NCBI GenBank assembly: GCA_017303995.1
Contig: JAFLBE010000001.1
Location: forward strand, 124,001 to 188,000
Length of the DNA: 64,000 bases
From: Bacteroidota bacterium
GTDB lineage: Bacteria > Bacteroidota > JABWAT01
Direction: 5' to 3'
Shown here: positions 1 to 64,000 of the stretch, piece by piece
Layout of the letters: the number at the start of each line of letters is the position of its first letter
Position numbering within the stretch: position 1 is the stretch's first letter
Notes under the pieces: generated by a model
Seen by the model: the letters and a program-made list of their open reading frames with translations, nothing else
Databases searched by the model: none
What the model was told of the DNA's origin: nothing
Program-made: the position numbers and the translations under genes

Positions 1-679
1 TCCAGACCACAGCATCTTTGAATCCGGCAGATTCAATTTTCAGAATGGGTTTCCCTGCCTGATTAATAAAAAGTGGATGGATTGCATCCAGATAAATTCT
101 GTCCGTTTCTTCACTGAACGAAAGGTGGTCCAGCAAGGAAGTTACTTTTTCATTATTCTTCAGGGAATCGGTGTAAATCAGCCCGTTTAACCCGTTCAGG
201 GTTGTTGATTGAATATCCTGAACTGAAAAATAAGAATGAAGTGCTGTGGTAAACGAATAAGACTGAACACCGTTGTTATAAATTGAAAGGGTTGTCTGAA
301 GTTGGTTTGTGGTTAATTTTACCTGGTAGGTTGCCATAAACCGAAAAGGCCAGATGTAACGGGATTCGGGAGAATCATCCAGCGTGAAGGTAATGAAAGA
401 TTCCGTTTCTCCCTCAGTAATTTCTGTGAGTTCCCATTCTGCCAATCTTGCAAAACCATGTTTGGGTAACGGACCCCTGTTCGAGAATTGGGGAAAAATG
501 ATAGGTATTCCGCCCCGGATTGCAGTTTTTCCGGAAAGGTCAGATTTTTTGCTCAGATAAAGCTGGTTTTCAGTTCGGTTGGCAGGAATCCAGGATAAAA
601 CATGAGCACCAAAGTCAGAAATGGTGACAATTGCTCCCGATTTTGTTGAAATCTGATGGCTGGAAACTGCTTTTTTCAT
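1..679 (-). CDS. D-hexose-6-phosphate mutarotase (YeaD family), C-terminus beyond window edge
   Basis: Reading leftward from an ATG at 679-677, 226 codons stay open to the window edge, so the C-terminal part is missing. The translation begins MKKAVSSHQISTKSGAIVTI and carries the two landmarks of the aldose-epimerase-like YeaD family: RGGIPIIFPQF followed by PKHGFARLAEWEL, whose histidine is the conserved active-site one in this fold. The family interconverts alpha and beta anomers of hexose 6-phosphates in the cytoplasm. A TAACTTTC element at 718-711 on this strand resembles the TAnnTTTG -7 box seen elsewhere in the window and could be its promoter. No operon partner is visible upstream. The family call is firm; the exact sugar substrate is not visible. 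Confidence 0.85.
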   Translation of the reverse strand, partial: MKKAVSSHQISTKSGAIVTISDFGAHVLSWIPANRTENQLYLSKKSDLSGKTAIRGGIPIIFPQFSNRGPLPKHGFARLAEWELTEITEGETESFITFTLDDSPESRYIWPFRFMATYQVKLTTNQLQTTLSIYNNGVQSYSFTTALHSYFSVQDIQSTTLNGLNGLIYTDSLKNNEKVTSLLDHLSFSEETDRIYLDAIHPLFINQAGKPILKIESAGFKDAVVW

Positions 680-792
680 CTTCACTCTTTTTGATGATTG
701 AATCAAGTTTGAAAGTTAGCCAAATCATGAAAAAGAAAAAAGAAATAAGGAAGGAAAGTCATTGTAGGTGGCTGCCAATTGCAGGAAAAATA

Positions 793-883
793 CTGGATTC
801 CCGCCTTCGCGGGAATGACAATGTCGGTGTTTTTTGTCAACCTAAAACGTTGTCATCCCGGACTTGATCCGGGATCCATGACA
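793..883. repeat. Two intergenic palindromic repeats in the 680-1261 gap
   Basis: The gap between the mutarotase and the MBL hydrolase has no convincing gene. It holds two short palindromes of the type scattered through intergenic DNA here: one at about 793-820 with stem cccgccttcgcggg, and one at about 851-883 with the imperfect arms tcccggac and gatccggga flanked by gtcat/atgac. A minus-strand terminator-like hairpin follows at 924-952. The remaining stretch 960-1261 shows no gene that I can support; a TTGACC-like element near 1103 has no rightward gene after it. Confidence 0.5.
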
Positions 884-923
884 CCCATATATCCCAGATC
901 TAACTCAGGTAGGTTTTTCAGGC

Positions 924-952
924 AAAAAAAAACCCCGGTGACCAAACCGGGG
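924..952 (-). terminator. Rho-independent terminator for leftward transcription
   Basis: On the minus strand a 7-bp stem (ccccggt paired with accgggg, loop of six) is followed by nine T residues. It lies about 310 bases beyond the end of the MBL-fold gene and would stop transcription coming from the pepP / Lon-N / MBL group. Confidence 0.6.
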
Positions 953-1261
953 CAAACCATGAAGATACAGAAAAGGAGATTCAATAACTGGTTAAATTAT
1001 TGGCTCTTTCTGACGGTATGACCAGTACCATCAGGAGCAAAGTTAAGAATCCGGAAATTAATTGTCAATAGTTTGGAATCCCTTCCACTTAAAAAAAGTG
1101 GTTGACCTTTAATTCGCCTCCGACAATATTGTAAAAAACACGATGTTCGACTTTAATAAGTAAAGTTTGGGGGTAACCATATTTACAAGTATTTCAGAGA
1201 AATGTTTGGGTGGTTTTCGAAATATCAAAAAGAGATAGTGTAGTATGCTTTTGTAACCGAA

Positions 1262-2104
1262 TTATATGCGGATGACGTCGCCTTTTTCCGCATATTTCTT
1301 TCCTGCAATAACCTTGCATGCAGAGATTGCCGGATCATGTTCGAAAAAGAGTGTCCAGTTTGCTTCCACTGCCTGATTCAGCAGTTTTTTCTTTTCTTCA
1401 AGCATCAGCATGGGTTGAATGTCGTATCCCATAATCCACGGAACTGGAATGTGAGCAGATGTTGGAATCAGATCAGCACAATAAACAAGCGATTCACCAT
1501 CACCTTCAACCTGGATACATTGCATGCCAATGGTATGTCCGTTTGAAACAATTGCCCTGATGCCGGGCAGGATTTCGGTTTCACCATCAACAAGAACCAA
1601 TTTGTTTTGCTGGAAGAGAGGCTCGAAGTTTACTGCAAGATAACTGGCCCGTTCACGTTCATTGGGGTTTCTGGCCCAGTCAAGATTGGCTTTCTGAATG
1701 TAATAAGTGGCGTTTGGAAAAGCTGGGATAATTTCCCCGTTTTTAATTTTGGTTGCACCACCGGCATGATCAAAGTGAAGGTGAGTTAAAATTACATCGG
1801 TAATATCGTCAGGAGTTAATCCTTCAGCCTGTAAAGAATTTTCCAGGGTGTAAGTTTCATTGTTGAGGTGATACATTCCTTTTTGTTTATCATCCCACTT
1901 GTCACCCATTCCCGTATCAACCAGAATGGTACGGCCATTTCCTCTGATTAATAGGGTTCTTAAGGCCATTTCAATCCGGTTTGACTGATCTGCGGGGATT
2001 TGATTTTCCCAAAGCACTTTTGGGATGGTACCAAACATAGCACCACCATCCAGTCTGAAACGACCGGTTTCAATAGAAACTACGTCATAATTTCCAATTT
2101 TCAT
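1262..2104 (-). CDS. MBL-fold metallo-hydrolase (lactonase-like)
   Basis: This 280-residue protein has the metallo-beta-lactamase metal motif HLHFDHAGG near residue 110, preceded by LVDTGMGDKWD and followed by SNGHTIG and VYCADLIP, which supply the usual further metal ligands. There is no signal peptide, so it is probably cytoplasmic. The layout resembles the N-acyl-homoserine-lactone lactonase-like branch, but the substrate cannot be read from sequence and quorum quenching should not be assumed. Its ATG overlaps the stop of the Lon-N gene (ATGA at 2101-2104), so the two are translationally coupled. It is the last gene of the leftward group. Confidence 0.8.
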   Translation of the reverse strand: MKIGNYDVVSIETGRFRLDGGAMFGTIPKVLWENQIPADQSNRIEMALRTLLIRGNGRTILVDTGMGDKWDDKQKGMYHLNNETYTLENSLQAEGLTPDDITDVILTHLHFDHAGGATKIKNGEIIPAFPNATYYIQKANLDWARNPNERERASYLAVNFEPLFQQNKLVLVDGETEILPGIRAIVSNGHTIGMQCIQVEGDGESLVYCADLIPTSAHIPVPWIMGYDIQPMLMLEEKKKLLNQAVEANWTLFFEHDPAISACKVIAGKKYAEKGDVIRI

Positions 2105-2742
2105 CCTTCTCCTCCCAGCTTGTCAAGATCGATCGGCGGAAAATGTTTGGCATGTCCGTTTGCCCGGATCAATTTTTTTACTTCTTCATAATGGGTGATT
2201 TTATCAATCAGAAGAATCAGATGTTTTTCCAGAAACCGAAGCCGGTCATTTTCAGTAATCAGTTCAAGCAGTTTCTGTTTGTCTTCCAGATCAAGTCCGG
2301 CAGAATGGGCCATCAGAAAAGAAGAATTTGGCTTTTCATAAATTTTATCTGATTCAGGTGCCTGTGCCATTTCGAGAAGGTGAAGGTGAAAAACGGCAAC
2401 CCGGGTTCTTAAAATAAGATCCACATCATGATGTTCATCCGAAAAATAATCAACCATGCCGCGCAGGTAGCTTTTTTTTCTGTCGATGGAAAGCAGATGA
2501 AACCGTTGAACCCCCTGAATGAGAATATCCATACGACCATCAGGATATTTTTTTACAATTTCAATAACTTGAGCGGTGCAGCCAATTTGTTTGAGTTCTG
2601 AATTGTGAATGAGAATAATTCCAAAGTACCGGTCTTCTTCAAGACAGGTCATAATCATTTCTTTGTAGCGTTCCTCAAAAATATGAAGAGCTGTAATTTC
2701 ACCGGGACAAAGCACCATATTTAGCGGGAAAAGTGGAATCAT
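2101..2742 (-). CDS. LON peptidase substrate-binding-domain protein
   Basis: A 213-residue stand-alone Lon N-terminal domain protein. It starts MIPLFPLNMVLCPGEITALH, the typical PLFPL..V..P family opening, then HIFEERYKEMI and later GVQRFHLL. The AAA+ and protease domains of Lon are absent, so it is not a protease. Such single-domain proteins are common, and their role (adaptor or substrate binding) is largely unknown. It lies 8 bp after pepP and overlaps the MBL gene by 4 bp, which makes a tight three-gene leftward operon likely. Confidence 0.8.
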   Translation of the reverse strand: MIPLFPLNMVLCPGEITALHIFEERYKEMIMTCLEEDRYFGIILIHNSELKQIGCTAQVIEIVKKYPDGRMDILIQGVQRFHLLSIDRKKSYLRGMVDYFSDEHHDVDLILRTRVAVFHLHLLEMAQAPESDKIYEKPNSSFLMAHSAGLDLEDKQKLLELITENDRLRFLEKHLILLIDKITHYEEVKKLIRANGHAKHFPPIDLDKLGGEG

Positions 2743-2750
2743 AAGTTGCC

Positions 2751-3983
2751 TCAGGAAAAGTTGGGATGAAGATTTTTCCTGACGGATGAAGTCAGCACTT
2801 CAAAGCCCGTTTCCGTCACCAGAACATCGTCTTCTATCCGGATTCCGATATTTTCCTTGTTGATATAAAGTCCGGGTTCAACGGTAATTACCATGCCCGG
2901 CTCTAAAAGTTGTGTGTATTGCCCGACGTCATGAACATCCAAACCTAAAAAGTGACTGACACGGTGCATATAAACGTTGGTAATTTCTGACGGAAGCTGA
3001 ATCAGTTTCAGTTTCATGGCTTCTTCAGTGAGCAATTCTTTTGCCAGATCATTCAGAGACTGGTAAACAATTCCGGGTTTGATTGCTTTAATTACTTTTT
3101 CATTCACACGAAGAACGGCTTCATAAATGGCTGCCTGCCGGTCGTTCATTTTATTTTTCGGGAAAACCCGGGTGATGTCGGCTGAGTAGCCGTCAACTTC
3201 TGCACCCACATCAACAAGAATACAATCATGATCGCCCAATTGCTGATTATTTTCGGAATAATGTAAAACTGTAGCATTTTTTCCGGCAGCAATGATGGGA
3301 TGGTAACCTTGTTCTTTCACGCCATGACGTTTGATTTCATGGACGAAGGCTGCCTCTAGTTCATATTCAAAATCAACAGTTGGGGCAACCTGTTTCATTT
3401 TTTCAATTCCGGCACCTGTAACTTCAATTGCCCGGCGGATTTTGCTGAGTTCGTGATTTTCTTTAAGTTGTCTCAGTTTTGATGTCAGCGGGTTTGCCGA
3501 TCCGAATGAAACCAGTGGAAATGCGGCCCGGATTTTTTCCTGAATCGTTTTTGCAGGATGATGGATGTAACTGAAATCAAGTTCAGGAATGTTGAGAAGC
3601 ACCTTTTTCTGGGATGAAAACATCCGTCCAAACTTAAGTTCAAATTCATCCCAGTAATGCAGATTTGAAAGTCCCGTTTTTTCCTGAATGGATTCTTTTG
3701 TCTCAACCCCGCCATCCCAGCGTGCTTTAACTTCATCAGGACGTGGAATGAGTAACCATTCATTTGAACCAAGAAATCCTTCTGCAGTAATTATTAAAAG
3801 GGAAGGGGTGAGTTCCCAAAGTCCGGTTAAATAGTAAAAATTGGAGTCCTGACGGAAGGGAAAAAACTGATCGTGGGTTTTCCAGGCCGGGTAACTTGAC
3901 GTGAAAATGGCAATCTCGTTGTTATTTAATTGCTGAAGGATGGCATTTCTTTTTCGTTTGTGGAAATCAGCATCTATTTTCAT
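2751..3983 (-). CDS. pepP: Xaa-Pro aminopeptidase (M24B, PepP-like)
   Basis: Aminopeptidase P removes N-terminal residues that precede proline. From the chosen start MKIDADFHKRKRNAILQQ the product is 410 residues, with an N-terminal creatinase-like domain and a C-terminal pita-bread domain. All five metal ligands are visible: LVDVGAEVD, ADITRVFP, HFLGLDVHD, TVEPGLYI and IRIEDDVLV. A longer frame runs upstream to 4115, but it would read antisense through most of the mazG N-terminus and adds no family sequence, so 3983 is preferred. mazG starts divergently only about 27 bp away. The leftward promoter is not evident and may lie inside mazG. Confidence 0.88.
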   Translation of the reverse strand: MKIDADFHKRKRNAILQQLNNNEIAIFTSSYPAWKTHDQFFPFRQDSNFYYLTGLWELTPSLLIITAEGFLGSNEWLLIPRPDEVKARWDGGVETKESIQEKTGLSNLHYWDEFELKFGRMFSSQKKVLLNIPELDFSYIHHPAKTIQEKIRAAFPLVSFGSANPLTSKLRQLKENHELSKIRRAIEVTGAGIEKMKQVAPTVDFEYELEAAFVHEIKRHGVKEQGYHPIIAAGKNATVLHYSENNQQLGDHDCILVDVGAEVDGYSADITRVFPKNKMNDRQAAIYEAVLRVNEKVIKAIKPGIVYQSLNDLAKELLTEEAMKLKLIQLPSEITNVYMHRVSHFLGLDVHDVGQYTQLLEPGMVITVEPGLYINKENIGIRIEDDVLVTETGFEVLTSSVRKNLHPNFS

Positions 3984-3990
3984 AATTTTG
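3983..3990 (+). promoter_or_regulatory. Bacteroidota-type -7 box for mazG
   Basis: TAATTTTG is a perfect match to TAnnTTTG and lies 20 bp upstream of the mazG ATG. A TTTG at 3957-3960 could be the -33 element, with spacing slightly longer than usual. The box overlaps the start codon of the divergent pepP gene. Confidence 0.5.
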
Positions 3991-4010
3991 TACCCATTTT
4001 GAATGACCTT

Positions 4011-4778
4011 ATGCATGAACTGACCCGGAAATTCCAGGATTTTTTTGAAGTTGTTGTCCGCCTGCGAAAAGAATGCCCGTGGGATTCTGTTCAGACTCAC
4101 CAGACCCTCAGTCAATTGATGATTGAAGAAGTCTATGAAGCCACCGACGCCATCGAAAAGAAAGATTACCAGGACCTGAAAAAGGAACTGGGTGATATTT
4201 TACTTCACGTGGTTTTGAATGCCATTATTGCAGAAGAAACCAACACGTTTACGATGACAGAAGTTCTGACTTCCATCACCAAAAAACTGATTGAACGCCA
4301 TCCGCACATTTTTTCAGATGTAAAAGTAAATTCAGTTGACGAAGTTAAACAAAATTGGGAAGCTCTGAAACTCAAAGAAGGAAGAACTTCTGTTCTTGAA
4401 GGAGTCCCCGATGCATTGCCGGCCTTGCTTCAGGCGTACCGGATTCAGGAAAAGGTTGCTTCAATCGGATTTGATTGGCAGGACCGCAATCAGGTTTGGG
4501 AAAAAGTTGAAGAAGAAATAAGAGAAATAAAAGCTGTACCTGTTGATGATAAAGATGAGCTGGAAGCTGAATTTGGCGATTTACTTTTTAGTTTGGTGAA
4601 TTATGCACGTCATTCGGGACTTTCTCCGGAAGGCGCCTTATCCAGAACTAACAGAAAATTCAAACGCCGTTTTGAACATGTTGAAAAAAGAATGAAAGAA
4701 ACCGGCAGGGAATGGCACGAAACTTCGCTTCAGCAGATGGATTTGTTCTGGGATGAAGCGAAAGGATTGGGACTGTAA
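4011..4778 (+). CDS. mazG: Nucleoside triphosphate pyrophosphohydrolase MazG
   Basis: From MHELTRKFQDFF the protein is 255 residues, the usual length for the two-domain MazG. The first MazG domain has KECPWDSVQTHQTL and the metal-binding EEVYEATDAIEKK ... ELGDILLHVV. The second repeats the pattern as EEEIREIKAV ... AEFGDLLFSLVNYAR. It hydrolyses (d)NTPs to the monophosphate and PPi, acting as housecleaning. An upstream extension in frame to 3930 overlaps pepP antisense; TTG at 3999 is another possible start. It is monocistronic, with repeat-rich DNA downstream. Confidence 0.9.
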   Translation: MHELTRKFQDFFEVVVRLRKECPWDSVQTHQTLSQLMIEEVYEATDAIEKKDYQDLKKELGDILLHVVLNAIIAEETNTFTMTEVLTSITKKLIERHPHIFSDVKVNSVDEVKQNWEALKLKEGRTSVLEGVPDALPALLQAYRIQEKVASIGFDWQDRNQVWEKVEEEIREIKAVPVDDKDELEAEFGDLLFSLVNYARHSGLSPEGALSRTNRKFKRRFEHVEKRMKETGREWHETSLQQMDLFWDEAKGLGL

Positions 4779-5149
4779 ATCCAGTGACATGGGACAGGGG
4801 ACAAGTGAGGAAAAACGGTCACTGTCCTTCGACTCCGCTCAGGAACCAAGTCGAAGTGCCCGTTTTGAAGTTGCTTGTGGTAAGTTAAAAAAGGGTCAAT
4901 GATTGTGTCATCGCGAGTGATCCCGAAAGCGTTCGGGATTGTATCGGGGGACAGCCTGCCCCGGTACCTCGGGGAAATGTCCAGTTTCAATTGGAACGTT
5001 CGGGACGGGGTGGTTTGGACTTTTATTCCCCCTTTGAAGGGGGTGGCTCCGAATGACGGAGCCGGGGGATGTGGATTTCCAGAAACCATTTTCTGGTTTA
5101 GATAAAAAATTATAAATATAATAAAAACAATTACTTAAAATAAAAACGA
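4779..5149. repeat. Intergenic palindromic-repeat cluster
   Basis: This 370-bp gap contains several palindromic pieces and no gene. The clearest is tcccgaaagcgttcggga at 4921-4938; its exact reverse complement replaces the anticodon arm in the three tRNA-like units at 49.4-49.6 kb. Also present are a piece with ccttcgactccgctcagg at about 4828, a gtatcggggga / tgccccggtacc piece just after the palindrome, and a tccccctttgaagggggt hairpin near 5029. The last 50 bases before the next ATG are very AT-rich. Confidence 0.6.
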
Positions 5150-6247
5150 ATGAACTTTTCTGACATCAGATTCGACTGCCGTCACTTCCGTGGTGACATC
5201 CCATGCAAACCCAATAAACTCCGTGATAAGGTTTGCGCAACCTGTGATGAAGTTGACCCGGTTACCAAACGGATTCTCATTATTAAACTCGGTGCAATTG
5301 GTGATGTCATCAGAACGTCACCCCTGGTTCAAAAATATCGGCAGGTTTATCCCGGCTGCCACATTTCATGGATTACTTTATCCCCTGAAGTGGTTCCGTC
5401 GAAAACGGTTGATAAAATATACAAATTCGAGTTCAAATCAGTTTATGCACTGACCCATCAGAAATTTGATATTGCCATCAATCTCGATAAAGATGTTGAA
5501 GCCTGCAGTTTACTCGAAGATGTCTATGCCATTGAAAAATATGGATTTACCATGCAGGATGGACATGTTACAGTAGCCAATCATCTGGCTGAGCACAAGT
5601 TCATCACCGGTATGTTTGACAATATTTCAAAAACCAACACCATGAATTATATGGAAGAAATTTTTGAAATCTGCGGGTTTACGTTCAACAAAGAACCGTA
5701 TGTACTTGAACTGAATCCCGCTTATGATGGAATATGGGGAGATTTAAAATCCCGTGCATCTGGTAAAAAAATAATCGGACTGAATACTGGCTGCGGTGAA
5801 AGATGGCTCACCCGTCTCTGGCCCGAAGCGTACTGGATTGAACTGATAAAAAATATCCAGGCAGCCGGTCATTTTCCCTTATTGCTTGGTGGTCCAGCTG
5901 AAGATGCCCAGAATAAAAAATATGCTGAGGCAACCGGTGCTTTTTATCCCGGCACGTTTCCGTTGCAGCAGTTTTTCTCGCTAACCAATCAGTGTGATGT
6001 GATTTTGACTGCCGTTTCAATGATGATGCACATTGCAATCGGACTCAATATCCCTCAGGTACTTTTTGTTAATATTTTCAATGTTCATGAATTTGAGCTT
6101 TACGGCAAAGGAATTATTGTCCAGCCGGAAACCGGTTGTGATTGTTATTTCGGCAATTCATGCAAACGTGACAATCATTGTATGAACGATTTACCGGTTT
6201 CGAAAGTGTATTCTGCTGTTGAAGACATGATTAAACTAGGCCGGTAA
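5150..6247 (+). CDS. Glycosyltransferase family 9 (heptosyltransferase-like) with N-terminal Cys cluster
   Basis: This 365-residue protein has the GT9 signature KRILIIKLGAIGDVIRTSP near residue 41, followed by the C-terminal donor-binding half with IGLNTGCGERW, LLLGGPAED and LTAVSMMMHIA. GT9 enzymes transfer heptose or related sugars in LPS-core-type glycan assembly on the cytoplasmic face. Before the GT-B fold there is a compact cluster (C10, H12, C19, C29, C32) that looks like a small zinc ribbon, and the C-terminus has a second group (CDCYFGNSCKRDNHC). Both are unusual relative to WaaC/WaaF. The downstream glycosyltransferase starts 6 bp later, so they form a pair acting on the same glycan. 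Confidence 0.82.
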   Translation: MNFSDIRFDCRHFRGDIPCKPNKLRDKVCATCDEVDPVTKRILIIKLGAIGDVIRTSPLVQKYRQVYPGCHISWITLSPEVVPSKTVDKIYKFEFKSVYALTHQKFDIAINLDKDVEACSLLEDVYAIEKYGFTMQDGHVTVANHLAEHKFITGMFDNISKTNTMNYMEEIFEICGFTFNKEPYVLELNPAYDGIWGDLKSRASGKKIIGLNTGCGERWLTRLWPEAYWIELIKNIQAAGHFPLLLGGPAEDAQNKKYAEATGAFYPGTFPLQQFFSLTNQCDVILTAVSMMMHIAIGLNIPQVLFVNIFNVHEFELYGKGIIVQPETGCDCYFGNSCKRDNHCMNDLPVSKVYSAVEDMIKLGR

Positions 6248-6253
6248 TTTCTT

Positions 6254-7378
6254 ATGAAAATTGCCTATCTTTCAACGTTTTTTCCTTTCCGTGGCGGCAT
6301 TGCCCAGTTCAATGCTTCACTTTACCGTGAACTTGAAAAAACGAATGAGATTCAGGCTTTTACCTTCACCCGTCAGTATCCCGATTTGCTCTTTCCCGGG
6401 CAGACTCAATTTGTGACAGATCAGGATGCCGTTGACCGGATTCCGGCAATCCGTTCACTGGATACAATCAATCCCGTTTCCTGGGAAAAAACAGCTAAAA
6501 TAATTCGAAACCAACAGCCTGATTTGCTGCTGATGAAATTCTGGATGCCGTTTTTTGCTCCGTCACTTGGGTACGTTTCTGGTAAAGTGAGAAAAGGAAA
6601 AACCAAATCCATTGCAATTTTGGATAATGTGATTCCCCACGAAAAACGACCGGGTGATCTGGCTTTGATCAGGTATTACCTGAATCGTGTTGACGGATTT
6701 ATTGCCATGAGCAAGTCAGTAGAATACGATTTGCTTTCACTTAAACCCGATGCAAACTTCCGGTTGAAAGCACATCCGGTTTATGATCATTTTCCAGTTT
6801 CTGTTGATCAGGAAACTGCCAGAAAAGCCCTGAACCTTCCAGAAAACAAAATCATACTCCTCTTTTTTGGATTCATCAGAGATTACAAAGGGCTCGATCT
6901 TTTAATTGAAGCCATGCCAAAACTTGATGACCGTTTTCACCTGGTTATTGCTGGAGAAGTTTACGGTAACTTTGATAAATATCAGGAAAGAATTGATAAA
7001 CTTGGGTTGAATGACCGGGTTTCAGTATTCACACGTTACATCAGTGACCCTGAAGTGGCTCAGTTTTTTTCTGCAGCAGATTTAGGTGTTTTGCCCTATA
7101 AAACGGCAACTCAAAGCGGAATTGTACAAATTGCGTATCATTATGATCTGCCGGTTCTCGTAACAGACGTTGGCGGGTTAACAGAAATGGTGACCGACGG
7201 AAAAACCGGGGTTGTTATTCCTTCACCAGATTCTCAACTGATAGCAAATGGTATTCTTGCAGCATTTCAGGAGAATAAAAATCTGGATTTATTCAGAAAT
7301 GAAATCCGGTTGAAAAAACCCGAAATGTCGTGGTCAGGATTTGCCGGAACGGTGTTGGATTTGGCGAAGGAGATTTGA
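6254..7378 (+). CDS. Glycosyltransferase family 4
   Basis: A 374-residue GT-B enzyme. The N-terminal acceptor domain starts MKIAYLSTFFPFRGGIAQFN, with the glycine-rich loop typical of GT4. The C-terminal domain has LLFFGFIRDYKGLDLLIEA, LVIAGEVYG and the nucleotide-sugar motif PYKTATQSGIVQIAYHYDLP, where the usual E-x7-E pattern is only partly kept. It ends with VTDVGGLTEMV. It follows the GT9 gene by 6 bp and probably adds another sugar to the same surface polysaccharide. The stop codon lies inside the first unit of a heptanucleotide tandem repeat. Confidence 0.85.
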   Translation: MKIAYLSTFFPFRGGIAQFNASLYRELEKTNEIQAFTFTRQYPDLLFPGQTQFVTDQDAVDRIPAIRSLDTINPVSWEKTAKIIRNQQPDLLLMKFWMPFFAPSLGYVSGKVRKGKTKSIAILDNVIPHEKRPGDLALIRYYLNRVDGFIAMSKSVEYDLLSLKPDANFRLKAHPVYDHFPVSVDQETARKALNLPENKIILLFFGFIRDYKGLDLLIEAMPKLDDRFHLVIAGEVYGNFDKYQERIDKLGLNDRVSVFTRYISDPEVAQFFSAADLGVLPYKTATQSGIVQIAYHYDLPVLVTDVGGLTEMVTDGKTGVVIPSPDSQLIANGILAAFQENKNLDLFRNEIRLKKPEMSWSGFAGTVLDLAKEI

Positions 7379-7432
7379 ATTGCGAATTGCGAATTGCGAA
7401 TTGCGAATTGCGAATTGCGAATTGCGAATTGC
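7377..7432. repeat. Heptanucleotide tandem repeat, 8 x gaattgc
   Basis: Eight perfect copies of gaattgc (56 bp) begin at the stop codon of the GT4 gene and fill most of the space before the convergent PstS-like gene. The repeat cannot change either protein. A second eight-copy 7-mer array is at 38831-38886, also between convergent genes. Confidence 0.95.
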
Positions 7433-7472
7433 GATTATTACCTTATAAAGACGAATTTATTTTCGTCACCCG

Positions 7473-8309
7473 TCACCACAATGAAATAAATCCTGCTTCC
7501 TGAACAATTTTTTGTCCGGCAGGGCTTTGAACCCAATTGATGAACGGTTCTGTTGGATCTTTTGGCGTATCAACCACATAAAAGAAGAGATACCTGGTAA
7601 TCGGATACCGGTCATTTTTAACATTTTCCTCGGTGGGTTCAATTCCGTTTATGTTCAGGTTTCTGACTCCCTGCATGTGTGAAATCCCACCATATCCGAT
7701 ACCATTTACTGTTTTGCTGATTACAGTTGCCAATGCCTGACTTGTCGGAACAATCAGGGTTCCGGTTGCCTGAGATTCGTTAAACAGGATATGTTCTTTA
7801 AAATATAAGTACGTCCCTGAGTTTGGCGGGCGCACAAAAACTTCTACCGGGGAATCATTTCCTCCAACTTCTTTCCAGTTGAGAATCTCTCCTAAAAACA
7901 ATCCTCTCACCTGTTCAGTTGTCAATGATTTAACGGGATTTAACGGGTGAACATAAATGCTTAGTGCATCCTTTGCAACCATGTATGAAAGTCCGACACT
8001 ATTGTACTTTCCTGCAATGATTTTAACTTCTTCTGGCTTTAAAGGTCTTGAAGCCGCACAAATCTCTGCCTGTCCCTCAGTAATAGCTTTTACTCCGGTT
8101 GTGGTTCCGCCGCCTAATACGTGAACAGAAATATCTGGATGAAGTTGCATATATTCTGCAGCCAATTTCTGGGTGACCGGCATCAACGTTTCAGAACCCA
8201 TGATCCTGAGATATTTGGGGTTCGAACTTTTCACGGTCGATTGTGGCTGACTGCATCCGGTCAGGAACGAAATTAAAATCAGAAGAAAATAAAAATAGAG
8301 TGATTTCAT
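7473..8309 (-). CDS. PstS-like phosphate-binding lipoprotein
   Basis: From MKSLYFYFLLILISFLTGC the product is 278 residues, with a lipobox (LTGC) near residue 19, so it should be a lipoprotein. The mature part follows the PstS fold: RIMGSETLMPVTQKLAAEY, GGGTTTGVKAITEGQAEIC, AASRPLKPEE, PPNSGTYLYFKE and GIGYGGIS. These residues shape the phosphate-binding cleft. A longer frame to 8366 would read back into the M28 gene; the ATG at 8309 gives the lipoprotein signal and the usual 4-bp ATGA overlap. No pstC, pstA or pstB lies nearby, so transport partners must be elsewhere or the protein has another role. Confidence 0.85.
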   Translation of the reverse strand: MKSLYFYFLLILISFLTGCSQPQSTVKSSNPKYLRIMGSETLMPVTQKLAAEYMQLHPDISVHVLGGGTTTGVKAITEGQAEICAASRPLKPEEVKIIAGKYNSVGLSYMVAKDALSIYVHPLNPVKSLTTEQVRGLFLGEILNWKEVGGNDSPVEVFVRPPNSGTYLYFKEHILFNESQATGTLIVPTSQALATVISKTVNGIGYGGISHMQGVRNLNINGIEPTEENVKNDRYPITRYLFFYVVDTPKDPTEPFINWVQSPAGQKIVQEAGFISLW

Positions 8310-9940
8310 CGTTTCTCTGCAATAGTTTGTAACCGGATATTCCGGTAGGATGCCTGACTGTTCCACTCGATATCACCTTCGTAATCAGCAGTTTCCTTGA
8401 TCATTTTATAAATTAAGTTGGAATGCTGAAGAACGGCCTGCCAGTTAACCGGTTGGCTTAGATCATCAAAAGGGGAATGATAAATGGTTTGATCCCAGCT
8501 GAATTTGATTTGTTCTGCCTCTGCCTCGTTTAGATTTAAATAATGGGTTCCTTCAAAAAGAGATAGTGACGGAATTCCTGCACTGGCAAAAGCAAAATGA
8601 TCAGAACGGTAAAAAGATTCAGTGCCGATTTGTGACGCTGGAGTACCGCTTAATTCCAATTTCATATTTTCGAGTACCTTTTCCAGAATCTGGCCAAGAT
8701 CAGAAAGTTCACTTCCAACTCCAATAACATCACTAAATTCATCAAAAGCTGAAATCCCGTCAATATTGATGTTTGCCGTCGTCTTATAAAGCGGGAAAAC
8801 TGGATGGATGGTATGATACTGTGAACCAAGCAATCCCTTTTCCTCTCCGGTTGTCAGGATAAAGATAATAGTTCGTTTTGGTTTATTTTCGGGAAGATTT
8901 AAAATCCGTGCCATTTCCAGAGTAACAGCAACACCCATCGCATTGTCGAAAACTCCATTGTAGATAGAATCACCCATAACTTTGGGCCCGATTCCGAGGT
9001 GGTCATAATGAGCAGAAACCAAAACTGCCTGTTCTGAAAGCACTGGGTCACTTCCCTCAATTTTCCCGATCACATTTGCTGCCATAAAATCACGTTGTTT
9101 GAATTCCCCCGAAAAGGAAAGCCGGGTAAGCAGTTGAAAACTTCTGACTGCATTGTATTTATCCATTTCAAGCACATCCTGAAACGTAAATCCTGAACCC
9201 GAAAAAAGATCATGTGCCTGTTTAGGATTTAATAACAAACTAAGATTACCTGCTGGTGCAAAGGCCTGTGTAACTGTTTCAAACGAAAATTCTTTAACCC
9301 AATAGGACCAGGCCCTGTATTGATCATCCGGATTTGGAATCAGGATACAACCCGTTGCACCAAGAGCAATAGCCTGCCTTTGTTTGGCTTCTGCTGAACT
9401 GTAAACGGTTGGTAATTTTCCGTTAAACCATGAGGGATCATCTGACCGGGGTTCACCGTTTAGAATCACCACTATTTTTCCTGAGACATCAATATCCTGA
9501 TAATCATTATAGTCAAATTGGGGTGCATTTATTCCATACCCGGCAAAAACCATTTGGACGGGTTTTGGAATAAAAGTTTGTGCCCCGGTTTTGTATAATA
9601 AGTAATCCTGTCCCAAAATTAATATGCGGTTTTCATCAGGAAGTTCAAGAATTAATCTCGAATTAGGTAACGGTTTACTTCCATGGAGGGGAATGTTCTG
9701 AAACCACGAACCTTCGTCCCCGGCGGGTTCAATTCCAGCTAAATTAAATTGGGCTGCAAGATAATTTGCTGCTTTTACCCCACCAAGAGTTCCGGTTCCT
9801 CTTCCCTGTAAAGAATCATGTCCCAGAACTGCAATCAGGTTTTGAATTCTGCCAGTATCGGGTTCGACGATTGAAAACTGCAAGGCAAAAGCCGGCAAAT
9901 AGCAAAAAAGAAACAGATGGATTGAACAAATTACTTTCAT
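8306..9940 (-). CDS. Secreted M28-family zinc aminopeptidase with PA domain
   Basis: This 544-residue exported peptidase has a signal peptide (MKVICSIHLFLFCYLPAFAL). A PA-domain-like insert covers about residues 125-260. The M28 core has metal and catalytic motifs VSAHYDHLG, GVFDNAMGVA, ILTTGEEKGLLGS, INIDGIS and SDHFAFASAGIPS. M28 enzymes of this form release N-terminal amino acids in the periplasm or outside the cell. It is translationally coupled to the PstS-like gene downstream. The 100-bp divergent spacer holds the promoter of the rightward gene at 10041; the leftward promoter was not recognised. Confidence 0.88.
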   Translation of the reverse strand: MKVICSIHLFLFCYLPAFALQFSIVEPDTGRIQNLIAVLGHDSLQGRGTGTLGGVKAANYLAAQFNLAGIEPAGDEGSWFQNIPLHGSKPLPNSRLILELPDENRILILGQDYLLYKTGAQTFIPKPVQMVFAGYGINAPQFDYNDYQDIDVSGKIVVILNGEPRSDDPSWFNGKLPTVYSSAEAKQRQAIALGATGCILIPNPDDQYRAWSYWVKEFSFETVTQAFAPAGNLSLLLNPKQAHDLFSGSGFTFQDVLEMDKYNAVRSFQLLTRLSFSGEFKQRDFMAANVIGKIEGSDPVLSEQAVLVSAHYDHLGIGPKVMGDSIYNGVFDNAMGVAVTLEMARILNLPENKPKRTIIFILTTGEEKGLLGSQYHTIHPVFPLYKTTANINIDGISAFDEFSDVIGVGSELSDLGQILEKVLENMKLELSGTPASQIGTESFYRSDHFAFASAGIPSLSLFEGTHYLNLNEAEAEQIKFSWDQTIYHSPFDDLSQPVNWQAVLQHSNLIYKMIKETADYEGDIEWNSQASYRNIRLQTIAEKR

Positions 9941-9995
9941 GTTTTGATATTAATTGAATTTACAGGAAAAGGCAAAAATCAAGAGTTGCAAAAAG

Positions 9996-10026
9996 TTGAA
10001 ATCAATATAAAAATCTGATAACTTTG
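9996..10026 (+). promoter_or_regulatory. Bacteroidota-type promoter TTG-N20-TAACTTTG
   Basis: TTG at 9996-9998, a 20-base spacer, and TAACTTTG at 10019-10026 match the consensus perfectly. The expected start lies near 10033, only about 8 bases before the ATG at 10041, so the leader would be very short. Confidence 0.6.
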
Positions 10027-10040
10027 ACCTATATCCCGAT

Positions 10041-10643
10041 ATGAACTCAAATTTTCGTTTTTTTCTAGCCATTTTATGGGTTCTGGCTTTTCAGTCCGGA
10101 CTCTCACAATCCTATCGTTCTGTTTCGGAACGGACAGGAATTGATTTGGTTTTTCTTGCAGAACATGATGTTTCAGCAGCAAAAAAGGCCGGATTTGAAG
10201 CCAAGTCATTGTTGTATCAGATCAGTGAAGCTGAATCCGCTGATCGTGAGTATAAAAACGGCAAACGGCTAATGAACCGGGCTACGGTTGATTTTCTTGC
10301 AAATGCCTCACTTCCAAATAAAAAGGGTCCAGGCTACGTTCGGTATTTGTTTCCCGATTCTGCGACTATCACCTACCTGTTTTACATTAACTACCAGGAT
10401 TCACTCCCAATCCAAACCATCTCTGCAGATAAACGGGATTCGTCACTGACTTTGTTTGTTGAATTTCCTTCCGAAAGAAAAACCGAAACCTGGCAATTTT
10501 TCGGGTCTGGATCAGGCAGGATGAGCCGGAGTGAATCAAAAACACCAATTTATAAAATTGAATGGTTTCCAGATGGCAGCATCATGGTTTCGAAACGTCA
10601 GAAATCAGGAAAGTGGAAAACAGAAACGTTTGGGGATCCGTAA
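10041..10643 (+). CDS. Secreted protein of unknown function
   Basis: A 200-residue product with a signal peptide (MNSNFRFFLAILWVLAFQSG, then LSQS). The mature part has no family motif that I recognise. It is rich in short beta-like segments (YVRYLFPDSATITYLFYINY, SSLTLFVEFP) and ends in a basic stretch with MVSKRQKSGKWKTE. Its stop overlaps the start of the next gene (TAATG at 10641-10645), so it is probably a periplasmic or envelope partner of the barrel-HhH protein. A near-perfect promoter precedes it. Confidence 0.7.
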   Translation: MNSNFRFFLAILWVLAFQSGLSQSYRSVSERTGIDLVFLAEHDVSAAKKAGFEAKSLLYQISEAESADREYKNGKRLMNRATVDFLANASLPNKKGPGYVRYLFPDSATITYLFYINYQDSLPIQTISADKRDSSLTLFVEFPSERKTETWQFFGSGSGRMSRSESKTPIYKIEWFPDGSIMVSKRQKSGKWKTETFGDP

Positions 10644-11776
10644 TGAAAACGATTACCATTATATTCACAATCATATTCTTGCTGATAAAAACGAATTCGT
10701 TTGCAGGATTTGAACAAAAAGATCAGGGTGCACATTCTGCCGGACTTGCAGATGCCATGGTTGCCAGAGGATATTCAAGCTGGTGCCTGTTTTCAAATCC
10801 GGCTGGTCTTTCTACACTTTCAGTTCCCGAATTGAATGTTTCGGCTTTTCGTCCTTTTGGGCTGAAGGAATTGCAAACTGCCTCACTTGTTTTCGGATTC
10901 AAAATTGATGAATCAGCAATTGGTCTCGGAGCAATAACCACAGGCCTATTACCTTATAAAGAAAATCAGTTTTCTGTTGGATTTGCCCATCCACTGACAA
11001 AAAATTTGAGTGCCGGGTTAACGATCAATATGCTTCAGGTAACGATTGAAAAGTACGGTTCAGCTTCAGCATTTACTGTTGATGGGGGATTGCTTTTTCA
11101 ACCCGTAGAAGGTATTCAGGCAGGTTTTTCAGTTTTTAATTTTGGAAAATCTGCAATTGGAAAGTCAAAGGATGATCTGCCATCCGGCTGGAGGTCAGGA
11201 CTTTCTGCGTGGATTGAAAACAGGTTATTGCTAAGCTGTGAATGGTACCAGCAGGCGGGATATGAACCTGATTTTCGGTTCGGACTTGAGTTTCCGGTTC
11301 ATGAATACGTCACTTTGCGTACCGGTTTATCTACAGATCCCTATCAAGTTAGTCTGGGGACTGGTTTTTCATTTTTTAATGTGAATCTGGATTATGCCTG
11401 GAAAAACCACCCCGATCTGGGTGTAACCCATCAGTTTTCAGTGGGTTATGCTTTTTCAACATCACCAACTCAAAACTATCCGTCAGAATCGGTTTTCTGG
11501 AGTTCAACTGCCATACCACATCAATCAGAGAAAAAACGAAATAAAAAGCAAATTGAAATTGGTCCTGTAAATCTAAATGAAGCAACGATTTCCGATCTGG
11601 AATCTTTACCCGGAATGACCCGGGAATTGGCAGAACTTACTGTTGAATTACGGGAAAAACGGGGGAGATTTGTTTCCCTAGATGAGCTGGTTCTGGTTAA
11701 GGGAATGACTGAAAGTAAGTTAAAAAAACTTCGGTCGTTTCTGTTTATATTAGAATCTCTTCCTGAAGCTCCATAA
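10643..11776 (+). CDS. Outer-membrane-barrel-like protein fused to a ComEA-type helix-hairpin-helix domain
   Basis: From MKTITIIFTIIFLLIKTNSF the product is 377 residues with a signal peptide. Residues about 25-290 resemble a PorV/UPF0164-like transmembrane barrel: an early SAGLADAMVARG ... SNPAGLS segment, as in that family, then alternating amphipathic strands such as AIGLGAITTGLLPY. After a basic linker (EKKRNKKQ), residues about 308-370 form a ComEA-like double HhH: VNLNEATISDLESLPGM and FVSLDELVLVKGMTESKL. HhH domains bind DNA non-specifically, so the fusion puts a DNA-binding domain next to an envelope barrel. The upstream extension to 10562 lies inside the preceding gene and is rejected. 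Confidence 0.72.
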   Translation: MKTITIIFTIIFLLIKTNSFAGFEQKDQGAHSAGLADAMVARGYSSWCLFSNPAGLSTLSVPELNVSAFRPFGLKELQTASLVFGFKIDESAIGLGAITTGLLPYKENQFSVGFAHPLTKNLSAGLTINMLQVTIEKYGSASAFTVDGGLLFQPVEGIQAGFSVFNFGKSAIGKSKDDLPSGWRSGLSAWIENRLLLSCEWYQQAGYEPDFRFGLEFPVHEYVTLRTGLSTDPYQVSLGTGFSFFNVNLDYAWKNHPDLGVTHQFSVGYAFSTSPTQNYPSESVFWSSTAIPHQSEKKRNKKQIEIGPVNLNEATISDLESLPGMTRELAELTVELREKRGRFVSLDELVLVKGMTESKLKKLRSFLFILESLPEAP

Positions 11777-11790
11777 TTGTTCCGGAACCA

Positions 11791-11822
11791 TTGAATTTTA
11801 GTCTGCATTTTTCGTAAATTAA
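11791..11822 (+). promoter_or_regulatory. Possible promoter for the alpha/beta hydrolase
   Basis: TTG at 11791-11793, a 21-base spacer and TAAATTAA at 11815-11822 fit the local promoter pattern with two mismatches in the -7 box. The ATG follows 29 bases later. Confidence 0.35.
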
Positions 11823-11851
11823 GCAATTAAATATTATAACGGACATTCTAA

Positions 11852-12616
11852 ATGAAACCCTTGTCAATTCTCATCCGCGGAAAAGGTATCCCTGTTGTTC
11901 TGATTCACGGATTTCCCTTGTCAAGTCAAATCTGGCAAAATCAGGAGAGTCTTTCTACTCAATATACCCTGATCACTCCTGAGCTTCCCGGAATGGGTGA
12001 AACGCCCTATGAAGAGCCATTCTCAATTGAATCCCTTGCTGACGGACTTGCAGATGCTTTAAAATCAAACGGATTTGAACGTGCCATAATCCTGGGACAT
12101 TCAATGGGTGGTTATATTGCACTTGCTTTTGCATCAAAGTGGCCATCAATGGTTGCCGGTTTAGGACTTGTTGCCTCCCATCCGTATGCAGATAGTTCTG
12201 AAGCAAAATCAGGTCGCAGGCAGATGATTGAACGGATTCACAAAGAAAAATCTTTTTTTGTTGCTGATGTCATGACGCCGAAACTTTTCGCTCCTGATAC
12301 GATCAAGTACAATTCAAAATTGGTTGAATCGGTTAAAGTAATTATGCGACAGGCAAAAGATCAGGCAGTTATAAATTGCCAGGAAGCAATGTCGGCTCGT
12401 CAGGACAGAAGTTTTAATCTCGTAAAAATCAAAGTACCGGTTGGCTTGTTTTATGGTAAATATGATGCGTCAATCAACGAGCAGATGCAGAGAGAGATTG
12501 CTGCAATGAATCCGAACAGCTCTCTTACTGTGTTGGATAATGCTGGCCACATGCCCATGATGGAACAACCAGAAGCTTTCAATTCAGCTTTGGAGCATTT
12601 TCTCTCCCAATTCTGA
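11852..12616 (+). CDS. Alpha/beta-fold hydrolase
   Basis: A 254-residue cytoplasmic alpha/beta hydrolase. The oxyanion-hole motif is VLIHGFPLS near residue 18, the nucleophile elbow is LGHSMGGYIAL (serine near residue 84), the acid lies in LFYGKYDASI and the histidine in DNAGHMPMMEQPE. The layout is that of the BioH / 3-oxoadipate enol-lactonase group, but nothing in the context fixes the substrate. It stands alone, followed by a hairpin at 12653. Confidence 0.85.
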   Translation: MKPLSILIRGKGIPVVLIHGFPLSSQIWQNQESLSTQYTLITPELPGMGETPYEEPFSIESLADGLADALKSNGFERAIILGHSMGGYIALAFASKWPSMVAGLGLVASHPYADSSEAKSGRRQMIERIHKEKSFFVADVMTPKLFAPDTIKYNSKLVESVKVIMRQAKDQAVINCQEAMSARQDRSFNLVKIKVPVGLFYGKYDASINEQMQREIAAMNPNSSLTVLDNAGHMPMMEQPEAFNSALEHFLSQF

Positions 12617-12652
12617 ACAGGACATCCATTCAGATTTCATGTTGATTTTTAA

Positions 12653-12687
12653 AAGGCGGTTATTGAATCTATAGAGATGACCGCCTT
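12653..12687. terminator. Weak intergenic hairpin after the hydrolase
   Basis: An 8-bp stem (aaggcggt / accgcctt) with a 19-base loop. The T-run is short on both strands, so it could be a weak terminator or a simple stem-loop. Confidence 0.35.
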
Positions 12688-12723
12688 AACCCTTCTCATC
12701 TCAATTAAATAAAACGGTCAACC

Positions 12724-14226
12724 ATGATAAAAATCAAAATTGTTTTTATAATATCCGTACTTACTGCTCTTTTTGTCCGTAGTTCGGATGCACAAACCGT
12801 TTTTTCAACTTACCAGCAGTTTAAAGACACTCTTTCTGTACTTTCTGCAATTGCCGTAACTTCCGAAAGAAATGCACGACTTACCACCTTTTGGAATGGT
12901 TTAAAAACTCAGAACCAAATTCCCTTTAAAATTGGCAATCAGGTTGCCTTTCTTTACCGTGGCACTGCATCAACAGTTGCGGTTGCCGGTGATTTTACCA
13001 GTTTTTGGAGCAAGAGTGTCAATTTCGTAAAAGTGGGTATTTCAGATATCTGGATTTATGAAACTGTTTTTCCGTTGGATGCAAGATTAGATTATCAACT
13101 CATTGTGAACAGTTCCTGGATGCTCGACCCGAACAATCCGTTTAAACAAATGGGCGGATACGGCTACAATTCAGAAATCAGAATGCCAGACTACAAACCC
13201 TCTGAATGGGTGACGTTAAAACCGGGAATTTCTCGTGGGAAGTTTGGTTCAAATATCAAAATAAATAGTACCAATTTAGGATATTCAGTTAATTATAGGG
13301 TTTACACTCCTGCCGGATACGATTCACTTTCAAACTTACCGGTTATTTATGTGACAGACGGACATGAATATTCTAATGATGCGATGGGATCGATGATTAT
13401 TGTACTTGATAATCTTATCGCCATGAAAAAAATAAAACCGGTGATGGCTGTTTTTATTGATCCACGAAATACTTCAAGCGGTGACAATCGCCGGATGACT
13501 GAGTACAATTGCAATGATAAATATACCGCTTTTGTTTGTGATGAACTGGTTCCATCAGTTGACGGTGCATATAAAACGAAAAATGAACCGGAATCCAGAG
13601 CCATTCTTGGTACTTCAATGGGTGGATTGATTTCAGCCTGGTTTGGCGGAACACGTTCAGATAAATTCAGACTGGTTGGGATCAATTCTCCGGCCTTCTG
13701 GTACAATTCGGCAGTTTACAATCCTTTTAAAGGCGAAAAACTGCCCTTGAAAATAATAATGACAACGGGCGTTATAAATGATACTGAGCCTGAAGCAAGA
13801 CTGATGGAAACAACTTATTTCAAAGCAAAAGGCTATGAATATTCCTTTCTGGAAGTAAATGAAAGTCATTCGTGGGGTAACTGGCGGGCGTTACTTGACG
13901 ATGTCCTGATTTATTTCTGGCCGTACGACTCTCAGGTTTCTGTCGAATCAAAAATTGAAAAACCTTCCCAACTTTCGGTTTCAGCGTATCCGAACCCGTT
14001 CAATCCGGAAACTACCATTCGTATCCTCGCCCCAGAATCAGGAATGGCCACTCTTGAAGTACTGAATGTTCTTGGACAACAAGTTGACCTAAAAAGAACA
14101 ATTCAATTGCAATCCGGTGAGAATAAATTCAATTGGACGGGTTCCAATCTTCCTTCCGGACTTTACTTTTTGCGTGTCAGCCAAAAACAATCAGAATCCA
14201 TTCTGAAGCTGAATTTGTTGAAATAA
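12724..14226 (+). CDS. T9SS-exported esterase (Fes / esterase-D-like) with CBM48-like N-domain
   Basis: This 500-residue protein has a signal peptide (MIKIKIVFIISVLTALFVRS). An early-set/CBM48-like domain (about residues 60-140) contains VAVAGDFTSFWSKS and LDYQLIVN. A Fes-like alpha/beta-hydrolase domain has VNYRVYTPAGYDSL, VIYVTDGHEYS, ILGTSMGGLISAW (nucleophile serine) and NESHSWGNWR (histidine). The C-terminus is a type A T9SS sorting domain with AYPNPFNPETTIRI and ending SGLYFLRVSQ, so it is sent through the outer membrane. Enterochelin-esterase-like proteins with this N-domain often act on esterified carbohydrates, but the substrate here is unknown. No operon partner is seen. Confidence 0.83.
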   Translation: MIKIKIVFIISVLTALFVRSSDAQTVFSTYQQFKDTLSVLSAIAVTSERNARLTTFWNGLKTQNQIPFKIGNQVAFLYRGTASTVAVAGDFTSFWSKSVNFVKVGISDIWIYETVFPLDARLDYQLIVNSSWMLDPNNPFKQMGGYGYNSEIRMPDYKPSEWVTLKPGISRGKFGSNIKINSTNLGYSVNYRVYTPAGYDSLSNLPVIYVTDGHEYSNDAMGSMIIVLDNLIAMKKIKPVMAVFIDPRNTSSGDNRRMTEYNCNDKYTAFVCDELVPSVDGAYKTKNEPESRAILGTSMGGLISAWFGGTRSDKFRLVGINSPAFWYNSAVYNPFKGEKLPLKIIMTTGVINDTEPEARLMETTYFKAKGYEYSFLEVNESHSWGNWRALLDDVLIYFWPYDSQVSVESKIEKPSQLSVSAYPNPFNPETTIRILAPESGMATLEVLNVLGQQVDLKRTIQLQSGENKFNWTGSNLPSGLYFLRVSQKQSESILKLNLLK

Positions 14227-14261
14227 AATTAGGGTCAATTTCCGGCAATTTGGTAAACTCT

Positions 14262-14425
14262 GTTGTCATTCCCGTGTTGTAAATCCGTCAACTGACGGAA
14301 AGGCGGGCTAACGAAGTTCAGCGAACCTCATCCAGTTAAAAAAATGAATCCCGGATCCCCGAAAGCCCGTCAAAAGCCGGGTTTATAACGTTCGGGGCAG
14401 GCTAAGTTCGGGATGACACAATGCC
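14262..14425. repeat. Intergenic palindromic-repeat cluster
   Basis: The 14227-14510 gap holds a composite of short repeat pieces: gtcattcccgtgttg, a gtcaactgac palindrome, aatcccggatccccgaaag, and cgttcggggcaggctaagttc. This is the same style as the cluster at 4779-5149. A small ORF here is not supported. Confidence 0.55.
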
Positions 14426-14510
14426 CATTTCCCCTTCTAATCCAATCCTCACAGAAAAAAAGACAATCTTGTCGTAACTTGTTGATTTATGATTAGGTAA
14501 GAGTTTCCGA

Positions 14511-14801
14511 ATGGAAATTAAAAAAGTTGTTGTTTCACTTTGCATGGGTTCTGCCTGTCACCAGTTTGGGGTTTACGGTGTTTTACCAGTTTTAAGAGAG
14601 CTTTTGGCTCAATCAGGTTATGTTGATCGGGTTGAATTTAAAGGTGCTTTCTGTTTGGGCCCTTGTACTGAAGGTATTGTTCTTCAAGTCGGATCAGTTC
14701 AGATAACCGGAATTAACCCGCAAACGATTTCCCGCAAATTCACACAAAAAATCCTTCCCGCTATAATCAAACAAAGCGAGGCTGCCAATGAACCTTCCTG
14801 A
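14511..14801 (+). CDS. Thioredoxin-like [2Fe-2S] ferredoxin
   Basis: A 96-residue protein with the four cysteines of the NuoE/HndA-type 2Fe-2S fold: C11-x4-C16 (SLCMGSACHQFG) and C48-x3-C52 (AFCLGPCTEG). It is a stand-alone single-cluster electron carrier or redox sensor. It overlaps the PAS gene by 14 bp. The order ferredoxin, PAS protein, SpoIIE phosphatase is the one I know from regulatory cassettes next to [FeFe]-hydrogenase genes in anaerobes. No hydrogenase is present in this window. Confidence 0.82.
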   Translation: MEIKKVVVSLCMGSACHQFGVYGVLPVLRELLAQSGYVDRVEFKGAFCLGPCTEGIVLQVGSVQITGINPQTISRKFTQKILPAIIKQSEAANEPS

Positions 14802-15294
14802 AAAATCACTCTGGGAATTACTTTGGGAATATGACCCGAACGGACTTATTGCCGTTGATACTGATCTGAACATCCGGATTGTTAACCCGGCTTTTTGCAA
14901 AATGCTGGGTCAGGATGCCACTGATCTGATTGGAAAGCAGGCGGCAGATTTTCTCGATGATGCTGATGATTTCAAAATGGTCTGGGAGAAAGATTTGGTG
15001 ATCAGGGCAGTTGAAAAGGAATATCCCCGCTATAATCTCTACGTCAGAAAGGTCATGTTCCCAATCCGGAATGAAGGAATTATTGCTTCCATAATTGTGG
15101 ATCTGACTCATGAATGGCACCAGAAAAATGAACTTCAACGGGTTAAACAGCAAACTTTGGAAGAAGTGAATCAGGTTGTCGACCGCCAAATGAAAGTTGC
15201 GCAGGAAATAGCAGGACTGCTTGGTGAAACGACTGCAGAAACAAAAGTCAGTTTACTCAGAGTTGCCAAAATGCTTCGGCAGGAATCAGTCTGA
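14788..15294 (+). CDS. PAS-domain protein with C-terminal coiled coil
   Basis: A 168-residue soluble protein. Residues about 10-110 form a PAS domain: LLWEYDPNGLIAVDTDLNIR, VNPAFCKMLGQDATDLIGK and a central helix. A helical segment follows (ELQRVKQQTLEEVNQVVDRQ). No kinase, GGDEF or other output domain is attached, so it must signal through a partner, most simply the SpoIIE phosphatase encoded 1 bp downstream (TGATG overlap). C38 might take part in redox sensing but that is speculative. Confidence 0.8.
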   Translation: MNLPEKSLWELLWEYDPNGLIAVDTDLNIRIVNPAFCKMLGQDATDLIGKQAADFLDDADDFKMVWEKDLVIRAVEKEYPRYNLYVRKVMFPIRNEGIIASIIVDLTHEWHQKNELQRVKQQTLEEVNQVVDRQMKVAQEIAGLLGETTAETKVSLLRVAKMLRQESV

Positions 15295-16454
15295 TGTCTT
15301 ACTATTTTGATGTTTTCGGGCATAGTTTATGCAAAACCGGTGAAGAATTATGCGGCGACCGGTTCAAAGTGTACAAAGATGATGAACGCACAATCATCGT
15401 ACTTTCAGATGGACTTGGTTCTGGCGTAAAAGCCAATATTCTGGCAACCATGACGTCTGATATCATTTTGACTCTTCTCAAAAATGATGTTGAATTGAAG
15501 GAAGTAATTCAAACCGTAATTGGCACTTTGCCGGTTTGTAAAGTCAGGAAAATTGGTTACGCCACTTTCACTTTTATTGAAATCCGCCACAAAACCAATC
15601 AATTTCAACTGGTTAATTTTGATAACCCATCTACCATCTGGATCCACAAAGGAAGTCTGACCGAGCTCAAGGTAAGAGAAGAATACATTCTGGAAAAAAA
15701 GGTGAGAATTGCCGTCGGTGAATTTTCGCGTGGCGATTTTTTGGGAATGATGACCGATGGTGTGCTTTATGCGGGCATGGGAACCACCATGAATTTTGGG
15801 TGGGGATGGAAAGAAATTGCCCGTTTTGTTGAAGGATTGCTTATTACCGGTGACAGGAATGTTCGAAAACTGGTACAGGAAGTTCTGAAACAAACCCGTA
15901 TCTATTACCGTGATCAGATTGGTGATGACGCCACTTTCACCGGAATTTATGTGAGGGATAAAAAACGTCTGGTGGTTTTTACAGGTCCACCGGTTGACCC
16001 GGCTCTTGACAGAACGGTAGCTGAACGGGTTCTGAAATACGACGGCAGAAAAGTGGTTTGCGGCGGAACTTCAGGAAATATCATTGCCAAATATCTTGAC
16101 CTTGAAATTGAAACGGTAACCTCATCGATGACTCATGACATTCCACCCATTGGCAAACTTGACGGACTTGATTTACTGACGGAAGGAATTGTCACGCTTT
16201 CAAATGCAATGGAGTTTATCAGGGAAAGTGGCGGCGATATTTACAGATTACCTTCAGGAAGTGACGGCGCTTCGCTGCTGGCAAAAGAACTCATGGCTGC
16301 TGACAGAATCCGTTTTCTGGTCGGACTTCAGATCAACCAATATTACCAGAATCCAATTTTGCCAAAAACCATGTCAATCAGAAAAAATCTGATCAGGGAA
16401 TTGATGGAATTGCTTCAGTCGTACCAAAAACAGGTTTTTGTGGATTATTATTGA
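15294..16454 (+). CDS. SpoIIE-family PP2C-type serine phosphatase
   Basis: This 386-residue protein has a PP2C/SpoIIE catalytic domain in its first 225 residues. Metal-binding motifs are visible as VLSDGLGSGVKAN near residue 37, LGMMTDGVLYAGMG and DDATFTGIYVR. The C-terminal part (about 230-386) begins VVFTGPPVDPALDRTVAE and has VVCGGTSGNIIAKYL, as in the SpoIIE proteins linked to [FeFe]-hydrogenase loci. It would dephosphorylate a serine/threonine target, possibly an anti-sigma-factor antagonist or a hydrogenase regulator. Co-translated with the ferredoxin and PAS genes; directly downstream comes accessory DNA rather than a hydrogenase. Confidence 0.82.
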   Translation: MSYYFDVFGHSLCKTGEELCGDRFKVYKDDERTIIVLSDGLGSGVKANILATMTSDIILTLLKNDVELKEVIQTVIGTLPVCKVRKIGYATFTFIEIRHKTNQFQLVNFDNPSTIWIHKGSLTELKVREEYILEKKVRIAVGEFSRGDFLGMMTDGVLYAGMGTTMNFGWGWKEIARFVEGLLITGDRNVRKLVQEVLKQTRIYYRDQIGDDATFTGIYVRDKKRLVVFTGPPVDPALDRTVAERVLKYDGRKVVCGGTSGNIIAKYLDLEIETVTSSMTHDIPPIGKLDGLDLLTEGIVTLSNAMEFIRESGGDIYRLPSGSDGASLLAKELMAADRIRFLVGLQINQYYQNPILPKTMSIRKNLIRELMELLQSYQKQVFVDYY

Positions 16455-16603
16455 ATAAAGCTGCAAGGCAAAAGGTAAAAATTGAGATTTTCGTTCAAAA
16501 AGAAGGTGAAAGGGAAGTAGACAGACATATTGAGTTTTATAATCTTGATGTTATTCTTTTAGTTGGTTATCGTGTAAAAAGTAAACTTGTTATTAAAGAC
16601 TAA
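16451..16603 (+). pseudogene. Remnant of a RhuM-family (virulence protein RhuM) gene
   Basis: An open frame from the TTG at 16451 to TAA at 16603 encodes about 50 residues, including HIEFYNLDVILLVGYRVKS. This matches the conserved YNLDxIIxVGYRVxS core of RhuM proteins, which are normally about 330 residues. The N-terminal start and nearly all the C-terminal part are missing. It is too short for the usual gene and lies directly before dinD, so it looks like debris from insertion or loss of an accessory module. Confidence 0.65.
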
Positions 16604-16628
16604 TACTGAATGGGGTTGTAAAGTAAAA

Positions 16629-16659
16629 TTGAAAAAATTCAACTCATTTGGTATTTTCA
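16629..16659 (+). promoter_or_regulatory. Promoter-like site and palindrome before dinD
   Basis: TTG at 16629-16631, a 20-base spacer and TATTTTCA at 16652-16659 fit the local promoter pattern (two mismatches). The palindrome gtgtacac follows directly at 16660-16667, around the expected start site, and could be an operator. A link to SOS control is only a guess. Confidence 0.4.
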
Positions 16660-16702
16660 GTGTACACGATTGAATGATCACCGTTTTTCCCGGGAATTTA
16701 AA

Positions 16703-17551
16703 ATGAAGCAGGAGCAAATAAAGGAATTATTCAGGCAATTTGAAGAAATATGCTATCTCTTTAACGGCGTTGAGTGCTGGAGTGGAAGGGAATTGCAGAA
16801 TTTGTTGGGATATTCAAAATGGGATAATTTTGTCAATGTAATTGAAAAGGCCAAAATTTCTGCTGAAAATTCAGAAATAATGGTTTCAGACCATTTTGCC
16901 GATACCAGGAAAATGGTGTCTCTTGGTAGTGGATCAAAACGGGAAGTTCCTGATTTGGCCTTAACCCGATATGCCTGCTTTCTGATAGCACAAAATGGCG
17001 ACCCTTTAAAACCAGAAATTGCATTTGCTCAAACCTATTTTGCCGTTCAGACAAGAAAGCAGGAGCTAATTGAAAAGCGGCTACTTGATATTGCAAGAGT
17101 TGCAGCAAGGGTAAAATTAAGTAAATCAGAGAAAAAACTTTCTGGCATTATTTATGAACGGGGAGTTGATGAAAACGGTTTTGCAAAAATCCGTTCAAAG
17201 GGTGATCAAGCTTTATTTGGTGGATTTTCAACAAATGATATGAAACGAAAGCTTTCAGTGCCTGATAACAGACCTTTGGCTGATTTTTTACCAACACTAA
17301 CAATTAAAGCAAAAGATTTTGCTTCTGAACTTACAAGTCATAATGTTCTAGATAAAGACTTAACCGGTGATTCCCAAATCTCAAATGAACATATTGAAAA
17401 TAATAAGGCCGTAAGAAAAATGCTCCTTGACCGGGGTGTACGACCTGAGTCATTGCCTCCTGGCGAGGATGTGAAAAAAGTTAAGCGCAAATTGGAAATG
17501 GATCAAAAGAAAATTGAAGGTGATGCAAAAAGGAAAACGAAAAATTTGTAA
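16703..17551 (+). CDS. dinD: DinD-like DNA-damage-inducible protein
   Basis: The product (282 residues from MKQEQIKELFRQFEEI) has the DinD/BRO-like N-domain: YLFNGVECWSGRELQNLLGY, then SDHFADTRKMV and LALTRYACFLIAQNGDP. The central part has IYERGVDENGFAKIRSKGDQ, and the tail is LLDRGVRPESLPPGEDVKKV. In E. coli DinD is SOS-induced and inhibits RecA strand exchange; other DinD proteins are scattered accessory genes. The start could also be the in-frame TTG at 16670. Its neighbour is a RhuM fragment, and such ANT/BRO-related genes travel on mobile DNA, so recent acquisition is likely although no integrase is seen. Confidence 0.85.
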   Translation: MKQEQIKELFRQFEEICYLFNGVECWSGRELQNLLGYSKWDNFVNVIEKAKISAENSEIMVSDHFADTRKMVSLGSGSKREVPDLALTRYACFLIAQNGDPLKPEIAFAQTYFAVQTRKQELIEKRLLDIARVAARVKLSKSEKKLSGIIYERGVDENGFAKIRSKGDQALFGGFSTNDMKRKLSVPDNRPLADFLPTLTIKAKDFASELTSHNVLDKDLTGDSQISNEHIENNKAVRKMLLDRGVRPESLPPGEDVKKVKRKLEMDQKKIEGDAKRKTKNL

Positions 17552-17645
17552 AAAAAACAAACAAAACTAATAACTTATTTAACATTTATTACAAAGAAAT
17601 TCGGTCACATATAAACCATTGACCCTTAACAATTAACCATTTTCC

Positions 17646-17942
17646 ATGTCCGATTTCCCTGAAGAAATAGAACTCCCGATTGACGGAACGCTTGACCTTC
17701 ATCTTTTCTCCCCAAAAGACATCAAAACCCTCGTGCCTGATTATCTTGAACTTTGCCGTGAGAAAAATATTCTGCTGGTCAGAATCATCCACGGGAAGGG
17801 AAGCGGATCCCTCAAAAATACTGTTCATTCCATTCTTGCCCGGTTGGATTTTGTCGTCTCCTGGCACTTGGCAACCGGCGATTCCTCGGGTTCTGGTGCT
17901 ACCCTCGTGACTTTGCTTCCGCAAAATCTAACGGAACGTTAA
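17646..17942 (+). CDS. Small Smr-domain protein
   Basis: This 98-residue protein is almost only an Smr domain: LDLHLFSPKDIKTLVPDYL (the DLH motif) and VRIIHGKGSGSLKNTVH (the HGKG motif), ending with ATGDSSGSGATLV. Smr domains are nucleases acting on branched DNA or collided-ribosome mRNA; short stand-alone forms are common and of uncertain role. It stands alone, with the CoA-transferase promoter immediately downstream. Confidence 0.85.
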   Translation: MSDFPEEIELPIDGTLDLHLFSPKDIKTLVPDYLELCREKNILLVRIIHGKGSGSLKNTVHSILARLDFVVSWHLATGDSSGSGATLVTLLPQNLTER

Positions 17943-17963
17943 TTGATTCCGTCACCTTAAAAA

Positions 17964-17994
17964 TTGAACCGAATTCCGGACATTCGTAACTTTA
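17964..17994 (+). promoter_or_regulatory. Bacteroidota-type promoter TTG-N20-TAACTTTA
   Basis: TTG at 17964-17966 and TAACTTTA at 17987-17994 with exactly 20 bases between, one mismatch to TAnnTTTG. It would give an approximately 80-base leader for the CoA-transferase gene. Confidence 0.55.
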
Positions 17995-18082
17995 TCTTCG
18001 TCAAAATTGAATACAAAACGGTGATTTTCACATTCTTTTCAATAGAAAATCCTGTAAATCTGAAGAAAAAGGGATCTGAATT

Positions 18083-19363
18083 ATGATAAAATACGTAACT
18101 GCCGAAGAAGCCGTTTCCGTTATCCAAAGTGGTGACAGGGTGTTTATTCAGGGTGCAGCTGCAACTCCAACCCGGCTGATCAATGCCATGGCCGCCCGTG
18201 CGCCCGAACTGAAACATGTTGAAGTGGTTCACCTCCATACCGAAGGTCCTGCACCGTATGCTGCTCCTGGGATGGAAGAAAGTTTCCGGGCAAACTGCCT
18301 GTTCATGGCTTCAAATATGCGCGTGGCAGTAAATGAAGGCCGTGCAGATAATATGACCATCCACCTGGTTGATGTGCCGACGTTGTTCCGCAGAGGAATT
18401 CTCCCGATTGATGTGGCAATGGTACACGTTTCCCCTCCAGATAAACACGGATTTGTAACTCTTGGTACTTCAGTTGACACAGCCCGTGCTGCAGTTCAGA
18501 CTGCAAAACACGTGATCGCCCAGGTTAACCCGAACATGCCAAGAACTCACGGTGATGGTTTTGTTCACGTTTCAAAATTCCATGCTTTGGTTCAGGTTAA
18601 CGATCCGCTTCCAGAACATAAAATTGACGACAATGACCCGACTGCAGAACTGATTGCCGGTCACATTGCCGGTGTTATTGAAGATGGTGCAACTCTGCAA
18701 ATGGGAATTGGTGCCATTCCTGATCTCGTGTTGAAAAAACTGGCAAACCATAAAGATCTTGGTATCCACACTGAAATGTTTTCTGACGGAATTATTGATC
18801 TGGTTTATAAAGGTGTCATTACCAATAACCGCAAAAAAACTCACCCGGGCAAAATTGTGGCTGGTTTCGCTAATGGAACCAAGAAATTGTGGGATTTTAT
18901 GGATGATAACCCACTCATCGCCATGTGTGATATTGCTTATGTAAATGATACAGCCGTAATCAGAAAAAATCCACGTGTTACTGCAATCAACAGTTGCATC
19001 GAAGTTGATTTAACTGGTCAGATCAGTGCTGATTCGATCGGGACTAGAATGTTCTCAGGTGTTGGTGGTCAAGTCGATTTTATCCGGGGTGCAGCTTTAT
19101 CTGAAGGCGGAAAGCCCATTATTGCACTGGCCTCCTCCACCAAAAAAGGTGAATCCAAGATTGTTCCGACATTGAAACTCGGTGCCGGTGTGGTAACTAC
19201 CCGTGCTCAGGTGAATTATGTAGCAACCGAATGGGGAATTGTTCAGCTTTTCGGACTGAATAACCGCCAGCGGGCTGAAGCACTGACCAAAATTGCTCAC
19301 CCCGATCACCGCGAAGCGCTGGATAAAGCAACTTTCGAAAGATTTGGAAGAAGAACCTGGTAA
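18083..19363 (+). CDS. Acetyl-CoA hydrolase / 4-hydroxybutyrate CoA-transferase family protein
   Basis: A 426-residue class I CoA-transferase. The N-domain has GDRVFIQGAAATPTRLINAM and VHLHTEGPAPYAAPG, and the C-domain has GATLQMGIGAIPDLVLKKL and GIHTEMFSDGIIDL, which holds the catalytic glutamate. SGVGGQVDFIRGA and VNYVATEWGIVQLFG complete the signature. It moves CoA between acetyl-CoA and a carboxylate such as 4-hydroxybutyrate, butyrate or succinate; the acceptor is not readable. Single gene with its own promoter and a strong terminator. Confidence 0.9.
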   Translation: MIKYVTAEEAVSVIQSGDRVFIQGAAATPTRLINAMAARAPELKHVEVVHLHTEGPAPYAAPGMEESFRANCLFMASNMRVAVNEGRADNMTIHLVDVPTLFRRGILPIDVAMVHVSPPDKHGFVTLGTSVDTARAAVQTAKHVIAQVNPNMPRTHGDGFVHVSKFHALVQVNDPLPEHKIDDNDPTAELIAGHIAGVIEDGATLQMGIGAIPDLVLKKLANHKDLGIHTEMFSDGIIDLVYKGVITNNRKKTHPGKIVAGFANGTKKLWDFMDDNPLIAMCDIAYVNDTAVIRKNPRVTAINSCIEVDLTGQISADSIGTRMFSGVGGQVDFIRGAALSEGGKPIIALASSTKKGESKIVPTLKLGAGVVTTRAQVNYVATEWGIVQLFGLNNRQRAEALTKIAHPDHREALDKATFERFGRRTW

Positions 19364-19394
19364 GATTTGGTTAAAAATTGTGGTAACTTTGAAA

Positions 19395-19420
19395 GGCAAT
19401 CCGGTTGGATTGCCTTTTTT
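19395..19420 (+). terminator. Rho-independent terminator after the CoA-transferase
   Basis: Stem ggcaatcc / ggattgcc with a ggtt loop followed by six T residues, about 30 bases after the stop codon. Confidence 0.88.
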
Positions 19421-19558
19421 ATTTTAGATGCTTTTACCACAGAGAACACAGAGTAAAGCTGAATTTTACTTTCCTTGATTTTCTTTGTCCTTTTTTTAAA
19501 ATATTTTAGACATTTTAGTTTTGTATTCCATTAACCATTAATCATTTATCATTAACCA

Positions 19559-20323
19559 TTGAATTCAATCTGGGATTTACAGTCTAAAAAAGCCCTCGTT
19601 ACCGGCGGAACCAAAGGCATTGGCGAGGCAATTGTTGCTGAGTTGCTTCATCTTGGCGCCGAAGTTTTCGTGGTTGCCAGAAACCAGGAGTTACTTCTTG
19701 AAAAACTTTCCAGTTGGAAAAGGGAAGGATTTTCAGTGGATGGAATTGCATGCGATGTTGCAGATCCAGCATCCAGACAAAACCTGATTGATCACCTTTC
19801 CGGTTGGGACAGACTTGACATTCTTGTGAATAACGCCGGCATGAACATCCGGAAAAAAGCAGGTGACTATTCCAAAGAAGAAATTGCCCGGATTTTTTCA
19901 ACCAATCTGGAATCAGCTTTTGATCTCACCAGAAAACTTTACCCGCTTTTAAAAAAATCAGGAAATGCTTCAATCGTGAATGTGTCATCGGTTGGGGGGC
20001 TTACTGCCCTGCGAAGCGGGGTTCCGTACGCTATGACCAAAGCTGCCATGATTCAGATGACGAAAAATCTGGCGATAGAATGGGCTACCGATGGAATTCG
20101 TGTGAATGCTGTTGCCCCCTGGTACACACGTACACCTCTTGCCGAAGCTGTTTTAAGTAACCCCGACTGGCTCAGAGATGTGTTGGCCAGGACCCCGATG
20201 AAAAGGGTTGCAGAACCCGAAGAGGTAGCGCGTGTGGTTGCTTTTCTTGCCATGCCAGCTGCTTCGTATGTGACCGGTCAGTGTCTTGCCGTTGATGGTG
20301 GATTCACAAGTTATGGATTTTAA
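19559..20323 (+). CDS. SDR-family oxidoreductase (tropinone-reductase-like)
   Basis: A 254-residue classical short-chain dehydrogenase. Cofactor motif [15 protein letters not shown] near residue 12, NNAGMNIRK, the catalytic serine in VNVSSVGG, and the YxxxK in PYAMTKAAM. It ends [17 protein letters not shown]. It should reduce or oxidise a small carbonyl with NAD(P)H in the cytoplasm; the substrate is unknown. No upstream ATG fits, and the start looks like TTG at 19559, directly after a ttaaccatt-rich repeat stretch. MnmM follows by 2 bp, and the run continues to 21991 on the same strand. Confidence 0.88.
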
Positions 20324-20325
20324 AA

Positions 20326-20925
20326 ATGGCTGAAACGATTTTAGTCCCCCGGATGCTCGATGCCTATCATCAGTTTCTTGAAGAACGGGTAAAACCCGGA
20401 GCTTTTGCAATTGACGGAACCGCCGGGAACGGATATGATACGGTTTTTCTGGCAAATCTGGTTGGTGAAACTGGTCACGTCTGGGCATTTGATATTCAAC
20501 AGGCAGCTATCGAGGCAACAAAAAACCGGGTTCAGGTTGCCGGTTTTGAAAGTCGGGTAACCCTTTGTCTTCAAAGTCATGCAGAAATGATCTCGGTAAT
20601 ATCCTCAGATTTGGTTGGATCAGTTTCAGGAATTGTTTTTAATTTGGGCTATCTTCCCGGATCCGATAAAAAAATAACCACTTTGGTTTCAACTTCACTC
20701 GAAGCAATCCGGCAATCGTTGTTACTTTTATCTCCGCATGGAATTTTAACAGTGGCGATTTATCCGGGACATCAGGAAGGTACCCTGGAAGGCAATGCTC
20801 TGATAGATCAGATTCCCTCTCTTGAAGCAGCCGGTTGGCTGATCCGGATTTACAAAGTACCGGAACCTAAAAGTCCGGCGCCCTATTTAATTACCTATGA
20901 ACGGAATAAAAATGAAAACAAATAA
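20326..20925 (+). CDS. mnmM: Class I SAM methyltransferase, MnmM (YtqB)-like
   Basis: This 199-residue protein has the SAM-binding motif AIDGTAGNGYDTVFLANL and then VWAFDIQQAAIEATKNR. The family-specific motif FNLGYLPGSDK occurs near residue 106, with TVAIYPGHQEG and a C-terminal PKSPAPYLITYE. This combination marks the YtqB/MnmM group, which methylates nm5s2U to mnm5s2U at the tRNA wobble position; older annotation is rRNA methylase. The ATG lies 2 bp after the SDR stop and the end overlaps hemolysin III by 14 bp, so it is in the middle of a compact operon. Confidence 0.78.
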   Translation: MAETILVPRMLDAYHQFLEERVKPGAFAIDGTAGNGYDTVFLANLVGETGHVWAFDIQQAAIEATKNRVQVAGFESRVTLCLQSHAEMISVISSDLVGSVSGIVFNLGYLPGSDKKITTLVSTSLEAIRQSLLLLSPHGILTVAIYPGHQEGTLEGNALIDQIPSLEAAGWLIRIYKVPEPKSPAPYLITYERNKNENK

Positions 20926-21577
20926 TAAAACGGTCATTCCTGACCCAGATCATACTTCTTTTCTTGATGAATTGGTAAATGCTGTAACCCATGGACTTGG
21001 AACAGCTCTTGCAATTGCCGGATTGGTAATTCTCGTCGTTTATGCAGCCGTCAACGGAACAGCCATTCATGTGGTCTCGGCTTCCATTTTCGGTTCGTCC
21101 ATGGTTTTGCTTTATCTGGCTTCAACACTTTATCATGCTTTTCCGTGGCCAGATGTAAAACGACTATTTAAAATAATTGATCATTCGTCCATTTATCTTC
21201 TTATTGCCGGGACTTACACTCCATTTACTCTAATAACCATGCAGGGTGCCTGGGGATGGTCTGTTTTTGGTGTCATCTGGGGACTTGCAATTGCCGGCAT
21301 CGTTTTTAAAACCATGTTTACCGGTAGGTTTCCTAGACTTTCATCCGGGATTTATCTGGGGATGGGTTGGATGATTGTCATCGCAATCAAGCCACTTTAT
21401 GATGCTTTACCCTTTTGGGGTTTGTTCTTATTATTTGCCGGCGGGCTGTTTTATTCATTTGGTGTGATCTTTTATTCCTGGAAAAGTCTGCCTTTCAGCC
21501 ACGGAATCTGGCATTTATTTGTTCTTGGCGGAACAATTTGTCACTTCTTTGCGGTTTTGTTTTATGTCATGCCCTGA
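20912..21577 (+). CDS. Hemolysin III / PAQR-family membrane protein
   Basis: From MKTNNKTVIPDPDHTSF the product is 221 residues with about seven transmembrane helices. Family motifs are FLDELVNAVTHGLGTALAIA, ASTLYHAFPW, LFKIIDHSSIYLLIAGTYTP and WHLFVLGGTICHFFAVLF, with the histidines and aspartate that bind zinc in PAQR proteins. The physiological role of bacterial members is unsettled despite the hemolysin name. The start at 20912 is preferred to 20897, which adds only five residues and deepens the overlap with mnmM. Confidence 0.87.
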   Translation: MKTNNKTVIPDPDHTSFLDELVNAVTHGLGTALAIAGLVILVVYAAVNGTAIHVVSASIFGSSMVLLYLASTLYHAFPWPDVKRLFKIIDHSSIYLLIAGTYTPFTLITMQGAWGWSVFGVIWGLAIAGIVFKTMFTGRFPRLSSGIYLGMGWMIVIAIKPLYDALPFWGLFLLFAGGLFYSFGVIFYSWKSLPFSHGIWHLFVLGGTICHFFAVLFYVMP

Positions 21578-21589
21578 TCAGGAGATAAA

Positions 21590-21991
21590 GTGGAACTTGA
21601 AAAATTAGGAAAATTACTGCGTGGTTTTGCCTGGGTACTTGCAATTTTTGGATTTATTGTTGCCATCCTTTCTGGCACTTTTAAAGCTGATTGGATGGTT
21701 TTGTCGGGAGGTGCAATTGCTCTAGGTATAACCGGAACTGGTCTTATTAAACAATATAGGCCACTTTTTTGGGTTTCACTCGGGTTAACGCTGGCCATGA
21801 CCCTTCTCCTTGGTTGGCGAACAACCACCACTTTTATTCACCTGAGATTACTTGCAAAAACCAATCAAATGGCAGATTTTCCTTCAATTGGAGTTGAAGC
21901 TTTATTCTTTGGTATTCTTACCATCGCCTCGCTCCTCATCTGGATGGTTTCACTTTCTTTGATCCGTTCGTTTCTCAATGAAAATAAGTGA
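21590..21991 (+). CDS. Small integral membrane protein of unknown function
   Basis: A 133-residue protein starting at a GTG (21590) with a good ribosome-binding site (aggag about 7 bases upstream). It has three to four hydrophobic segments: GFAWVLAIFGFIVAILSGTF, WMVLSGGAIALGITGTGLI, PLFWVSLGLTLAMTLLLG and ALFFGILTIASLLIWMVSLS. No family is recognised. It follows hemolysin III by 12 bp and is likely the last gene of that operon; the rplU promoter begins 19 bp after its stop. Confidence 0.75.
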   Translation: MELEKLGKLLRGFAWVLAIFGFIVAILSGTFKADWMVLSGGAIALGITGTGLIKQYRPLFWVSLGLTLAMTLLLGWRTTTTFIHLRLLAKTNQMADFPSIGVEALFFGILTIASLLIWMVSLSLIRSFLNENK

Positions 21992-22010
21992 AATATTTCC
22001 CATCTTAATA

Positions 22011-22041
22011 TTGACAACACGTCCAGAAAATACCATCTTTG
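22011..22041 (+). promoter_or_regulatory. Promoter of the rplU-rpmA operon
   Basis: TTGaca at 22011-22016 and CATCTTTG at 22034-22041, with 20 bases between TTG and the -7 box, one mismatch to the local consensus. The leader to the rplU start is about 40 bases. Confidence 0.6.
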
Positions 22042-22089
22042 TGGTTCTCAAAAAGTACCTTATTTAGAACGCTAGCAGGAGGACACACG

Positions 22090-22401
22090 ATGTACGCCAT
22101 CGTCGAAATAGCTGGCAAGCAGTTTAAGGTAGAAGGCAAAAGAAAAGTTTATGTACCACTTCTTGATAAAGAAATTGGTGCAGAAGTCTCTTTCGATCAG
22201 GTTCTTTTGGTTGATGACGGATCAAAAGTTACCGTAGGCGCCCCTACTGTGAAGAATGCTTCAATTGAAGCTACTGTACTTGCCCACGTGAAGGCCGACA
22301 AGATTCGGATCTTCAAGTATAAAAGAAGAAAAGGATATCGTAAACACATGGGTCATCGTCAGAACTATACCCAGATCCTTGTAAACGATATTAAAGTTTA
22401 A
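22090..22401 (+). CDS. rplU: 50S ribosomal protein bL21
   Basis: From [19 protein letters not shown] the protein is 103 residues, the standard bL21 length. It ends with the family signature [21 protein letters not shown] strong AGGAGG at 22077-22082 selects this ATG over the upstream frame opening at 22039. It binds 23S rRNA in the large subunit. rpmA follows 17 bp later, the usual bL21-bL27 pair. Confidence 0.97.
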
Positions 22402-22418
22402 GACAGGAGAGTAAAACC

Positions 22419-22676
22419 ATGGCACATAAAAAAGGTGCGGGATCGACCAGAAACGGTCGTGATAGTCATAGTCAGCGTTTGGGTGTTAAAGCCTTTGGTG
22501 GTGAAGTTGTTACTGCCGGAAGTATTATCATTCGTCAGCGTGGAACCAAATTCCATCCTGGCTTGAACGTGAAACGTGCAAGTGATGATACCCTCTTTGC
22601 CTTAACCGATGGAACTGTTGAATTTCGTGTAAAAGCCAACAAACGGCAGTACGTAAACGTTCTTCCGCAAAACTGA
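22419..22676 (+). CDS. rpmA: 50S ribosomal protein bL27
   Basis: This 85-residue protein starts [20 protein letters not shown], the canonical bL27 N-terminus reaching towards the peptidyl-transferase centre, with [20 protein letters not shown] following. No N-terminal extension needing cleavage is present. An aggag site precedes the ATG, and a strong terminator follows. Confidence 0.97.
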
Positions 22677-22702
22677 TTTTTCCGCAATTCCAATTTATTA
22701 CT

Positions 22703-22731
22703 AAAAAAGTCCGGTTTTACCGGACTTTTTT
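22703..22731 (+). terminator. Rho-independent terminator of rplU-rpmA
   Basis: Near-perfect stem aaaaaagtccgg / ccggactttttt with a tttta loop, 26 bases after the rpmA stop. Its A- and T-rich ends would also work in the opposite direction for the RmlD-like gene. Confidence 0.9.
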
Positions 22732-22787
22732 AGTTTATAGCATTTTGTAAAAGTGGTGGGATACATCACAGAGACACCCGGCAAAAA

Positions 22788-22812
22788 CAGGCGACCAACC
22801 GGTCGCCCCTAC
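22788..22812. repeat. Short palindromic intergenic repeat
   Basis: ggcgaccaaccggtcgcc is an inverted repeat followed by cctac, of a type often dispersed in bacterial intergenic DNA. It lies between the convergent rpmA and RmlD-like genes; nothing else is recognised there. Confidence 0.4.
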
Positions 22813-22955
22813 AAATTTCCATTTTCAATTAAAATCTGTAAATGGATTTCGAATTAATTCACCATCATCCTCATCCTGTCTATCCTGAGCATCCCTGTTA
22901 AAACCGTATTTCATTTCCGTGAAAATCCGTGCGATCTGCGGGAAAATTAAATTGG

Positions 22956-23750
22956 CTATTTTTTCTTCTTTTTCAGGCCCGGTAAACGATCAGAAAGTGG
23001 AGGCATTTCTGTGCGGTCATCAAGCATCCGCTGATCAAAAACAAAATGATCATCTGCTTCAATTGTCCAGCCGGCCTTTTTCTGTTTGTTTAATTGTGTC
23101 GCAATTTCGAAAAAATTCCATCCCCGGTTTGAATCAGCCTGATAAAGTCCGCCTTCAAATTTTCCGGCTCTAATCAGTAAGTTGGCGGTATCTTCAATAA
23201 ATGAACAAGCTGGGAGCCATTGGGTGCTGCAAGTAATTTTCCCTTTTTCACGGTTTTGAACTTCTAGATAATCGGTCATGTTGTTTGTCCCGATTTCATC
23301 CCCGATCTGCCAACCCAGCCGGATTATAACTGCATCCGGGTTTTGGTACATGACTCTTGCTTCAGATAACCTTTTTTCAAATCCATATCCCTTATTATTA
23401 TCAGGAACAGAGGTTATACTAAAAGGTCCATGCGAAAAGTCAGAAAAAACCATGACTGTACTCGTGTAAACAAATTTGATTTTAAAATGTTTGCAAATCC
23501 AGGCAAGTTCACTTGGCCACTGGTAATTCACCAGCCAGTTTTCGTTGGGATGTCCGGTCGGACGGGAATTAACCGCAAGATGAATAAGAACATCTGGTCT
23601 TACCGACCCGATATAATATTCCATTTTTGAATAATCATCAATCGGGACTTCCTGTCTGTTCCAGTAAACTACTTTATGACCTGCATTTTCAAGCGAATTT
23701 TTTAAAACACGGCCAATAGTTCCGCTAAGGCCGGTTACCAGTACTTTCAT
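22956..23750 (-). CDS. RmlD-like NAD(P)-dependent sugar reductase / epimerase
   Basis: A 264-residue extended SDR. The Rossmann motif is VTGLSGTIGRVLK near residue 5, then VRPDVLIHLAV, a TSTVMVFSD active-site region and the catalytic YGFEK (Y-x3-K). It resembles dTDP-4-dehydrorhamnose reductase, with the N-terminal domain ending IIRLGWQIGD, but the RmlD-specific C-terminal features are weak, so the substrate is unsure. The tail is lysine-rich (GLKKKKK). No other rhamnose genes are near. The rhodanese gene lies 31 bp upstream on the same strand. Confidence 0.72.
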   Translation of the reverse strand: MKVLVTGLSGTIGRVLKNSLENAGHKVVYWNRQEVPIDDYSKMEYYIGSVRPDVLIHLAVNSRPTGHPNENWLVNYQWPSELAWICKHFKIKFVYTSTVMVFSDFSHGPFSITSVPDNNKGYGFEKRLSEARVMYQNPDAVIIRLGWQIGDEIGTNNMTDYLEVQNREKGKITCSTQWLPACSFIEDTANLLIRAGKFEGGLYQADSNRGWNFFEIATQLNKQKKAGWTIEADDHFVFDQRMLDDRTEMPPLSDRLPGLKKKKK

Positions 23751-23781
23751 TATAATTTCCTTTGTTTACAACCGGTGATAG

Positions 23782-24156
23782 TTAAGAATTTACGATTGGA
23801 AGTCCTGCTTCGGTCCATCCCCGAAATCCGCCATCCATTGAAAAAACATTTGTATAACCCATTTTTTGCAGATTATCTGCTGAAAGAGCGGACCGAAATC
23901 CACCACCACAATACAAGATGATTTCTTCATCCAGCTCAGGAATAATTTTTTCGATGTCACGCTCAATAATTCCTTTTCCCAGATGAATGGCGTTGGGTAA
24001 ATGGCTGACTGCCCATTCATTATCTTCTCTGACATCAACCAGAAGAAATTTCTCACCTCTTTTAATTTTGGAATTAACGTCAGAAACCGTAAGTTCTTTG
24101 ATGTTTTTTCTGGAAGCATCAACCAATTCTAAAAACTTTGAAGCATGTGTTTTCAT
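23782..24156 (-). CDS. Rhodanese-like sulfurtransferase
   Basis: A single-domain rhodanese of 124 residues from MKTHASKFLELVDASRKN. It contains FLLVDVREDNEWAVSHLPNA and the active-site loop YCGGGFRSAL, with the catalytic cysteine followed by an arginine-containing loop, and ends GGFRGWTEAGLPI. It may carry persulfide sulfur in the cytoplasm. The start at 24156 is preferred to 24180 because the extra eight residues are not family-like. Co-directional with the RmlD-like gene. Confidence 0.85.
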   Translation of the reverse strand: MKTHASKFLELVDASRKNIKELTVSDVNSKIKRGEKFLLVDVREDNEWAVSHLPNAIHLGKGIIERDIEKIIPELDEEIILYCGGGFRSALSADNLQKMGYTNVFSMDGGFRGWTEAGLPIVNS

Positions 24157-24295
24157 TTCGGGCTTTCTGAATATTAACAAGTGTTTTGAATCTGATTAAG
24201 ATAGAGAATTTTTCTATTTTTTACATTCTGGTAATTGGTAAACGGAATGGATTTAAATAACCGGTATATATTATAGCTATAACTCTGGAATTTAT

Positions 24296-26431
24296 ATGAA
24301 AAAATGGTTTTTGCTTCTTGTTTTATTTTACCTGTCCGGATTTGTTTTCGGCCAGACGAAAATGATCAGCATGGAGGATATCGCCTTCAGTAAAATCCGG
24401 CCGGAAACCCTTCGGCAATTTCAATGGATTCCTGGTTCAGAAATTTTCAGCTATAGTGATCCAGTTTCAAATGATCTCACGATTTCTGGTGGAAGGGAAA
24501 CCCAAAAAGGTAACTCATTAACATTGAATGAATTAAATCAATGGCTTAGAAGTTCTGGTTTGCCGGAGGTTAAAAGTTTCCCAACCATAAAATGGATCGA
24601 TCAGGATAAATTCTGGTTTATGCACGGAAAGAATCTCGTAATCGCCGATATCGGTAAGAAATCAGCAATTTCACATATTCAGTTTTCTGATGATGCAGAG
24701 AGAATAGAAGTTGCCGCTGACCTGAAGTCTGCTTTTAATCTGGGAAACGATTTATATTTTTCAACATCCGGTTCATCCAGAATTCTGATAGCTAAAAGTG
24801 AAAACCCTGATGTCATATATGGTCAGGACGTTCATCAACGGGAATTTGGAATTGAAAAGGGACTTTTCTGGTCTCCGGAAGGGAAATTACTGGCTTTTTA
24901 CCGTTCGGATAATTCGGGGGTTACAAAATACCCGTACGTAGATTTTACTACCCGGCCCGCAACATCGATTCCTGCTATTTACCCGATGGCCGGAATGAAT
25001 AATCAGGTTGTCTCGATCGGGATTTTCAACCCCGAAACGAAAAAGACGGTTTATCTGAAAACAGGTGAGCCGGCAGATCAATATCTCACCAATATTACCT
25101 GGAGTCCAGACAGCAAATGGGTTTGGGTCGCACATGTGAATCGTGATCAAAACAAAATGAAATTGGTTCGTTATCATTCCGAAACGGGTGAACCTGATGG
25201 TGTAATAGTTGAAGAAACAGATTCATCTTGGGTGGAACCTACAACCGGTCCTTTATTTGTTCCCGGAAAATCGGGGAATTTTCTCTGGCTTTCCAAGAGG
25301 AACGGATGGCGACATCTTTATCTGTATGAGCAAAGTGGTAAATTGGTAAAACAAATCACTTCAGGAGAATGGGATGTAATCGAAACAGAGGGGTTTGATG
25401 ATGCAGGCCGGATTTACTTTATTTCGACAGGTGAAAACCCAACCGAAAGGCATCTTTACCGAACAGGTTTAAAATCAAACGGAATTGAAAAACTGACTGA
25501 AGAAAAGGGAACCCACCAGATTATTCTTTCATCAACCGGGAAATATTTTATCGATTATTTTAACAGTCTGGAAGTTCCAAATTCGATCAGATTGGTTGAA
25601 TCCGGCAAAAAAATCGTAAAAACTTTTTTAAATGCTTCTGATCCGCTTGTAAATTTCCAATCAGGTGAAACCAAACTTTTTTCCTTCACAGGACCGGACA
25701 GTACCGTACTTTTTGGCCGGATTATAACTCCAAAAGAAATGAATCCTGATCAGAAATATCCGGTCATTCTTTATGTTTACGGCGGACCCCATTCCCAGCA
25801 GGTTACAGAATCCTGGCCGACAGGACCCTACAATCTTTGGTTTCATCACATGGCTTCAAAGGGGTTTATTGTTCTGACAGTTGATAACCGGGGTACACAA
25901 AACAGGGGTAAGGTTTTTGAACAGAAAATTTTCAGGAAACTGGGTACTTTGGAAATGGAAGATCAGCTTTCCGGATTGAATTATTTATTCAGTAACTATC
26001 CGAATGCAGATCGGGCACGGGTGGGTGTTTTCGGGTGGAGTTATGGTGGGTTTCTTACCACATCACTGATGACAAGAATGCCATCCTCGTTCAAAGTTGG
26101 AGTTGCCGGGGCACCGGTGATTGACTGGAAGTATTATGAAACGGTCTATACAGAAAGATATATGGATAGTCCGGAGCAAAATCCAGCTGGTTTCTCAACT
26201 GCCAATCTGATAAACTATGTGCCAAATCTGAAGGGTAAACTGCTCATTATTCAAGGTACTTCTGACCCGATAGTCATGTGGCAGCACAGCCTGTTATTTG
26301 TAAAAGAGGCGGCTTCTACCAACACGCCGCTTGACTATTTTGTCTATCCGGGGCATTTACACGGCATAGCTGGAAAAGACCGCATCCATCTTTGGACAAA
26401 AATTACCACCTACTTTCTTGATAATTTATAA
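24296..26431 (+). CDS. S9B dipeptidyl-peptidase-IV-like serine peptidase
   Basis: A 711-residue exported peptidase with a signal peptide (MKKWFLLLVLFYLSGFVFGQ). The DPP-IV beta-propeller region spans about residues 25-460 and includes KGLFWSPEGKLLAFYRSDNS. The alpha/beta-hydrolase domain has VYGGPHSQQV, DNRGTQNRG, GVFGWSYGGFLT (nucleophile serine), GTSDPIVMWQHS (aspartate) and YPGHLHGIAGK (histidine). It cleaves Xaa-Pro dipeptides in the periplasm. It converges on the hybrid kinase gene, with the two coding ends overlapping by 6 bp. Confidence 0.9.
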   Translation: MKKWFLLLVLFYLSGFVFGQTKMISMEDIAFSKIRPETLRQFQWIPGSEIFSYSDPVSNDLTISGGRETQKGNSLTLNELNQWLRSSGLPEVKSFPTIKWIDQDKFWFMHGKNLVIADIGKKSAISHIQFSDDAERIEVAADLKSAFNLGNDLYFSTSGSSRILIAKSENPDVIYGQDVHQREFGIEKGLFWSPEGKLLAFYRSDNSGVTKYPYVDFTTRPATSIPAIYPMAGMNNQVVSIGIFNPETKKTVYLKTGEPADQYLTNITWSPDSKWVWVAHVNRDQNKMKLVRYHSETGEPDGVIVEETDSSWVEPTTGPLFVPGKSGNFLWLSKRNGWRHLYLYEQSGKLVKQITSGEWDVIETEGFDDAGRIYFISTGENPTERHLYRTGLKSNGIEKLTEEKGTHQIILSSTGKYFIDYFNSLEVPNSIRLVESGKKIVKTFLNASDPLVNFQSGETKLFSFTGPDSTVLFGRIITPKEMNPDQKYPVILYVYGGPHSQQVTESWPTGPYNLWFHHMASKGFIVLTVDNRGTQNRGKVFEQKIFRKLGTLEMEDQLSGLNYLFSNYPNADRARVGVFGWSYGGFLTTSLMTRMPSSFKVGVAGAPVIDWKYYETVYTERYMDSPEQNPAGFSTANLINYVPNLKGKLLIIQGTSDPIVMWQHSLLFVKEAASTNTPLDYFVYPGHLHGIAGKDRIHLWTKITTYFLDNL

Positions 26432-29400
26432 AGAGTTTCGGGGAAGTTCAACAATGAAAGTAGCACCGGCTCCCGGTAAACTTTCAACGGTAATCGTTCC
26501 ATGGTGAAGCTCAGCGAATTCCTTTACGATTGAAAGTCCCAAACCGGTTGAGATTTCTCCTCCGGTAGGTTGGGCAGAAAGTCTCTGGAATCGTCTGAAC
26601 ATTTTCAGTTTATCGTCTTCAGTAAGACCTGGTCCTTCATCTTCAACTTCAATACGAACCGATTTTTCGTCACCGGCAAGTAAAATCGAGATTTTTTTCC
26701 CGGGTGGTGAGTACTTTATTGCATTGCTGAGCAGATTATCAACCATTTTCCTGAGTTTATCTTCGTCACCATGAACCGGTGATTCTGAAAAGGAATCCAT
26801 TTTAAAATCAACAACTTGTTCTTTCCGGGTTGCCATGGGTTCATTTTGGGAGATAACCTGTGTGATCAGTTCCTTGAGATTAACCGGAACAATATTCATT
26901 GACAAGGCTTCATTGTCAACAACAGAACTATCCAGCAATTCTTTGATTGATGAAAGCATCCGGTCAGCCGATTTACTGATTTTATTGAGTTTGGGATTTA
27001 ACTCCGAATTTTCAGGCAGGCGAGATTCAATCAACTCAACATAACCAATAATTGAATGAAGCGGATTTCTTAAATCGTGAGCTGCAATACTGAGCAATTT
27101 GGATTTTAATGAATCTGCCTTTTTCAGGGCATCAACAACCGATTCCAGTTCATGATTCATTTTCCTGAGTTGATTCTCCTGCTGCCTGAGTTGAATCAGG
27201 TTTTTTACCCGTGCCAGTAATTCCTTAGTGTAAAACGGCTTGAACATATAATCATCAGCACCAATTTCGAGTCCTTCTGCTTTCATATCACCGCTGGCCT
27301 TTGCCGTTAGTAGAATTACCGGTAAATGTTTCAGCTTTTCGTGAACCCTGATTCGTCTGATAAATTCGTATCCATCCATAACCGGCATCATGATATCAGC
27401 AATCACAAGTGTTGGTGGTGTTTTTTCTGCTTTTTCAAGGCCATCTTGCCCGTTTTCAGCTTCAATAACCTGATACTGTTCTTCAAGAATTGCCCTTACA
27501 TAACTTCTGATATCCCGGTTATCATCAATGATGAGAACTGTAAAAGTTTTAGGTGAACCGGCAGGCAGAAAGTTAAAATCAGATAGTTCAATATTGTCAC
27601 TGAGTTCCATCAATTCTGTTTTTGCCCGGTCAATAAATGCCTGAATCCGTTCTGGTTCCTCATCCCGTATTTCATCAGTGGCATAAGATTCTGCCGAAAC
27701 CGGAATCCAAAATGTAAATTCACTTCCCCTGTTTAATTCACTTTTTACATGAATTTCACCATGATGGTAATGAATGAGATCCTTCACCAGAGAAAGCCCG
27801 ATTCCGGTACTGTTTTGTCCGCCGGGCAAGTTGTGGTCAGAGTGGAAAAACCGCTCAAAAATATGTGGTAAATCTTCCGGTTTTATTCCCGTTCCGGTAT
27901 CTGAAACAGAAAACTCTGCTAAAGGTGCGCCCGTTTCAGGATGGCTTACTTTTTTTAATTTAATTGATACCCGGCCACCTTCTGGTGTGAATTTAAAGGA
28001 ATTGGATAAAAGATTGGAAAGAATTTTTTCAACTTTATCCATGTCAATCAGACCAAAAAGTGTCCTTTCTGATGAGATAAAGTCATAGCGAATGTGTTTT
28101 TCTACCGACCAGGGATGAAATAATTCATAGATTTCTTTTACAAACACAACAATATTCTGTTCCTGAACAGAAATCCGGAACTGACCCGAATCAATTCTGG
28201 AGATTTCAAGTAATTGGTTGATGAGTCTAAGCAGTCGCCTTGAATTTCTGAGTACGATTTCAAGCTGATGTTTCATTTGCGGACCAACCGAACCAAACTT
28301 ACCTTCAAGCGCACTTTCAACCGGACCAATTGTCAGGGTTAGAGGTGTGCGGAATTCATGTGAAATATTTGCGAAAAAGCGGGTTTTGGCTTGATCCATT
28401 TCAACAAGTTTTTGTTCATGAAGAGTCAGACTTTCCATGGCAGATTGTGCAATTTCTCTCTGGATTTCAGCTTCATTTCGTGCTTTTTCAGTTTCGTTTA
28501 AAGCTTGTTCGGTTTTTTCTTTTTCAGTGACCAGACTTAGCGTACGTTCTTCAATGAGTTTTTCAAGCGTTATTTGCCGCTGGGTTAATAAGTTAAACCG
28601 CCTTTTTTGGATACCGGCAACCAGGAAAAAGATCAGACCGGTAAGTGTAACAAAGTAAACAACTATAAGTAGGGGCGATGAATACCAGGGCGGGATGACC
28701 GTGAACGTAAATTCTTCAGGCTCACTCCAGAAATGGCCAGATTTAATTGCTCTGATCTGAAAAGTATAAGTTCCGATGCTCAGTCCGGGAAATTGAACCA
28801 ATTTTTGGGATGAAGGGGCAGACCACTCTGACTGATAACCCACTAGTCTGCTTTGAAACTGGATAAATTCAGCAGGGTAAGTTACTGAATAAAATCCAGC
28901 TGTGAATGGGGTTTCAGTTTTTAATTCTGGGTCACCGGGTAAGTTGGGTAGTAATTCATCATTACCAAACCGGATCGTTGAAAGTCTGGGCGTTGCTGTT
29001 GTACCAAGAGGTTCAATCCGACCTTGCCAGAAAGCCAGTCCTTTGGCAGATCCCACCCATAACCGTGAGTTTTTATCAAAAGCAATTGCCTTATGGGTAA
29101 TGGTTGTATTGCTCAGTCCGTCGGTTTTTGAGAAATAGGATGCTTTTTTCCCTTGAAGACAAATAATTCCGGTTTCGCAGCCGATCCATAACTGTCCGAA
29201 ACGGTCAAAACCCAGTGCTTTAATATCAGGAATGCCAAATTCGTTTACTGCTCTTTCCTGCGTCAGATTTCCATTTTCAAGTAAAAAAAGACCGTTAGAT
29301 GCACCAATCCAATAACGTAACGAATCGGCTTTTATAATCACTCTGATGAATTCGGGATCTGGTGTTCCAATGGCTAGTTTGAACTCAACCGGTTTGAAGC

Positions 29401-30886
29401 AATTTTCCTTTTGGTCATATTGGTGAAGAGTAGACTTTCGTTTGCCTGCTGAGTAGAATAATTGATCATCATTTCCTGACAAAACAAAATTAATTGTGGG
29501 GAGAACTCCTTTTTCAGTGCCGTAGGCTTCGATGTTGGAAGTCGAATCAATTCGGTAAATTCGGTTATCACCTTCACCATGAGCCCATAGTCGGTTCCGC
29601 TTATCAATGGTAAGTGTATTAAAACGATAAGCTGTTTCAGGGAGTGGAATTTTGGTCACAGCATTGTTTTGATGACGTTCAAGAGAACCATCCCGATACG
29701 AAACCCAAATGATTCCGGCATTGGTTTCAATATCGTAAATCGATTTATTCCCGGTTTTAATGGCTGTTGTAACCGAAACACGTTCATTCAAATTTTCAAC
29801 GAAATAGATTCCTTCCTGGTCACAAACTAAAAGCCTTCCATCGTTGAAATTTTTCACATTCCTGATGAATAGTTTTTTATTGTTTAGTTCACTCCAATCA
29901 AAAAAAGTCTCATAGGCTGCTACAATGCCGTCATCAGTTGATGACCATATCATATTTTCGTCATCAATCGTGATTGAAGAAATATTTGAAAACGGATAAT
30001 CATTTACTTTGACCGGATTTTTCAGATTGTTCAGTTTCATCCTGTAAAGGCCATTCTGAAAAGTGCCCAGGTAAAGTGTTCCGTACCGGTTTATTGCAAT
30101 GGATGATATTTGAGACAGATTGTTTAATTTAATGAGTTTTGACGAAATGATGTTGGCTTGCGGAATAAATTGGAATAGACCAATAGAGGTCCCGATCAGA
30201 AAAGTAGAATCAGGCAAAATTGAAAGTGCATTTATTTCTGGCCTGGGATTGTCTCTGAAAAAGGGCAACAGAATAAACGTGTCAGACTGTTTATCCAGGT
30301 AAAACAAACCACCTTTCCAGGAAGAAACAATGAGCCTGCGGTATTTATCTTCTGCATAAAGAAATGAACGGTTGTAGCTATCGGTATGAAACTGAAGGTC
30401 AAATTTGTACTTTTTCAGCTTGGAACCAGCTACTCGTGAAATTCCAGTTTTTTCTGAGATCCAAAGTGTACCAGAAAAGTCCTGAAACATACTTTTAGGA
30501 TAGGCGGCAGTTGTGTCTGAATCTGTTTCTGAGCCCGGCCAAATCAATTCAAATTTTTTATTCTCATTAATTATTCCGATTCCCATATCCGTGATACAGT
30601 ACAAAGAATTATCACCAGATAAAAAAATGTCTTTCACATAATGACTTGGAAGGTCTTCAATAATGGTTCTGAACCGGATCCCATCAAAAAATACGAGACC
30701 GCCATCGGTTGCGATCCAAATCAGACCCTGCCGGTCTTTCACCACTTTTTTTGTTAGGTTACTCGCTAACCCTTTGTCTGAATCGTAGATATTGAAATTG
30801 AATTTCTGCGGAAAGGCAGAGAAAGGAAGAAAAAGCAGAAGGAAAATCAGTAGATTTATGATTTTCAGGAAATAGTTTGAAGCCAT
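26426..30886 (-). CDS. Hybrid two-component sensor with two histidine-kinase modules and a central receiver
   Basis: This 1486-residue protein has a signal peptide, then about 630 residues of periplasmic Reg_prop/two-bladed-propeller repeats (GLIWIATDGGLVFFDG, GTLWISEKTGISR, QLWIGCETGIICL, RLWVGSAKGLAFW). A Y_Y_Y domain follows (about 660-735), then one transmembrane helix (about 740-760) and a coiled coil. Kinase 1 has ISHEFRTPLT with H at about 843, plus NLLSNSFKFTPEG, SDTGTGIKPEDL and GIGLSLVK. The receiver has TVLIIDDNRDI with phospho-Asp at about 1164. Kinase 2 has AAHDLRNPLH with H at about 1270, NLLSNAIKYSPPG and GLGLSIVKEF. The usual AraC-type HTH of Bacteroidota hybrid sensors is missing; a second kinase core takes its place. 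Confidence 0.9.
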   Translation of the reverse strand: MASNYFLKIINLLIFLLLFLPFSAFPQKFNFNIYDSDKGLASNLTKKVVKDRQGLIWIATDGGLVFFDGIRFRTIIEDLPSHYVKDIFLSGDNSLYCITDMGIGIINENKKFELIWPGSETDSDTTAAYPKSMFQDFSGTLWISEKTGISRVAGSKLKKYKFDLQFHTDSYNRSFLYAEDKYRRLIVSSWKGGLFYLDKQSDTFILLPFFRDNPRPEINALSILPDSTFLIGTSIGLFQFIPQANIISSKLIKLNNLSQISSIAINRYGTLYLGTFQNGLYRMKLNNLKNPVKVNDYPFSNISSITIDDENMIWSSTDDGIVAAYETFFDWSELNNKKLFIRNVKNFNDGRLLVCDQEGIYFVENLNERVSVTTAIKTGNKSIYDIETNAGIIWVSYRDGSLERHQNNAVTKIPLPETAYRFNTLTIDKRNRLWAHGEGDNRIYRIDSTSNIEAYGTEKGVLPTINFVLSGNDDQLFYSAGKRKSTLHQYDQKENCFKPVEFKLAIGTPDPEFIRVIIKADSLRYWIGASNGLFLLENGNLTQERAVNEFGIPDIKALGFDRFGQLWIGCETGIICLQGKKASYFSKTDGLSNTTITHKAIAFDKNSRLWVGSAKGLAFWQGRIEPLGTTATPRLSTIRFGNDELLPNLPGDPELKTETPFTAGFYSVTYPAEFIQFQSRLVGYQSEWSAPSSQKLVQFPGLSIGTYTFQIRAIKSGHFWSEPEEFTFTVIPPWYSSPLLIVVYFVTLTGLIFFLVAGIQKRRFNLLTQRQITLEKLIEERTLSLVTEKEKTEQALNETEKARNEAEIQREIAQSAMESLTLHEQKLVEMDQAKTRFFANISHEFRTPLTLTIGPVESALEGKFGSVGPQMKHQLEIVLRNSRRLLRLINQLLEISRIDSGQFRISVQEQNIVVFVKEIYELFHPWSVEKHIRYDFISSERTLFGLIDMDKVEKILSNLLSNSFKFTPEGGRVSIKLKKVSHPETGAPLAEFSVSDTGTGIKPEDLPHIFERFFHSDHNLPGGQNSTGIGLSLVKDLIHYHHGEIHVKSELNRGSEFTFWIPVSAESYATDEIRDEEPERIQAFIDRAKTELMELSDNIELSDFNFLPAGSPKTFTVLIIDDNRDIRSYVRAILEEQYQVIEAENGQDGLEKAEKTPPTLVIADIMMPVMDGYEFIRRIRVHEKLKHLPVILLTAKASGDMKAEGLEIGADDYMFKPFYTKELLARVKNLIQLRQQENQLRKMNHELESVVDALKKADSLKSKLLSIAAHDLRNPLHSIIGYVELIESRLPENSELNPKLNKISKSADRMLSSIKELLDSSVVDNEALSMNIVPVNLKELITQVISQNEPMATRKEQVVDFKMDSFSESPVHGDEDKLRKMVDNLLSNAIKYSPPGKKISILLAGDEKSVRIEVEDEGPGLTEDDKLKMFRRFQRLSAQPTGGEISTGLGLSIVKEFAELHHGTITVESLPGAGATFIVELPRNSL

Positions 30887-31274
30887 AACCGTTCTTTCCC
30901 GGTTTAAAACTGATTGCAGAACCTGAAAAAGAATATTAGCTCTGCTTTTCTCTAAGTTAACTGAATAAATAACGGTCTACAAGAGGGAAAGGTGATAATC
31001 CATTGCAAAAATTGAATTTAATTTACATAAGTGTGTTTTTCTGAATGTTTAAAGTGGAATGAAGAGAGTTTTCGCTTTTGTTTGTTTCAAATCCACTTCC
31101 GCGCTGACAAAAATTAAATTTTTTCCTTTTGGTTCGATGTGGACATAAATGATGGATTATTAATAAATAACATCGTACCTTTCCATCTGAAATTAGGTTT
31201 CTGATTAATTTTGAATTATCGGATAAAACAGTTACGAATACTGTGCCTCTAATTCCATCCCGAAAGGAACAATT
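30887..31274. other. 388-bp divergent intergenic region, no gene
   Basis: It lies between the starts of the leftward kinase and the rightward T9SS protein and should hold both promoters. I see no clear TTG-N20-TAnnTTTG match; a TACCTTTC at about 31172 is the nearest -7-like box on the plus strand. An aaagga ribosome-binding site precedes the ATG at 31275. No repeats or RNA gene were recognised. Confidence 0.5.
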
Positions 31275-31973
31275 ATGAAAGTCTGGCTTCGTTTTTTATT
31301 GATTGGTATTTCCCTATTTCAAATTGGGAATGCCTACGCTCAACTTCAGGTTACTTTTTCAGCCGACACAACCCAAATCTGGGAAAAAAATGTAGGGCAA
31401 AGTTGTGCTGCTATGTTTACAAGTCTGGTTGAAACCCGAAATGATACGGTTTTTGTAACAGAGGTTGATACAGCCTTATTTCATGCAACCTGCTGGTGTT
31501 ATTATACCTTGCGTACAGACATTGTTGGTTTACTTCCAGGTGAATATATTGCCAGTGTTTCAAGAAAGAATAACAAACACGAATTGCCAGAATTTATCGG
31601 AACAATACCTTTTACTGTAACGTATGGTTCTGTTCAGAATTTAAGTGTGAAAGGAACCCAAAGCCGTTGCTATAGTTCCCCGCAAAGTGTTCATTATGGA
31701 GCATTGCCTTCTTCACCTTATCTTTTGAGCAATTACCCAAATCCGTTCAATCCGGTTACGCTCATTTCTTATACAGTTCCGGTTTCCGGCAACTTAAAAA
31801 TTGAAGTCTATGATGTTCAGGGTATTAAAGTGGCAACTGTGGTAGATCGTTTTGTATCTGCCGGCGACTATGAGGTTCCTTTTGATGCATTTGGATTAAG
31901 CAGTGGAATATATCTGCTCAGGATGACGAATTCTGAGACTTCTCTGGTTAATAAAATAACATTTCTGAAGTAA
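31275..31973 (+). CDS. Small T9SS-exported protein of unknown function
   Basis: This 232-residue protein has a signal peptide (MKVWLRFLLIGISLFQIGNA then YAQ). About 120 residues of an unrecognised beta-rich domain follow, with four cysteines (QSC, a CWC pair and SRC) that could form two disulfides. The C-terminus is a complete type A sorting domain: NYPNPFNPVTLISYTVPVSG, LKIEVYDVQG and SGIYLLRMTNSE. It should be secreted or attached to the cell surface. It is followed by its own terminator, so it is a single-gene unit. Confidence 0.82.
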   Translation: MKVWLRFLLIGISLFQIGNAYAQLQVTFSADTTQIWEKNVGQSCAAMFTSLVETRNDTVFVTEVDTALFHATCWCYYTLRTDIVGLLPGEYIASVSRKNNKHELPEFIGTIPFTVTYGSVQNLSVKGTQSRCYSSPQSVHYGALPSSPYLLSNYPNPFNPVTLISYTVPVSGNLKIEVYDVQGIKVATVVDRFVSAGDYEVPFDAFGLSSGIYLLRMTNSETSLVNKITFLK

Positions 31974-31988
31974 ATGATTTTTGAATGA

Positions 31989-32012
31989 AGGCCGGCTAAA
32001 AACCGGTCTTTT
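31989..32012 (+). terminator. Terminator after the small T9SS protein
   Basis: Stem ggccgg / ccggtc with a ctaaaaa loop followed by four T residues, 16 bases after the stop codon. Confidence 0.65.
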
Positions 32013-32053
32013 CATTTTGAACCAAAATTCAAATTCCCCTCTGAATTTCCCCC

Positions 32054-32084
32054 TTGTTTATAACTGACTTCTTCCCGAATTTTG
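32054..32084 (+). promoter_or_regulatory. Promoter of hutU
   Basis: TTG at 32054-32056, a 20-base spacer and GAATTTTG at 32077-32084, one mismatch to the consensus, 42 bases upstream of the ATG. Confidence 0.5.
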
Positions 32085-32126
32085 TCCTGACCAAATTCCT
32101 TTAATGAAATCCGGACCCAAAAAATC

Positions 32127-33770
32127 ATGCCGATCAAATCACCTCATGGAAATAAACTAACTTGCAAAGGCTGGCAACAGGAAGCAGCTTTGCGAATGTT
32201 GATGAATAACCTTGACCCCGAAGTTGCTGAACGACCCGAAGATCTGGTTGTTTATGGCGGAACAGGTAAAGCTGCAAGAAACTGGGATGCCTATTATGGA
32301 ATTGTAAAAGCACTTCAGGGACTCGAAAACGATGAAACGCTTCTCGTTCAATCAGGTAAACCTGTCGGCATTTTCAAAACCCATGAATTTTCTCCCCGTG
32401 TTTTAATCGCAAATTCAAATCTGGTTGGTAAATGGGCAGATTGGGAACACTTTAATGAACTGGAGAAAAAAGGTCTGATCATGTACGGTCAGATGACTGC
32501 TGGTTCCTGGATTTACATTGGAACGCAGGGTATTCTTCAGGGAACCTATGAAACCTTCGCCTCCCTTGCCAAAATTCATTTCGGGGGTTCACTTGCCGGA
32601 AAGTGGGTTGTGACAGCCGGCCTTGGCGGAATGGGTGGCGCTCAGCCTTTGGCAGCAACAATGAACGATGCAGCTTTTCTTGGTATTGATGTCGATATTA
32701 CCCGCATCCAGAAACGACTGGATACCGGCTATCTCGATAAAATGACCACTCATCTTGATGAGGCACTTGAATGGATTTTTGAGGCGAAAATTAATAAAAC
32801 CGGACTTTCTGTCGGTTTGGTTGGAAATGCTGCAGATGTTCTTCCCGAACTCCTTCGCAGAAATCTGGTCCCCGATGTTTTAACCGATCAGACCAGTGCT
32901 CACGACGAACTGAATGGTTACATTCCTAACCATTATTCTTTTGAAAATGCACTTCACCTTCGAATCTCCGATCCACAAAAATACATACAGGAATCAATCA
33001 GAACGATGGGTGACCACGTATCGGCCATGCTTGAGCTGAAATCACGCGGCGCAATCACTTTTGATTACGGAAATAATATCCGGGCTCAGGCAGTAAAGGC
33101 AGGTGTTTCGGAAGCTTTTGAAATCAAAGGATTTGTACCCGAATACATCAGACCTCTTTTTTGCGAAGGAAAAGGTCCGTTTCGCTGGGCCGTACTCTCT
33201 GGCGATCCCGAAGATTTACGGGTGACTGATCAGGCGGTTCTTGATACCTTCCCTGATGATAGCCACCTTCATAAGTGGATTAAAATGGCACAGGAACGGG
33301 TTAAGTTCCAGGGACTTCCTGCAAGAATTTGCTGGTTAGGTTATGGTGAACGGGCTAAACTCGGGCTTGTTTTTAATGAATTGGTCAGAACTGGAAAAGT
33401 AAGTGCCCCGATTGTCATCGGCCGTGACCATCTTGACTGCGGGTCTGTAGCATCGCCAAACCGGGAAACAGAAGCCATGAAAGATGGTTCTGATGCCATT
33501 GCCGACTGGGCAATTCTAAACGCACTCGTCAATACAGCAGCGGGTGCTTCGTGGGTTTCATTTCATCATGGTGGTGGTGTTGGTATGGGCTATTCGCTCC
33601 ATGCCGGAATGGTTGTCGTTGCTGACGGAACTGAAATGATGAAAGACCGGCTGCAAAGAGTTTTGACTTCAGACCCGGGAATGGGCGTCATCCGTCATGC
33701 TGATGCCGGGTATGAAATTGCAATTAAAGTTGCTGAAGAACAGGGAATTAGAATTCCAATGAAAGAATAA
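32127..33770 (+). CDS. hutU: Urocanate hydratase
   Basis: A 547-residue full-length urocanase. Recognisable blocks are [80 protein letters not shown] and [18 protein letters not shown]. It converts urocanate to 4-imidazolone-5-propionate using tightly bound NAD+ in histidine breakdown. hutH, hutI and the formimidoyl-glutamate enzymes are not adjacent, so the pathway is split or partial in this organism. The gene has its own promoter, and GH13 follows 47 bp later without an obvious terminator. Confidence 0.96.
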
Positions 33771-33817
33771 TGGTAACTCAGAATCGAAATAATTGAAATA
33801 AAATAAGGGATCTGATC

Positions 33818-35161
33818 ATGAAAAAAACGGGAATTTTCCTGCTGATTTTTGGAATTGCCTTTGGTTCATTTGCCCAACAAAAACCGGCAATTAAAACCGT
33901 TGAGTGGAGCAAAAATGCCACCATATATGAAGTGAATGTCCGCCAATTTTCAGAATCTGGAACCTTCAAAGCAGTTGAGGCCAAACTTCCTGAACTAAAG
34001 GAACTTGGAGTTGGTATTCTTTGGCTGATGCCAATCAATCCGATCGGTGAAAAAAACAGAAAACTTCCGCTTGGAAGCTATTATGCAGTCCGGAATTATA
34101 CCGGTATCAATCCTGAATTCGGAACAGAAGCCCATTTTCATGATCTGATAAAAAAAGCACATGAATTGGGAATGAAAGTTATTATTGACTGGGTGGCCAA
34201 TCATACCGCATGGGATCATCCCTGGGTGTTAACAAACCCTGAATATTATACTAAAAACTCAAAAGGTGAAATGATTGCACCGGTCGAAGATTGGGCCGAC
34301 GTTGCTGATCTCGACTATTCTAATCAGGGCCTCAGAAAAGACATGATTGAATCGATGAAATATTGGGTTGAAGAATTTGATCTTGACGGATTCAGATGTG
34401 ATGTCGCCGGAATGGTACCCGTTGAGTTTTGGGATTCGGCCAGAAAAGAACTCGATAAAGTAAAACCTGTTTTTATGCTTGCTGAGGCTCATGAACCCGA
34501 ACTTCACAACCATGCCTTTGATATGACCTACGGATGGCAGTTCAAAGATTACTTTAATAATATTGCTCAGGGTAAGCACAATGCAGATTCCCTTCGGTCA
34601 TATTTAGTCAATAAAGAAACGAAAATGTATCATCCTGATAATTATCGGATGTTGTTTATAACCAATCATGATGAAAATACCTGGAACGGGAATGAATTTA
34701 AAAGATTGGGTGATGCCTATCAGGTCATGACCGTTTTGACTTTTACACTTCCGGGAATGCCGTTAATTTATAATGGACAGGAAGCTGGTATGACACAGGA
34801 ACTGAAGTTCTTTGAAAAAGATCCTATTCAGTGGAAGGATCACTCAAACAAAGCATTGTATAAGAAACTTACTTCTCTACGGTTGAAACATTCGTCATTA
34901 TGGTCGGGTGAATATGGCGGTAACTTTAAAATTCAGACGACATCTGATGACCAGAATGCATTTTCTTTTTCAAGGAAAAACGAAGAAGATGAAATTCAGG
35001 TTGTAGTTAACCTGACCGGAAAGGAAATGGAAGTGACTTTGAAAAGTACGGGGTTTGTGGGAAAATCAGAAGAACTGTTAACCGGTGAAACGATAAATCT
35101 TAACTCTGGACTTAAAGTTAAACTGGCACCCTGGTCATGGAAAATATGGGGCAAAAAATAA
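33818..35161 (+). CDS. Exported GH13 alpha-amylase-family enzyme
   Basis: A 447-residue protein with a signal peptide (MKKTGIFLLIFGIAFGSFAQ). The GH13 barrel begins ATIYEVNVRQFSESGTF, and the conserved regions are VIIDWVANHT, GFRCDVAGMVP (nucleophile Asp195), MLAEAHEP (acid/base Glu223) and FITNHDENTW (Asp285). A short C-terminal beta domain ends the protein. It should hydrolyse alpha-1,4-glucosidic bonds in the periplasm; starch or maltodextrin is likely but exact specificity is not visible. It is the shorter relative of the GH13 lipoprotein at 61976. A hairpin-rich repeat separates it from the convergent HD-GYP gene. Confidence 0.88.
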   Translation: MKKTGIFLLIFGIAFGSFAQQKPAIKTVEWSKNATIYEVNVRQFSESGTFKAVEAKLPELKELGVGILWLMPINPIGEKNRKLPLGSYYAVRNYTGINPEFGTEAHFHDLIKKAHELGMKVIIDWVANHTAWDHPWVLTNPEYYTKNSKGEMIAPVEDWADVADLDYSNQGLRKDMIESMKYWVEEFDLDGFRCDVAGMVPVEFWDSARKELDKVKPVFMLAEAHEPELHNHAFDMTYGWQFKDYFNNIAQGKHNADSLRSYLVNKETKMYHPDNYRMLFITNHDENTWNGNEFKRLGDAYQVMTVLTFTLPGMPLIYNGQEAGMTQELKFFEKDPIQWKDHSNKALYKKLTSLRLKHSSLWSGEYGGNFKIQTTSDDQNAFSFSRKNEEDEIQVVVNLTGKEMEVTLKSTGFVGKSEELLTGETINLNSGLKVKLAPWSWKIWGKK

Positions 35162-35164
35162 AAA

Positions 35165-35262
35165 GTGGTAAGTAATAGGTGATAGGTAGTAAGTGATAAG
35201 TAATAGGTGGTCGTATTTTGAATTAACAACGTACCACCTATAACTTATCACCGACCACTTGA
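35165..35262. repeat. Imperfect inverted repeat at a convergent junction
   Basis: A stretch built from agtaataggtg-like direct repeats forms a long imperfect hairpin: 35186-35211 can pair with about 35233-35258 with a few mismatches. It fills the space between the GH13 and HD-GYP stop codons and may act as a two-way terminator. Confidence 0.55.
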
Positions 35263-35265
35263 ATC

Positions 35266-37350
35266 TTATCCTTCCGGCTTATTGATGGCGTCAAATACCC
35301 GTGCCTCAACAAACAAATTAAACAAATCTGCATCCACTTTTTTCGCCTTGACTTCATAACCCAAAATGTCAAGCGCCTTTTCGAGAGGTACAGCCCGTTT
35401 ATAAGGTCTGTCATTGGCGGTTAAAGCATCAAAAATATCAGAAATGGTCATGATTTTTGACTGAATCGGAATACTTTCACTATTCGCTTTATTCGGGTAG
35501 CCAGATCCGTCAAGTTTTTCATGGTGCATGTAAGCAATTTTAGGAACGCTTCTCAGGTCATTTGTCCACGGAATTTGTTTCAGGAAGTTAAAGGTATGCG
35601 TAACATGGCTTTCAATTTCAAGCCGTTCGTCATCACCCAAAGAACCTTTTGCAATTGATAACCTGATTGCTTCATGATCAGTTAAAAACGGAATGTTTCC
35701 GATTCCGTCAACCATCAGCGATTTAGATTGAATTTCCTTCAAAAGTTCAAATCCGGATGATTCAAGTACCGTTGGCTCATTGGTTTTAGTAATGAACTCC
35801 AAATATCGGTCAAGTTCTGCAATTCGTTCTTTGGAATCCGCATCAATTGACAACAAATCTTCCAGCGCTTCTTCTCTTGATTTTTCGAGCAGATATCTGA
35901 CTTTCATATTTGAATATTGAAGCTGAACGGACTGCCGTAAAATAATGTATCTTGATTTTAACAGTTCAAGGTCAGGTTCATAAAGCTTTTTGGCTTTTAC
36001 CAATACCGGTTCTCTGACCCCAATTTTACCAAAATCATGTAGCAGAGAAGCGTATTTGAGTTCCTGAATGTCCCGGGTTCCGAATTGAATACCACCAAAT
36101 AGTGATGCCTTCGCTTTGTTTACTGCTTGTGCAACACCGGTAGAAAGAACTGCCACCCGTTCAGAGTGTCCTGATGTTGTAGGGTCTCTGGCCTCGATTG
36201 CGGTAACAGATGCTCTGATGAATCCTTCAAACAGAATTTTAATTGATTCATACAGACTTCGGTTTTCGTAGGCAACTGCCGCCTGCGAAGCAAATGAAAG
36301 CGTTAGCTCTTCGTCTTTTTTAGTAAACGGAATAACCTGCTCTGAAACGATTTCTTCTGAGGCTAATGCAACGTCACGATCCCGCTTCTTATTGATCAGC
36401 TGAATAACACCAATGGTTTGCTTATCCTGATTTAACATCGGAACCACCAACATTGATTTGGTCCGGTATTTTATAAAATCGTCAAAGCTTTTGTTGAAAT
36501 GATAGGGGAGTGTATCCGGAAGGTAATAAACATCTTCAAGATTAAGAATTTCGCCAGTGGAAGCCGTGTACCCAGAGAGACTCTTCGAAGAAATCTCCAT
36601 GGTAAATTCTTTGAAAGGAATTGCCTTGGTGAAGTTGAAAGTGTGCTTAAAGCACAAAACCTTATTTTTTAGATAATTGGTTTTGTCATATTCAACGTCC
36701 GGTTTATCCTGTAGTATATAAAGTGAACCGGAATCACAATTGGTAATTTCAATTGAGATCGTTAAAATCAGATCAAGAAGCTTGTGAATATCGGTTTCAG
36801 AAGAAAGCGCAATTCCAATATCATTCAGTTTCTTAAGTGCACCGGCCTGAGTGCCGATTTCTTCGTGAAGTTTGTAAATCCGGAGCCGGGCAGAAGCCAA
36901 TTTCTGTATTTTTTTAAGAACCAGAACCAGTTTGTTTTTACTTATCGGCCTGTCAACGATATCAAAAAGAACTTCTGTATCAACCAATTTCCAGGCTTCA
37001 GGGTACTCTTCGAGTTCACGTTGACCTGCTACAGCAATCAATGTAATTTTTTCAGCCTGGACTGGGGTAAGTTTTGCCCTTACTGTATCGAGAACTGCAA
37101 GATCGACGATGAGAACATTGGTGATCAGATGGGAAGGAATAGAAGAATCTTTGATGGTGTTAATTTTTTTAACATCAATTTTTTGAATCTTGTGCAGAAT
37201 TAAATGGTTTTCAAGCGATTTTACAGCAAAATCCAGTGTTTCGCTATCCAATCCAACACCATCAAATAGCTGAAGATGTGGCTTAAACCCTTTGTCGTGG
37301 CTGTTTAATTCAGTCTCTGTTTCCGCAAACTCGTTTTGAACCTGCTTCAT
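35266..37350 (-). CDS. GAF / HD-GYP cyclic-di-GMP phosphodiesterase
   Basis: From MKQVQNEFAETETELN the protein is 694 residues. The N-terminus (about 1-150) has a degenerate receiver-like look (LITNVLIVDLAVLD). A GAF domain follows at about 165-340. The HD-GYP part has SGHSERVAVLSTGVAQAV, SLLHDFGKIGV, then HHEKLDGSGYPNK and ISDIFDALTANDRPYKR. Such proteins hydrolyse cyclic di-GMP. About 115-120 extra residues lie between the HD motif and the next metal-binding helix (ESHVTHTFNFLKQ), longer than the standard domain. A cggagaa ribosome-binding site supports this start rather than 37371. Single gene, divergent from the methylase. Confidence 0.86.
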   Translation of the reverse strand: MKQVQNEFAETETELNSHDKGFKPHLQLFDGVGLDSETLDFAVKSLENHLILHKIQKIDVKKINTIKDSSIPSHLITNVLIVDLAVLDTVRAKLTPVQAEKITLIAVAGQRELEEYPEAWKLVDTEVLFDIVDRPISKNKLVLVLKKIQKLASARLRIYKLHEEIGTQAGALKKLNDIGIALSSETDIHKLLDLILTISIEITNCDSGSLYILQDKPDVEYDKTNYLKNKVLCFKHTFNFTKAIPFKEFTMEISSKSLSGYTASTGEILNLEDVYYLPDTLPYHFNKSFDDFIKYRTKSMLVVPMLNQDKQTIGVIQLINKKRDRDVALASEEIVSEQVIPFTKKDEELTLSFASQAAVAYENRSLYESIKILFEGFIRASVTAIEARDPTTSGHSERVAVLSTGVAQAVNKAKASLFGGIQFGTRDIQELKYASLLHDFGKIGVREPVLVKAKKLYEPDLELLKSRYIILRQSVQLQYSNMKVRYLLEKSREEALEDLLSIDADSKERIAELDRYLEFITKTNEPTVLESSGFELLKEIQSKSLMVDGIGNIPFLTDHEAIRLSIAKGSLGDDERLEIESHVTHTFNFLKQIPWTNDLRSVPKIAYMHHEKLDGSGYPNKANSESIPIQSKIMTISDIFDALTANDRPYKRAVPLEKALDILGYEVKAKKVDADLFNLFVEARVFDAINKPEG

Positions 37351-37495
37351 TGCAGTTTCTCCGTTACACATTTAATTGCGTGATGGTATAAAAAATTTAG
37401 TTTAGATTCAATATTAACAAATATTTTTGCTAAAATTGTGATATCGCCGTCACATTAGGTAATGAAAATTAATAAATTCCTTTAAGGTAGTAAAA

Positions 37496-38203
37496 ATGGC
37501 AACGCTTTACCTGATTCCTAACCTGCTTTCAGATCAAACGACCTGGGATCCATATTTTCCTGCCACTTTAGGTGGATTGGTTGACCAGTTAGATGGGTTG
37601 GTAATTGAATCTGTTAAAAGCACAGGCAAATTGTTAAAGCAATTGGGTACAAACCGTCATATCCGTGAAATTCCGCATATTGTTCTTAAGGAAAATATGA
37701 AACCTGATGATTTTAAGGATATTATCAGTGAAATTAATGGCAATTCCCAATGGGGACTTATTTCGGATGCAGGTTACCCGGCGGTTGCAGATCCTGGAGC
37801 AAATCTCGTTGCCTTGGCCCATCAACGTGGAATTAAAGTGGTTCCTGTTCCGGGTTCTTCTTCTATTATCCTTGCTCTTGCGGGATCTGGATTTAACGGA
37901 CAGCGGTTTTCATTTCAGGGTTACCTTCCCAGAAATGAGCAGGAACGCAGAGTGGTTCTTCAGGGTTTGGTTCGGGAATCTGAGGCACGGGGAATGACCC
38001 AGATTTTTATTGAAGCTCCCTACCGGAATCAGGCTTTGATGGATGAGTGTTTGAGAGTTTTACCCGATTCAGTGAAACTTTGTCTGGCAATTGATCTGAC
38101 CGGATCTGCAGAACGAATTGTTTCCCGTTCAGTCGCAACCTGGAAAAAAGACCCCATTCTTATCCCCAAAGATCTGCCGGCAATTTTCCTTTTTCTTGCC
38201 TGA
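37496..38203 (+). CDS. RsmI-like tetrapyrrole-methylase-fold SAM methyltransferase
   Basis: A 235-residue protein with the fold seen in RsmI: SVKSTGKLLKQLG, LISDAGYPAVADPGANLVA, VPVPGSSSIILALAGSG, FSFQGYLPRNEQERR and IEAPYRNQALMDE. The N-terminus MATLYLIPNLLSDQ differs from canonical RsmI, and the protein is shorter. It matches the short RsmI paralogues common in Bacteroidota, whose substrate is uncertain; the true 16S C1402 2'-O-methylase may be elsewhere. The flavin reductase follows 74 bp later. Confidence 0.78.
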   Translation: MATLYLIPNLLSDQTTWDPYFPATLGGLVDQLDGLVIESVKSTGKLLKQLGTNRHIREIPHIVLKENMKPDDFKDIISEINGNSQWGLISDAGYPAVADPGANLVALAHQRGIKVVPVPGSSSIILALAGSGFNGQRFSFQGYLPRNEQERRVVLQGLVRESEARGMTQIFIEAPYRNQALMDECLRVLPDSVKLCLAIDLTGSAERIVSRSVATWKKDPILIPKDLPAIFLFLA

Positions 38204-38277
38204 CGGAATCTGAATGCCGGTTTCTGTGTTTGGTTCTGAAATACTCAGAAATTTAAAAATAAATTGAAATTAAAAAT

Positions 38278-38775
38278 ATGAATAATGCCGAGTCCCCAAC
38301 TTCTGAACTTTCCCCTGAAGTTCTCAAACAACTCACTTACCAATTTTCCTATGGCGTTTATGTCTTAACTGCTTCTGATGGGTCTTCTTTTTCTGGAATG
38401 ACAGCAGTTTGGGTTTCTCAGGTTTCAAAAAATCCCGTGAGAGTCGGAATCGGAATTCAGCCTGAAGGATTTACCGCCGGTTTGATCAGAAAAACAGGCA
38501 GGTTTGTGGTTAACGTACTAAGTCAGAATCAGCAACAGATTGCCTACCACTTCGGAACCCCTTCTGAAAGTCCATCAGAGCGTTTTGAAGGTGTTCCAAC
38601 TGAACAATCTCCCTCCGGAATCCCAATCCTGTCAGAATCGGTTGCATGGATGGAATGTGAAGTTGAACAGGAATTGAATCTGGGAACGCATGTTTGGATT
38701 GTAGGAAGGGTAATTCATGGCAAAAAAGCAGATTCGGGTTTGCCTGCTATGTACCATAATGGGAAAATATTTTAG
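38278..38775 (+). CDS. Flavin reductase-like / FMN-binding split-barrel protein
   Basis: This 165-residue protein matches the flavin-reductase domain family: FSYGVYVLTASDGSSFSGM, TAVWVSQVSKNPVRVGIGI, FVVNVLSQNQQQIAYHFG and WMECEVEQELNLGTHVWIVG. It binds FMN and may reduce free flavin or serve as a partner of an oxygenase or diflavin protein. It is co-directional with the methylase. Repeat-rich DNA follows directly. Confidence 0.85.
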   Translation: MNNAESPTSELSPEVLKQLTYQFSYGVYVLTASDGSSFSGMTAVWVSQVSKNPVRVGIGIQPEGFTAGLIRKTGRFVVNVLSQNQQQIAYHFGTPSESPSERFEGVPTEQSPSGIPILSESVAWMECEVEQELNLGTHVWIVGRVIHGKKADSGLPAMYHNGKIF

Positions 38776-38783
38776 AAGTCAGA

Positions 38784-38830
38784 AGTCGAGCGAAGCGAAG
38801 ATCCCGTCCCGCATTGCGGGATCGGGGACA
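38784..38830. repeat. Dispersed intergenic repeat module
   Basis: tcgagcgaagcgaagatccc followed by a cccgcattgcggg hairpin. Related copies stand at about 49188-49270, 61794-61830 and 61857-61896. It joins directly to the heptanucleotide array. The remainder of the 38776-39076 gap holds gaaaggctgac / gaaagggtgac pieces but no gene. Confidence 0.6.
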
Positions 38831-38886
38831 GAAGTCGGAAGTCGGAAGTCGGAAGTCGGAAGTCGGAAGTCGGAAGTCGGAAGTCG
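38831..38886. repeat. Heptanucleotide tandem repeat, 8 x gaagtcg
   Basis: Eight perfect copies of gaagtcg (56 bp) between the convergent flavin-reductase and AHSA1 genes. Same unit length and copy number as the array at 7377-7432, with a different unit sequence. Confidence 0.95.
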
Positions 38887-39076
38887 GAAAATTAAAGACC
38901 GGAAATTTAAATACTTCTTTTCAAAAACTAAATCTCAAATTTGAAATTTGAATTAAAAGCCTGAAAGGCTGACAGGATTATAGAAAATTAGTGCCATGCC
39001 CATTTCAAACCCTGAAAGGGTGACATTATATTTTGCAATTTCAATTCAAAATTCGTCATTCGCCATTTGCTGTTCG

Positions 39077-39469
39077 TCATTTCTCCCCAAAATAATCCGT
39101 CATCGGGTCAAGATAATAATCCTTCCAGCCCTGGGCATAAACTTCCTTTTGTTCAGGCGGAAAATCAGAATGAATCAAAACAAGCTGGGTTCCTTTCCCG
39201 GATGGTTCGAACAATAACTCAAGTCTTGAATCAGGTGCATTGGCAGGAAAATCAGTTGTCCGCCAGGATTGCAGAATTCGTCTGAAGGGTTCAAGTACCA
39301 GATTTCGTCCGGAAATGTATCCATCCCACGCTGTGAAACTGCCGCCCTGTGAGGGATCAATTGAAGCTTCCGAGCCACTGAATGAAGAATGTTCATCAGA
39401 ATCCAACCACCCCAGATACAAAGCAGCAGGATCAACCGGAAAAAAAAGGGAAAGTCTGATTGTTGTCAT
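39077..39469 (-). CDS. AHSA1/SRPBCC-domain protein
   Basis: From MTTIRLSLFFPVDPAALYLG the product is 130 residues of the START-like AHSA1 type: an N-terminal strand with a PVDPAALYLGW helix, SFTAWDGYISGRNLVL, ILQSWRTTDFP, SRLELLFEPSGKGTQLVLIH and a C-terminal GWKDYYLDPMTDYF helix. These proteins bind hydrophobic ligands or act as Hsp90-activator-like domains; function is unknown here. A longer frame to 39529 gives a non-family, tyrosine-rich leader and is not used. Confidence 0.78.
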   Translation of the reverse strand: MTTIRLSLFFPVDPAALYLGWLDSDEHSSFSGSEASIDPSQGGSFTAWDGYISGRNLVLEPFRRILQSWRTTDFPANAPDSRLELLFEPSGKGTQLVLIHSDFPPEQKEVYAQGWKDYYLDPMTDYFGEK

Positions 39470-39650
39470 GCGACTACTCTTATTTTTTGAATACATGTAA
39501 ATATATACAGTATAAATACAGAAAATCAAGAGTTTTGTCGGTAGGCGTAGGAAATATCTAATCAGATTCTAATCTACTGTCCATTGAGTTTGGCATGAGG
39601 AAGCTTATAAATTCCCTCTGTAAAAATAACTCTCTGAAGGAGATCTGAAG

Positions 39651-39845
39651 ATGTTTGATGAGTCGTTGTCTTACCAATGCCAATATTGCGGGGCAGTTAA
39701 TAATCTTGATATGGATGAGCTTGATGCTTATCATCAGGAATTTTATGAAAACTGTGAAATCTGTGATCACCAAAATCTGATCATTGTTGATAAAGATGAA
39801 TTTTCGAAATCCTACCATTTGTCAGTTTTTGGGGATTATGATTGA
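39651..39845 (+). CDS. CPXCG-type small cysteine-rich protein
   Basis: A 64-residue protein with YQCQYCGAVN near the N-terminus and YENCEICDHQN in the middle, the paired CxxC knuckles of the CPXCG cysteine-rich family. It probably binds one zinc ion. An aaggagat ribosome-binding site precedes the ATG. The tail is acidic. Function of the family is unknown. Confidence 0.8.
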   Translation: MFDESLSYQCQYCGAVNNLDMDELDAYHQEFYENCEICDHQNLIIVDKDEFSKSYHLSVFGDYD

Positions 39846-39969
39846 AAAGTTCACTTTTCGAACAGTTAAGTCCTGAATTCCTGATAAATTGTGCGATTTT
39901 TCCTTCCTCTTTTCTCAATTCCGTCAAAATGTACTGCCACCATCACAGAAATCAGATTTAATTTATTTG

Positions 39970-39977
39970 TATCTTTG
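39970..39977 (+). promoter_or_regulatory. Perfect -7 box TATCTTTG before the HAD gene
   Basis: TATCTTTG matches TAnnTTTG; no TTG is found at the expected -33 position. The predicted start near 39984 argues that translation begins downstream of the GTG at 39977, most simply at TTG 40013. Confidence 0.45.
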
Positions 39978-40012
39978 TGGTTTTGTCCACAAGAACAAAA
40001 AGGCACCAAGCG

Positions 40013-40816
40013 TTGAATTGGATTTCAGAAACCCGGCATTTTGTTTTTGACCTCGATGGAACTCTGATTCTTGGAAATCAGATTCTGCCGTATGCCCGTG
40101 AAACTCTTGACTTAATCAGGAGCCAGGGAAAGTCATTTACAGTTGTTACCAACAATTCAAGCCGTTCAATTGATAATTATTTCCGGTTTCTCACTTTTCT
40201 TGGTTTTCATATCAAGCCAAATGAAATTCATACTTCCGGTAAGGCGACGGCACAATACATCAATCAGCTCAAACCAGAACCATCAGTTTATCTGCTGGGA
40301 ACCCGGGCATTGGTTGAAGATTTTTCGGCCTTTGGTATTGCTTGTGTAAATGACATTGATGCTGAACCTATTGATTTTGTTGTGCTGGCATTTGATCAGG
40401 AAATCACTTATAAACGCATTGTTGAAGCCAGTATTTTAATCCGTTCCGGAATTCCATTTATTGCAACCCATGCAGATATCAATATTCCGACTGAACGGGG
40501 TTTATTGCCTGACTGTGGCTCTTTAATTTCCCTTTTTCAAACTTCAACCGGAATTATTCCAAAGGTTATCGGGAAGCCCAATATTGAAATGGTTGAACCC
40601 ATTCTTAAGCAAATTGGTGTTAAGCGGAATGAAATGGTGATCGTTGGAGATAGGATGTACACTGATATTGAAATGGGTTGGCGTGCCGGAATTAAAACGA
40701 TTTGGGTCAAAACTGGTGATTTGAATAATAACCACCTGACCTCGCCTGGTGTAACTGCTACTTCTGAAATTCAAACTTTAGAACCGCTTTATCATACACT
40801 TTTAAATCTTTCTTGA
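40013..40816 (+). CDS. HAD-IIA (NagD-like) sugar phosphatase
   Basis: About 267 residues from LNWISETRHFVFDLDGTLIL. HAD motif I is FDLDGTL, motif II VVTNNSS, the lysine lies in VIGKPN, and motif IV is IVGDRMYTDIEMGWRAG followed by IKTIWVKTG. The NagD-type cap is inserted between motifs II and III. It should dephosphorylate small phosphate esters in the cytoplasm. The frame opens at GTG 39977, but the promoter position favours the TTG at 40013. It is followed about 120 bp later by the MoxR-Bat operon. Confidence 0.85.
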   Translation: MNWISETRHFVFDLDGTLILGNQILPYARETLDLIRSQGKSFTVVTNNSSRSIDNYFRFLTFLGFHIKPNEIHTSGKATAQYINQLKPEPSVYLLGTRALVEDFSAFGIACVNDIDAEPIDFVVLAFDQEITYKRIVEASILIRSGIPFIATHADINIPTERGLLPDCGSLISLFQTSTGIIPKVIGKPNIEMVEPILKQIGVKRNEMVIVGDRMYTDIEMGWRAGIKTIWVKTGDLNNNHLTSPGVTATSEIQTLEPLYHTLLNLS

Positions 40817-40938
40817 TTTGTAATCCTGTTAATCAAAAACTGACAGATAGTTTTTCTGACGGAACCCGGGCATTTTGTCCCCGTCTCAAAAACCGATTTT
40901 ATATTTTATTGAACTAAGACGACAAAACGGAGCAACGT

Positions 40939-41931
40939 ATGGCTTTCGATATTGCAGAACTAAATGAACGGATTAAACAGGAATCTGCCTTTATTGACCT
41001 GGTTCAGGGCGAATTCAGCAAAGTAATTGTTGGTCAGAAGTACATGATTGACAGACTTCTGATTGGCTTGCTTTGCAATGGTCACATTCTGTTGGAAGGT
41101 GTTCCCGGACTCGCAAAAACCCTAACCATTTCTACTCTTGCCCGGATTATTGACGGTAAATTCCATCGTATTCAATTTACACCTGACCTGCTTCCCGCAG
41201 ATTTAACCGGAACTCTGATTTATAATCAGAAGGAAAGTAATTTCTTTGTGAAAAAAGGTCCCGTTTTTGCCAACCTGATTCTAGCAGATGAAATAAACCG
41301 GTCACCGGCTAAAGTTCAATCGGCACTTCTTGAAGCCATGCAGGAAAAACAAGTAACGATTGGTGATGAAACCTATAAACTTGAAGAACCGTTTCTCGTG
41401 CTTGCAACCCAGAATCCTGTTGAACAAGAGGGAACTTACCCGTTACCGGAAGCTCAGGTTGACCGTTTTATGCTGAAAATCATTGTTGGTTACCCCACAA
41501 AGGTTGAAGAAATGGAAATCATGCGCCGGATGGCCAACACGGCGGAAAAGAAAACCATCAATAAAATTATTTCCCCGAAGCAAATTCTCCAGGCCCGCCA
41601 ACTGATCAATGACATCTATATGGATGAAAAAATTGAACAGTATATAATTGATATTATTTTTGCAACCCGTGACCCGCAAACGGTCGGACTTCCGCACCTG
41701 AAACCACTTATCCAATATGGTGCTTCCCCACGTGCCTCCATCTTCCTGAATCTGGCAGCAAAAGCACATGCTTTTCTGAAACACAGAGGCTATGTTACTC
41801 CAGAAGATGTGAAAGCAATGGCTTATGACGTGCTTCGTCACCGTGTCATTCTTACCTATGAAGCTGAAGCTGAAGAAAAAACCACAGATTTCGTTATTGG
41901 TGAACTCCTGGCGAAAATTGAGGTGCCTTGA
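40939..41931 (+). CDS. MoxR-family AAA+ ATPase
   Basis: A 330-residue MoxR ATPase. Walker A is EGVPGLAKT near residue 55, Walker B LILADEINRSPAK, sensor 1 LATQNPVEQEGTYPLPEAQ and sensor 2 GASPRASIFLNLAAKAHA. MoxR proteins act as chaperones for assembly of VWA-domain complexes. It begins the operon that runs through DUF58 and BatA-E with overlaps or gaps under 80 bp; its stop overlaps the DUF58 start (TGATG). Confidence 0.93.
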   Translation: MAFDIAELNERIKQESAFIDLVQGEFSKVIVGQKYMIDRLLIGLLCNGHILLEGVPGLAKTLTISTLARIIDGKFHRIQFTPDLLPADLTGTLIYNQKESNFFVKKGPVFANLILADEINRSPAKVQSALLEAMQEKQVTIGDETYKLEEPFLVLATQNPVEQEGTYPLPEAQVDRFMLKIIVGYPTKVEEMEIMRRMANTAEKKTINKIISPKQILQARQLINDIYMDEKIEQYIIDIIFATRDPQTVGLPHLKPLIQYGASPRASIFLNLAAKAHAFLKHRGYVTPEDVKAMAYDVLRHRVILTYEAEAEEKTTDFVIGELLAKIEVP

Positions 41932-42812
41932 TGTCTCAGGTTCCTGCTGACCTGTTCCGGAAAATCCGCCAGCTTGAAATCCGGACCAAGGGCATTGTCA
42001 ATAATATGTTTTCGGGTGAGTACCGGTCCAGTTTCAAAGGGCAGGGAATTGAATTCTCTGAAGTTAGAGAATACAATTACGGTGACGACATCCGGATGAT
42101 TGACTGGAATGTTTCTGCCAGACAGGGAAAACCCTTCGTAAAGATTTACCATGAAGAACGGGAACAAACCCTGATGCTCATGGTGGATGCTTCGGGTTCA
42201 CTCTGGTTTGGTTCAAAATATCCGTTAAAATATGAAATGGCCATTCAGCTTTCTGCAGTTCTTGCCTTCAGCGCAATTAAAAACAACGATAAAGTTGGCT
42301 TGTGCATTTTTTCTGACCGGATAGAACGGTTTATCGCACCCAGAAAGGGAAGAACCCACGTTCTTCGTGTTCTCAGAGAATTGTTTTCCCATCAGCCAGA
42401 ACAACGTCCAACCCGGCTCGGTATGGTTTCAGAATATATTTCACGGGTTTTAAAACGGCGTGCCATTGTTTTTCTGATTTCCGATTTTGATGATCTCAAT
42501 TTTGAAAAAGAACTCAAAATTCTGAATCAGAAACATGATTTGATTGCTGTCATGATGCGGGATATGGGTGAACTCGTGCCGCCTCATATTGGTATTGCTA
42601 CTGTTCGTGATCCTGAAACCGGTGAAACCACCACCGTTGATTTTGGCAACAAACGGATACGCGAAGAATTCCGCCAGTATTATTTGAGAAAACATAAAGA
42701 ATCTGCCAATCTGGTTAAAAAACTTCAGATTGATTCCATTGAACTCTTCACCCATCATGACTTTGTTGAGAAACTGATGGCCTTCTTCAGAATGAGAGGA
42801 AGACGTAACTGA
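41931..42812 (+). CDS. DUF58 (VWA-like) protein of the Bat operon
   Basis: A 293-residue DUF58 protein starting MSQVPADLFRKIRQLE. Landmarks are FKGQGIEFSEVREYNYGDDI, RMIDWNVSARQGKPFVKIY, EEREQTLMLMVDASGSLWFG (MIDAS-like DxSGS) and RRAIVFLISDFDD. It is soluble and the standard partner of MoxR. Start 41931 sits at the MoxR stop. Its end overlaps the next gene by one base. Confidence 0.92.
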   Translation: MSQVPADLFRKIRQLEIRTKGIVNNMFSGEYRSSFKGQGIEFSEVREYNYGDDIRMIDWNVSARQGKPFVKIYHEEREQTLMLMVDASGSLWFGSKYPLKYEMAIQLSAVLAFSAIKNNDKVGLCIFSDRIERFIAPRKGRTHVLRVLRELFSHQPEQRPTRLGMVSEYISRVLKRRAIVFLISDFDDLNFEKELKILNQKHDLIAVMMRDMGELVPPHIGIATVRDPETGETTTVDFGNKRIREEFRQYYLRKHKESANLVKKLQIDSIELFTHHDFVEKLMAFFRMRGRRN

Positions 42813-43807
42813 TGAAAAGGCAACTTTTTACCTTTTTTCTTTTTTTATTGGGTTTTGCATCTGTTTTTGCACAGAACCCGGCAGACTGGCAATTTAAAAT
42901 TGATAAGAAGGATTCCCTTCAGGTTGGAGATACCCTCACTTTTACCGCCGGATGGCAGGGAAAAAGCGGATTATCCTGGTTTTTCCGGATGGATTCAACC
43001 ACTGCATCAGTTTTAGAACCCCTTCCGGGTGATACTACTTTTTCTTCGGTCGGAAATGAAACCCAATATCAGATTAAATTACCGTTCATTTTCTGGGGAT
43101 TTCAAAAAGATACGCTCAATCCGCTGCTTTTTGTTTTAAAAAATGAAGTTTCACAAGATTCAGTCTGGTTTCAAACCCCTGATCTTATTTTAAATCCGAA
43201 CCTGGTAACAGCCGAGAACGACACGCTTCCCCGGCCTGAAAAAGGTATTTACGAAACCAGCAGACCCTGGTGGCAATATGTTCTTTGGGTTTTAGGCGCA
43301 CTTTTACTTGCCGGGCTGATCTATTATTTCTACCGCAGATATATGCTTCAACGGAAATCGAAACAAGACGTGGTTGAAGTGGTACCGGTTGTTGAGAAAA
43401 CTCCCTGGGAACTTTTCCAGTTGGCTATGGATGATTTACTTTCACGTCAGGTTCTTTGGCCTGAGGATGTGAAAGCATATTATTCTGATCTGATTGAAAT
43501 TCTTAAAACCTATCTCGAAAGAACCACAACTTCGCCGGTTCTTGAAATGACAAGCGATGAATTGCTTTCCTGGCTAGATGAAAAGCCACATTTAAAGTCA
43601 GCCTTACCAGATATGAACGAGCTGCTTAACCGTGCGGATCTGATAAAATTTGCAAAACAAAACACCGTTCAATCTCAGATGAATGACGATTTTAATAAAG
43701 TAAGAATTTCAGTTCATAAACTGGAAACCAAACCAAATCTGAGTTCAACTGAACAAAAGAATCCTGAACTCCCGCAAGCAGAACTTGAACCGGGAGAAAA
43801 ATCATGA
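42812..43807 (+). CDS. Bat-operon membrane protein (DUF4381-like)
   Basis: A 331-residue protein with a signal peptide (MKRQLFTFFLFLLGFASVFA), an extracytoplasmic domain of about 140 residues, one transmembrane helix (WWQYVLWVLGALLLAGLIYY) and a cytoplasmic tail with WELFQLAMDDLLSRQVLWPE and YSDLIEILKTYLERTTTSPV. The tail matches what is usually found between the DUF58 and BatA genes in FCB genomes. It probably anchors part of the complex. It overlaps batA by 4 bp. Confidence 0.75.
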   Translation: MKRQLFTFFLFLLGFASVFAQNPADWQFKIDKKDSLQVGDTLTFTAGWQGKSGLSWFFRMDSTTASVLEPLPGDTTFSSVGNETQYQIKLPFIFWGFQKDTLNPLLFVLKNEVSQDSVWFQTPDLILNPNLVTAENDTLPRPEKGIYETSRPWWQYVLWVLGALLLAGLIYYFYRRYMLQRKSKQDVVEVVPVVEKTPWELFQLAMDDLLSRQVLWPEDVKAYYSDLIEILKTYLERTTTSPVLEMTSDELLSWLDEKPHLKSALPDMNELLNRADLIKFAKQNTVQSQMNDDFNKVRISVHKLETKPNLSSTEQKNPELPQAELEPGEKS

Positions 43808-44817
43808 TTCAGTTTGAAACTCCTTCATTCCTTTTTCTTCTTCTTGTACTTCCTGTCTGGGGAGTCTGGTTTTGGTTTCGTAGAAAAATAAGTAAACCGG
43901 TTCTTACCTATGGGCGGATTTCTGCATTCGGGAAAAACACGAAAACTTTTTGGGTTTGGGTTTCACTATTACTTTTACCTGCAAGATGGTTGGGTCTGAT
44001 TCTATTAATTATTGCTCTGGCAAGGCCTCAGCTTGTTAATACCGAACGCATCATTACGTCAGAAGGCGTTGATATTATTCTGACACTCGATATTTCTGCC
44101 TCCATGAAAGCAATGGATCTGAATCCGAATCGTCTGGCGGCTGCAAAGGAAGTTGCACGTGATTTCGTCGCAGGTCGTGAAGCTGACCGGATTGGAATGG
44201 TTGTTTTTGCTGGTCAGGCTTTTACCCAGGCTCCGCTCACATTAGATTATGAAATGATCAAAAACCTGATTCAGTCTACAACCTGGGATGAAGCAAATCC
44301 TGGAACAGCAATCGGGATGGCCTTAGCGACTTCTATCAACAGGCTAAGAGATTCTGATGCTAAATCCAAAGTCATTATCCTGTTAACTGACGGACGAAAT
44401 AACCAGGGAGAAATTGACCCGGTAACTGCCGCCGACTTGGCTTTGAGTATGGGTGTAAAAGTTTACACGATTGGTGTTGGCCGTTTGGGTGAAGCCCAGA
44501 TTCCGGTGAAAGATCAGTTTGGACGAACAGTTCTGGTAAATCAAGCCGTTGATGTTGATGATGAAACACTGACGAAAGTGGCAGAAATGACCGGTGGTAA
44601 ATATTACCGGGCAACAGACAATCAATCGCTTCGCAAAATTTATGCTGAAATTGGTACACTTGAAAAAACCAAGGTGGAAATGAAAAATTATTATCAGTAT
44701 GATGAAATTTATCATTGGTTTTTATTGCCTGGCCTTCTTCTCCTTCTGATCGAATTTTTACTTTCCAAAACCCGTTGCAGGCCTGCAGTAAGTGAACTTG
44801 GGGAGGACTTGAAATGA
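43804..44817 (+). CDS. batA: BatA, VWA-domain membrane protein
   Basis: A 337-residue protein with two N-terminal membrane helices (FETPSFLFLLLVLPVWGVWF and a second near 60-80), a VWA domain and a C-terminal helix (WFLLPGLLLLLIEFLL). The MIDAS site is LTLDISASMKA with later TDGRNNQGEIDP. The VWA domain faces the periplasm or the exterior of the membrane. The Bat system was first linked to oxygen tolerance in Bacteroides, but its mechanism is unresolved. Confidence 0.9.
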   Translation: MIQFETPSFLFLLLVLPVWGVWFWFRRKISKPVLTYGRISAFGKNTKTFWVWVSLLLLPARWLGLILLIIALARPQLVNTERIITSEGVDIILTLDISASMKAMDLNPNRLAAAKEVARDFVAGREADRIGMVVFAGQAFTQAPLTLDYEMIKNLIQSTTWDEANPGTAIGMALATSINRLRDSDAKSKVIILLTDGRNNQGEIDPVTAADLALSMGVKVYTIGVGRLGEAQIPVKDQFGRTVLVNQAVDVDDETLTKVAEMTGGKYYRATDNQSLRKIYAEIGTLEKTKVEMKNYYQYDEIYHWFLLPGLLLLLIEFLLSKTRCRPAVSELGEDLK

Positions 44818-45857
44818 AATTTGGTTTTTGGTGGTACTCTGCCGGGTTTCTGGCTCTTTTTCTTGTTTTGATTGTGATCATTTTTTACCGCAGGAATCAG
44901 AAACAGAATCTGGCAGCTTATTTTCTTCCTGATAATTTGTTGAAACTGAATGAATCTTCGTGGTTAAAACTGAATTCACTCAGACTGACTTTCTGGACGT
45001 TGGCGATGATTTTTGGAATCATCGCACTTATGGGTCCGCTTTTGGGTGAAAGAACCAGAGAAGTTAAACACAGAGGTGTTGACCTGATCATCGGCCTTGA
45101 TGTTTCAAATTCGATGCTGGCACAGGATGTTTTGCCCTCCAGACTTGAAAAAGCCAAACTTGAAATCCGGAATTTTGTCGGGCAACTGAACGGTGACCGC
45201 GTTGGGCTCATTGTGTTTGAAAATGATGCCTTTCTTCAATGCCCACTTACCTCAGATTACTCAGCAATCAGTTTATATCTTGATGCAATTACAACGGGCT
45301 ACCTTCCAACACCCGGAACCAATCTTGCTGCTCCGCTTGAAAGTGCCGACGAAGCGTTTAAAAGAACATTAACCATTGGCGAAACTCAAAAGGAAGCAGG
45401 CAAAAGTAAAATTATGATTCTGGTTTCTGATGGTGAAGACCATGAAGGTTCTACTGAGGAAGCAATAAAAATTGCCATGGAAAATGGGATTAAAGTTTTC
45501 ACTGTTGGCGTTGGAACTGCAGCCGGCGGACCGATTCCAGTAAAAGACCGTTCGGGAAAAGTTGTTGATTTTAAACGGGATCGTACCGGAAACGTGGTAA
45601 CAACTCAGCTTAAGGAAGATGGACTTGCCCGGGTTGCTGATGAGACTGGTGGCGAATATTTCAGAATTGGAGCAACGGCTTCCGATTTTTATAAACTGAA
45701 TGAAGTGATTGAAAAAATGACCAAAACTGATTTCAAATCTTCTGAGGTTCTTGATCTGGATAATAAATTCCAGTATCCATTGGCTCTTTCCGTCTTTTTC
45801 CTTCTGGCAAATCTGTTCATCATTCCTTCAGTTAAAAAAGAAGAGGAGGCTGAATGA
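44814..45857 (+). CDS. batB: BatB, VWA-domain membrane protein
   Basis: A 347-residue paralogue of BatA with the same topology: two N-terminal helices, a VWA domain with MIDAS IGLDVSNSMLAQD and LVSDGEDHEGS, and a C-terminal helix (PLALSVFFLLANLFIIP). It overlaps BatA and BatC by 4 bp each. BatA and BatB presumably form a heteromeric pair. Confidence 0.9.
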   Translation: MKFGFWWYSAGFLALFLVLIVIIFYRRNQKQNLAAYFLPDNLLKLNESSWLKLNSLRLTFWTLAMIFGIIALMGPLLGERTREVKHRGVDLIIGLDVSNSMLAQDVLPSRLEKAKLEIRNFVGQLNGDRVGLIVFENDAFLQCPLTSDYSAISLYLDAITTGYLPTPGTNLAAPLESADEAFKRTLTIGETQKEAGKSKIMILVSDGEDHEGSTEEAIKIAMENGIKVFTVGVGTAAGGPIPVKDRSGKVVDFKRDRTGNVVTTQLKEDGLARVADETGGEYFRIGATASDFYKLNEVIEKMTKTDFKSSEVLDLDNKFQYPLALSVFFLLANLFIIPSVKKEEEAE

Positions 45858-46525
45858 TGTGGTTACTGATGATAATTTTCTTGATTTCTGGAGATATCGG
45901 CAGATTACAAAAAGCAGATGCCCTTTATAAACAGGAAAAGTTTGAAGAGGCATATGCCATTTACCGGGATGAACTCGATAAAAACCCGGGTGACTTTAAA
46001 CTGGCCTTTAATGTAGGGAATGCTTTGTTTAAAATGGGCAAGTATGATGAAGCTGAAAAGATTTATGATCATGCAAAGTCCCTTACAAATTCAGCGAAAC
46101 AGGCATCTGCCGGTCAGTACAATCAGTCTCTCACCAATCTGAAAAAGAAGGAACTTGAAAAGGCAATTGAAGGACTGAAAAGTTCAATTAAACTGAATCC
46201 GGATGATGAAGATGCAAAAGCAAATTTTGAAGTTGCATCCAGAATGCTGAAAAAGCAGCAACAGCAGCAGCAACAACAGCAAAAGGATCAGAAAAAGGAC
46301 AATAAGGACCAGAAAAAAGACGATAAACAACAACAACAAGATCAAAAAGATCAGCAAAAGCAGGATGAGAAAAAAGACCAGAAACAGCAGCAGCAGCAAA
46401 GTCAGATTCCAAAGGAACAAGCTCAGCGACTTCTGGATGCTCTAAAAAAGAATGAAAAAGATGCACTGTTAAAACGGAAAGAAATGTCTGGAAAAGCCAG
46501 AAAGCCGGTTGAAAAGGATTGGTAA
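45854..46525 (+). CDS. batC: BatC, TPR protein with Q/K/D-rich tail
   Basis: A 223-residue protein. A short hydrophobic N-terminus (MMWLLMIIFLISG) is followed by TPR repeats (ADALYKQEKFEEAYAIYRDE, FNVGNALFKMGKYDEAEKIY, IEGLKSSIKLNPDDEDAKAN). Residues about 134-190 are a low-complexity run of glutamine, lysine and aspartate encoded by cag/caa-rich DNA, prone to length change. The end is basic. ATGATG at the junction with batB allows start at 45854 or 45857. Confidence 0.85.
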   Translation: MMWLLMIIFLISGDIGRLQKADALYKQEKFEEAYAIYRDELDKNPGDFKLAFNVGNALFKMGKYDEAEKIYDHAKSLTNSAKQASAGQYNQSLTNLKKKELEKAIEGLKSSIKLNPDDEDAKANFEVASRMLKKQQQQQQQQQKDQKKDNKDQKKDDKQQQQDQKDQQKQDEKKDQKQQQQQSQIPKEQAQRLLDALKKNEKDALLKRKEMSGKARKPVEKDW

Positions 46526-46603
46526 TTATTCCTGAACCGAACAACATTCCGAATGAAAGCATTTATTTTGCATTTTGCCTTAATGTCTGAAATAAAATGA
46601 AAT

Positions 46604-48406
46604 ATGATCACAAATAGAATTCCAGTTATTTTACTTGCCTTACTGGCGACTGTTTTCTCCTTTTCCAGCGGGTTTGGTCAGGGAGTAACCGTTCAACTTT
46701 CTGCGGAGCAAACCACTTACAGAGTCAATGATCTCATTCAGATCACAATTGAAGTAACTGCCGGATCAAATCTGACTTTGCCAAAGGCAGAGTTTTCTGT
46801 TCCTGCAGGAATCAAAAGAATGACCGGACAATCGTCAACGAGTCAGGGAATTTCAATTGTAAACGGTTCTTATAAAATCACTCAGTCTGAAAGCCATGTA
46901 CTCATGGCAACAAAGCAGGGAACCTATACAATTGGCCCTGCTGTCGTTGTTGTGAACGGATCAAAATATCAATCAAATTCCGTTTCCTTGAAAATTCTAG
47001 CTGCCGGTGAAAAAAGTCCTGCCGGATCATCAGGAGGTTCAACGGTTGAAGATTTTGTATTTCTGAAAGGAGTTCCATCGGTAACCAATCCTGTTGTTGG
47101 TCAACCTGTTTATATCAGATACAAGTTATATTTCAGAACCCGTATCAGTAACGTGAATCTGGTGACTGATGCCGCTGGAACCGGAGTTTTGTCTGAGGAT
47201 TTAAATACTGGGCGACCGAATCAGCAACCAGATCAGGAAACCGTAAACGGTCAGCAATTCAGTGTTGTTAGCGTACGGAAATTGTTGATCTATCCGCAGC
47301 AGGATGGAACAGTAACAATCAATCCGCTTGTCCTGACGATGCAGGCTGCCCGACCCAGAAAAACGAACCGGCAATCCATTTTTGATGATTTCCTTGCCGA
47401 CCCATTTCAGGAATATGCACAAATAAATGTCACCAGCCAGCCAATTAAATTAACAGTAAAGCCAATTGGTTCACAGCCATCTGATTTTTCGGGAATGACA
47501 GGTCAGTTAATAGGTTCAAGGAAGATCTCAAAGACTGAAACTGATGTGAATCAGCCCGTCTCCGTAACGCTCACTTTTGAAGGTGTAGGCAACTTTAAGA
47601 ATTTTATTCCGCCAAAACTGGAGTTTGGTCCGAATGCGGAATCTTATCCGCCAAAGGAAACTGTAAAAGTAAATCCAGAGCCAAGAGGCGGGTCAGGAAA
47701 ATGGACAGTAGAGTATGTGGTTATTCCAAGAGTTTCCGGTGAACTTTTAATTCCAGCCGTTTCGCTTTCCTATTATAATTTGTCAGCCGGAAAATTTGAA
47801 CAAATTACTTTTGAAGAAAAGAAGATAAAGGTAAAAGGGAATACAACTGCCGGTGCTGGATCAGGTGAAAAATATGACTTTAGGTCATTGGGTCGTGATA
47901 TAACTTTTATTCAAACGACAACGACTTTTCAAAAAGTGGATTCTGGCAGAATTGAACTCATCGTTTTTGCAATAATATTTGTAATTATTGCCTGGATCGG
48001 TTTTTTCATCTTTCTCTTCCTTAAAAACCGATTTGCAGCTGAACGCTCTGACCGCCTGAATTATGCACATAAAAATGCCGAGAAATTTGCAAGGAAATCA
48101 TTCCTCCATGTCAGAAAAGTCGCCGAAACCGGTGATTTAAAAGATGTGCTTTCTGAAATACAAAAGGTCTTTAATAAATTTATTGCCCATCGTGCAAAAC
48201 TGCCGGAAACTGCCTGGACAGTTGATGAAGTTTTAACGGTTATCAGCAGGAAACAAATTCCGGATGAAATTTCAGCTTCACTCCGTAATTATCTGACCAA
48301 ACTAAATGAATACCGGTTCGCACCCATTCAAATGATTTCAGAGTCAAAAGAAGAATTAATACTTGACGCTGAAACCAATTTGACTGAATTGTCAAAATAT
48401 TTATAA
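46604..48406 (+). CDS. batD: BatD, oxygen-tolerance membrane protein
   Basis: A 600-residue protein with a signal peptide (ITNRIPVILLALLATVFSFS). A long region of Ig-like beta domains follows, with the BatD motifs VSLKI, VEDFVFLKGVPSVTNPVVGQ and LPKAEFSVPAG. One transmembrane helix is at about residue 450 (IELIVFAIIFVIIAWIGFFI), and a basic helical cytoplasmic domain ends the protein. It is 78 bp after batC and 1 bp before the batE frame. Confidence 0.88.
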   Translation: MITNRIPVILLALLATVFSFSSGFGQGVTVQLSAEQTTYRVNDLIQITIEVTAGSNLTLPKAEFSVPAGIKRMTGQSSTSQGISIVNGSYKITQSESHVLMATKQGTYTIGPAVVVVNGSKYQSNSVSLKILAAGEKSPAGSSGGSTVEDFVFLKGVPSVTNPVVGQPVYIRYKLYFRTRISNVNLVTDAAGTGVLSEDLNTGRPNQQPDQETVNGQQFSVVSVRKLLIYPQQDGTVTINPLVLTMQAARPRKTNRQSIFDDFLADPFQEYAQINVTSQPIKLTVKPIGSQPSDFSGMTGQLIGSRKISKTETDVNQPVSVTLTFEGVGNFKNFIPPKLEFGPNAESYPPKETVKVNPEPRGGSGKWTVEYVVIPRVSGELLIPAVSLSYYNLSAGKFEQITFEEKKIKVKGNTTAGAGSGEKYDFRSLGRDITFIQTTTTFQKVDSGRIELIVFAIIFVIIAWIGFFIFLFLKNRFAAERSDRLNYAHKNAEKFARKSFLHVRKVAETGDLKDVLSEIQKVFNKFIAHRAKLPETAWTVDEVLTVISRKQIPDEISASLRNYLTKLNEYRFAPIQMISESKEELILDAETNLTELSKYL

Positions 48407-48431
48407 AATGAAATGCTTTCTTGTGTTCACT

Positions 48432-49181
48432 ATGAAACTTAAACTCTTTTTTATAGCTCTGTTTTTCATATTCCCTGTTTTGGTTCAGGCTAATCCCGAT
48501 AGCTTGTTTACTCAGGGAAATTCAGCCTATTCAGCGGGGAAATTTAAAGAAGCCCGTCAATTTTACGAATCGGTCATTTCATTCGGATTTGAAAGTTCAG
48601 AATTGTACCTCAATCTCGGAAATAGTTGTTACCGGTTAAAGGATTACGGTTGGGCAAGGGTTTACTTTGAAAAATCCAAAAAGCTTGATCCATTAAATCC
48701 AGATAGTGAATCAAATCTTGAACTGGTAAGGTCTTATAGTCCAGATAAAATAACGGTTTTGCCTCAGACTGCTGTAAAACAAGCTTTTCTATCCGGATTT
48801 TCACTTTTTAAAACGATACCTTTTATACTTTTTTTGGTTGTATTGACAAGTGTCACCCTATTTGTGGTTTTCCGATCATTTGAAAACCGATTTACCGGGT
48901 GGAAAAAGTATGGTTATGTGACCCTGTTAGTTTTCACACTTTTCATTCAATCGCTTGTTGCCGCCTGGGTTTATTTGGATTCAACAACGCATACCGCAAT
49001 TGTTGTGGTGAGTGTTGCTGATGCGAGGAGTGAACCTGTTGAAAGTGGAGCGACCCTGTTTACTTTGCACATGGGAACTTTGGTTTATATTGAAAATGAA
49101 TATAAGGGATGGATTTTTACCCGTCTTGAAAATGGAAATACGGGTTGGATTCCTGAGAAGCTTTTAGGTCGGGTAAATTAG
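48432..49181 (+). CDS. batE: BatE, TPR and SH3-like protein
   Basis: About 249 residues from MKLKLFFIALFFIFPVLVQA (signal peptide). Two or three TPRs follow (GNSAYSAGKFKEARQFYESV, LGNSCYRLKDYGWARVYFEK), then two transmembrane helices (about 130-150 and 165-190) and a C-terminal SH3b-like domain with VVVSVADARSEPVESGATLF and GWIFTRLENGNTGWIPEKLL. The order TPR-TM-SH3 is typical of BatE. A frame from 48408 adds eight residues before a better signal-peptide start. It closes the operon. Confidence 0.87.
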   Translation: MKLKLFFIALFFIFPVLVQANPDSLFTQGNSAYSAGKFKEARQFYESVISFGFESSELYLNLGNSCYRLKDYGWARVYFEKSKKLDPLNPDSESNLELVRSYSPDKITVLPQTAVKQAFLSGFSLFKTIPFILFLVVLTSVTLFVVFRSFENRFTGWKKYGYVTLLVFTLFIQSLVAAWVYLDSTTHTAIVVVSVADARSEPVESGATLFTLHMGTLVYIENEYKGWIFTRLENGNTGWIPEKLLGRVN

Positions 49182-49187
49182 TGGTAC

Positions 49188-49270
49188 GTCGAGCGGGGCA
49201 AAGATCCCGTCCAAGGTTCGGTTACGAACCGCGGATCCGGCGAAACTTGGAAACGCTTTCGGGATGGTTG
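49188..49270. repeat. Dispersed intergenic repeat module upstream of the tRNA locus
   Basis: It starts cgtcgagcggggcaaagatc and contains a ggttcggttacgaacc palindrome, then acgctttcgggatggttg. The acgctttcgggatgg piece is shared with the tRNA-like units that start about 150 bp later. Confidence 0.6.
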
Positions 49271-49281
49271 ACGGGATCGTT

Positions 49282-49311
49282 TTGAAATAAAGCAGAGATT
49301 ACTTATCTTTG
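49282..49311 (+). promoter_or_regulatory. Promoter of the tRNA-like array and tRNA-Leu
   Basis: TTG at 49282-49284 (inside TTTTG), a 19-base spacer and a perfect TATCTTTG at 49304-49311. The expected start near 49318 puts all three tRNA-like units and tRNA-Leu into one transcript of about 485 bases ending at the terminator at 49804. Confidence 0.6.
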
Positions 49312-49389
49312 ATGATGTTCGAAGCCGGATATCATGTGTATCAAACCAGGTGAGCCGGTAAAGTTTAAGATTAAAATAAAAACCAACCT

Positions 49390-49447
49390 GCCGGGGTGGT
49401 GAAATTGGTAGACGCGTCCCGAACGCTTTCGGGATGGGTGAATAACC
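49390..49447 (+). pseudogene. tRNA-Leu-like fragment 1 (swapped anticodon arm)
   Basis: The sequence up to gacgcg is identical to tRNA-Leu. A 7-bp stem tcccgaa / ttcggga with a cgct loop then stands where ctggactcaaaatccag should be. The variable arm ends at ...aataacc, followed by agataaaccgg instead of the T arm. It cannot form a mature tRNA. Confidence 0.85.
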
Positions 49448-49487
49448 AGATAAACCGGTAAAAGTTTAAGATAGAATTAGCCAACCT

Positions 49488-49545
49488 GCCGGGGTGGTGA
49501 AATTGGTAGACGCGTCCCGAACGCTTTCGGGATGGGTGAATAACC
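49488..49545 (+). pseudogene. tRNA-Leu-like fragment 2 (swapped anticodon arm)
   Basis: Same structure as fragment 1, continuing into aggtgaaccgg after the variable arm. No T arm or 3' acceptor strand. Confidence 0.85.
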
Positions 49546-49585
49546 AGGTGAACCGGTAAAAGTATAAGATTGAATTAGCCAACCT

Positions 49586-49643
49586 GCCGGGGTGGTGAAA
49601 TTGGTAGACGCGTCCCGAACGCTTTCGGGATGGGTGAATAACC
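49586..49643 (+). pseudogene. tRNA-Leu-like fragment 3 (swapped anticodon arm)
   Basis: Same structure again, continuing into aggtgagccgg, the leader of the genuine tRNA-Leu gene. Confidence 0.85.
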
Positions 49644-49685
49644 AGGTGAGCCGGTAAAGTTTAAGATTAAAATAAAAACCAACCT

Positions 49686-49770
49686 GCCGGGGTGGTGAAA
49701 TTGGTAGACGCGCTGGACTCAAAATCCAGTGGGTGAATAACCCGTGTCGGTTCGATTCCGACCCTCGGTA
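49686..49770 (+). tRNA. tRNA-Leu (anticodon CAA)
   Basis: An 85-base class II tRNA. The acceptor stem is gccgggg with cctcggt, with G-U pairs at the end and one inside. The D arm follows; the anticodon stem is ctgga / tccag with loop ctcaaaa, giving anticodon CAA for UUG codons. The long variable arm is gggt-gaata-accc, and the T arm is gtcgg-ttcgatt-ccgac. Discriminator A is at 49770; CCA is not encoded. A terminator follows directly. Confidence 0.95.
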
Positions 49771-49774
49771 CAAC

Positions 49775-49804
49775 AAAAAAACCCGTTTTCGACGGGTTTT
49801 TTTG
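49775..49804 (+). terminator. Rho-independent terminator after tRNA-Leu
   Basis: A-rich flank, stem acccgt / acgggt with a tttcg loop, then seven T residues. Mirror-like flanks may let it also stop the convergent AspT-like gene. Confidence 0.9.
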
Positions 49805-49834
49805 TTTAGTAGAATTCTACTTTTCACTGGTATG

Positions 49835-51430
49835 TTATGCCAGCCAGATTAATAGCTTTATTGCCAGGATTTTACTAATCAGTGCAACGGGATAAACAGT
49901 TGCATAAGCAGTTGCTGCAAATGCGGTCGTTGATACTGAGGTCGTTGTTGCAAGACCGGGTGTACTTGTCATTCCGCCAGTAATAACGCCAAGTGTTCTC
50001 AGAAATGGGATTTTAAGTACATACTGACAGAATAAAAATCCGGATATCATCGTGAGAGTTGTGATGGCTACTCCAACAAAAAAGAGATTAATTCCCATCG
50101 TAGCTACTGTATTGAGGATTGTTGATCCGGCCTGAGTCCCGACGGTTGCCAGAAATAAGACAAGTCCCATTTCTCTTATAAATGCACTTCCGGTTTCTGG
50201 AACTGCCCAGATAATGGGTCCGGTTCGGTGAAGTCCGGAAAGAAGAAGTCCCATGATTAAAACGCCGCCGGTTGTTCCCAGCGTGATCTGACCAATAAGT
50301 GGTAGAAAGAAGGGAATTTTGCCAATCAGGTAACCAATAAAAATTCCTGTCAATATTGAGATGATATTGGCCGTGTAAACCTTTTTCACATCATTACCAA
50401 GCAGTTTTTTCATGTTTTCCAGGGAAGGTGCCATCCCCACAAGGTGAATAACATCCCCCATCTGTAATCGTGTTGAAGGATCTGCCGGGATATCCATTCC
50501 ATTACGGGTTAACCGGGCAACGGAAACAGCGAAAACCTCATTGAAGTTAATCGATCCGATAGATTTTCCTATGAAAGTCTTTTTGGATACGATAATCCTC
50601 TTTTTCAGGAGGCTCCCGTTAAATTCCATTTTTGCATCTATGGGTTTCCCCAAATATAAAATGACCCGTTTCAGATCCTCTTCAGTGCCTACAATCCGGA
50701 TCTGATCACCTTCTTCTATTATAGTATCCGCAGAAACAAGAATGGGTTCACTTGCACCCCGTTTTAAAAGCCGGGTTAAAGCTACAGGGGCAATACGACT
50801 TAATCCCAATTCCCTCACTTTTTTATTCATGATGTTTGGATTCGTAATCTCAATATGCATGAAAATAACTGGAGGATTCTGGCGGCTGACTTCCTCTTTA
50901 AGCATTTTTTCTTCGGCAGGAATGTCTGCTTTAATAAGTTTGGGCAAAAGTTTGATGAAAAGGATAACGCCAATAACCCCATAACTGTAGGTGAGTCCGT
51001 ATGCAGCTGGAGCCATAGGGCTCTTCGTCATTTCAACTGCAACTGCAAGACCAGGCGTGCTGGTAAGCGAGCCAGCAAAGGCTCCAGCAATGATGTCTCC
51101 ACTGTAACCCATGAGCCAGGCGCTGATCAAAGCGACCACAAAACCCGAGAATACCACAACCATCGCCCCGATAGAAAGCTTTAGACCAAAACTTTTAAAT
51201 GACGTCAGAAATCCGGGACCAGCCTGAGTTCCTATTGAGTAAATAAAAAGAACCAATCCCAACTCAAGAAATTCATGAGGAAGAATAAAACCATAATTTC
51301 CAAAGATAAGAGCCACAAAAATGATTGCGGCAGGACCAAAACTAAATGCCTTGACTTCAATTTTGCCAATAGCTTCACCAAGTATGATGATCAGAAGAAG
51401 TAAAAACAGGGAGTTATTTAAAAGCTCCAC
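49835..51430 (-). CDS. AspT/YidE-family exchanger with two TrkA-C domains
   Basis: A 531-residue membrane protein of the aspartate-alanine exchanger family. The N-terminal half has five to six helices (LLLLIIILGEAIGKI, FILPHEFLELGLVLFIYSIG) and the motif AGAFAGSLTSTPGLAVAVEM. Two cytoplasmic TrkA-C (RCK-C) domains lie in the middle (about 185-270 and 280-350). The C-terminal half repeats the fold with GVITGGMTSTPGLATTTS. Duplicated GSLTSTPGL / GGMTSTPGL motifs are characteristic. The exchanged substrates are not certain; YidE-type members are uncharacterised. A -7 box and palindrome lie just upstream. Confidence 0.87.
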   Translation of the reverse strand: MELLNNSLFLLLLIIILGEAIGKIEVKAFSFGPAAIIFVALIFGNYGFILPHEFLELGLVLFIYSIGTQAGPGFLTSFKSFGLKLSIGAMVVVFSGFVVALISAWLMGYSGDIIAGAFAGSLTSTPGLAVAVEMTKSPMAPAAYGLTYSYGVIGVILFIKLLPKLIKADIPAEEKMLKEEVSRQNPPVIFMHIEITNPNIMNKKVRELGLSRIAPVALTRLLKRGASEPILVSADTIIEEGDQIRIVGTEEDLKRVILYLGKPIDAKMEFNGSLLKKRIIVSKKTFIGKSIGSINFNEVFAVSVARLTRNGMDIPADPSTRLQMGDVIHLVGMAPSLENMKKLLGNDVKKVYTANIISILTGIFIGYLIGKIPFFLPLIGQITLGTTGGVLIMGLLLSGLHRTGPIIWAVPETGSAFIREMGLVLFLATVGTQAGSTILNTVATMGINLFFVGVAITTLTMISGFLFCQYVLKIPFLRTLGVITGGMTSTPGLATTTSVSTTAFAATAYATVYPVALISKILAIKLLIWLA

Positions 51431-51462
51431 GGGCAGTTTCCTTTTTATTGATGTGGTACGTC

Positions 51463-51482
51463 AGGCTTAACTTATTAAGCCT
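51463..51482. promoter_or_regulatory. Perfect palindrome at the AspT-like transcription start
   Basis: aggcttaa-ctta-ttaagcct, two 8-bp arms with a 4-base centre, 33 bp upstream of the ATG. On the minus strand it covers about +1 to +20 from the start predicted by the TAACTTTG box, so it could be an operator or a 5' mRNA stem-loop. Confidence 0.45.
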
Positions 51483-51488
51483 GGTTAG

Positions 51489-51496
51489 CAAAGTTA
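51489..51496 (-). promoter_or_regulatory. -7 box TAACTTTG for the AspT-like gene
   Basis: Perfect match to TAnnTTTG on the minus strand. A TTG is present 25 bases upstream, longer than the optimal 19-21, so the -33 element is uncertain. Confidence 0.5.
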
Positions 51497-52182
51497 CAGA
51501 AAAAGGTGATATTAAACGATTCAAAGTCATTGAGTTTCGGTTTTATTGTCCGGTTAAGGAGAATTTGCCTGAAAGGAGTATAGCCTTTCTTGTTGAAGGA
51601 CAACAGTTTGGTATTTAATTTACCTCATTTGGCTGTAAAAGTTGATTTAAAAGTAATCAGTCCTTAAAATATCTCCTTCCATTTTATTGAAAATTGGTTA
51701 AAAAAAATAGGAATGATCATAAAAGGTAGTTGATAATTCTCCCAAATTTGACAATTGAAATAAAAAAAGCTTCGACTTCCAATAAAAATGTGAACTATTT
51801 CCATTATGTATATATAAATATATTTCTGCAGACAGAATAGAAAAAATGTGAAAACAAAATGCGCTTAAATAATTAAGGCAATTATCAAGAAAAATGAGTA
51901 ATAATAAAACGATGGTCGTTATTGGAAATGGAAGATATATCCATATTTGTGTTTTGAATAAGAAACGGTGGAAGATTGATGGAAAAGAACGATGATTATC
52001 GTAAAACAAAGTCACCAAATGTCACATTATACTAATGAAAGCGTTTTATTTGTTTTATTCTTGTCACAGTGCCTTTTTTAAATTGTAATTGAGATTCTGA
52101 GGTGATATTATCGTTCAAGGCAAGGTCAAAACTTGCTTTGTTGTTAATAAAATAAAGTAATGTTGTATTTGGAGGAGAAATA
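51497..52182. other. Long AT-rich leader region before the first surface protein
   Basis: About 690 bp without a convincing gene; the 106-codon leftward frame at 51698-52018 has a composition typical of AT-rich noise. A near-consensus TTG-N20-TGTATTTG ends at about 52169, but its start site would fall on the ribosome-binding site ggaggag, so the real promoter is probably further up. Large leader regions before abundant surface proteins often hold regulation, but nothing specific is recognised. Confidence 0.45.
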
Positions 52183-53994
52183 ATGAAGAAAGCGATATTG
52201 TTTTCTGTAATAAGTATAGTTGCTGCCGGCGCATACGCAGGTAATAACAATCAAAAAGCTGTTACAAAACTGGACAAAGGAGAAGCATCAGGAACGGTGT
52301 CATCCCCTGCCCGGGCAAAAGTTAACGAATCGGTTCTGATCGGAAATTCAGCCAATGCATACGCATGGCAGGCTTCTGGAACGAATCAAATCTATTACGA
52401 TGTAGCGAGCAACACACTTGCTGTAACCAAACGTCGTGGATCACTTGACACCGCTATACCATCCGGTTCAGGTCGTATTGTAAACCACATGTCTACAGAT
52501 GCCGGTGCAACCTGGTCTGCAGGTCTTGAAGTTAACGGTACACTTGCCCCTCAGGTGTTTGGCCGTCACCCGAATGTTGCCATTCTGCCAAGCGGTGAAC
52601 TGATTACCCAATGGGCTGAACTGTATCCAATGGGCGCAGGATTTAGTGCAATTGGTGTTACCGCCAATAAACTGTCAGACAACAGCCTTCTTTCTGCTTA
52701 TATCGACACATTAATCATCACTGAAATTGACGATGTTGCTGGTCTTGATACAGTTACATATAGCGTTCCTGATGAAATTTTTGTTGATGAAGCGAACGGA
52801 ACCTTCTATTTTGGTGGCGCTGCTGATAATGCAACCAACACCAACTATCTGTGGAAATCATCTGACAAAGGTGCTTCTCATCAATTGGTAAAATTGTGGA
52901 AAGATGCTGCATACGGCGGAGTTATTGCCGGAGCCAATCCAACCCACGGTGATTTTACCGGTTCAAAGGGTAACTACATCATGAGCGTTCTGCCTGACTC
53001 TGCCTATGCAGTAGCCAATGGTCTTGATTATGAAACCTATGCTCCTTATTTGGTTCGTTTCGAAAACGGATCGATTACAGAAGAAGGTTTTGTTGATCTT
53101 GGTGCCATTTTTACTACACTTGGTATCGACAGCTGGACTTATGAGTGGGATATGGTTACTGATAAAGACGGTAACTGGCACATGTTTATCCAGGGATATT
53201 TGGCTGGAGAGACCGAAGATACCAATGTTGGTATTTACGAAATCTATTCCAACACCCCTGGTCGTACTGATATCGGTGCAATGAAAGTTGCAGATATTAC
53301 GCTGGTAGGCCGTGTGATCGATGCTGCTAATACTTTGAACGGAACCGCAGATATCCATGCATCCCGTGATGCTGAAGGCAAGTATGTATTTGTGAAATAT
53401 CTTGACTGGGATCCAACCGATGATCCTGAAACTTCAACAGAAATGTTTGTTTCAGGTCGTGCTATTTCCAGCGAAACCTATGCTGACCCGATTGCTGTAA
53501 ATGATAACGACTTTGCCAATCAGAATTTCACCCAATCAGCACCCCGTGTGTCTGCTTTAGGTGCTGGTGATGCTGCCGGTACCATGAAATTCCAAATCCA
53601 CTCTTCATGGGTTGAATTTGGTGGAACACCTGCTGCCGGTACTGCTGCTGCTAACCTTTTTTATGTCGGACCTACTCTTGATGTTGCTGAGTATTCTACA
53701 GGTACCGGCATTGAAGAAAACTTCAGAGCCGATCAGTTTGAATTGTTAGGTAACTACCCAAATCCGTTTAATCCTTCTACAAATCTCAGATTTACAACCC
53801 CGCAGGCTGGTAATCTAACATTTGAAGTATTTAATGTTTTGGGTCAGAAGGTTACTTCTTTTACTTTTATGGCAACCCGTTCGGGACTTCATGAAGCAGC
53901 ATTTGATGCCAAAAACCTGGCATCCGGATCCTATGTTATCCGTATGTCAGCAGCTGGCTTTACCCGTTCCATGAATGTGCTTTTAGCTAAGTAA
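52183..53994 (+). CDS. T9SS-exported Asp-box (BNR-like) surface protein, short twin
   Basis: A 603-residue protein with a signal peptide (MKKAILFSVISIVAAGAYAG) and a strong ggaggag ribosome-binding site. The 500-residue body looks like a sialidase-type beta-propeller: Asp-box HMSTDAGATWSAG at about residue 107 and a second, weaker LWKSSDKGASHQLVKLW. The active-site arginines of sialidases are not evident, so binding is as likely as catalysis. The C-terminus is a type A sorting domain (NYPNPFNPSTNLRF ... SGSYVIRMSA). Residues from about 13 to 460 are encoded by DNA that appears identical to the next gene. It has its own terminator. Confidence 0.82.
   Translation: MKKAILFSVISIVAAGAYAGNNNQKAVTKLDKGEASGTVSSPARAKVNESVLIGNSANAYAWQASGTNQIYYDVASNTLAVTKRRGSLDTAIPSGSGRIVNHMSTDAGATWSAGLEVNGTLAPQVFGRHPNVAILPSGELITQWAELYPMGAGFSAIGVTANKLSDNSLLSAYIDTLIITEIDDVAGLDTVTYSVPDEIFVDEANGTFYFGGAADNATNTNYLWKSSDKGASHQLVKLWKDAAYGGVIAGANPTHGDFTGSKGNYIMSVLPDSAYAVANGLDYETYAPYLVRFENGSITEEGFVDLGAIFTTLGIDSWTYEWDMVTDKDGNWHMFIQGYLAGETEDTNVGIYEIYSNTPGRTDIGAMKVADITLVGRVIDAANTLNGTADIHASRDAEGKYVFVKYLDWDPTDDPETSTEMFVSGRAISSETYADPIAVNDNDFANQNFTQSAPRVSALGAGDAAGTMKFQIHSSWVEFGGTPAAGTAAANLFYVGPTLDVAEYSTGTGIEENFRADQFELLGNYPNPFNPSTNLRFTTPQAGNLTFEVFNVLGQKVTSFTFMATRSGLHEAAFDAKNLASGSYVIRMSAAGFTRSMNVLLAK
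52219..53695 (+). repeat. Duplicated segment, copy 1
   Basis: From inside the signal peptide to the end of the propeller this DNA repeats at 54322-55798 (offset 2103). I see no difference over 52219-53562. At least four substitutions then fall within about 110 bp, and the copies diverge at 53692. The alternative-frame translations of large parts also match, which supports nucleotide identity. Confidence 0.92.
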
Positions 53995-54030
53995 AGTACT
54001 GAGAATAAAAGATATAGCGTTATTCTAAAT

Positions 54031-54071
54031 GGTTCCGGAAGACAAAATAGATTCTTCCGGAACCTTTGTTT
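54031..54071 (+). terminator. Terminator between the twin surface-protein genes
   Basis: An 11-bp stem ggttccggaag / cttccggaacc with a 12-base loop, then tttgttttt. About 215 bp separate it from the next ATG. Confidence 0.85.
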
Positions 54072-54285
54072 TTGAACCCGAAGCAGAATAGAAATTTCAT
54101 TCATAAACAAGTTCCGGTTAGTGGTTGGTTTGGAAGAATAAAAGGGAAGCGCTTTTTTTCTGCCCTATTTTTTCCTCGAGGCAGATATTGATTTTGAAAA
54201 AGGAGTTGCTTATCATTATCGAAAGCAGTGTACTCCCCTGCTTTTATTTAACCAACACAACACACTCATGACTAGGAGGAAGTTT

Positions 54286-57200
54286 ATGAAAAAAACTTTA
54301 TTGCTTGGAACAGCTCTGCTTGTTGCTGCCGGCGCATACGCAGGTAATAACAATCAAAAAGCTGTTACAAAACTGGACAAAGGAGAAGCATCAGGAACGG
54401 TGTCATCCCCTGCCCGGGCAAAAGTTAACGAATCGGTTCTGATCGGAAATTCAGCCAATGCATACGCATGGCAGGCTTCTGGAACGAATCAAATCTATTA
54501 CGATGTAGCGAGCAACACACTTGCTGTAACCAAACGTCGTGGATCACTTGACACCGCTATACCATCCGGTTCAGGTCGTATTGTAAACCACATGTCTACA
54601 GATGCCGGTGCAACCTGGTCTGCAGGTCTTGAAGTTAACGGTACACTTGCCCCTCAGGTGTTTGGCCGTCACCCGAATGTTGCCATTCTGCCAAGCGGTG
54701 AACTGATTACCCAATGGGCTGAACTGTATCCAATGGGCGCAGGATTTAGTGCAATTGGTGTTACCGCCAATAAACTGTCAGACAACAGCCTTCTTTCTGC
54801 TTATATCGACACATTAATCATCACTGAAATTGACGATGTTGCTGGTCTTGATACAGTTACATATAGCGTTCCTGATGAAATTTTTGTTGATGAAGCGAAC
54901 GGAACCTTCTATTTTGGTGGCGCTGCTGATAATGCAACCAACACCAACTATCTGTGGAAATCATCTGACAAAGGTGCTTCTCATCAATTGGTAAAATTGT
55001 GGAAAGATGCTGCATACGGCGGAGTTATTGCCGGAGCCAATCCAACCCACGGTGATTTTACCGGTTCAAAGGGTAACTACATCATGAGCGTTCTGCCTGA
55101 CTCTGCCTATGCAGTAGCCAATGGTCTTGATTATGAAACCTATGCTCCTTATTTGGTTCGTTTCGAAAACGGATCGATTACAGAAGAAGGTTTTGTTGAT
55201 CTTGGTGCCATTTTTACTACACTTGGTATCGACAGCTGGACTTATGAGTGGGATATGGTTACTGATAAAGACGGTAACTGGCACATGTTTATCCAGGGAT
55301 ATTTGGCTGGAGAGACCGAAGATACCAATGTTGGTATTTACGAAATCTATTCCAACACCCCTGGTCGTACTGATATCGGTGCAATGAAAGTTGCAGATAT
55401 TACGCTGGTAGGCCGTGTGATCGATGCTGCTAATACTTTGAACGGAACCGCAGATATCCATGCATCCCGTGATGCTGAAGGCAAGTATGTATTTGTGAAA
55501 TATCTTGACTGGGATCCAACCGATGATCCTGAAACTTCAACAGAAATGTTTGTTTCAGGTCGTGCTATTTCCAGCGAAACCTATGCTGACCCGATTGCTG
55601 TAAATGATAACGACTTTGCCAATCAGAATTTCACCCAATCAGCACCCCGTGTGTCTGCTTTAGGTTCTGGTGATGCTGCCGGTACCATGAAATTCCAAAT
55701 CCACTCTTCATGGGTTGAATTTGGTGGAACACCTGCTGCTGGTACTGCTGCTGCAAACCTTTATTATGTCGGACCTACTCTTGATGTTGCTGAATATGCC
55801 GGCGGTGCTGCTGAAGCTAAGCTGACCTTCATCGTCAACACAGCATTTGTTCAGGATACCCTTTCTGCTAACCATACTGTATCTTTCCGTGGAACTGCCT
55901 TTGGTGGTGACTGGTCATATGATAATGGTGTTAAGTTCACCAATATCGGTGGTGACTATTGGAAAGCAGAAAAAGTATGGCCAGTTGGAAACACTGGTGG
56001 TATTTTCAAGATCGTTACCTCTTCACCTTCAGGTACAGGCTGGGATCGTCATGAGTATGGCGTTCAACCAGTAACTGGTGATGATACCTTCATGTTTTAT
56101 ACAACTGGTTTAACCAATGTATATACTGATCCTGTTACCGGCGCAGAAATTACCCGCGGCGATGATTGGGATCCGCTTGAAATTGCAAAAGAAGGAACAA
56201 CCGGTAAAGTTGCTGTTCACTTCCGTGTTAACATGCACCCTCGTCCTAGCTTTAATCCAGCTCAGCACGAAGTACAGGTTCGTGGCAGTTTCAATGATTG
56301 GGGCGGTAACACCAAACTATATCCTGAAGTACGTTATGACGATATGGATGCAACTACCAGATATGATGCACCTAAATACTTTTTCAGCAGAACCGTTCTG
56401 ATTGATGAAGCCAGCATTGGTAGTGAGCTGAAATACAAGTTCACTTACACTGATCCTGCAACTCAATGGGAATCCGTTCCTGACCGTCCTTTCACACTGA
56501 ATGGTGATACCACCTTAGCATGGAAAACATGGGACAATCTGATAATTGATCCAAAAATCACTGGTGATGGAAAAATTGTTATCACCTATTCTGTTGATCT
56601 TGCAAAAGCCATTAATACCAATGGATTTGACAAATCAAAAGATACCCTTTACGTAAAAGCTGGTCTTGGAAATACTGCTGTTTCAGTTGTTGAAACCAAA
56701 CTTGCTGCTCCGCTTTTGGGTAATGTTTTCTCGGGAACATCTGACTCAGTAGATGTTATCGATCAAGCACAGATGTTCTACGGCTTTTTCAAGCGCAATG
56801 ACAAAGGTGAATTTGAAGAATTCTATTTTGATAACTTCGATTCAAGCGGTAAAGCTAACGGACCTAAATTCCGTAAACTTTATGTTGATGGCGTTGGAAA
56901 AACATATGCTACCGAAGATAAAATCAAAGATGGAGTTTCTACTCACCGTCAGCCGTTCTTCAAAAATACCAATCCAGTTGGTGCTGATGTAACCCTTACG
57001 CTTGAAGCCAACCTTATGCCAGCTATCCACTTCACAAAAGCATTGGGTCAGTCTCTTGAAGATATCCAAAACGGACCTGTTGTTGTTACTGCTGCAAATA
57101 TCGATGACTATGCCTTGTACGTAAATGGTCCTGCTACCAGCTCTGCCGGTAACTGGGCACCATGGAACGACATTGACATGGGCGATACACGCAAAATGAA

Positions 57201-57783
57201 TGACAGTGGTTTAAATGGTGATGCTGCTGCCGGAGACAATATCTGGACAGTTCAATTTACCTATACTCCAACTTCTGGTATCAGCCAGGAATTCAAATTG
57301 GGTATCAAAGGCGCTGATAACGAAGCTGGCTTTGGTAACAACCACATGTATAACCTGATTGCCGGTGGAACTAACATTTACCGCGTTCAATTTGGTGATA
57401 TCCAACCTAGCCGTTTCATGCTTGATGCCAATAATTATTGGGATTTTGCTTACATGGATGGCTTAGGTGCCGGAGTTAAAGATGGCAAATATGTTAGTGT
57501 GAACGATAATGTTGCAAAAGCAAATACATTTGCTCTTCTGCAAAACTATCCTAACCCTTTCAACCCAGCTACCTCTATTCGGTTTACCGTTGTTGCTGAC
57601 TCTAAAGTTGACTTCACGGTTTACAATACACTTGGTCAGACCATTTCCACTTTTGTAGTTAATGCAAAAGCTGGTTATAATGTTGTACCTTTCTCTGCTG
57701 AGAAACTTGCATCAGGTACTTACCTTGTTAAAATGACTTCTGGTTCCAACACGAAGACCATTAAAATGGTATTCATGAAGTAA
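54286..57783 (+). CDS. T9SS-exported Asp-box surface protein with added glycan-binding-like domains, long twin
   Basis: From MKKTLLLGTALLVAAGAYAG the product is 1165 residues; aggagg before 54286 decides this start over 54268. Residues about 14-500 match the preceding protein almost perfectly (A to S and F to Y changes at the end). The next 570 residues are unique. They include KLTFIVNTAFVQDTLSANHT, then VAVHFRVNMHPRPSFNPAQH with HEVQVRGSFNDWGGNTKLYP, a pattern like CBM20/48 or SusE-type starch-binding domains, and further Ig-like repeats. It ends with NYPNPFNPATSIRFTVVADS ... SGTYLVKMTSGS, a type A sorting domain. Its position upstream of a MalEFG-like importer suggests surface capture of alpha-glucan. 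Confidence 0.82.
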   Translation: MKKTLLLGTALLVAAGAYAGNNNQKAVTKLDKGEASGTVSSPARAKVNESVLIGNSANAYAWQASGTNQIYYDVASNTLAVTKRRGSLDTAIPSGSGRIVNHMSTDAGATWSAGLEVNGTLAPQVFGRHPNVAILPSGELITQWAELYPMGAGFSAIGVTANKLSDNSLLSAYIDTLIITEIDDVAGLDTVTYSVPDEIFVDEANGTFYFGGAADNATNTNYLWKSSDKGASHQLVKLWKDAAYGGVIAGANPTHGDFTGSKGNYIMSVLPDSAYAVANGLDYETYAPYLVRFENGSITEEGFVDLGAIFTTLGIDSWTYEWDMVTDKDGNWHMFIQGYLAGETEDTNVGIYEIYSNTPGRTDIGAMKVADITLVGRVIDAANTLNGTADIHASRDAEGKYVFVKYLDWDPTDDPETSTEMFVSGRAISSETYADPIAVNDNDFANQNFTQSAPRVSALGSGDAAGTMKFQIHSSWVEFGGTPAAGTAAANLYYVGPTLDVAEYAGGAAEAKLTFIVNTAFVQDTLSANHTVSFRGTAFGGDWSYDNGVKFTNIGGDYWKAEKVWPVGNTGGIFKIVTSSPSGTGWDRHEYGVQPVTGDDTFMFYTTGLTNVYTDPVTGAEITRGDDWDPLEIAKEGTTGKVAVHFRVNMHPRPSFNPAQHEVQVRGSFNDWGGNTKLYPEVRYDDMDATTRYDAPKYFFSRTVLIDEASIGSELKYKFTYTDPATQWESVPDRPFTLNGDTTLAWKTWDNLIIDPKITGDGKIVITYSVDLAKAINTNGFDKSKDTLYVKAGLGNTAVSVVETKLAAPLLGNVFSGTSDSVDVIDQAQMFYGFFKRNDKGEFEEFYFDNFDSSGKANGPKFRKLYVDGVGKTYATEDKIKDGVSTHRQPFFKNTNPVGADVTLTLEANLMPAIHFTKALGQSLEDIQNGPVVVTAANIDDYALYVNGPATSSAGNWAPWNDIDMGDTRKMNDSGLNGDAAAGDNIWTVQFTYTPTSGISQEFKLGIKGADNEAGFGNNHMYNLIAGGTNIYRVQFGDIQPSRFMLDANNYWDFAYMDGLGAGVKDGKYVSVNDNVAKANTFALLQNYPNPFNPATSIRFTVVADSKVDFTVYNTLGQTISTFVVNAKAGYNVVPFSAEKLASGTYLVKMTSGSNTKTIKMVFMK
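54322..55798 (+). repeat. Duplicated segment, copy 2
   Basis: Partner of 52219-53695. The first 36 bases of the two genes differ, then identity begins abruptly at gttgctgccgg. The tract up to 55665 appears unbroken, with differences beginning at 55666. Confidence 0.92.
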
Positions 57784-57807
57784 TCAACTTCATTTGGATT
57801 ATATCCG

Positions 57808-57842
57808 AAAAGGGTTGGCAGAAATGCCAACCCTTTTTTTTT
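57808..57842 (+). terminator. Hairpin-T-run between the surface protein and the ABC importer
   Basis: A 13-bp stem aaaagggttggca / tgccaaccctttt with a gaaa loop, the 3' arm running into nine T residues. It ends only 21 bases before the ATG of the solute-binding protein, leaving no room for a promoter between them, so it may be a leaky attenuator. Confidence 0.9.
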
Positions 57843-57863
57843 CATAAACCGTACAGGTTGGTT

Positions 57864-59120
57864 ATGTTCAGATACCTGGTGATTTGTTTGCTGTTTTCCC
57901 TGCTTCTTCTTACCTGTTCGTCCCCAAAAACTAATCGTATTACCATCTGGGCTCATTTTGATCCGCCCGAAAAAATCCTTGTTCAAAAACAAATTGATTT
58001 ATTTGCATCAGAAAATCCGGGTTGGGAGTTTAAACTCTTAACCTATTCCAAACAAGAAATAAAAAACCTCTATCCCATTTCAGTCATAGGCAAAAGCGGA
58101 CCCTCAATTTTGTATGGTTTTTCATCTGATATTGGTCAGCTTGCTGAACTTAATGTACTCGAACCCCTTGAAACTTTATTCGATTCGGTCTTTCTAAGTC
58201 AGTTTTCTTCTTTTCCACTTAATCCACTTGTCAAATTTAAAAGTTTGGAAACGGGGCAAATTCAGTTATTTCAAATTGCTGACCAAATTGTAAATCAACA
58301 ATTTTTGCTGGTTAATCGTGATTTGGTAACCTTACCCTCAGATCCAACTGGGCATTTATCCTTTTATACTTACCAAAATTCTTTAACTGACAAAGGGAAA
58401 AAAAACGACAATTTCCCTTACGATTTAGTCTGGGATTATACAAGTCCCTATTTTTATTATTATTTTCTGAGTGGTTCGGGTGGTCGAATCATGGATGCCT
58501 ACAGCGAGCCACAACTCAACTCACAGGAAGGGATACAAAGCCTGCAAGTATTCAGGCAGTTTAGTCAGGATGGATTTCGGTTACCGCTAGAGAGCAATCT
58601 GGATCAATCCCGATCGTGGTTCCGGCAAAGAAAGGCAGCGATGCTTATTGATGGGTTATTTCACGTTGAAGAATTCAAAAGAGAGGGAATTTCAATCGGG
58701 ATTTTCTCTGTTTCTTCACTCATAAAATCAGATCAAACACCCAAACCCCTGATTTATATGAAAGGGTTTTCGGTGAACCCAACTATCCCGGCTGAAAAGA
58801 AAAAAATGTCAGCAAAGCTCATTCAATTTCTATGCAACAAAAAAAACCAGTTGGAGAGAACCCATGTTAGCTTCAACATGCCAACATTGAATGAGGCTTT
58901 GAAGGATTCAGCAATTCAAAATAATGCAGTTTTTAAACTAATGATTGACCAGGTTTTGAGAGGCATGGAAATGCCAGTTACCCCAGAGTCATCTTTAATA
59001 TTACAGGAACTCACTTCAGGATATCACAATTTCTTAAAGGATGAAAAGATTTCGTCAGAAAATTCAGCCAATAACATGCAGGAATCTGCCCTGAAACTGA
59101 TAAAGACAATCAGAAAATGA
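57864..59120 (+). CDS. Extracellular solute-binding protein of a sugar ABC importer (MalE-like)
   Basis: From MFRYLVICLLFSLLLLTCSS the product is 418 residues. The signal ends in a lipobox-like LLTC (C18), with threonine instead of glycine or alanine at -1, so lipidation is likely but not certain. The body has the family 1 solute-binding pattern: ITIWAHFDPPEKILVQKQID, SFYTYQ, AAMLIDGLFHVEEFKREG and an ISIGIFSVSS strand. The MalF-like gene overlaps by 4 bp. The ligand is inferred from GH13 and surface-protein neighbours to be a malto-oligosaccharide. Confidence 0.82.
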   Translation: MFRYLVICLLFSLLLLTCSSPKTNRITIWAHFDPPEKILVQKQIDLFASENPGWEFKLLTYSKQEIKNLYPISVIGKSGPSILYGFSSDIGQLAELNVLEPLETLFDSVFLSQFSSFPLNPLVKFKSLETGQIQLFQIADQIVNQQFLLVNRDLVTLPSDPTGHLSFYTYQNSLTDKGKKNDNFPYDLVWDYTSPYFYYYFLSGSGGRIMDAYSEPQLNSQEGIQSLQVFRQFSQDGFRLPLESNLDQSRSWFRQRKAAMLIDGLFHVEEFKREGISIGIFSVSSLIKSDQTPKPLIYMKGFSVNPTIPAEKKKMSAKLIQFLCNKKNQLERTHVSFNMPTLNEALKDSAIQNNAVFKLMIDQVLRGMEMPVTPESSLILQELTSGYHNFLKDEKISSENSANNMQESALKLIKTIRK

Positions 59121-60016
59121 AAAACCATCATCCTATACAGATTAAATCGGAAAAAGTTGCCATTTGGTTTGTTGCTCCGGCACTGATTGTAACATCTGCA
59201 GTTATTTTAATTCCATTTTTATATAATCTGGTTATTAGTTTTTCTGACATGAACCTGGTGACCTTTTACCGTTGGAATATGATTGGATTTACAAATTATT
59301 CAGATATTCTTTTCGATTCAGGCTTTTGGTACCTTTTATTCAAAACTGTTTTATGGACAGGTCTGAATCTGTTCGTCCTTGTTTCTGGTGGTATTTTTCT
59401 GGCAGTTTTATTAAATCAGAAAATTCCTGGCAGTATCTTTTTTAAAATCCTTTTTATTCTCCCGTGGGTAGTACCGCAATATTTGACTGCACTTGTTTGG
59501 AAGGGAATCTTTAATTATGAATCAGGTTCTGTGAATACCTTCCTGCTAAAACTAAATTTGGATCCGGTTATGTGGCTTGGAAGTGAATGGGGGAGTTTTT
59601 GGGCCACCCTGGTTACCAATGTATGGTTGAGTTTACCTTTCATGATTGTTGTTGTTCTTGCCGGACTCCAAACCATTCCCAAAAATTTGTATGAGGCGGC
59701 AGAATTGGATGGAGCAGGTTTCTGGTTTATGTTTCGGCGAATAACACTTCCCCTGTTAAAACCAGTGCTTATACCTGCAATTATTCTGAGTGGAATCTGG
59801 ACTTTTAACAATTTAAATGTGATTTGGCTTGTTACTGATGGCGGATTTCCGTCTGATCAGTCACATATTCTGGTTAGTTGGGTCTACAAAGCTGGACTTA
59901 GCTCCTTCAGAATTGGCTATGCAGCGGCTTATGGTATCATCATTATGCTGGTATTGTTGTTCTTTTCCTGGCAATACATTAAAAAATCAAAAACCCTGGA
60001 GACTATTTTTGAATAA
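59117..60016 (+). CDS. ABC sugar permease, MalF/UgpA-like
   Basis: A 299-residue inner-membrane protein with six helices. The EAA loop that docks the ATPase is YEAAELDGAGFWFMFRRITL followed by PLLKP. Further features are VAIWFVAPALIVTSAVILIP at the N-terminus and ILFILPWVVPQYLTALVWKG. It lacks the large periplasmic loop of enteric MalF. It pairs with the MalG-like permease, with an 8-bp overlap. Confidence 0.92.
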   Translation: MKNHHPIQIKSEKVAIWFVAPALIVTSAVILIPFLYNLVISFSDMNLVTFYRWNMIGFTNYSDILFDSGFWYLLFKTVLWTGLNLFVLVSGGIFLAVLLNQKIPGSIFFKILFILPWVVPQYLTALVWKGIFNYESGSVNTFLLKLNLDPVMWLGSEWGSFWATLVTNVWLSLPFMIVVVLAGLQTIPKNLYEAAELDGAGFWFMFRRITLPLLKPVLIPAIILSGIWTFNNLNVIWLVTDGGFPSDQSHILVSWVYKAGLSSFRIGYAAAYGIIIMLVLLFFSWQYIKKSKTLETIFE

Positions 60017-60884
60017 ATCAGGAGTTTTTTGGGGACGTATTTTTCAAACCCGGATTGCAGTTATTTTGATCCTGGTGGTATTTGCGATGTGGACAGTTTT
60101 TCCGATCTGGCATGTTTTTAAGCTTTCGGTGGGAAAATCTGATTTATTCTTTTCGTCAAATCTGACTCTTCTGCCTACAGAATTGTCATTAGATTCTTAC
60201 CGAAAATTGTTTTTAGAAACACCGTTTCTTCATTGGATGATAAACTCACTTATCATTACAGCATCTGTGACAATAACCGGGCTATTTCTTGCAGCACTTG
60301 CTGGCTATGGCTTCAGCAGATTTAAATTCAGATGGAGGAAAAGTCTTTTGTTTGGAATGATTGCCACTCAAATGTTTCCGGTCACTTTGATCCTATTGCC
60401 ATTGATCGTCATTTTGGTAAAATTAAACCTAAGCGACACATTTTTTGCACTTTCAGCGGCTTATTCTGCTTTGGTGCTTCCTTTTTGTATTTGGCAAATG
60501 AAAACCTATTATGATACTGTTCCCCGTTCAATGGAAGAAGCTGCATGGATTGATGGATCGTCACATTGGGTCACTTTTTACAAAATTGTGCTTCCGCAAA
60601 TAACTCCGGCTCTTGCAATTATCGGACTTTTCAGTTTTATCACTGCCTGGGGCGAAATCATGATGGCCGCTGTTTTGGTTCAGGATCCCGATTTGTTTAC
60701 ACTTCCCTTGGGACTCAAATCAATTCTGTCTGGTAATCCTGCTGATATAGGTGTGTTTGCAGCAGGTGCAGTTGTTGTAACTTTGCCCGTCATCCTGCTT
60801 TTCATTCTGCTTAACCGGATGTTAATTTCCGGATTTGCACCTGCAGGATTTCATACTTTTAAAAAGACCACCGAAAACGAATAA
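60009..60884 (+). CDS. ABC sugar permease, MalG/UgpE-like
   Basis: About 291 residues from a TTG at 60009 (LNKSGVFWGRIFQTRIAVIL) overlapping the MalF stop. The frame is open up to 59829, but that part is antisense to no feature and simply overlaps MalF, so it is rejected. The EAA motif is MEEAAWIDGSSHWVTFYKIV followed by LPQITP. Six helices, with ATQMFPVTLILLPLIVILVK typical for the family. The ATP-binding subunit is not encoded in this window; a shared MsmK/UgpC-type ATPase elsewhere is the usual solution. Confidence 0.9.
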   Translation: MNKSGVFWGRIFQTRIAVILILVVFAMWTVFPIWHVFKLSVGKSDLFFSSNLTLLPTELSLDSYRKLFLETPFLHWMINSLIITASVTITGLFLAALAGYGFSRFKFRWRKSLLFGMIATQMFPVTLILLPLIVILVKLNLSDTFFALSAAYSALVLPFCIWQMKTYYDTVPRSMEEAAWIDGSSHWVTFYKIVLPQITPALAIIGLFSFITAWGEIMMAAVLVQDPDLFTLPLGLKSILSGNPADIGVFAAGAVVVTLPVILLFILLNRMLISGFAPAGFHTFKKTTENE

Positions 60885-60890
60885 GGATTC

Positions 60891-61775
60891 ATGTCATCAC
60901 AACCAAAATTAGCTGATCTGATTCCTCAGCTTCCACTTAAAATTAAAGCAGCAAAAGTTGTTGAAGGATATATTACCGGCATCCATTCTTCACCTTTTCG
61001 TGGCTTTTCAGCTGAGTTTGAACAATACCGAACCTATCAGCATGGCGATGATTTGCGCTATTTTGACTGGAAGGTCTGGGCAAAAAATGAAAAGAAATAT
61101 ATTCGTCAGTATTCAGAGGAAACAAATCTCAGATGCACGGTTGTCGTTGATTGTTCTGCAAGTATGGGTTTCCCGGATGACTATCCGACTAAATGGGATT
61201 TCACTAAGGTTCTTGCTGCAAGCCTTATTCACCTTTTAATTAGACAACGTGATGCTGCCGGTTTGATTGCTGTTTCAGATGAGGTTACTGTTCACCGGGT
61301 ACCAAGAGGTGTTTCGTGGTATGAAAGTGATCTTTTTGCCCAACTTGAAAAGTTATCACCCAAAGCAGCAACCCAGTTAAATATTGGATTAGAATTGGCC
61401 GCAAGTATTCATTCACGCAGGGGATTGATCATTGTAATTTCTGATTTTATGCAGGATCTGAATCAGTTAATTCCTGGATTCAGGCTATTATCATCTCAGA
61501 AAAATGATATTATCGCACTTCAAATCTTGCACGATAATGAACTGAAACTTGAAGCAGTCACCGATGTTTTGCTCGAAGACAGTGAAACAGGCGAACGAAT
61601 CGAAACAAATTTCCAACAAATCAGGCAATCGTATCAAAACGCAGTTACTTCCTGGCAAACAGATCTTACCACCTTTTTCAGGAACAATGGAATCCAGTTT
61701 CTGAGTGCACGGACAAGTGAACCCTTTGCTTTTGTTTTAAAAGAATTGCTGCAACATCGGGTTGGGAAAAGGTAA
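60891..61775 (+). CDS. Second DUF58 (VWA-like) protein
   Basis: A 294-residue DUF58 protein beginning MSSQPKLADLIPQLPLKIKA. Typical blocks are FRGFSAEFEQYRTYQHGDDL, RYFDWKVWAKNEKKYIRQYS, CTVVVDCSASMGFP (MIDAS-like) and RGLIIVISDFMQDL. It starts 6 bp after the MalG-like permease, so it is co-transcribed with a sugar importer. No MoxR ATPase is next to it, unlike the DUF58 gene at 41931. Confidence 0.88.
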   Translation: MSSQPKLADLIPQLPLKIKAAKVVEGYITGIHSSPFRGFSAEFEQYRTYQHGDDLRYFDWKVWAKNEKKYIRQYSEETNLRCTVVVDCSASMGFPDDYPTKWDFTKVLAASLIHLLIRQRDAAGLIAVSDEVTVHRVPRGVSWYESDLFAQLEKLSPKAATQLNIGLELAASIHSRRGLIIVISDFMQDLNQLIPGFRLLSSQKNDIIALQILHDNELKLEAVTDVLLEDSETGERIETNFQQIRQSYQNAVTSWQTDLTTFFRNNGIQFLSARTSEPFAFVLKELLQHRVGKR

Positions 61776-61793
61776 ATATGGAACAAGTTATAA

Positions 61794-61896
61794 GTCAAGT
61801 GAAGCGAAAATCCCGAATTAACTGCGGGGTTATAAGTTACAAGTTATAAGTGAAAAGTCGAGTGTAGCGAAAATCCCGTCTTGCTAGCGGGATCAG
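61794..61896. repeat. Two copies of the dispersed gcgaa-atcccg repeat module
   Basis: Copies at about 61794-61830 (caagtgaagcgaaaatcccg) and 61857-61896 (gtcgagtgtagcgaaaatcc, then a cttgctagcggg hairpin) separated by gttataagttacaagttata. Same module as at 38784 and 49188. The 61776-61975 gap otherwise holds only the AT-rich region before the GH13 lipoprotein. Confidence 0.6.
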
Positions 61897-61975
61897 CGTG
61901 GTACATGTAAATTTCATTTTTTTCAATAAAACAAAGATTGAAAATCAAAATCAATTACATAACGTGGGGCGATAA

Positions 61976-63754
61976 ATGAAGAAAATCACAATTTTATTTA
62001 GCTTTTTGCTAAGTATGATCCTGATTGCAGGATGTATGAAGGAGAAACGGGAAATGATTACTCTGGATCTTGGCGGCACCTGGAAATTTAAAATTGATTC
62101 TTCAGCAACCGGAGAACAGAAGAAATGGCATTTGTCAGAAACTGACCATTCAAAATGGGATACAGTAAAAGTGCCTGAGAATTGGGATTCTTATGGAATT
62201 GAAACTTACGATGGTGTGGCCTGGTTCTGGCGGGAATTTACACTTCCTGAAACCAAAGAAAAACTTGCGGTTGTGTTTGATGCGGTTGATGATGATGCTG
62301 TTGTGTTTATCAATGAAACAAAAGTTGGTAATCACGAAGGTTGGGGACGGAAATTCTATTTTGATATTACCTCTGCAGTTAAACCAGGTGTGAATACCAT
62401 TGCTGTCAGAGTGAATGATATTGAAGGACCTGGCGGAATCAATAAACCGGTTACCATCCGATCATTTGAAAATGATGCAGATCTGATGAAAGGGCCGTTT
62501 GCCGATTCTCTGGCACCTAAACCACCCGATTGGGCAAGAAATGCGGTTATATACGAAATATTTGTGCGTGATTTCAGCAAAGAAGGAACCTTTAACGGGG
62601 TTGAAGACGGGTTGCCAAGATTGAAGGAATTGGGAGCTGATATTTTGTGGTTGATGCCAATTCATGAAATCGGCGAGATAAAGAGAAAAGGGAAGTTTGG
62701 GAGTCCGTATTCTGTAAAAGATTATTACAGCATCAATAAGGATTTTGGAACTGCAGACGATTTAAAATCTTTGGTTGCTGCAGCCCACAAACTTGAAATG
62801 AAAGTGATCATTGACATTGTGGTTAATCACACCAGTTGGGATTCGAAATTACTGAAGGAGCATCCTGAGTGGTTTTCAAAGGATTTGAACGGAAAAATAC
62901 TTCCACCGGTTGCTGATTGGTGGGATGTTGCTGATTTGAATTATGACTTGCCGGAAGTTCAAAATTATATGAAAACCATGCTGTCATGGTGGGTCACTGA
63001 ATTTGATCTTGACGGATTCAGGTGCGATGTGGCTGAAATGGTTCCGAATAGTTTCTGGTCGGCAGCAATTGGTGAAGTTCAGAAAACAAAACCAACATTT
63101 TGGCTTGCTGAAGGTTCGACACCCGATTTGCACATGGCCGGATTTCATGCAACTTATTCCTGGAATATTTACGACAAACTTGAACCCATTTTGACCGGAA
63201 AAGATTCTGCAGGGGTTGTTTACAAAATGCTAAGTAATGAAAAACTGGAGTATCCGAAACAATCATTAAGACTCCGGTTCAGTGAAAATCACGATAAATA
63301 TCCGCAGCAGACTGTTTTTGGCGAACGGGAAAGTCAGATTGCTACGTTTTTAACCTGGATGCTTCCGGGTATCCCGATGATTTATAATGGAATGGAAGTT
63401 GCAAACGAGAAACGTCTCGATTTATTTGAAAAAACGGATATTAACTGGGGAAATGAGCCTTCAACCCATTCGTGGACAGTTTTTTATAAAAATTTAAAGG
63501 CAGTTAGAAAAGAATTTCCCTTCCTCGAAGAAGTTCCTGTCGTGAGAATCGCTTCCGGTGATCAGCAAGTGCTTTGTTTCAGCAGAAAAAACCCGTGGAC
63601 GGATCAAAAAGTTGTAGCGGTGATGAATTTTACAAAGGAATTGAAAACCATTCCATTTAAATCTGCTGAAACCGGAAAATTAAACGGATTGCTGGGAGAT
63701 GGTAAAACGCTTACCCTTCCACCTTACGGATTTGATTATTTTGTGACTGAATGA
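61976..63754 (+). CDS. GH13 alpha-amylase-family lipoprotein with GH2-like N-terminal beta-sandwich
   Basis: A 592-residue lipoprotein: MKKITILFSFLLSMILIAGC carries a clear lipobox (LIAGC). Residues about 25-165 form a galactose-binding-like jelly roll of the type found at the N-terminus of GH2 enzymes (DLGGTWKFKIDSSATGEQK, VPENWDSYGIETYDGVAWFW, VFINETKVGNHEGWG). Residues about 190-560 are a GH13 barrel: AVIYEIFVRDFSKEGTFNGV, VIIDIVVNHTSW, GFRCDVAEMVP (Asp351), WLAEGSTPD (Glu379) and FSENHDKYPQQ (Asp440). It lies after the importer and probably trims maltodextrins in the periplasm. Its stop overlaps the birA ATG. Confidence 0.87.
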   Translation: MKKITILFSFLLSMILIAGCMKEKREMITLDLGGTWKFKIDSSATGEQKKWHLSETDHSKWDTVKVPENWDSYGIETYDGVAWFWREFTLPETKEKLAVVFDAVDDDAVVFINETKVGNHEGWGRKFYFDITSAVKPGVNTIAVRVNDIEGPGGINKPVTIRSFENDADLMKGPFADSLAPKPPDWARNAVIYEIFVRDFSKEGTFNGVEDGLPRLKELGADILWLMPIHEIGEIKRKGKFGSPYSVKDYYSINKDFGTADDLKSLVAAAHKLEMKVIIDIVVNHTSWDSKLLKEHPEWFSKDLNGKILPPVADWWDVADLNYDLPEVQNYMKTMLSWWVTEFDLDGFRCDVAEMVPNSFWSAAIGEVQKTKPTFWLAEGSTPDLHMAGFHATYSWNIYDKLEPILTGKDSAGVVYKMLSNEKLEYPKQSLRLRFSENHDKYPQQTVFGERESQIATFLTWMLPGIPMIYNGMEVANEKRLDLFEKTDINWGNEPSTHSWTVFYKNLKAVRKEFPFLEEVPVVRIASGDQQVLCFSRKNPWTDQKVVAVMNFTKELKTIPFKSAETGKLNGLLGDGKTLTLPPYGFDYFVTE

Positions 63755-64000
63755 CGGAAGCTTTTACTCCCTTCAATCTTGCAGACTATCAATCCTTTTT
63801 GACTTCGTCATGGGGTTCAGAAATTCTGGTTTTCGAAGAATTGGAATCCACAAGTGACTACCTCAGAAATTTACCGGATTTCAATTCAGGGCTGGTGGTT
63901 TTAGCAGAAACCCAATCGTCAGGGCGAGGTCGTCTTGGTCGGAAATGGGCCGATGAAAAAGGGTCAAACCTGTTATTCAGCATTGGATGGAAAGTTGAAA
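63751..64000 (+). CDS. birA: Biotin--[acetyl-CoA carboxylase] ligase, N-terminal part
   Basis: The ATG overlaps the GH13 stop (ATGA at 63751-63754) and the frame stays open to the window edge, giving 83 residues. It begins MTEAFTPFNLADYQSFLTSS, and contains VFEELESTSDYLRNL and the biotin/ATP loop ETQSSGRGRLGRKWADEKGS, followed by LLFSIGW. No N-terminal HTH is present, so it is the non-regulatory class I type of biotin ligase. The C-terminal part lies outside the window. Confidence 0.92.
   Translation, partial: MTEAFTPFNLADYQSFLTSSWGSEILVFEELESTSDYLRNLPDFNSGLVVLAETQSSGRGRLGRKWADEKGSNLLFSIGWKVE

Follow-up and report, generated by a model that had tools for sequence, protein, structure and literature searches.

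What could place, directly before a bacterial tRNA gene, a row of incomplete copies of that gene in each of which one arm has been exchanged for a palindrome? The question is raised by a locus in the window, the 64-kb stretch of Bacteroidota DNA analyzed here, where three direct repeats (49383-49676) lie upstream of an intact tRNA-Leu(CAA). The reading we favor, with a probability of roughly 0.6, is that a selfish element, based on a small tRNA-specific GIY-YIG endonuclease similar in function to the phage enzyme SegB, left the array behind as an ORF-less relic.

Structure of the array in the window

The units are 98 nt long, start at 49383, 49481 and 49579, and follow each other with a period of exactly 98 nt in the repeat search. 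Their parts and the adjoining features are listed here.

49344..49389, + strand: leader copy before unit 1, within a 73-nt stretch with 100% identity to that before the real tRNA
49390..49416, + strand: unit 1, tRNA-Leu positions 1-27 (acceptor 5' strand, D arm), identical to 49686-49712
49417..49434, + strand: unit 1, palindrome replacing the anticodon arm, exact match to TCCCGAACGCTTTCGGGA
49435..49447, + strand: unit 1, remnant of the variable arm (TGGGTGAATAACC), followed by leader up to 49487 (direct repeat)
49488..49514, + strand: unit 2, tRNA-Leu positions 1-27 (repeat comparison)
49515..49532, + strand: unit 2, palindrome (palindrome search)
49533..49545, + strand: unit 2, remnant of the variable arm, followed by leader up to 49585 (direct repeat)
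49586..49612, + strand: unit 3, tRNA-Leu positions 1-27 (repeat comparison)
49613..49630, + strand: unit 3, palindrome (palindrome search)
49631..49643, + strand: unit 3, remnant of the variable arm, which meets the real tRNA's leader at AACC (direct repeat)
49644..49685, + strand: leader of the real tRNA (sequence and repeat search)
49686..49771, + strand: intact tRNA-Leu(CAA), sole tRNA in the window (ARAGORN and Rfam)
49772..49806, + strand: inverted repeat with 15-nt arms and a T run, probable terminator of tRNA-Leu

All units are composed, in this order, of leader, tRNA positions 1-27 without any change, the palindrome TCCCGAACGCTTTCGGGA, and the tRNA from position 45 onward to the AACC of the variable arm, after which the next leader follows. 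The anticodon arm that was lost comprises 17 nt (tRNA positions 28-44, CTGGACTCAAAATCCAG) and its place is taken by the 18-nt palindrome, which folds into a hairpin in each of the three units, while the T arm and the 3' acceptor strand are missing throughout. Identity to unit 1 in the repeat search was 96% for unit 2 and 88% for unit 3, with four mismatches in 98 positions between units 1 and 2 and 12 between unit 3 and either of the other two. The stretch preceding the first palindrome (leader and tRNA 5' end, 49344-49416) is 100% identical to 49640-49712 at the real tRNA. Units are joined at AACC, a microhomology common to the variable arm (AATAACCC) and the leader (AAACCAGG).

A first-pass annotation of this DNA had described a tandem repeat derived from the tRNA, in which one arm was exactly exchanged for a palindrome and the product then amplified, with T arm and 3' acceptor strand absent; the 98-nt repeats, their coordinates and the match to the tRNA bear this out for all units. 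Some of its details needed correction: the arm was exchanged as described but measures 17 rather than 18 nt, the replacement is a palindrome but the additional t counted with it belongs to the tRNA's own position 45, the 18-nt palindrome alone having been inserted, and the junction shared by the repeats is refined in its exact letters to AACC.

ARAGORN and the Rfam covariance model RF00005 (53.2 bits) both detected the tRNA-Leu(CAA) and called no other tRNA in the window; the covariance-model search proposed in the first-pass annotation therefore returned the intact gene and none of the units, and no Rfam family matched the units at the gathering threshold. Allowing up to three mismatches, the palindrome had eight strand matches in the window versus 0.02 expected. 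No GIY-YIG gene or remnant was found by tblastn in the 64-kb window, so the array itself is not classed as a homing endonuclease element.

Two further features of the window were observed. Positions 49252-49271 (AACGCTTTCGGGATGGTTGA) match, at 95% identity, the segment of the units that runs from palindrome to variable arm and are possibly an older, decayed unit farther upstream. The ORFs at 52183-53994 (603 aa) and 54268-57783 (1171 aa) are nearly identical over several hundred N-terminal residues but differ toward the C terminus, as would be expected if one ORF had recently been duplicated and a domain gained.

Comparison with sister species

The array locus is orthologous in the window's genome (G000) and in two sister species of the same genus, G001 and G002, with three, two and one units, respectively. 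The single unit in G002 (L035, JAIUNL010000036.1) carries TCCCGAACACATTCGGGA and has lost the acceptor strand, and the two units in G001 (L036, JAKLJL010000007.1) carry TCCCGATTCAATCGGGA, the outer one being mutated. Even though the sequence of the palindrome differs among the three species, its self-complementarity is kept. G003, a member of the same family, has no upstream unit; downstream of its tRNA-Leu, it has a palindrome joined to the 3' end of the tRNA. No GIY-YIG gene was present at the tRNA-Leu(CAA) of the sister species. Since the same locus is occupied in both sister species, by one unit and by two of which the outer is mutated, the array most likely predates the split of the genus, varies in number and decays in its outer units.

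An assembly artefact, about which the first-pass annotation had been concerned, is ruled out by the recovery of the array at this locus in two independently assembled sister-species genomes, as the proposed search of related genomes had sought; equivalents also occur in genomes that consist of a single contig (L273 in G028; L129 on a 1.74-Mb contig). In a short-read draft, the unit number could still be inexact.

The constancy of tRNA positions 1-27, the hairpin folding in every unit and the palindromes that remain self-complementary in three species despite differing sequences would all suit a selected RNA, in which a transcribed leader, D arm, hairpin and variable arm serve as decoy, processing site or regulator of tRNA-Leu. 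We consider this improbable: copy numbers of three, one and two in sister species, the absence of an upstream unit in G003, the lost acceptor strand of the only G002 unit and the mutated outer unit of G001 argue against it, as does the occurrence of similar copies downstream of tRNAs, in all arms and isotypes. The decoy or RNase site that the first-pass annotation had suggested is not supported, in view of the same copy number variation and the same damaged G002 unit, and the wider pattern, which is invisible from the window, points to DNA-level events tied to tRNA-associated GIY-YIG genes.

Association of small GIY-YIG genes with tRNA genes

We analyzed 100 small GIY-YIG genes with flanks of about 5 kb from a 60-genome sample of the phylum, using 20 UvrC-type GIY-YIG genes as control; the statistics come from this one phylum, with mostly draft genomes. 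A tRNA gene was located within 500 bp of 43 of the 100 small GIY-YIG genes, in every case on the same strand, and of none of the 20 controls. The density of tRNA genes was 0.57 per kb within 500 bp, compared to 0.00-0.02 per kb beyond 1 kb. The window's genome itself contains four such tRNA-linked genes (Ala, Ser, Ser and Asp).

A second, partial tRNA copy was present within 1.2 kb at 38 of the 43 tRNA-linked loci, usually across the nuclease gene, and in most of these 38 a hairpin replaced or interrupted an arm or loop of the partial tRNA. Only one of the 43 loci contained another intact tRNA of this kind. The junction inserts (52, from 34 loci) had a hairpin stem of at least five in 46 cases, and 39 surpassed their own shuffles at p<0.05. 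Among the 14 junctions that had lost at least 13 nt of the anticodon region, to which three loci contribute two entries each, eight fit the arm exactly at both ends and 12 did so within 2 nt. Other scarred copies had lost CGAGTTCG of the T arm or carried the hairpin inside a loop (T, D, variable or anticodon).

This recurrence bears on two simpler accounts of the window array. Plain tandem duplication by slippage or unequal exchange, following one chance insertion of a palindrome and involving no tRNA-specific enzyme, agrees with the exact 98-nt period, the AACC microhomology and the lack of a nuclease gene at the window locus. It leaves unexplained why arm exchange recurs beside tRNA genes together with GIY-YIG genes in many families, and we regard it as unlikely, if the least so of the alternatives. 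The AACC junction, having four letters, cannot alone separate break repair from slippage. tRNA-targeting integrases leave direct repeats of tRNA fragments next to a tRNA gene that is itself intact, an arrangement also seen here. That the units are remnants of site-specific integration by a phage or island integrase is nevertheless highly improbable, since integrase repeats copy a tRNA end and not a tRNA with a replaced arm, and since the recurrent neighbor in the related loci is a GIY-YIG protein of 80-100 aa.

Phylogeny of the tRNA-linked nucleases

These proteins match PF01541, and the Y and G of the GIY-YIG motif as well as an R and an E are invariant in 45 proteins of the tRNA clade; the related loci, as opposed to the window, encode the GIY-YIG domain with conserved catalytic residues. 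Their closest solved relatives are UPF0213 proteins, and phage relatives are few and unannotated. In a tree of 99 proteins, which was built on few columns and is unsure in its deep forks, one well-supported branch separates 40 tRNA-linked proteins among 48 on one side from two among 51 on the other, and the tRNA-link label required eight changes versus 32 in shuffles. Of the eight unlinked members of the tRNA clade, L214, L244 and L279 lie near contig edges and L261 and L281 in tRNA-Met arrays. The tRNA isotype was likewise clustered on the tree (22 changes versus a shuffle mean of 30.7, 0/300), also after thinning to one protein per genus and isotype (22 versus 28.6, 0/300). The tRNA-linked nucleases constitute a single clade, within which relatedness goes with tRNA isotype also between different bacterial families.

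The type of arm replaced was not clustered by nuclease clade (39/300 shuffles, not significant). A determination of arm type by nuclease clade was accordingly rejected, and the choice of arm may not be set by the enzyme.

Scarred tRNA copies in other lineages

A DNA pattern of tRNA D arm plus palindrome, searched in genome contigs, was found at 61 loci, about 24 of which were judged by eye to be true partial tRNAs, mostly beside or near real tRNA genes; most of the remainder look like coding sequence. The partial tRNAs belong to Bacteroidota, Calditrichia, Ignavibacteriae and Armatimonadetes. In Calditrichia, the units measure 79 bp, and as many as four of them immediately precede tRNA-Leu(CAA). 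A small GIY-YIG ORF is located between a scarred 5' copy and the real tRNA-Leu at L079, L082 and L133, and between the real tRNA-Leu and a scarred 3' copy (ORF identified by eye) at L087, L118 and L084. At L129, four ORF-less upstream units come first, then the real tRNA-Leu(UAA) and a tandem pair of GIY-YIG genes; behind each gene of the pair is a copy whose anticodon and T arms have both been exchanged. In at least seven loci, L129 among them, a tRNA with a GIY-YIG gene downstream also has ORF-less units upstream; two or more such units are present at L225, L273 and L282, and one at L249, L227 and L300.

Within the window's genus, ORF-less arrays are located 3' of tRNA-Gly(GCC) in both G000 and G001, and 3' of tRNA-Gly(CCC) in G001; a similar array is present in G000. 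At tRNA-Ala(GGC), a nuclease is accompanied by one scarred copy in G000 and by two in G002, and G001 has a bare tRNA in inverted orientation; this presence and absence between sister species demonstrates no more than gain or loss. The G001 locus (L370, C2, ~31609-31692) lacks the GIY-YIG element, and its tRNA-Ala(GGC) is inverted relative to the flanks when compared with G000 and G002. A separate observation concerns L261 (G052:C34, ~6991-9748), in which eight tandem GIY-YIG genes about 364 bp apart are each followed by a hairpin-scarred tRNA-Met-like copy.

The palindrome as a dispersed element

Outside the array, the palindrome is dispersed over about 70 sites at up to two mismatches in the 4.3 Mb of the window's genome, compared to none for the reversed control. 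The copies that were read were mostly intergenic-looking and situated inside or between other hairpins, including a terminator-like loop (aacgccg[..]cggcgtt), dispersed CCCCTCC..GGAGGGG repeats and CACTCAGGGTGAC repeats. With its many places away from tRNAs, the palindrome may come from a source of its own. Within 400 bp of small GIY-YIG genes (two groups), TCC..GGA hairpin modules reached 1.5 and 0.75 per kb, versus about 0.1 outside, and they were absent near UvrC-type genes. Small GIY-YIG genes away from tRNAs (L140, L143, L153 and similar) are surrounded by dispersed repeats, for example TCATCCTGAGTG[hairpin]CGAAGGATGA, and hairpin modules are enriched there too.

REP sequences and their RAYTs likewise pair short, dispersed palindromes with a small protein of nuclease type, and the hairpins might be REP-like palindromes moved by RAYTs (Y1_Tnp) that settled in duplicated tRNA copies because single-copy tRNAs would not tolerate them, with the GIY-YIG genes as bystanders. 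The numbers of Y1_Tnp genes (seven in G000, six in G002, one in G001 and none in G003) do track those of TCCCGA palindromes (108, 78, 14 and 14). RAYTs differ in being Y1 tyrosine transposases, and not one of eight Y1_Tnp loci had a TCCCGA..TCGGGA palindrome within about 1.5 kb, the flanking position characteristic of REP/RAYT systems. G003 has scarred tRNA-Asn copies in spite of lacking a Y1_Tnp gene, and the hairpin modules are enriched near GIY-YIG genes instead. This origin is therefore doubtful, on a par with the selected RNA. Mobilization of the palindrome by RAYTs was not supported, though it may still account for the dispersed copies, the Y1 genes bearing other hairpins: RAYT-like Y1_Tnp genes of the genus (L360, L361, L362 and L363) are flanked by hairpin repeats of their own (CGACCC..GGGTCG, CCGCTCC..GGAGCGG).

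Origin of the array and relation to known systems

According to the favored reading, a relic of a tRNA-homing GIY-YIG element, the small nuclease would cut the tRNA gene, and repair of the break via short homologies, here AACC from variable arm to leader, would duplicate the leader and the 5' part of the tRNA. Copies in which the recognized arm had been exchanged for a palindrome would persist, as we propose, because they escape cutting and make no competing tRNA, one intact tRNA gene always being kept. Repeated rounds or unequal exchange would then build the tandem array. In the genus of the window, the nuclease gene may have been lost from the tRNA-Leu(CAA) locus, or may have acted from elsewhere in the genome, with the scarred 5' copies staying behind. 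The lack of a GIY-YIG gene or remnant, both in the window and at the tRNA-Leu(CAA) of the sister species, is a point against this reading, as are the lack of clustering of the exchanged arm by nuclease clade and the many palindromes away from tRNAs.

A broader proposal, which we put forward tentatively and at less than even odds, is that small UPF0213-type GIY-YIG nucleases drive a hitherto undescribed form of hairpin exchange, whereby short palindromic modules, mostly with a T at the start and an A at the end, replace or invade DNA hairpins (tRNA arms, terminator or repeat loops) and, next to tRNA genes, give rise to isotype-specific selfish elements as well as disarmed tRNA arrays.

Partial resemblance to other elements is evident. 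The rtT repeat of E. coli tyrT is also a tandem repeat holding part of a tRNA, but its units keep only a tRNA 3' end and are not known to show arm exchange. Rickettsia palindromic elements (RPE) are likewise palindromes inserted into genes, but have a greater length and no known connection with tRNA arms or GIY-YIG genes.

The closest system is SegB, a free-standing GIY-YIG homing endonuclease of T-even phages that is encoded beside tRNA genes of many isotypes (PMC13096335). It cuts inside tRNA genes and drives tandem amplification, for which microhomology of tRNA ends has been proposed at the junction (PMC13096335). The small GIY-YIG genes share the co-localization with tRNA genes (43/100 versus 0/20 controls); no GIY-YIG gene is encoded in the 64-kb window that holds the array. 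SegB differs in being phage-encoded and not chromosomal, the tRNAs it amplifies are intact, and no hairpin arm exchange has been reported for it (PMC13096335); the bacterial tRNA-linked proteins are shorter and UPF0213-like. Read on the other strand, the published SegB motif RAWTSGAAC (PMC13096335) corresponds, by our own comparison, to the T-loop sequence. In the literature searched, with mostly open-access coverage, we found no description of hairpin-exchanged tRNA copies, the work on phage SegB being the only close one, and could not find an earlier description of such a selfish element in bacterial chromosomes; the first-pass statement that the array matches no known element holds to this extent.

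If the favored reading is true, bacterial tRNA genes host tiny selfish nucleases of a widespread class, whose traces are precise hairpin scars, and the tRNA amplification recently shown for phage SegB extends to bacterial chromosomes. It would offer a testable function for many small GIY-YIG genes without a known role, with a readout in which tRNA arm is exchanged, for which isotype and by which nuclease. Unrecognized pseudo-tRNAs also confuse annotation, as some nuclease ORFs enter the tRNA copy and end in residues encoded there (LVDASR). At L087, L118, L084 and L133, the last GIY-YIG codons are, by eye, read from the scarred tRNA-Leu D arm and palindrome, ending in ELVDASR or similar.
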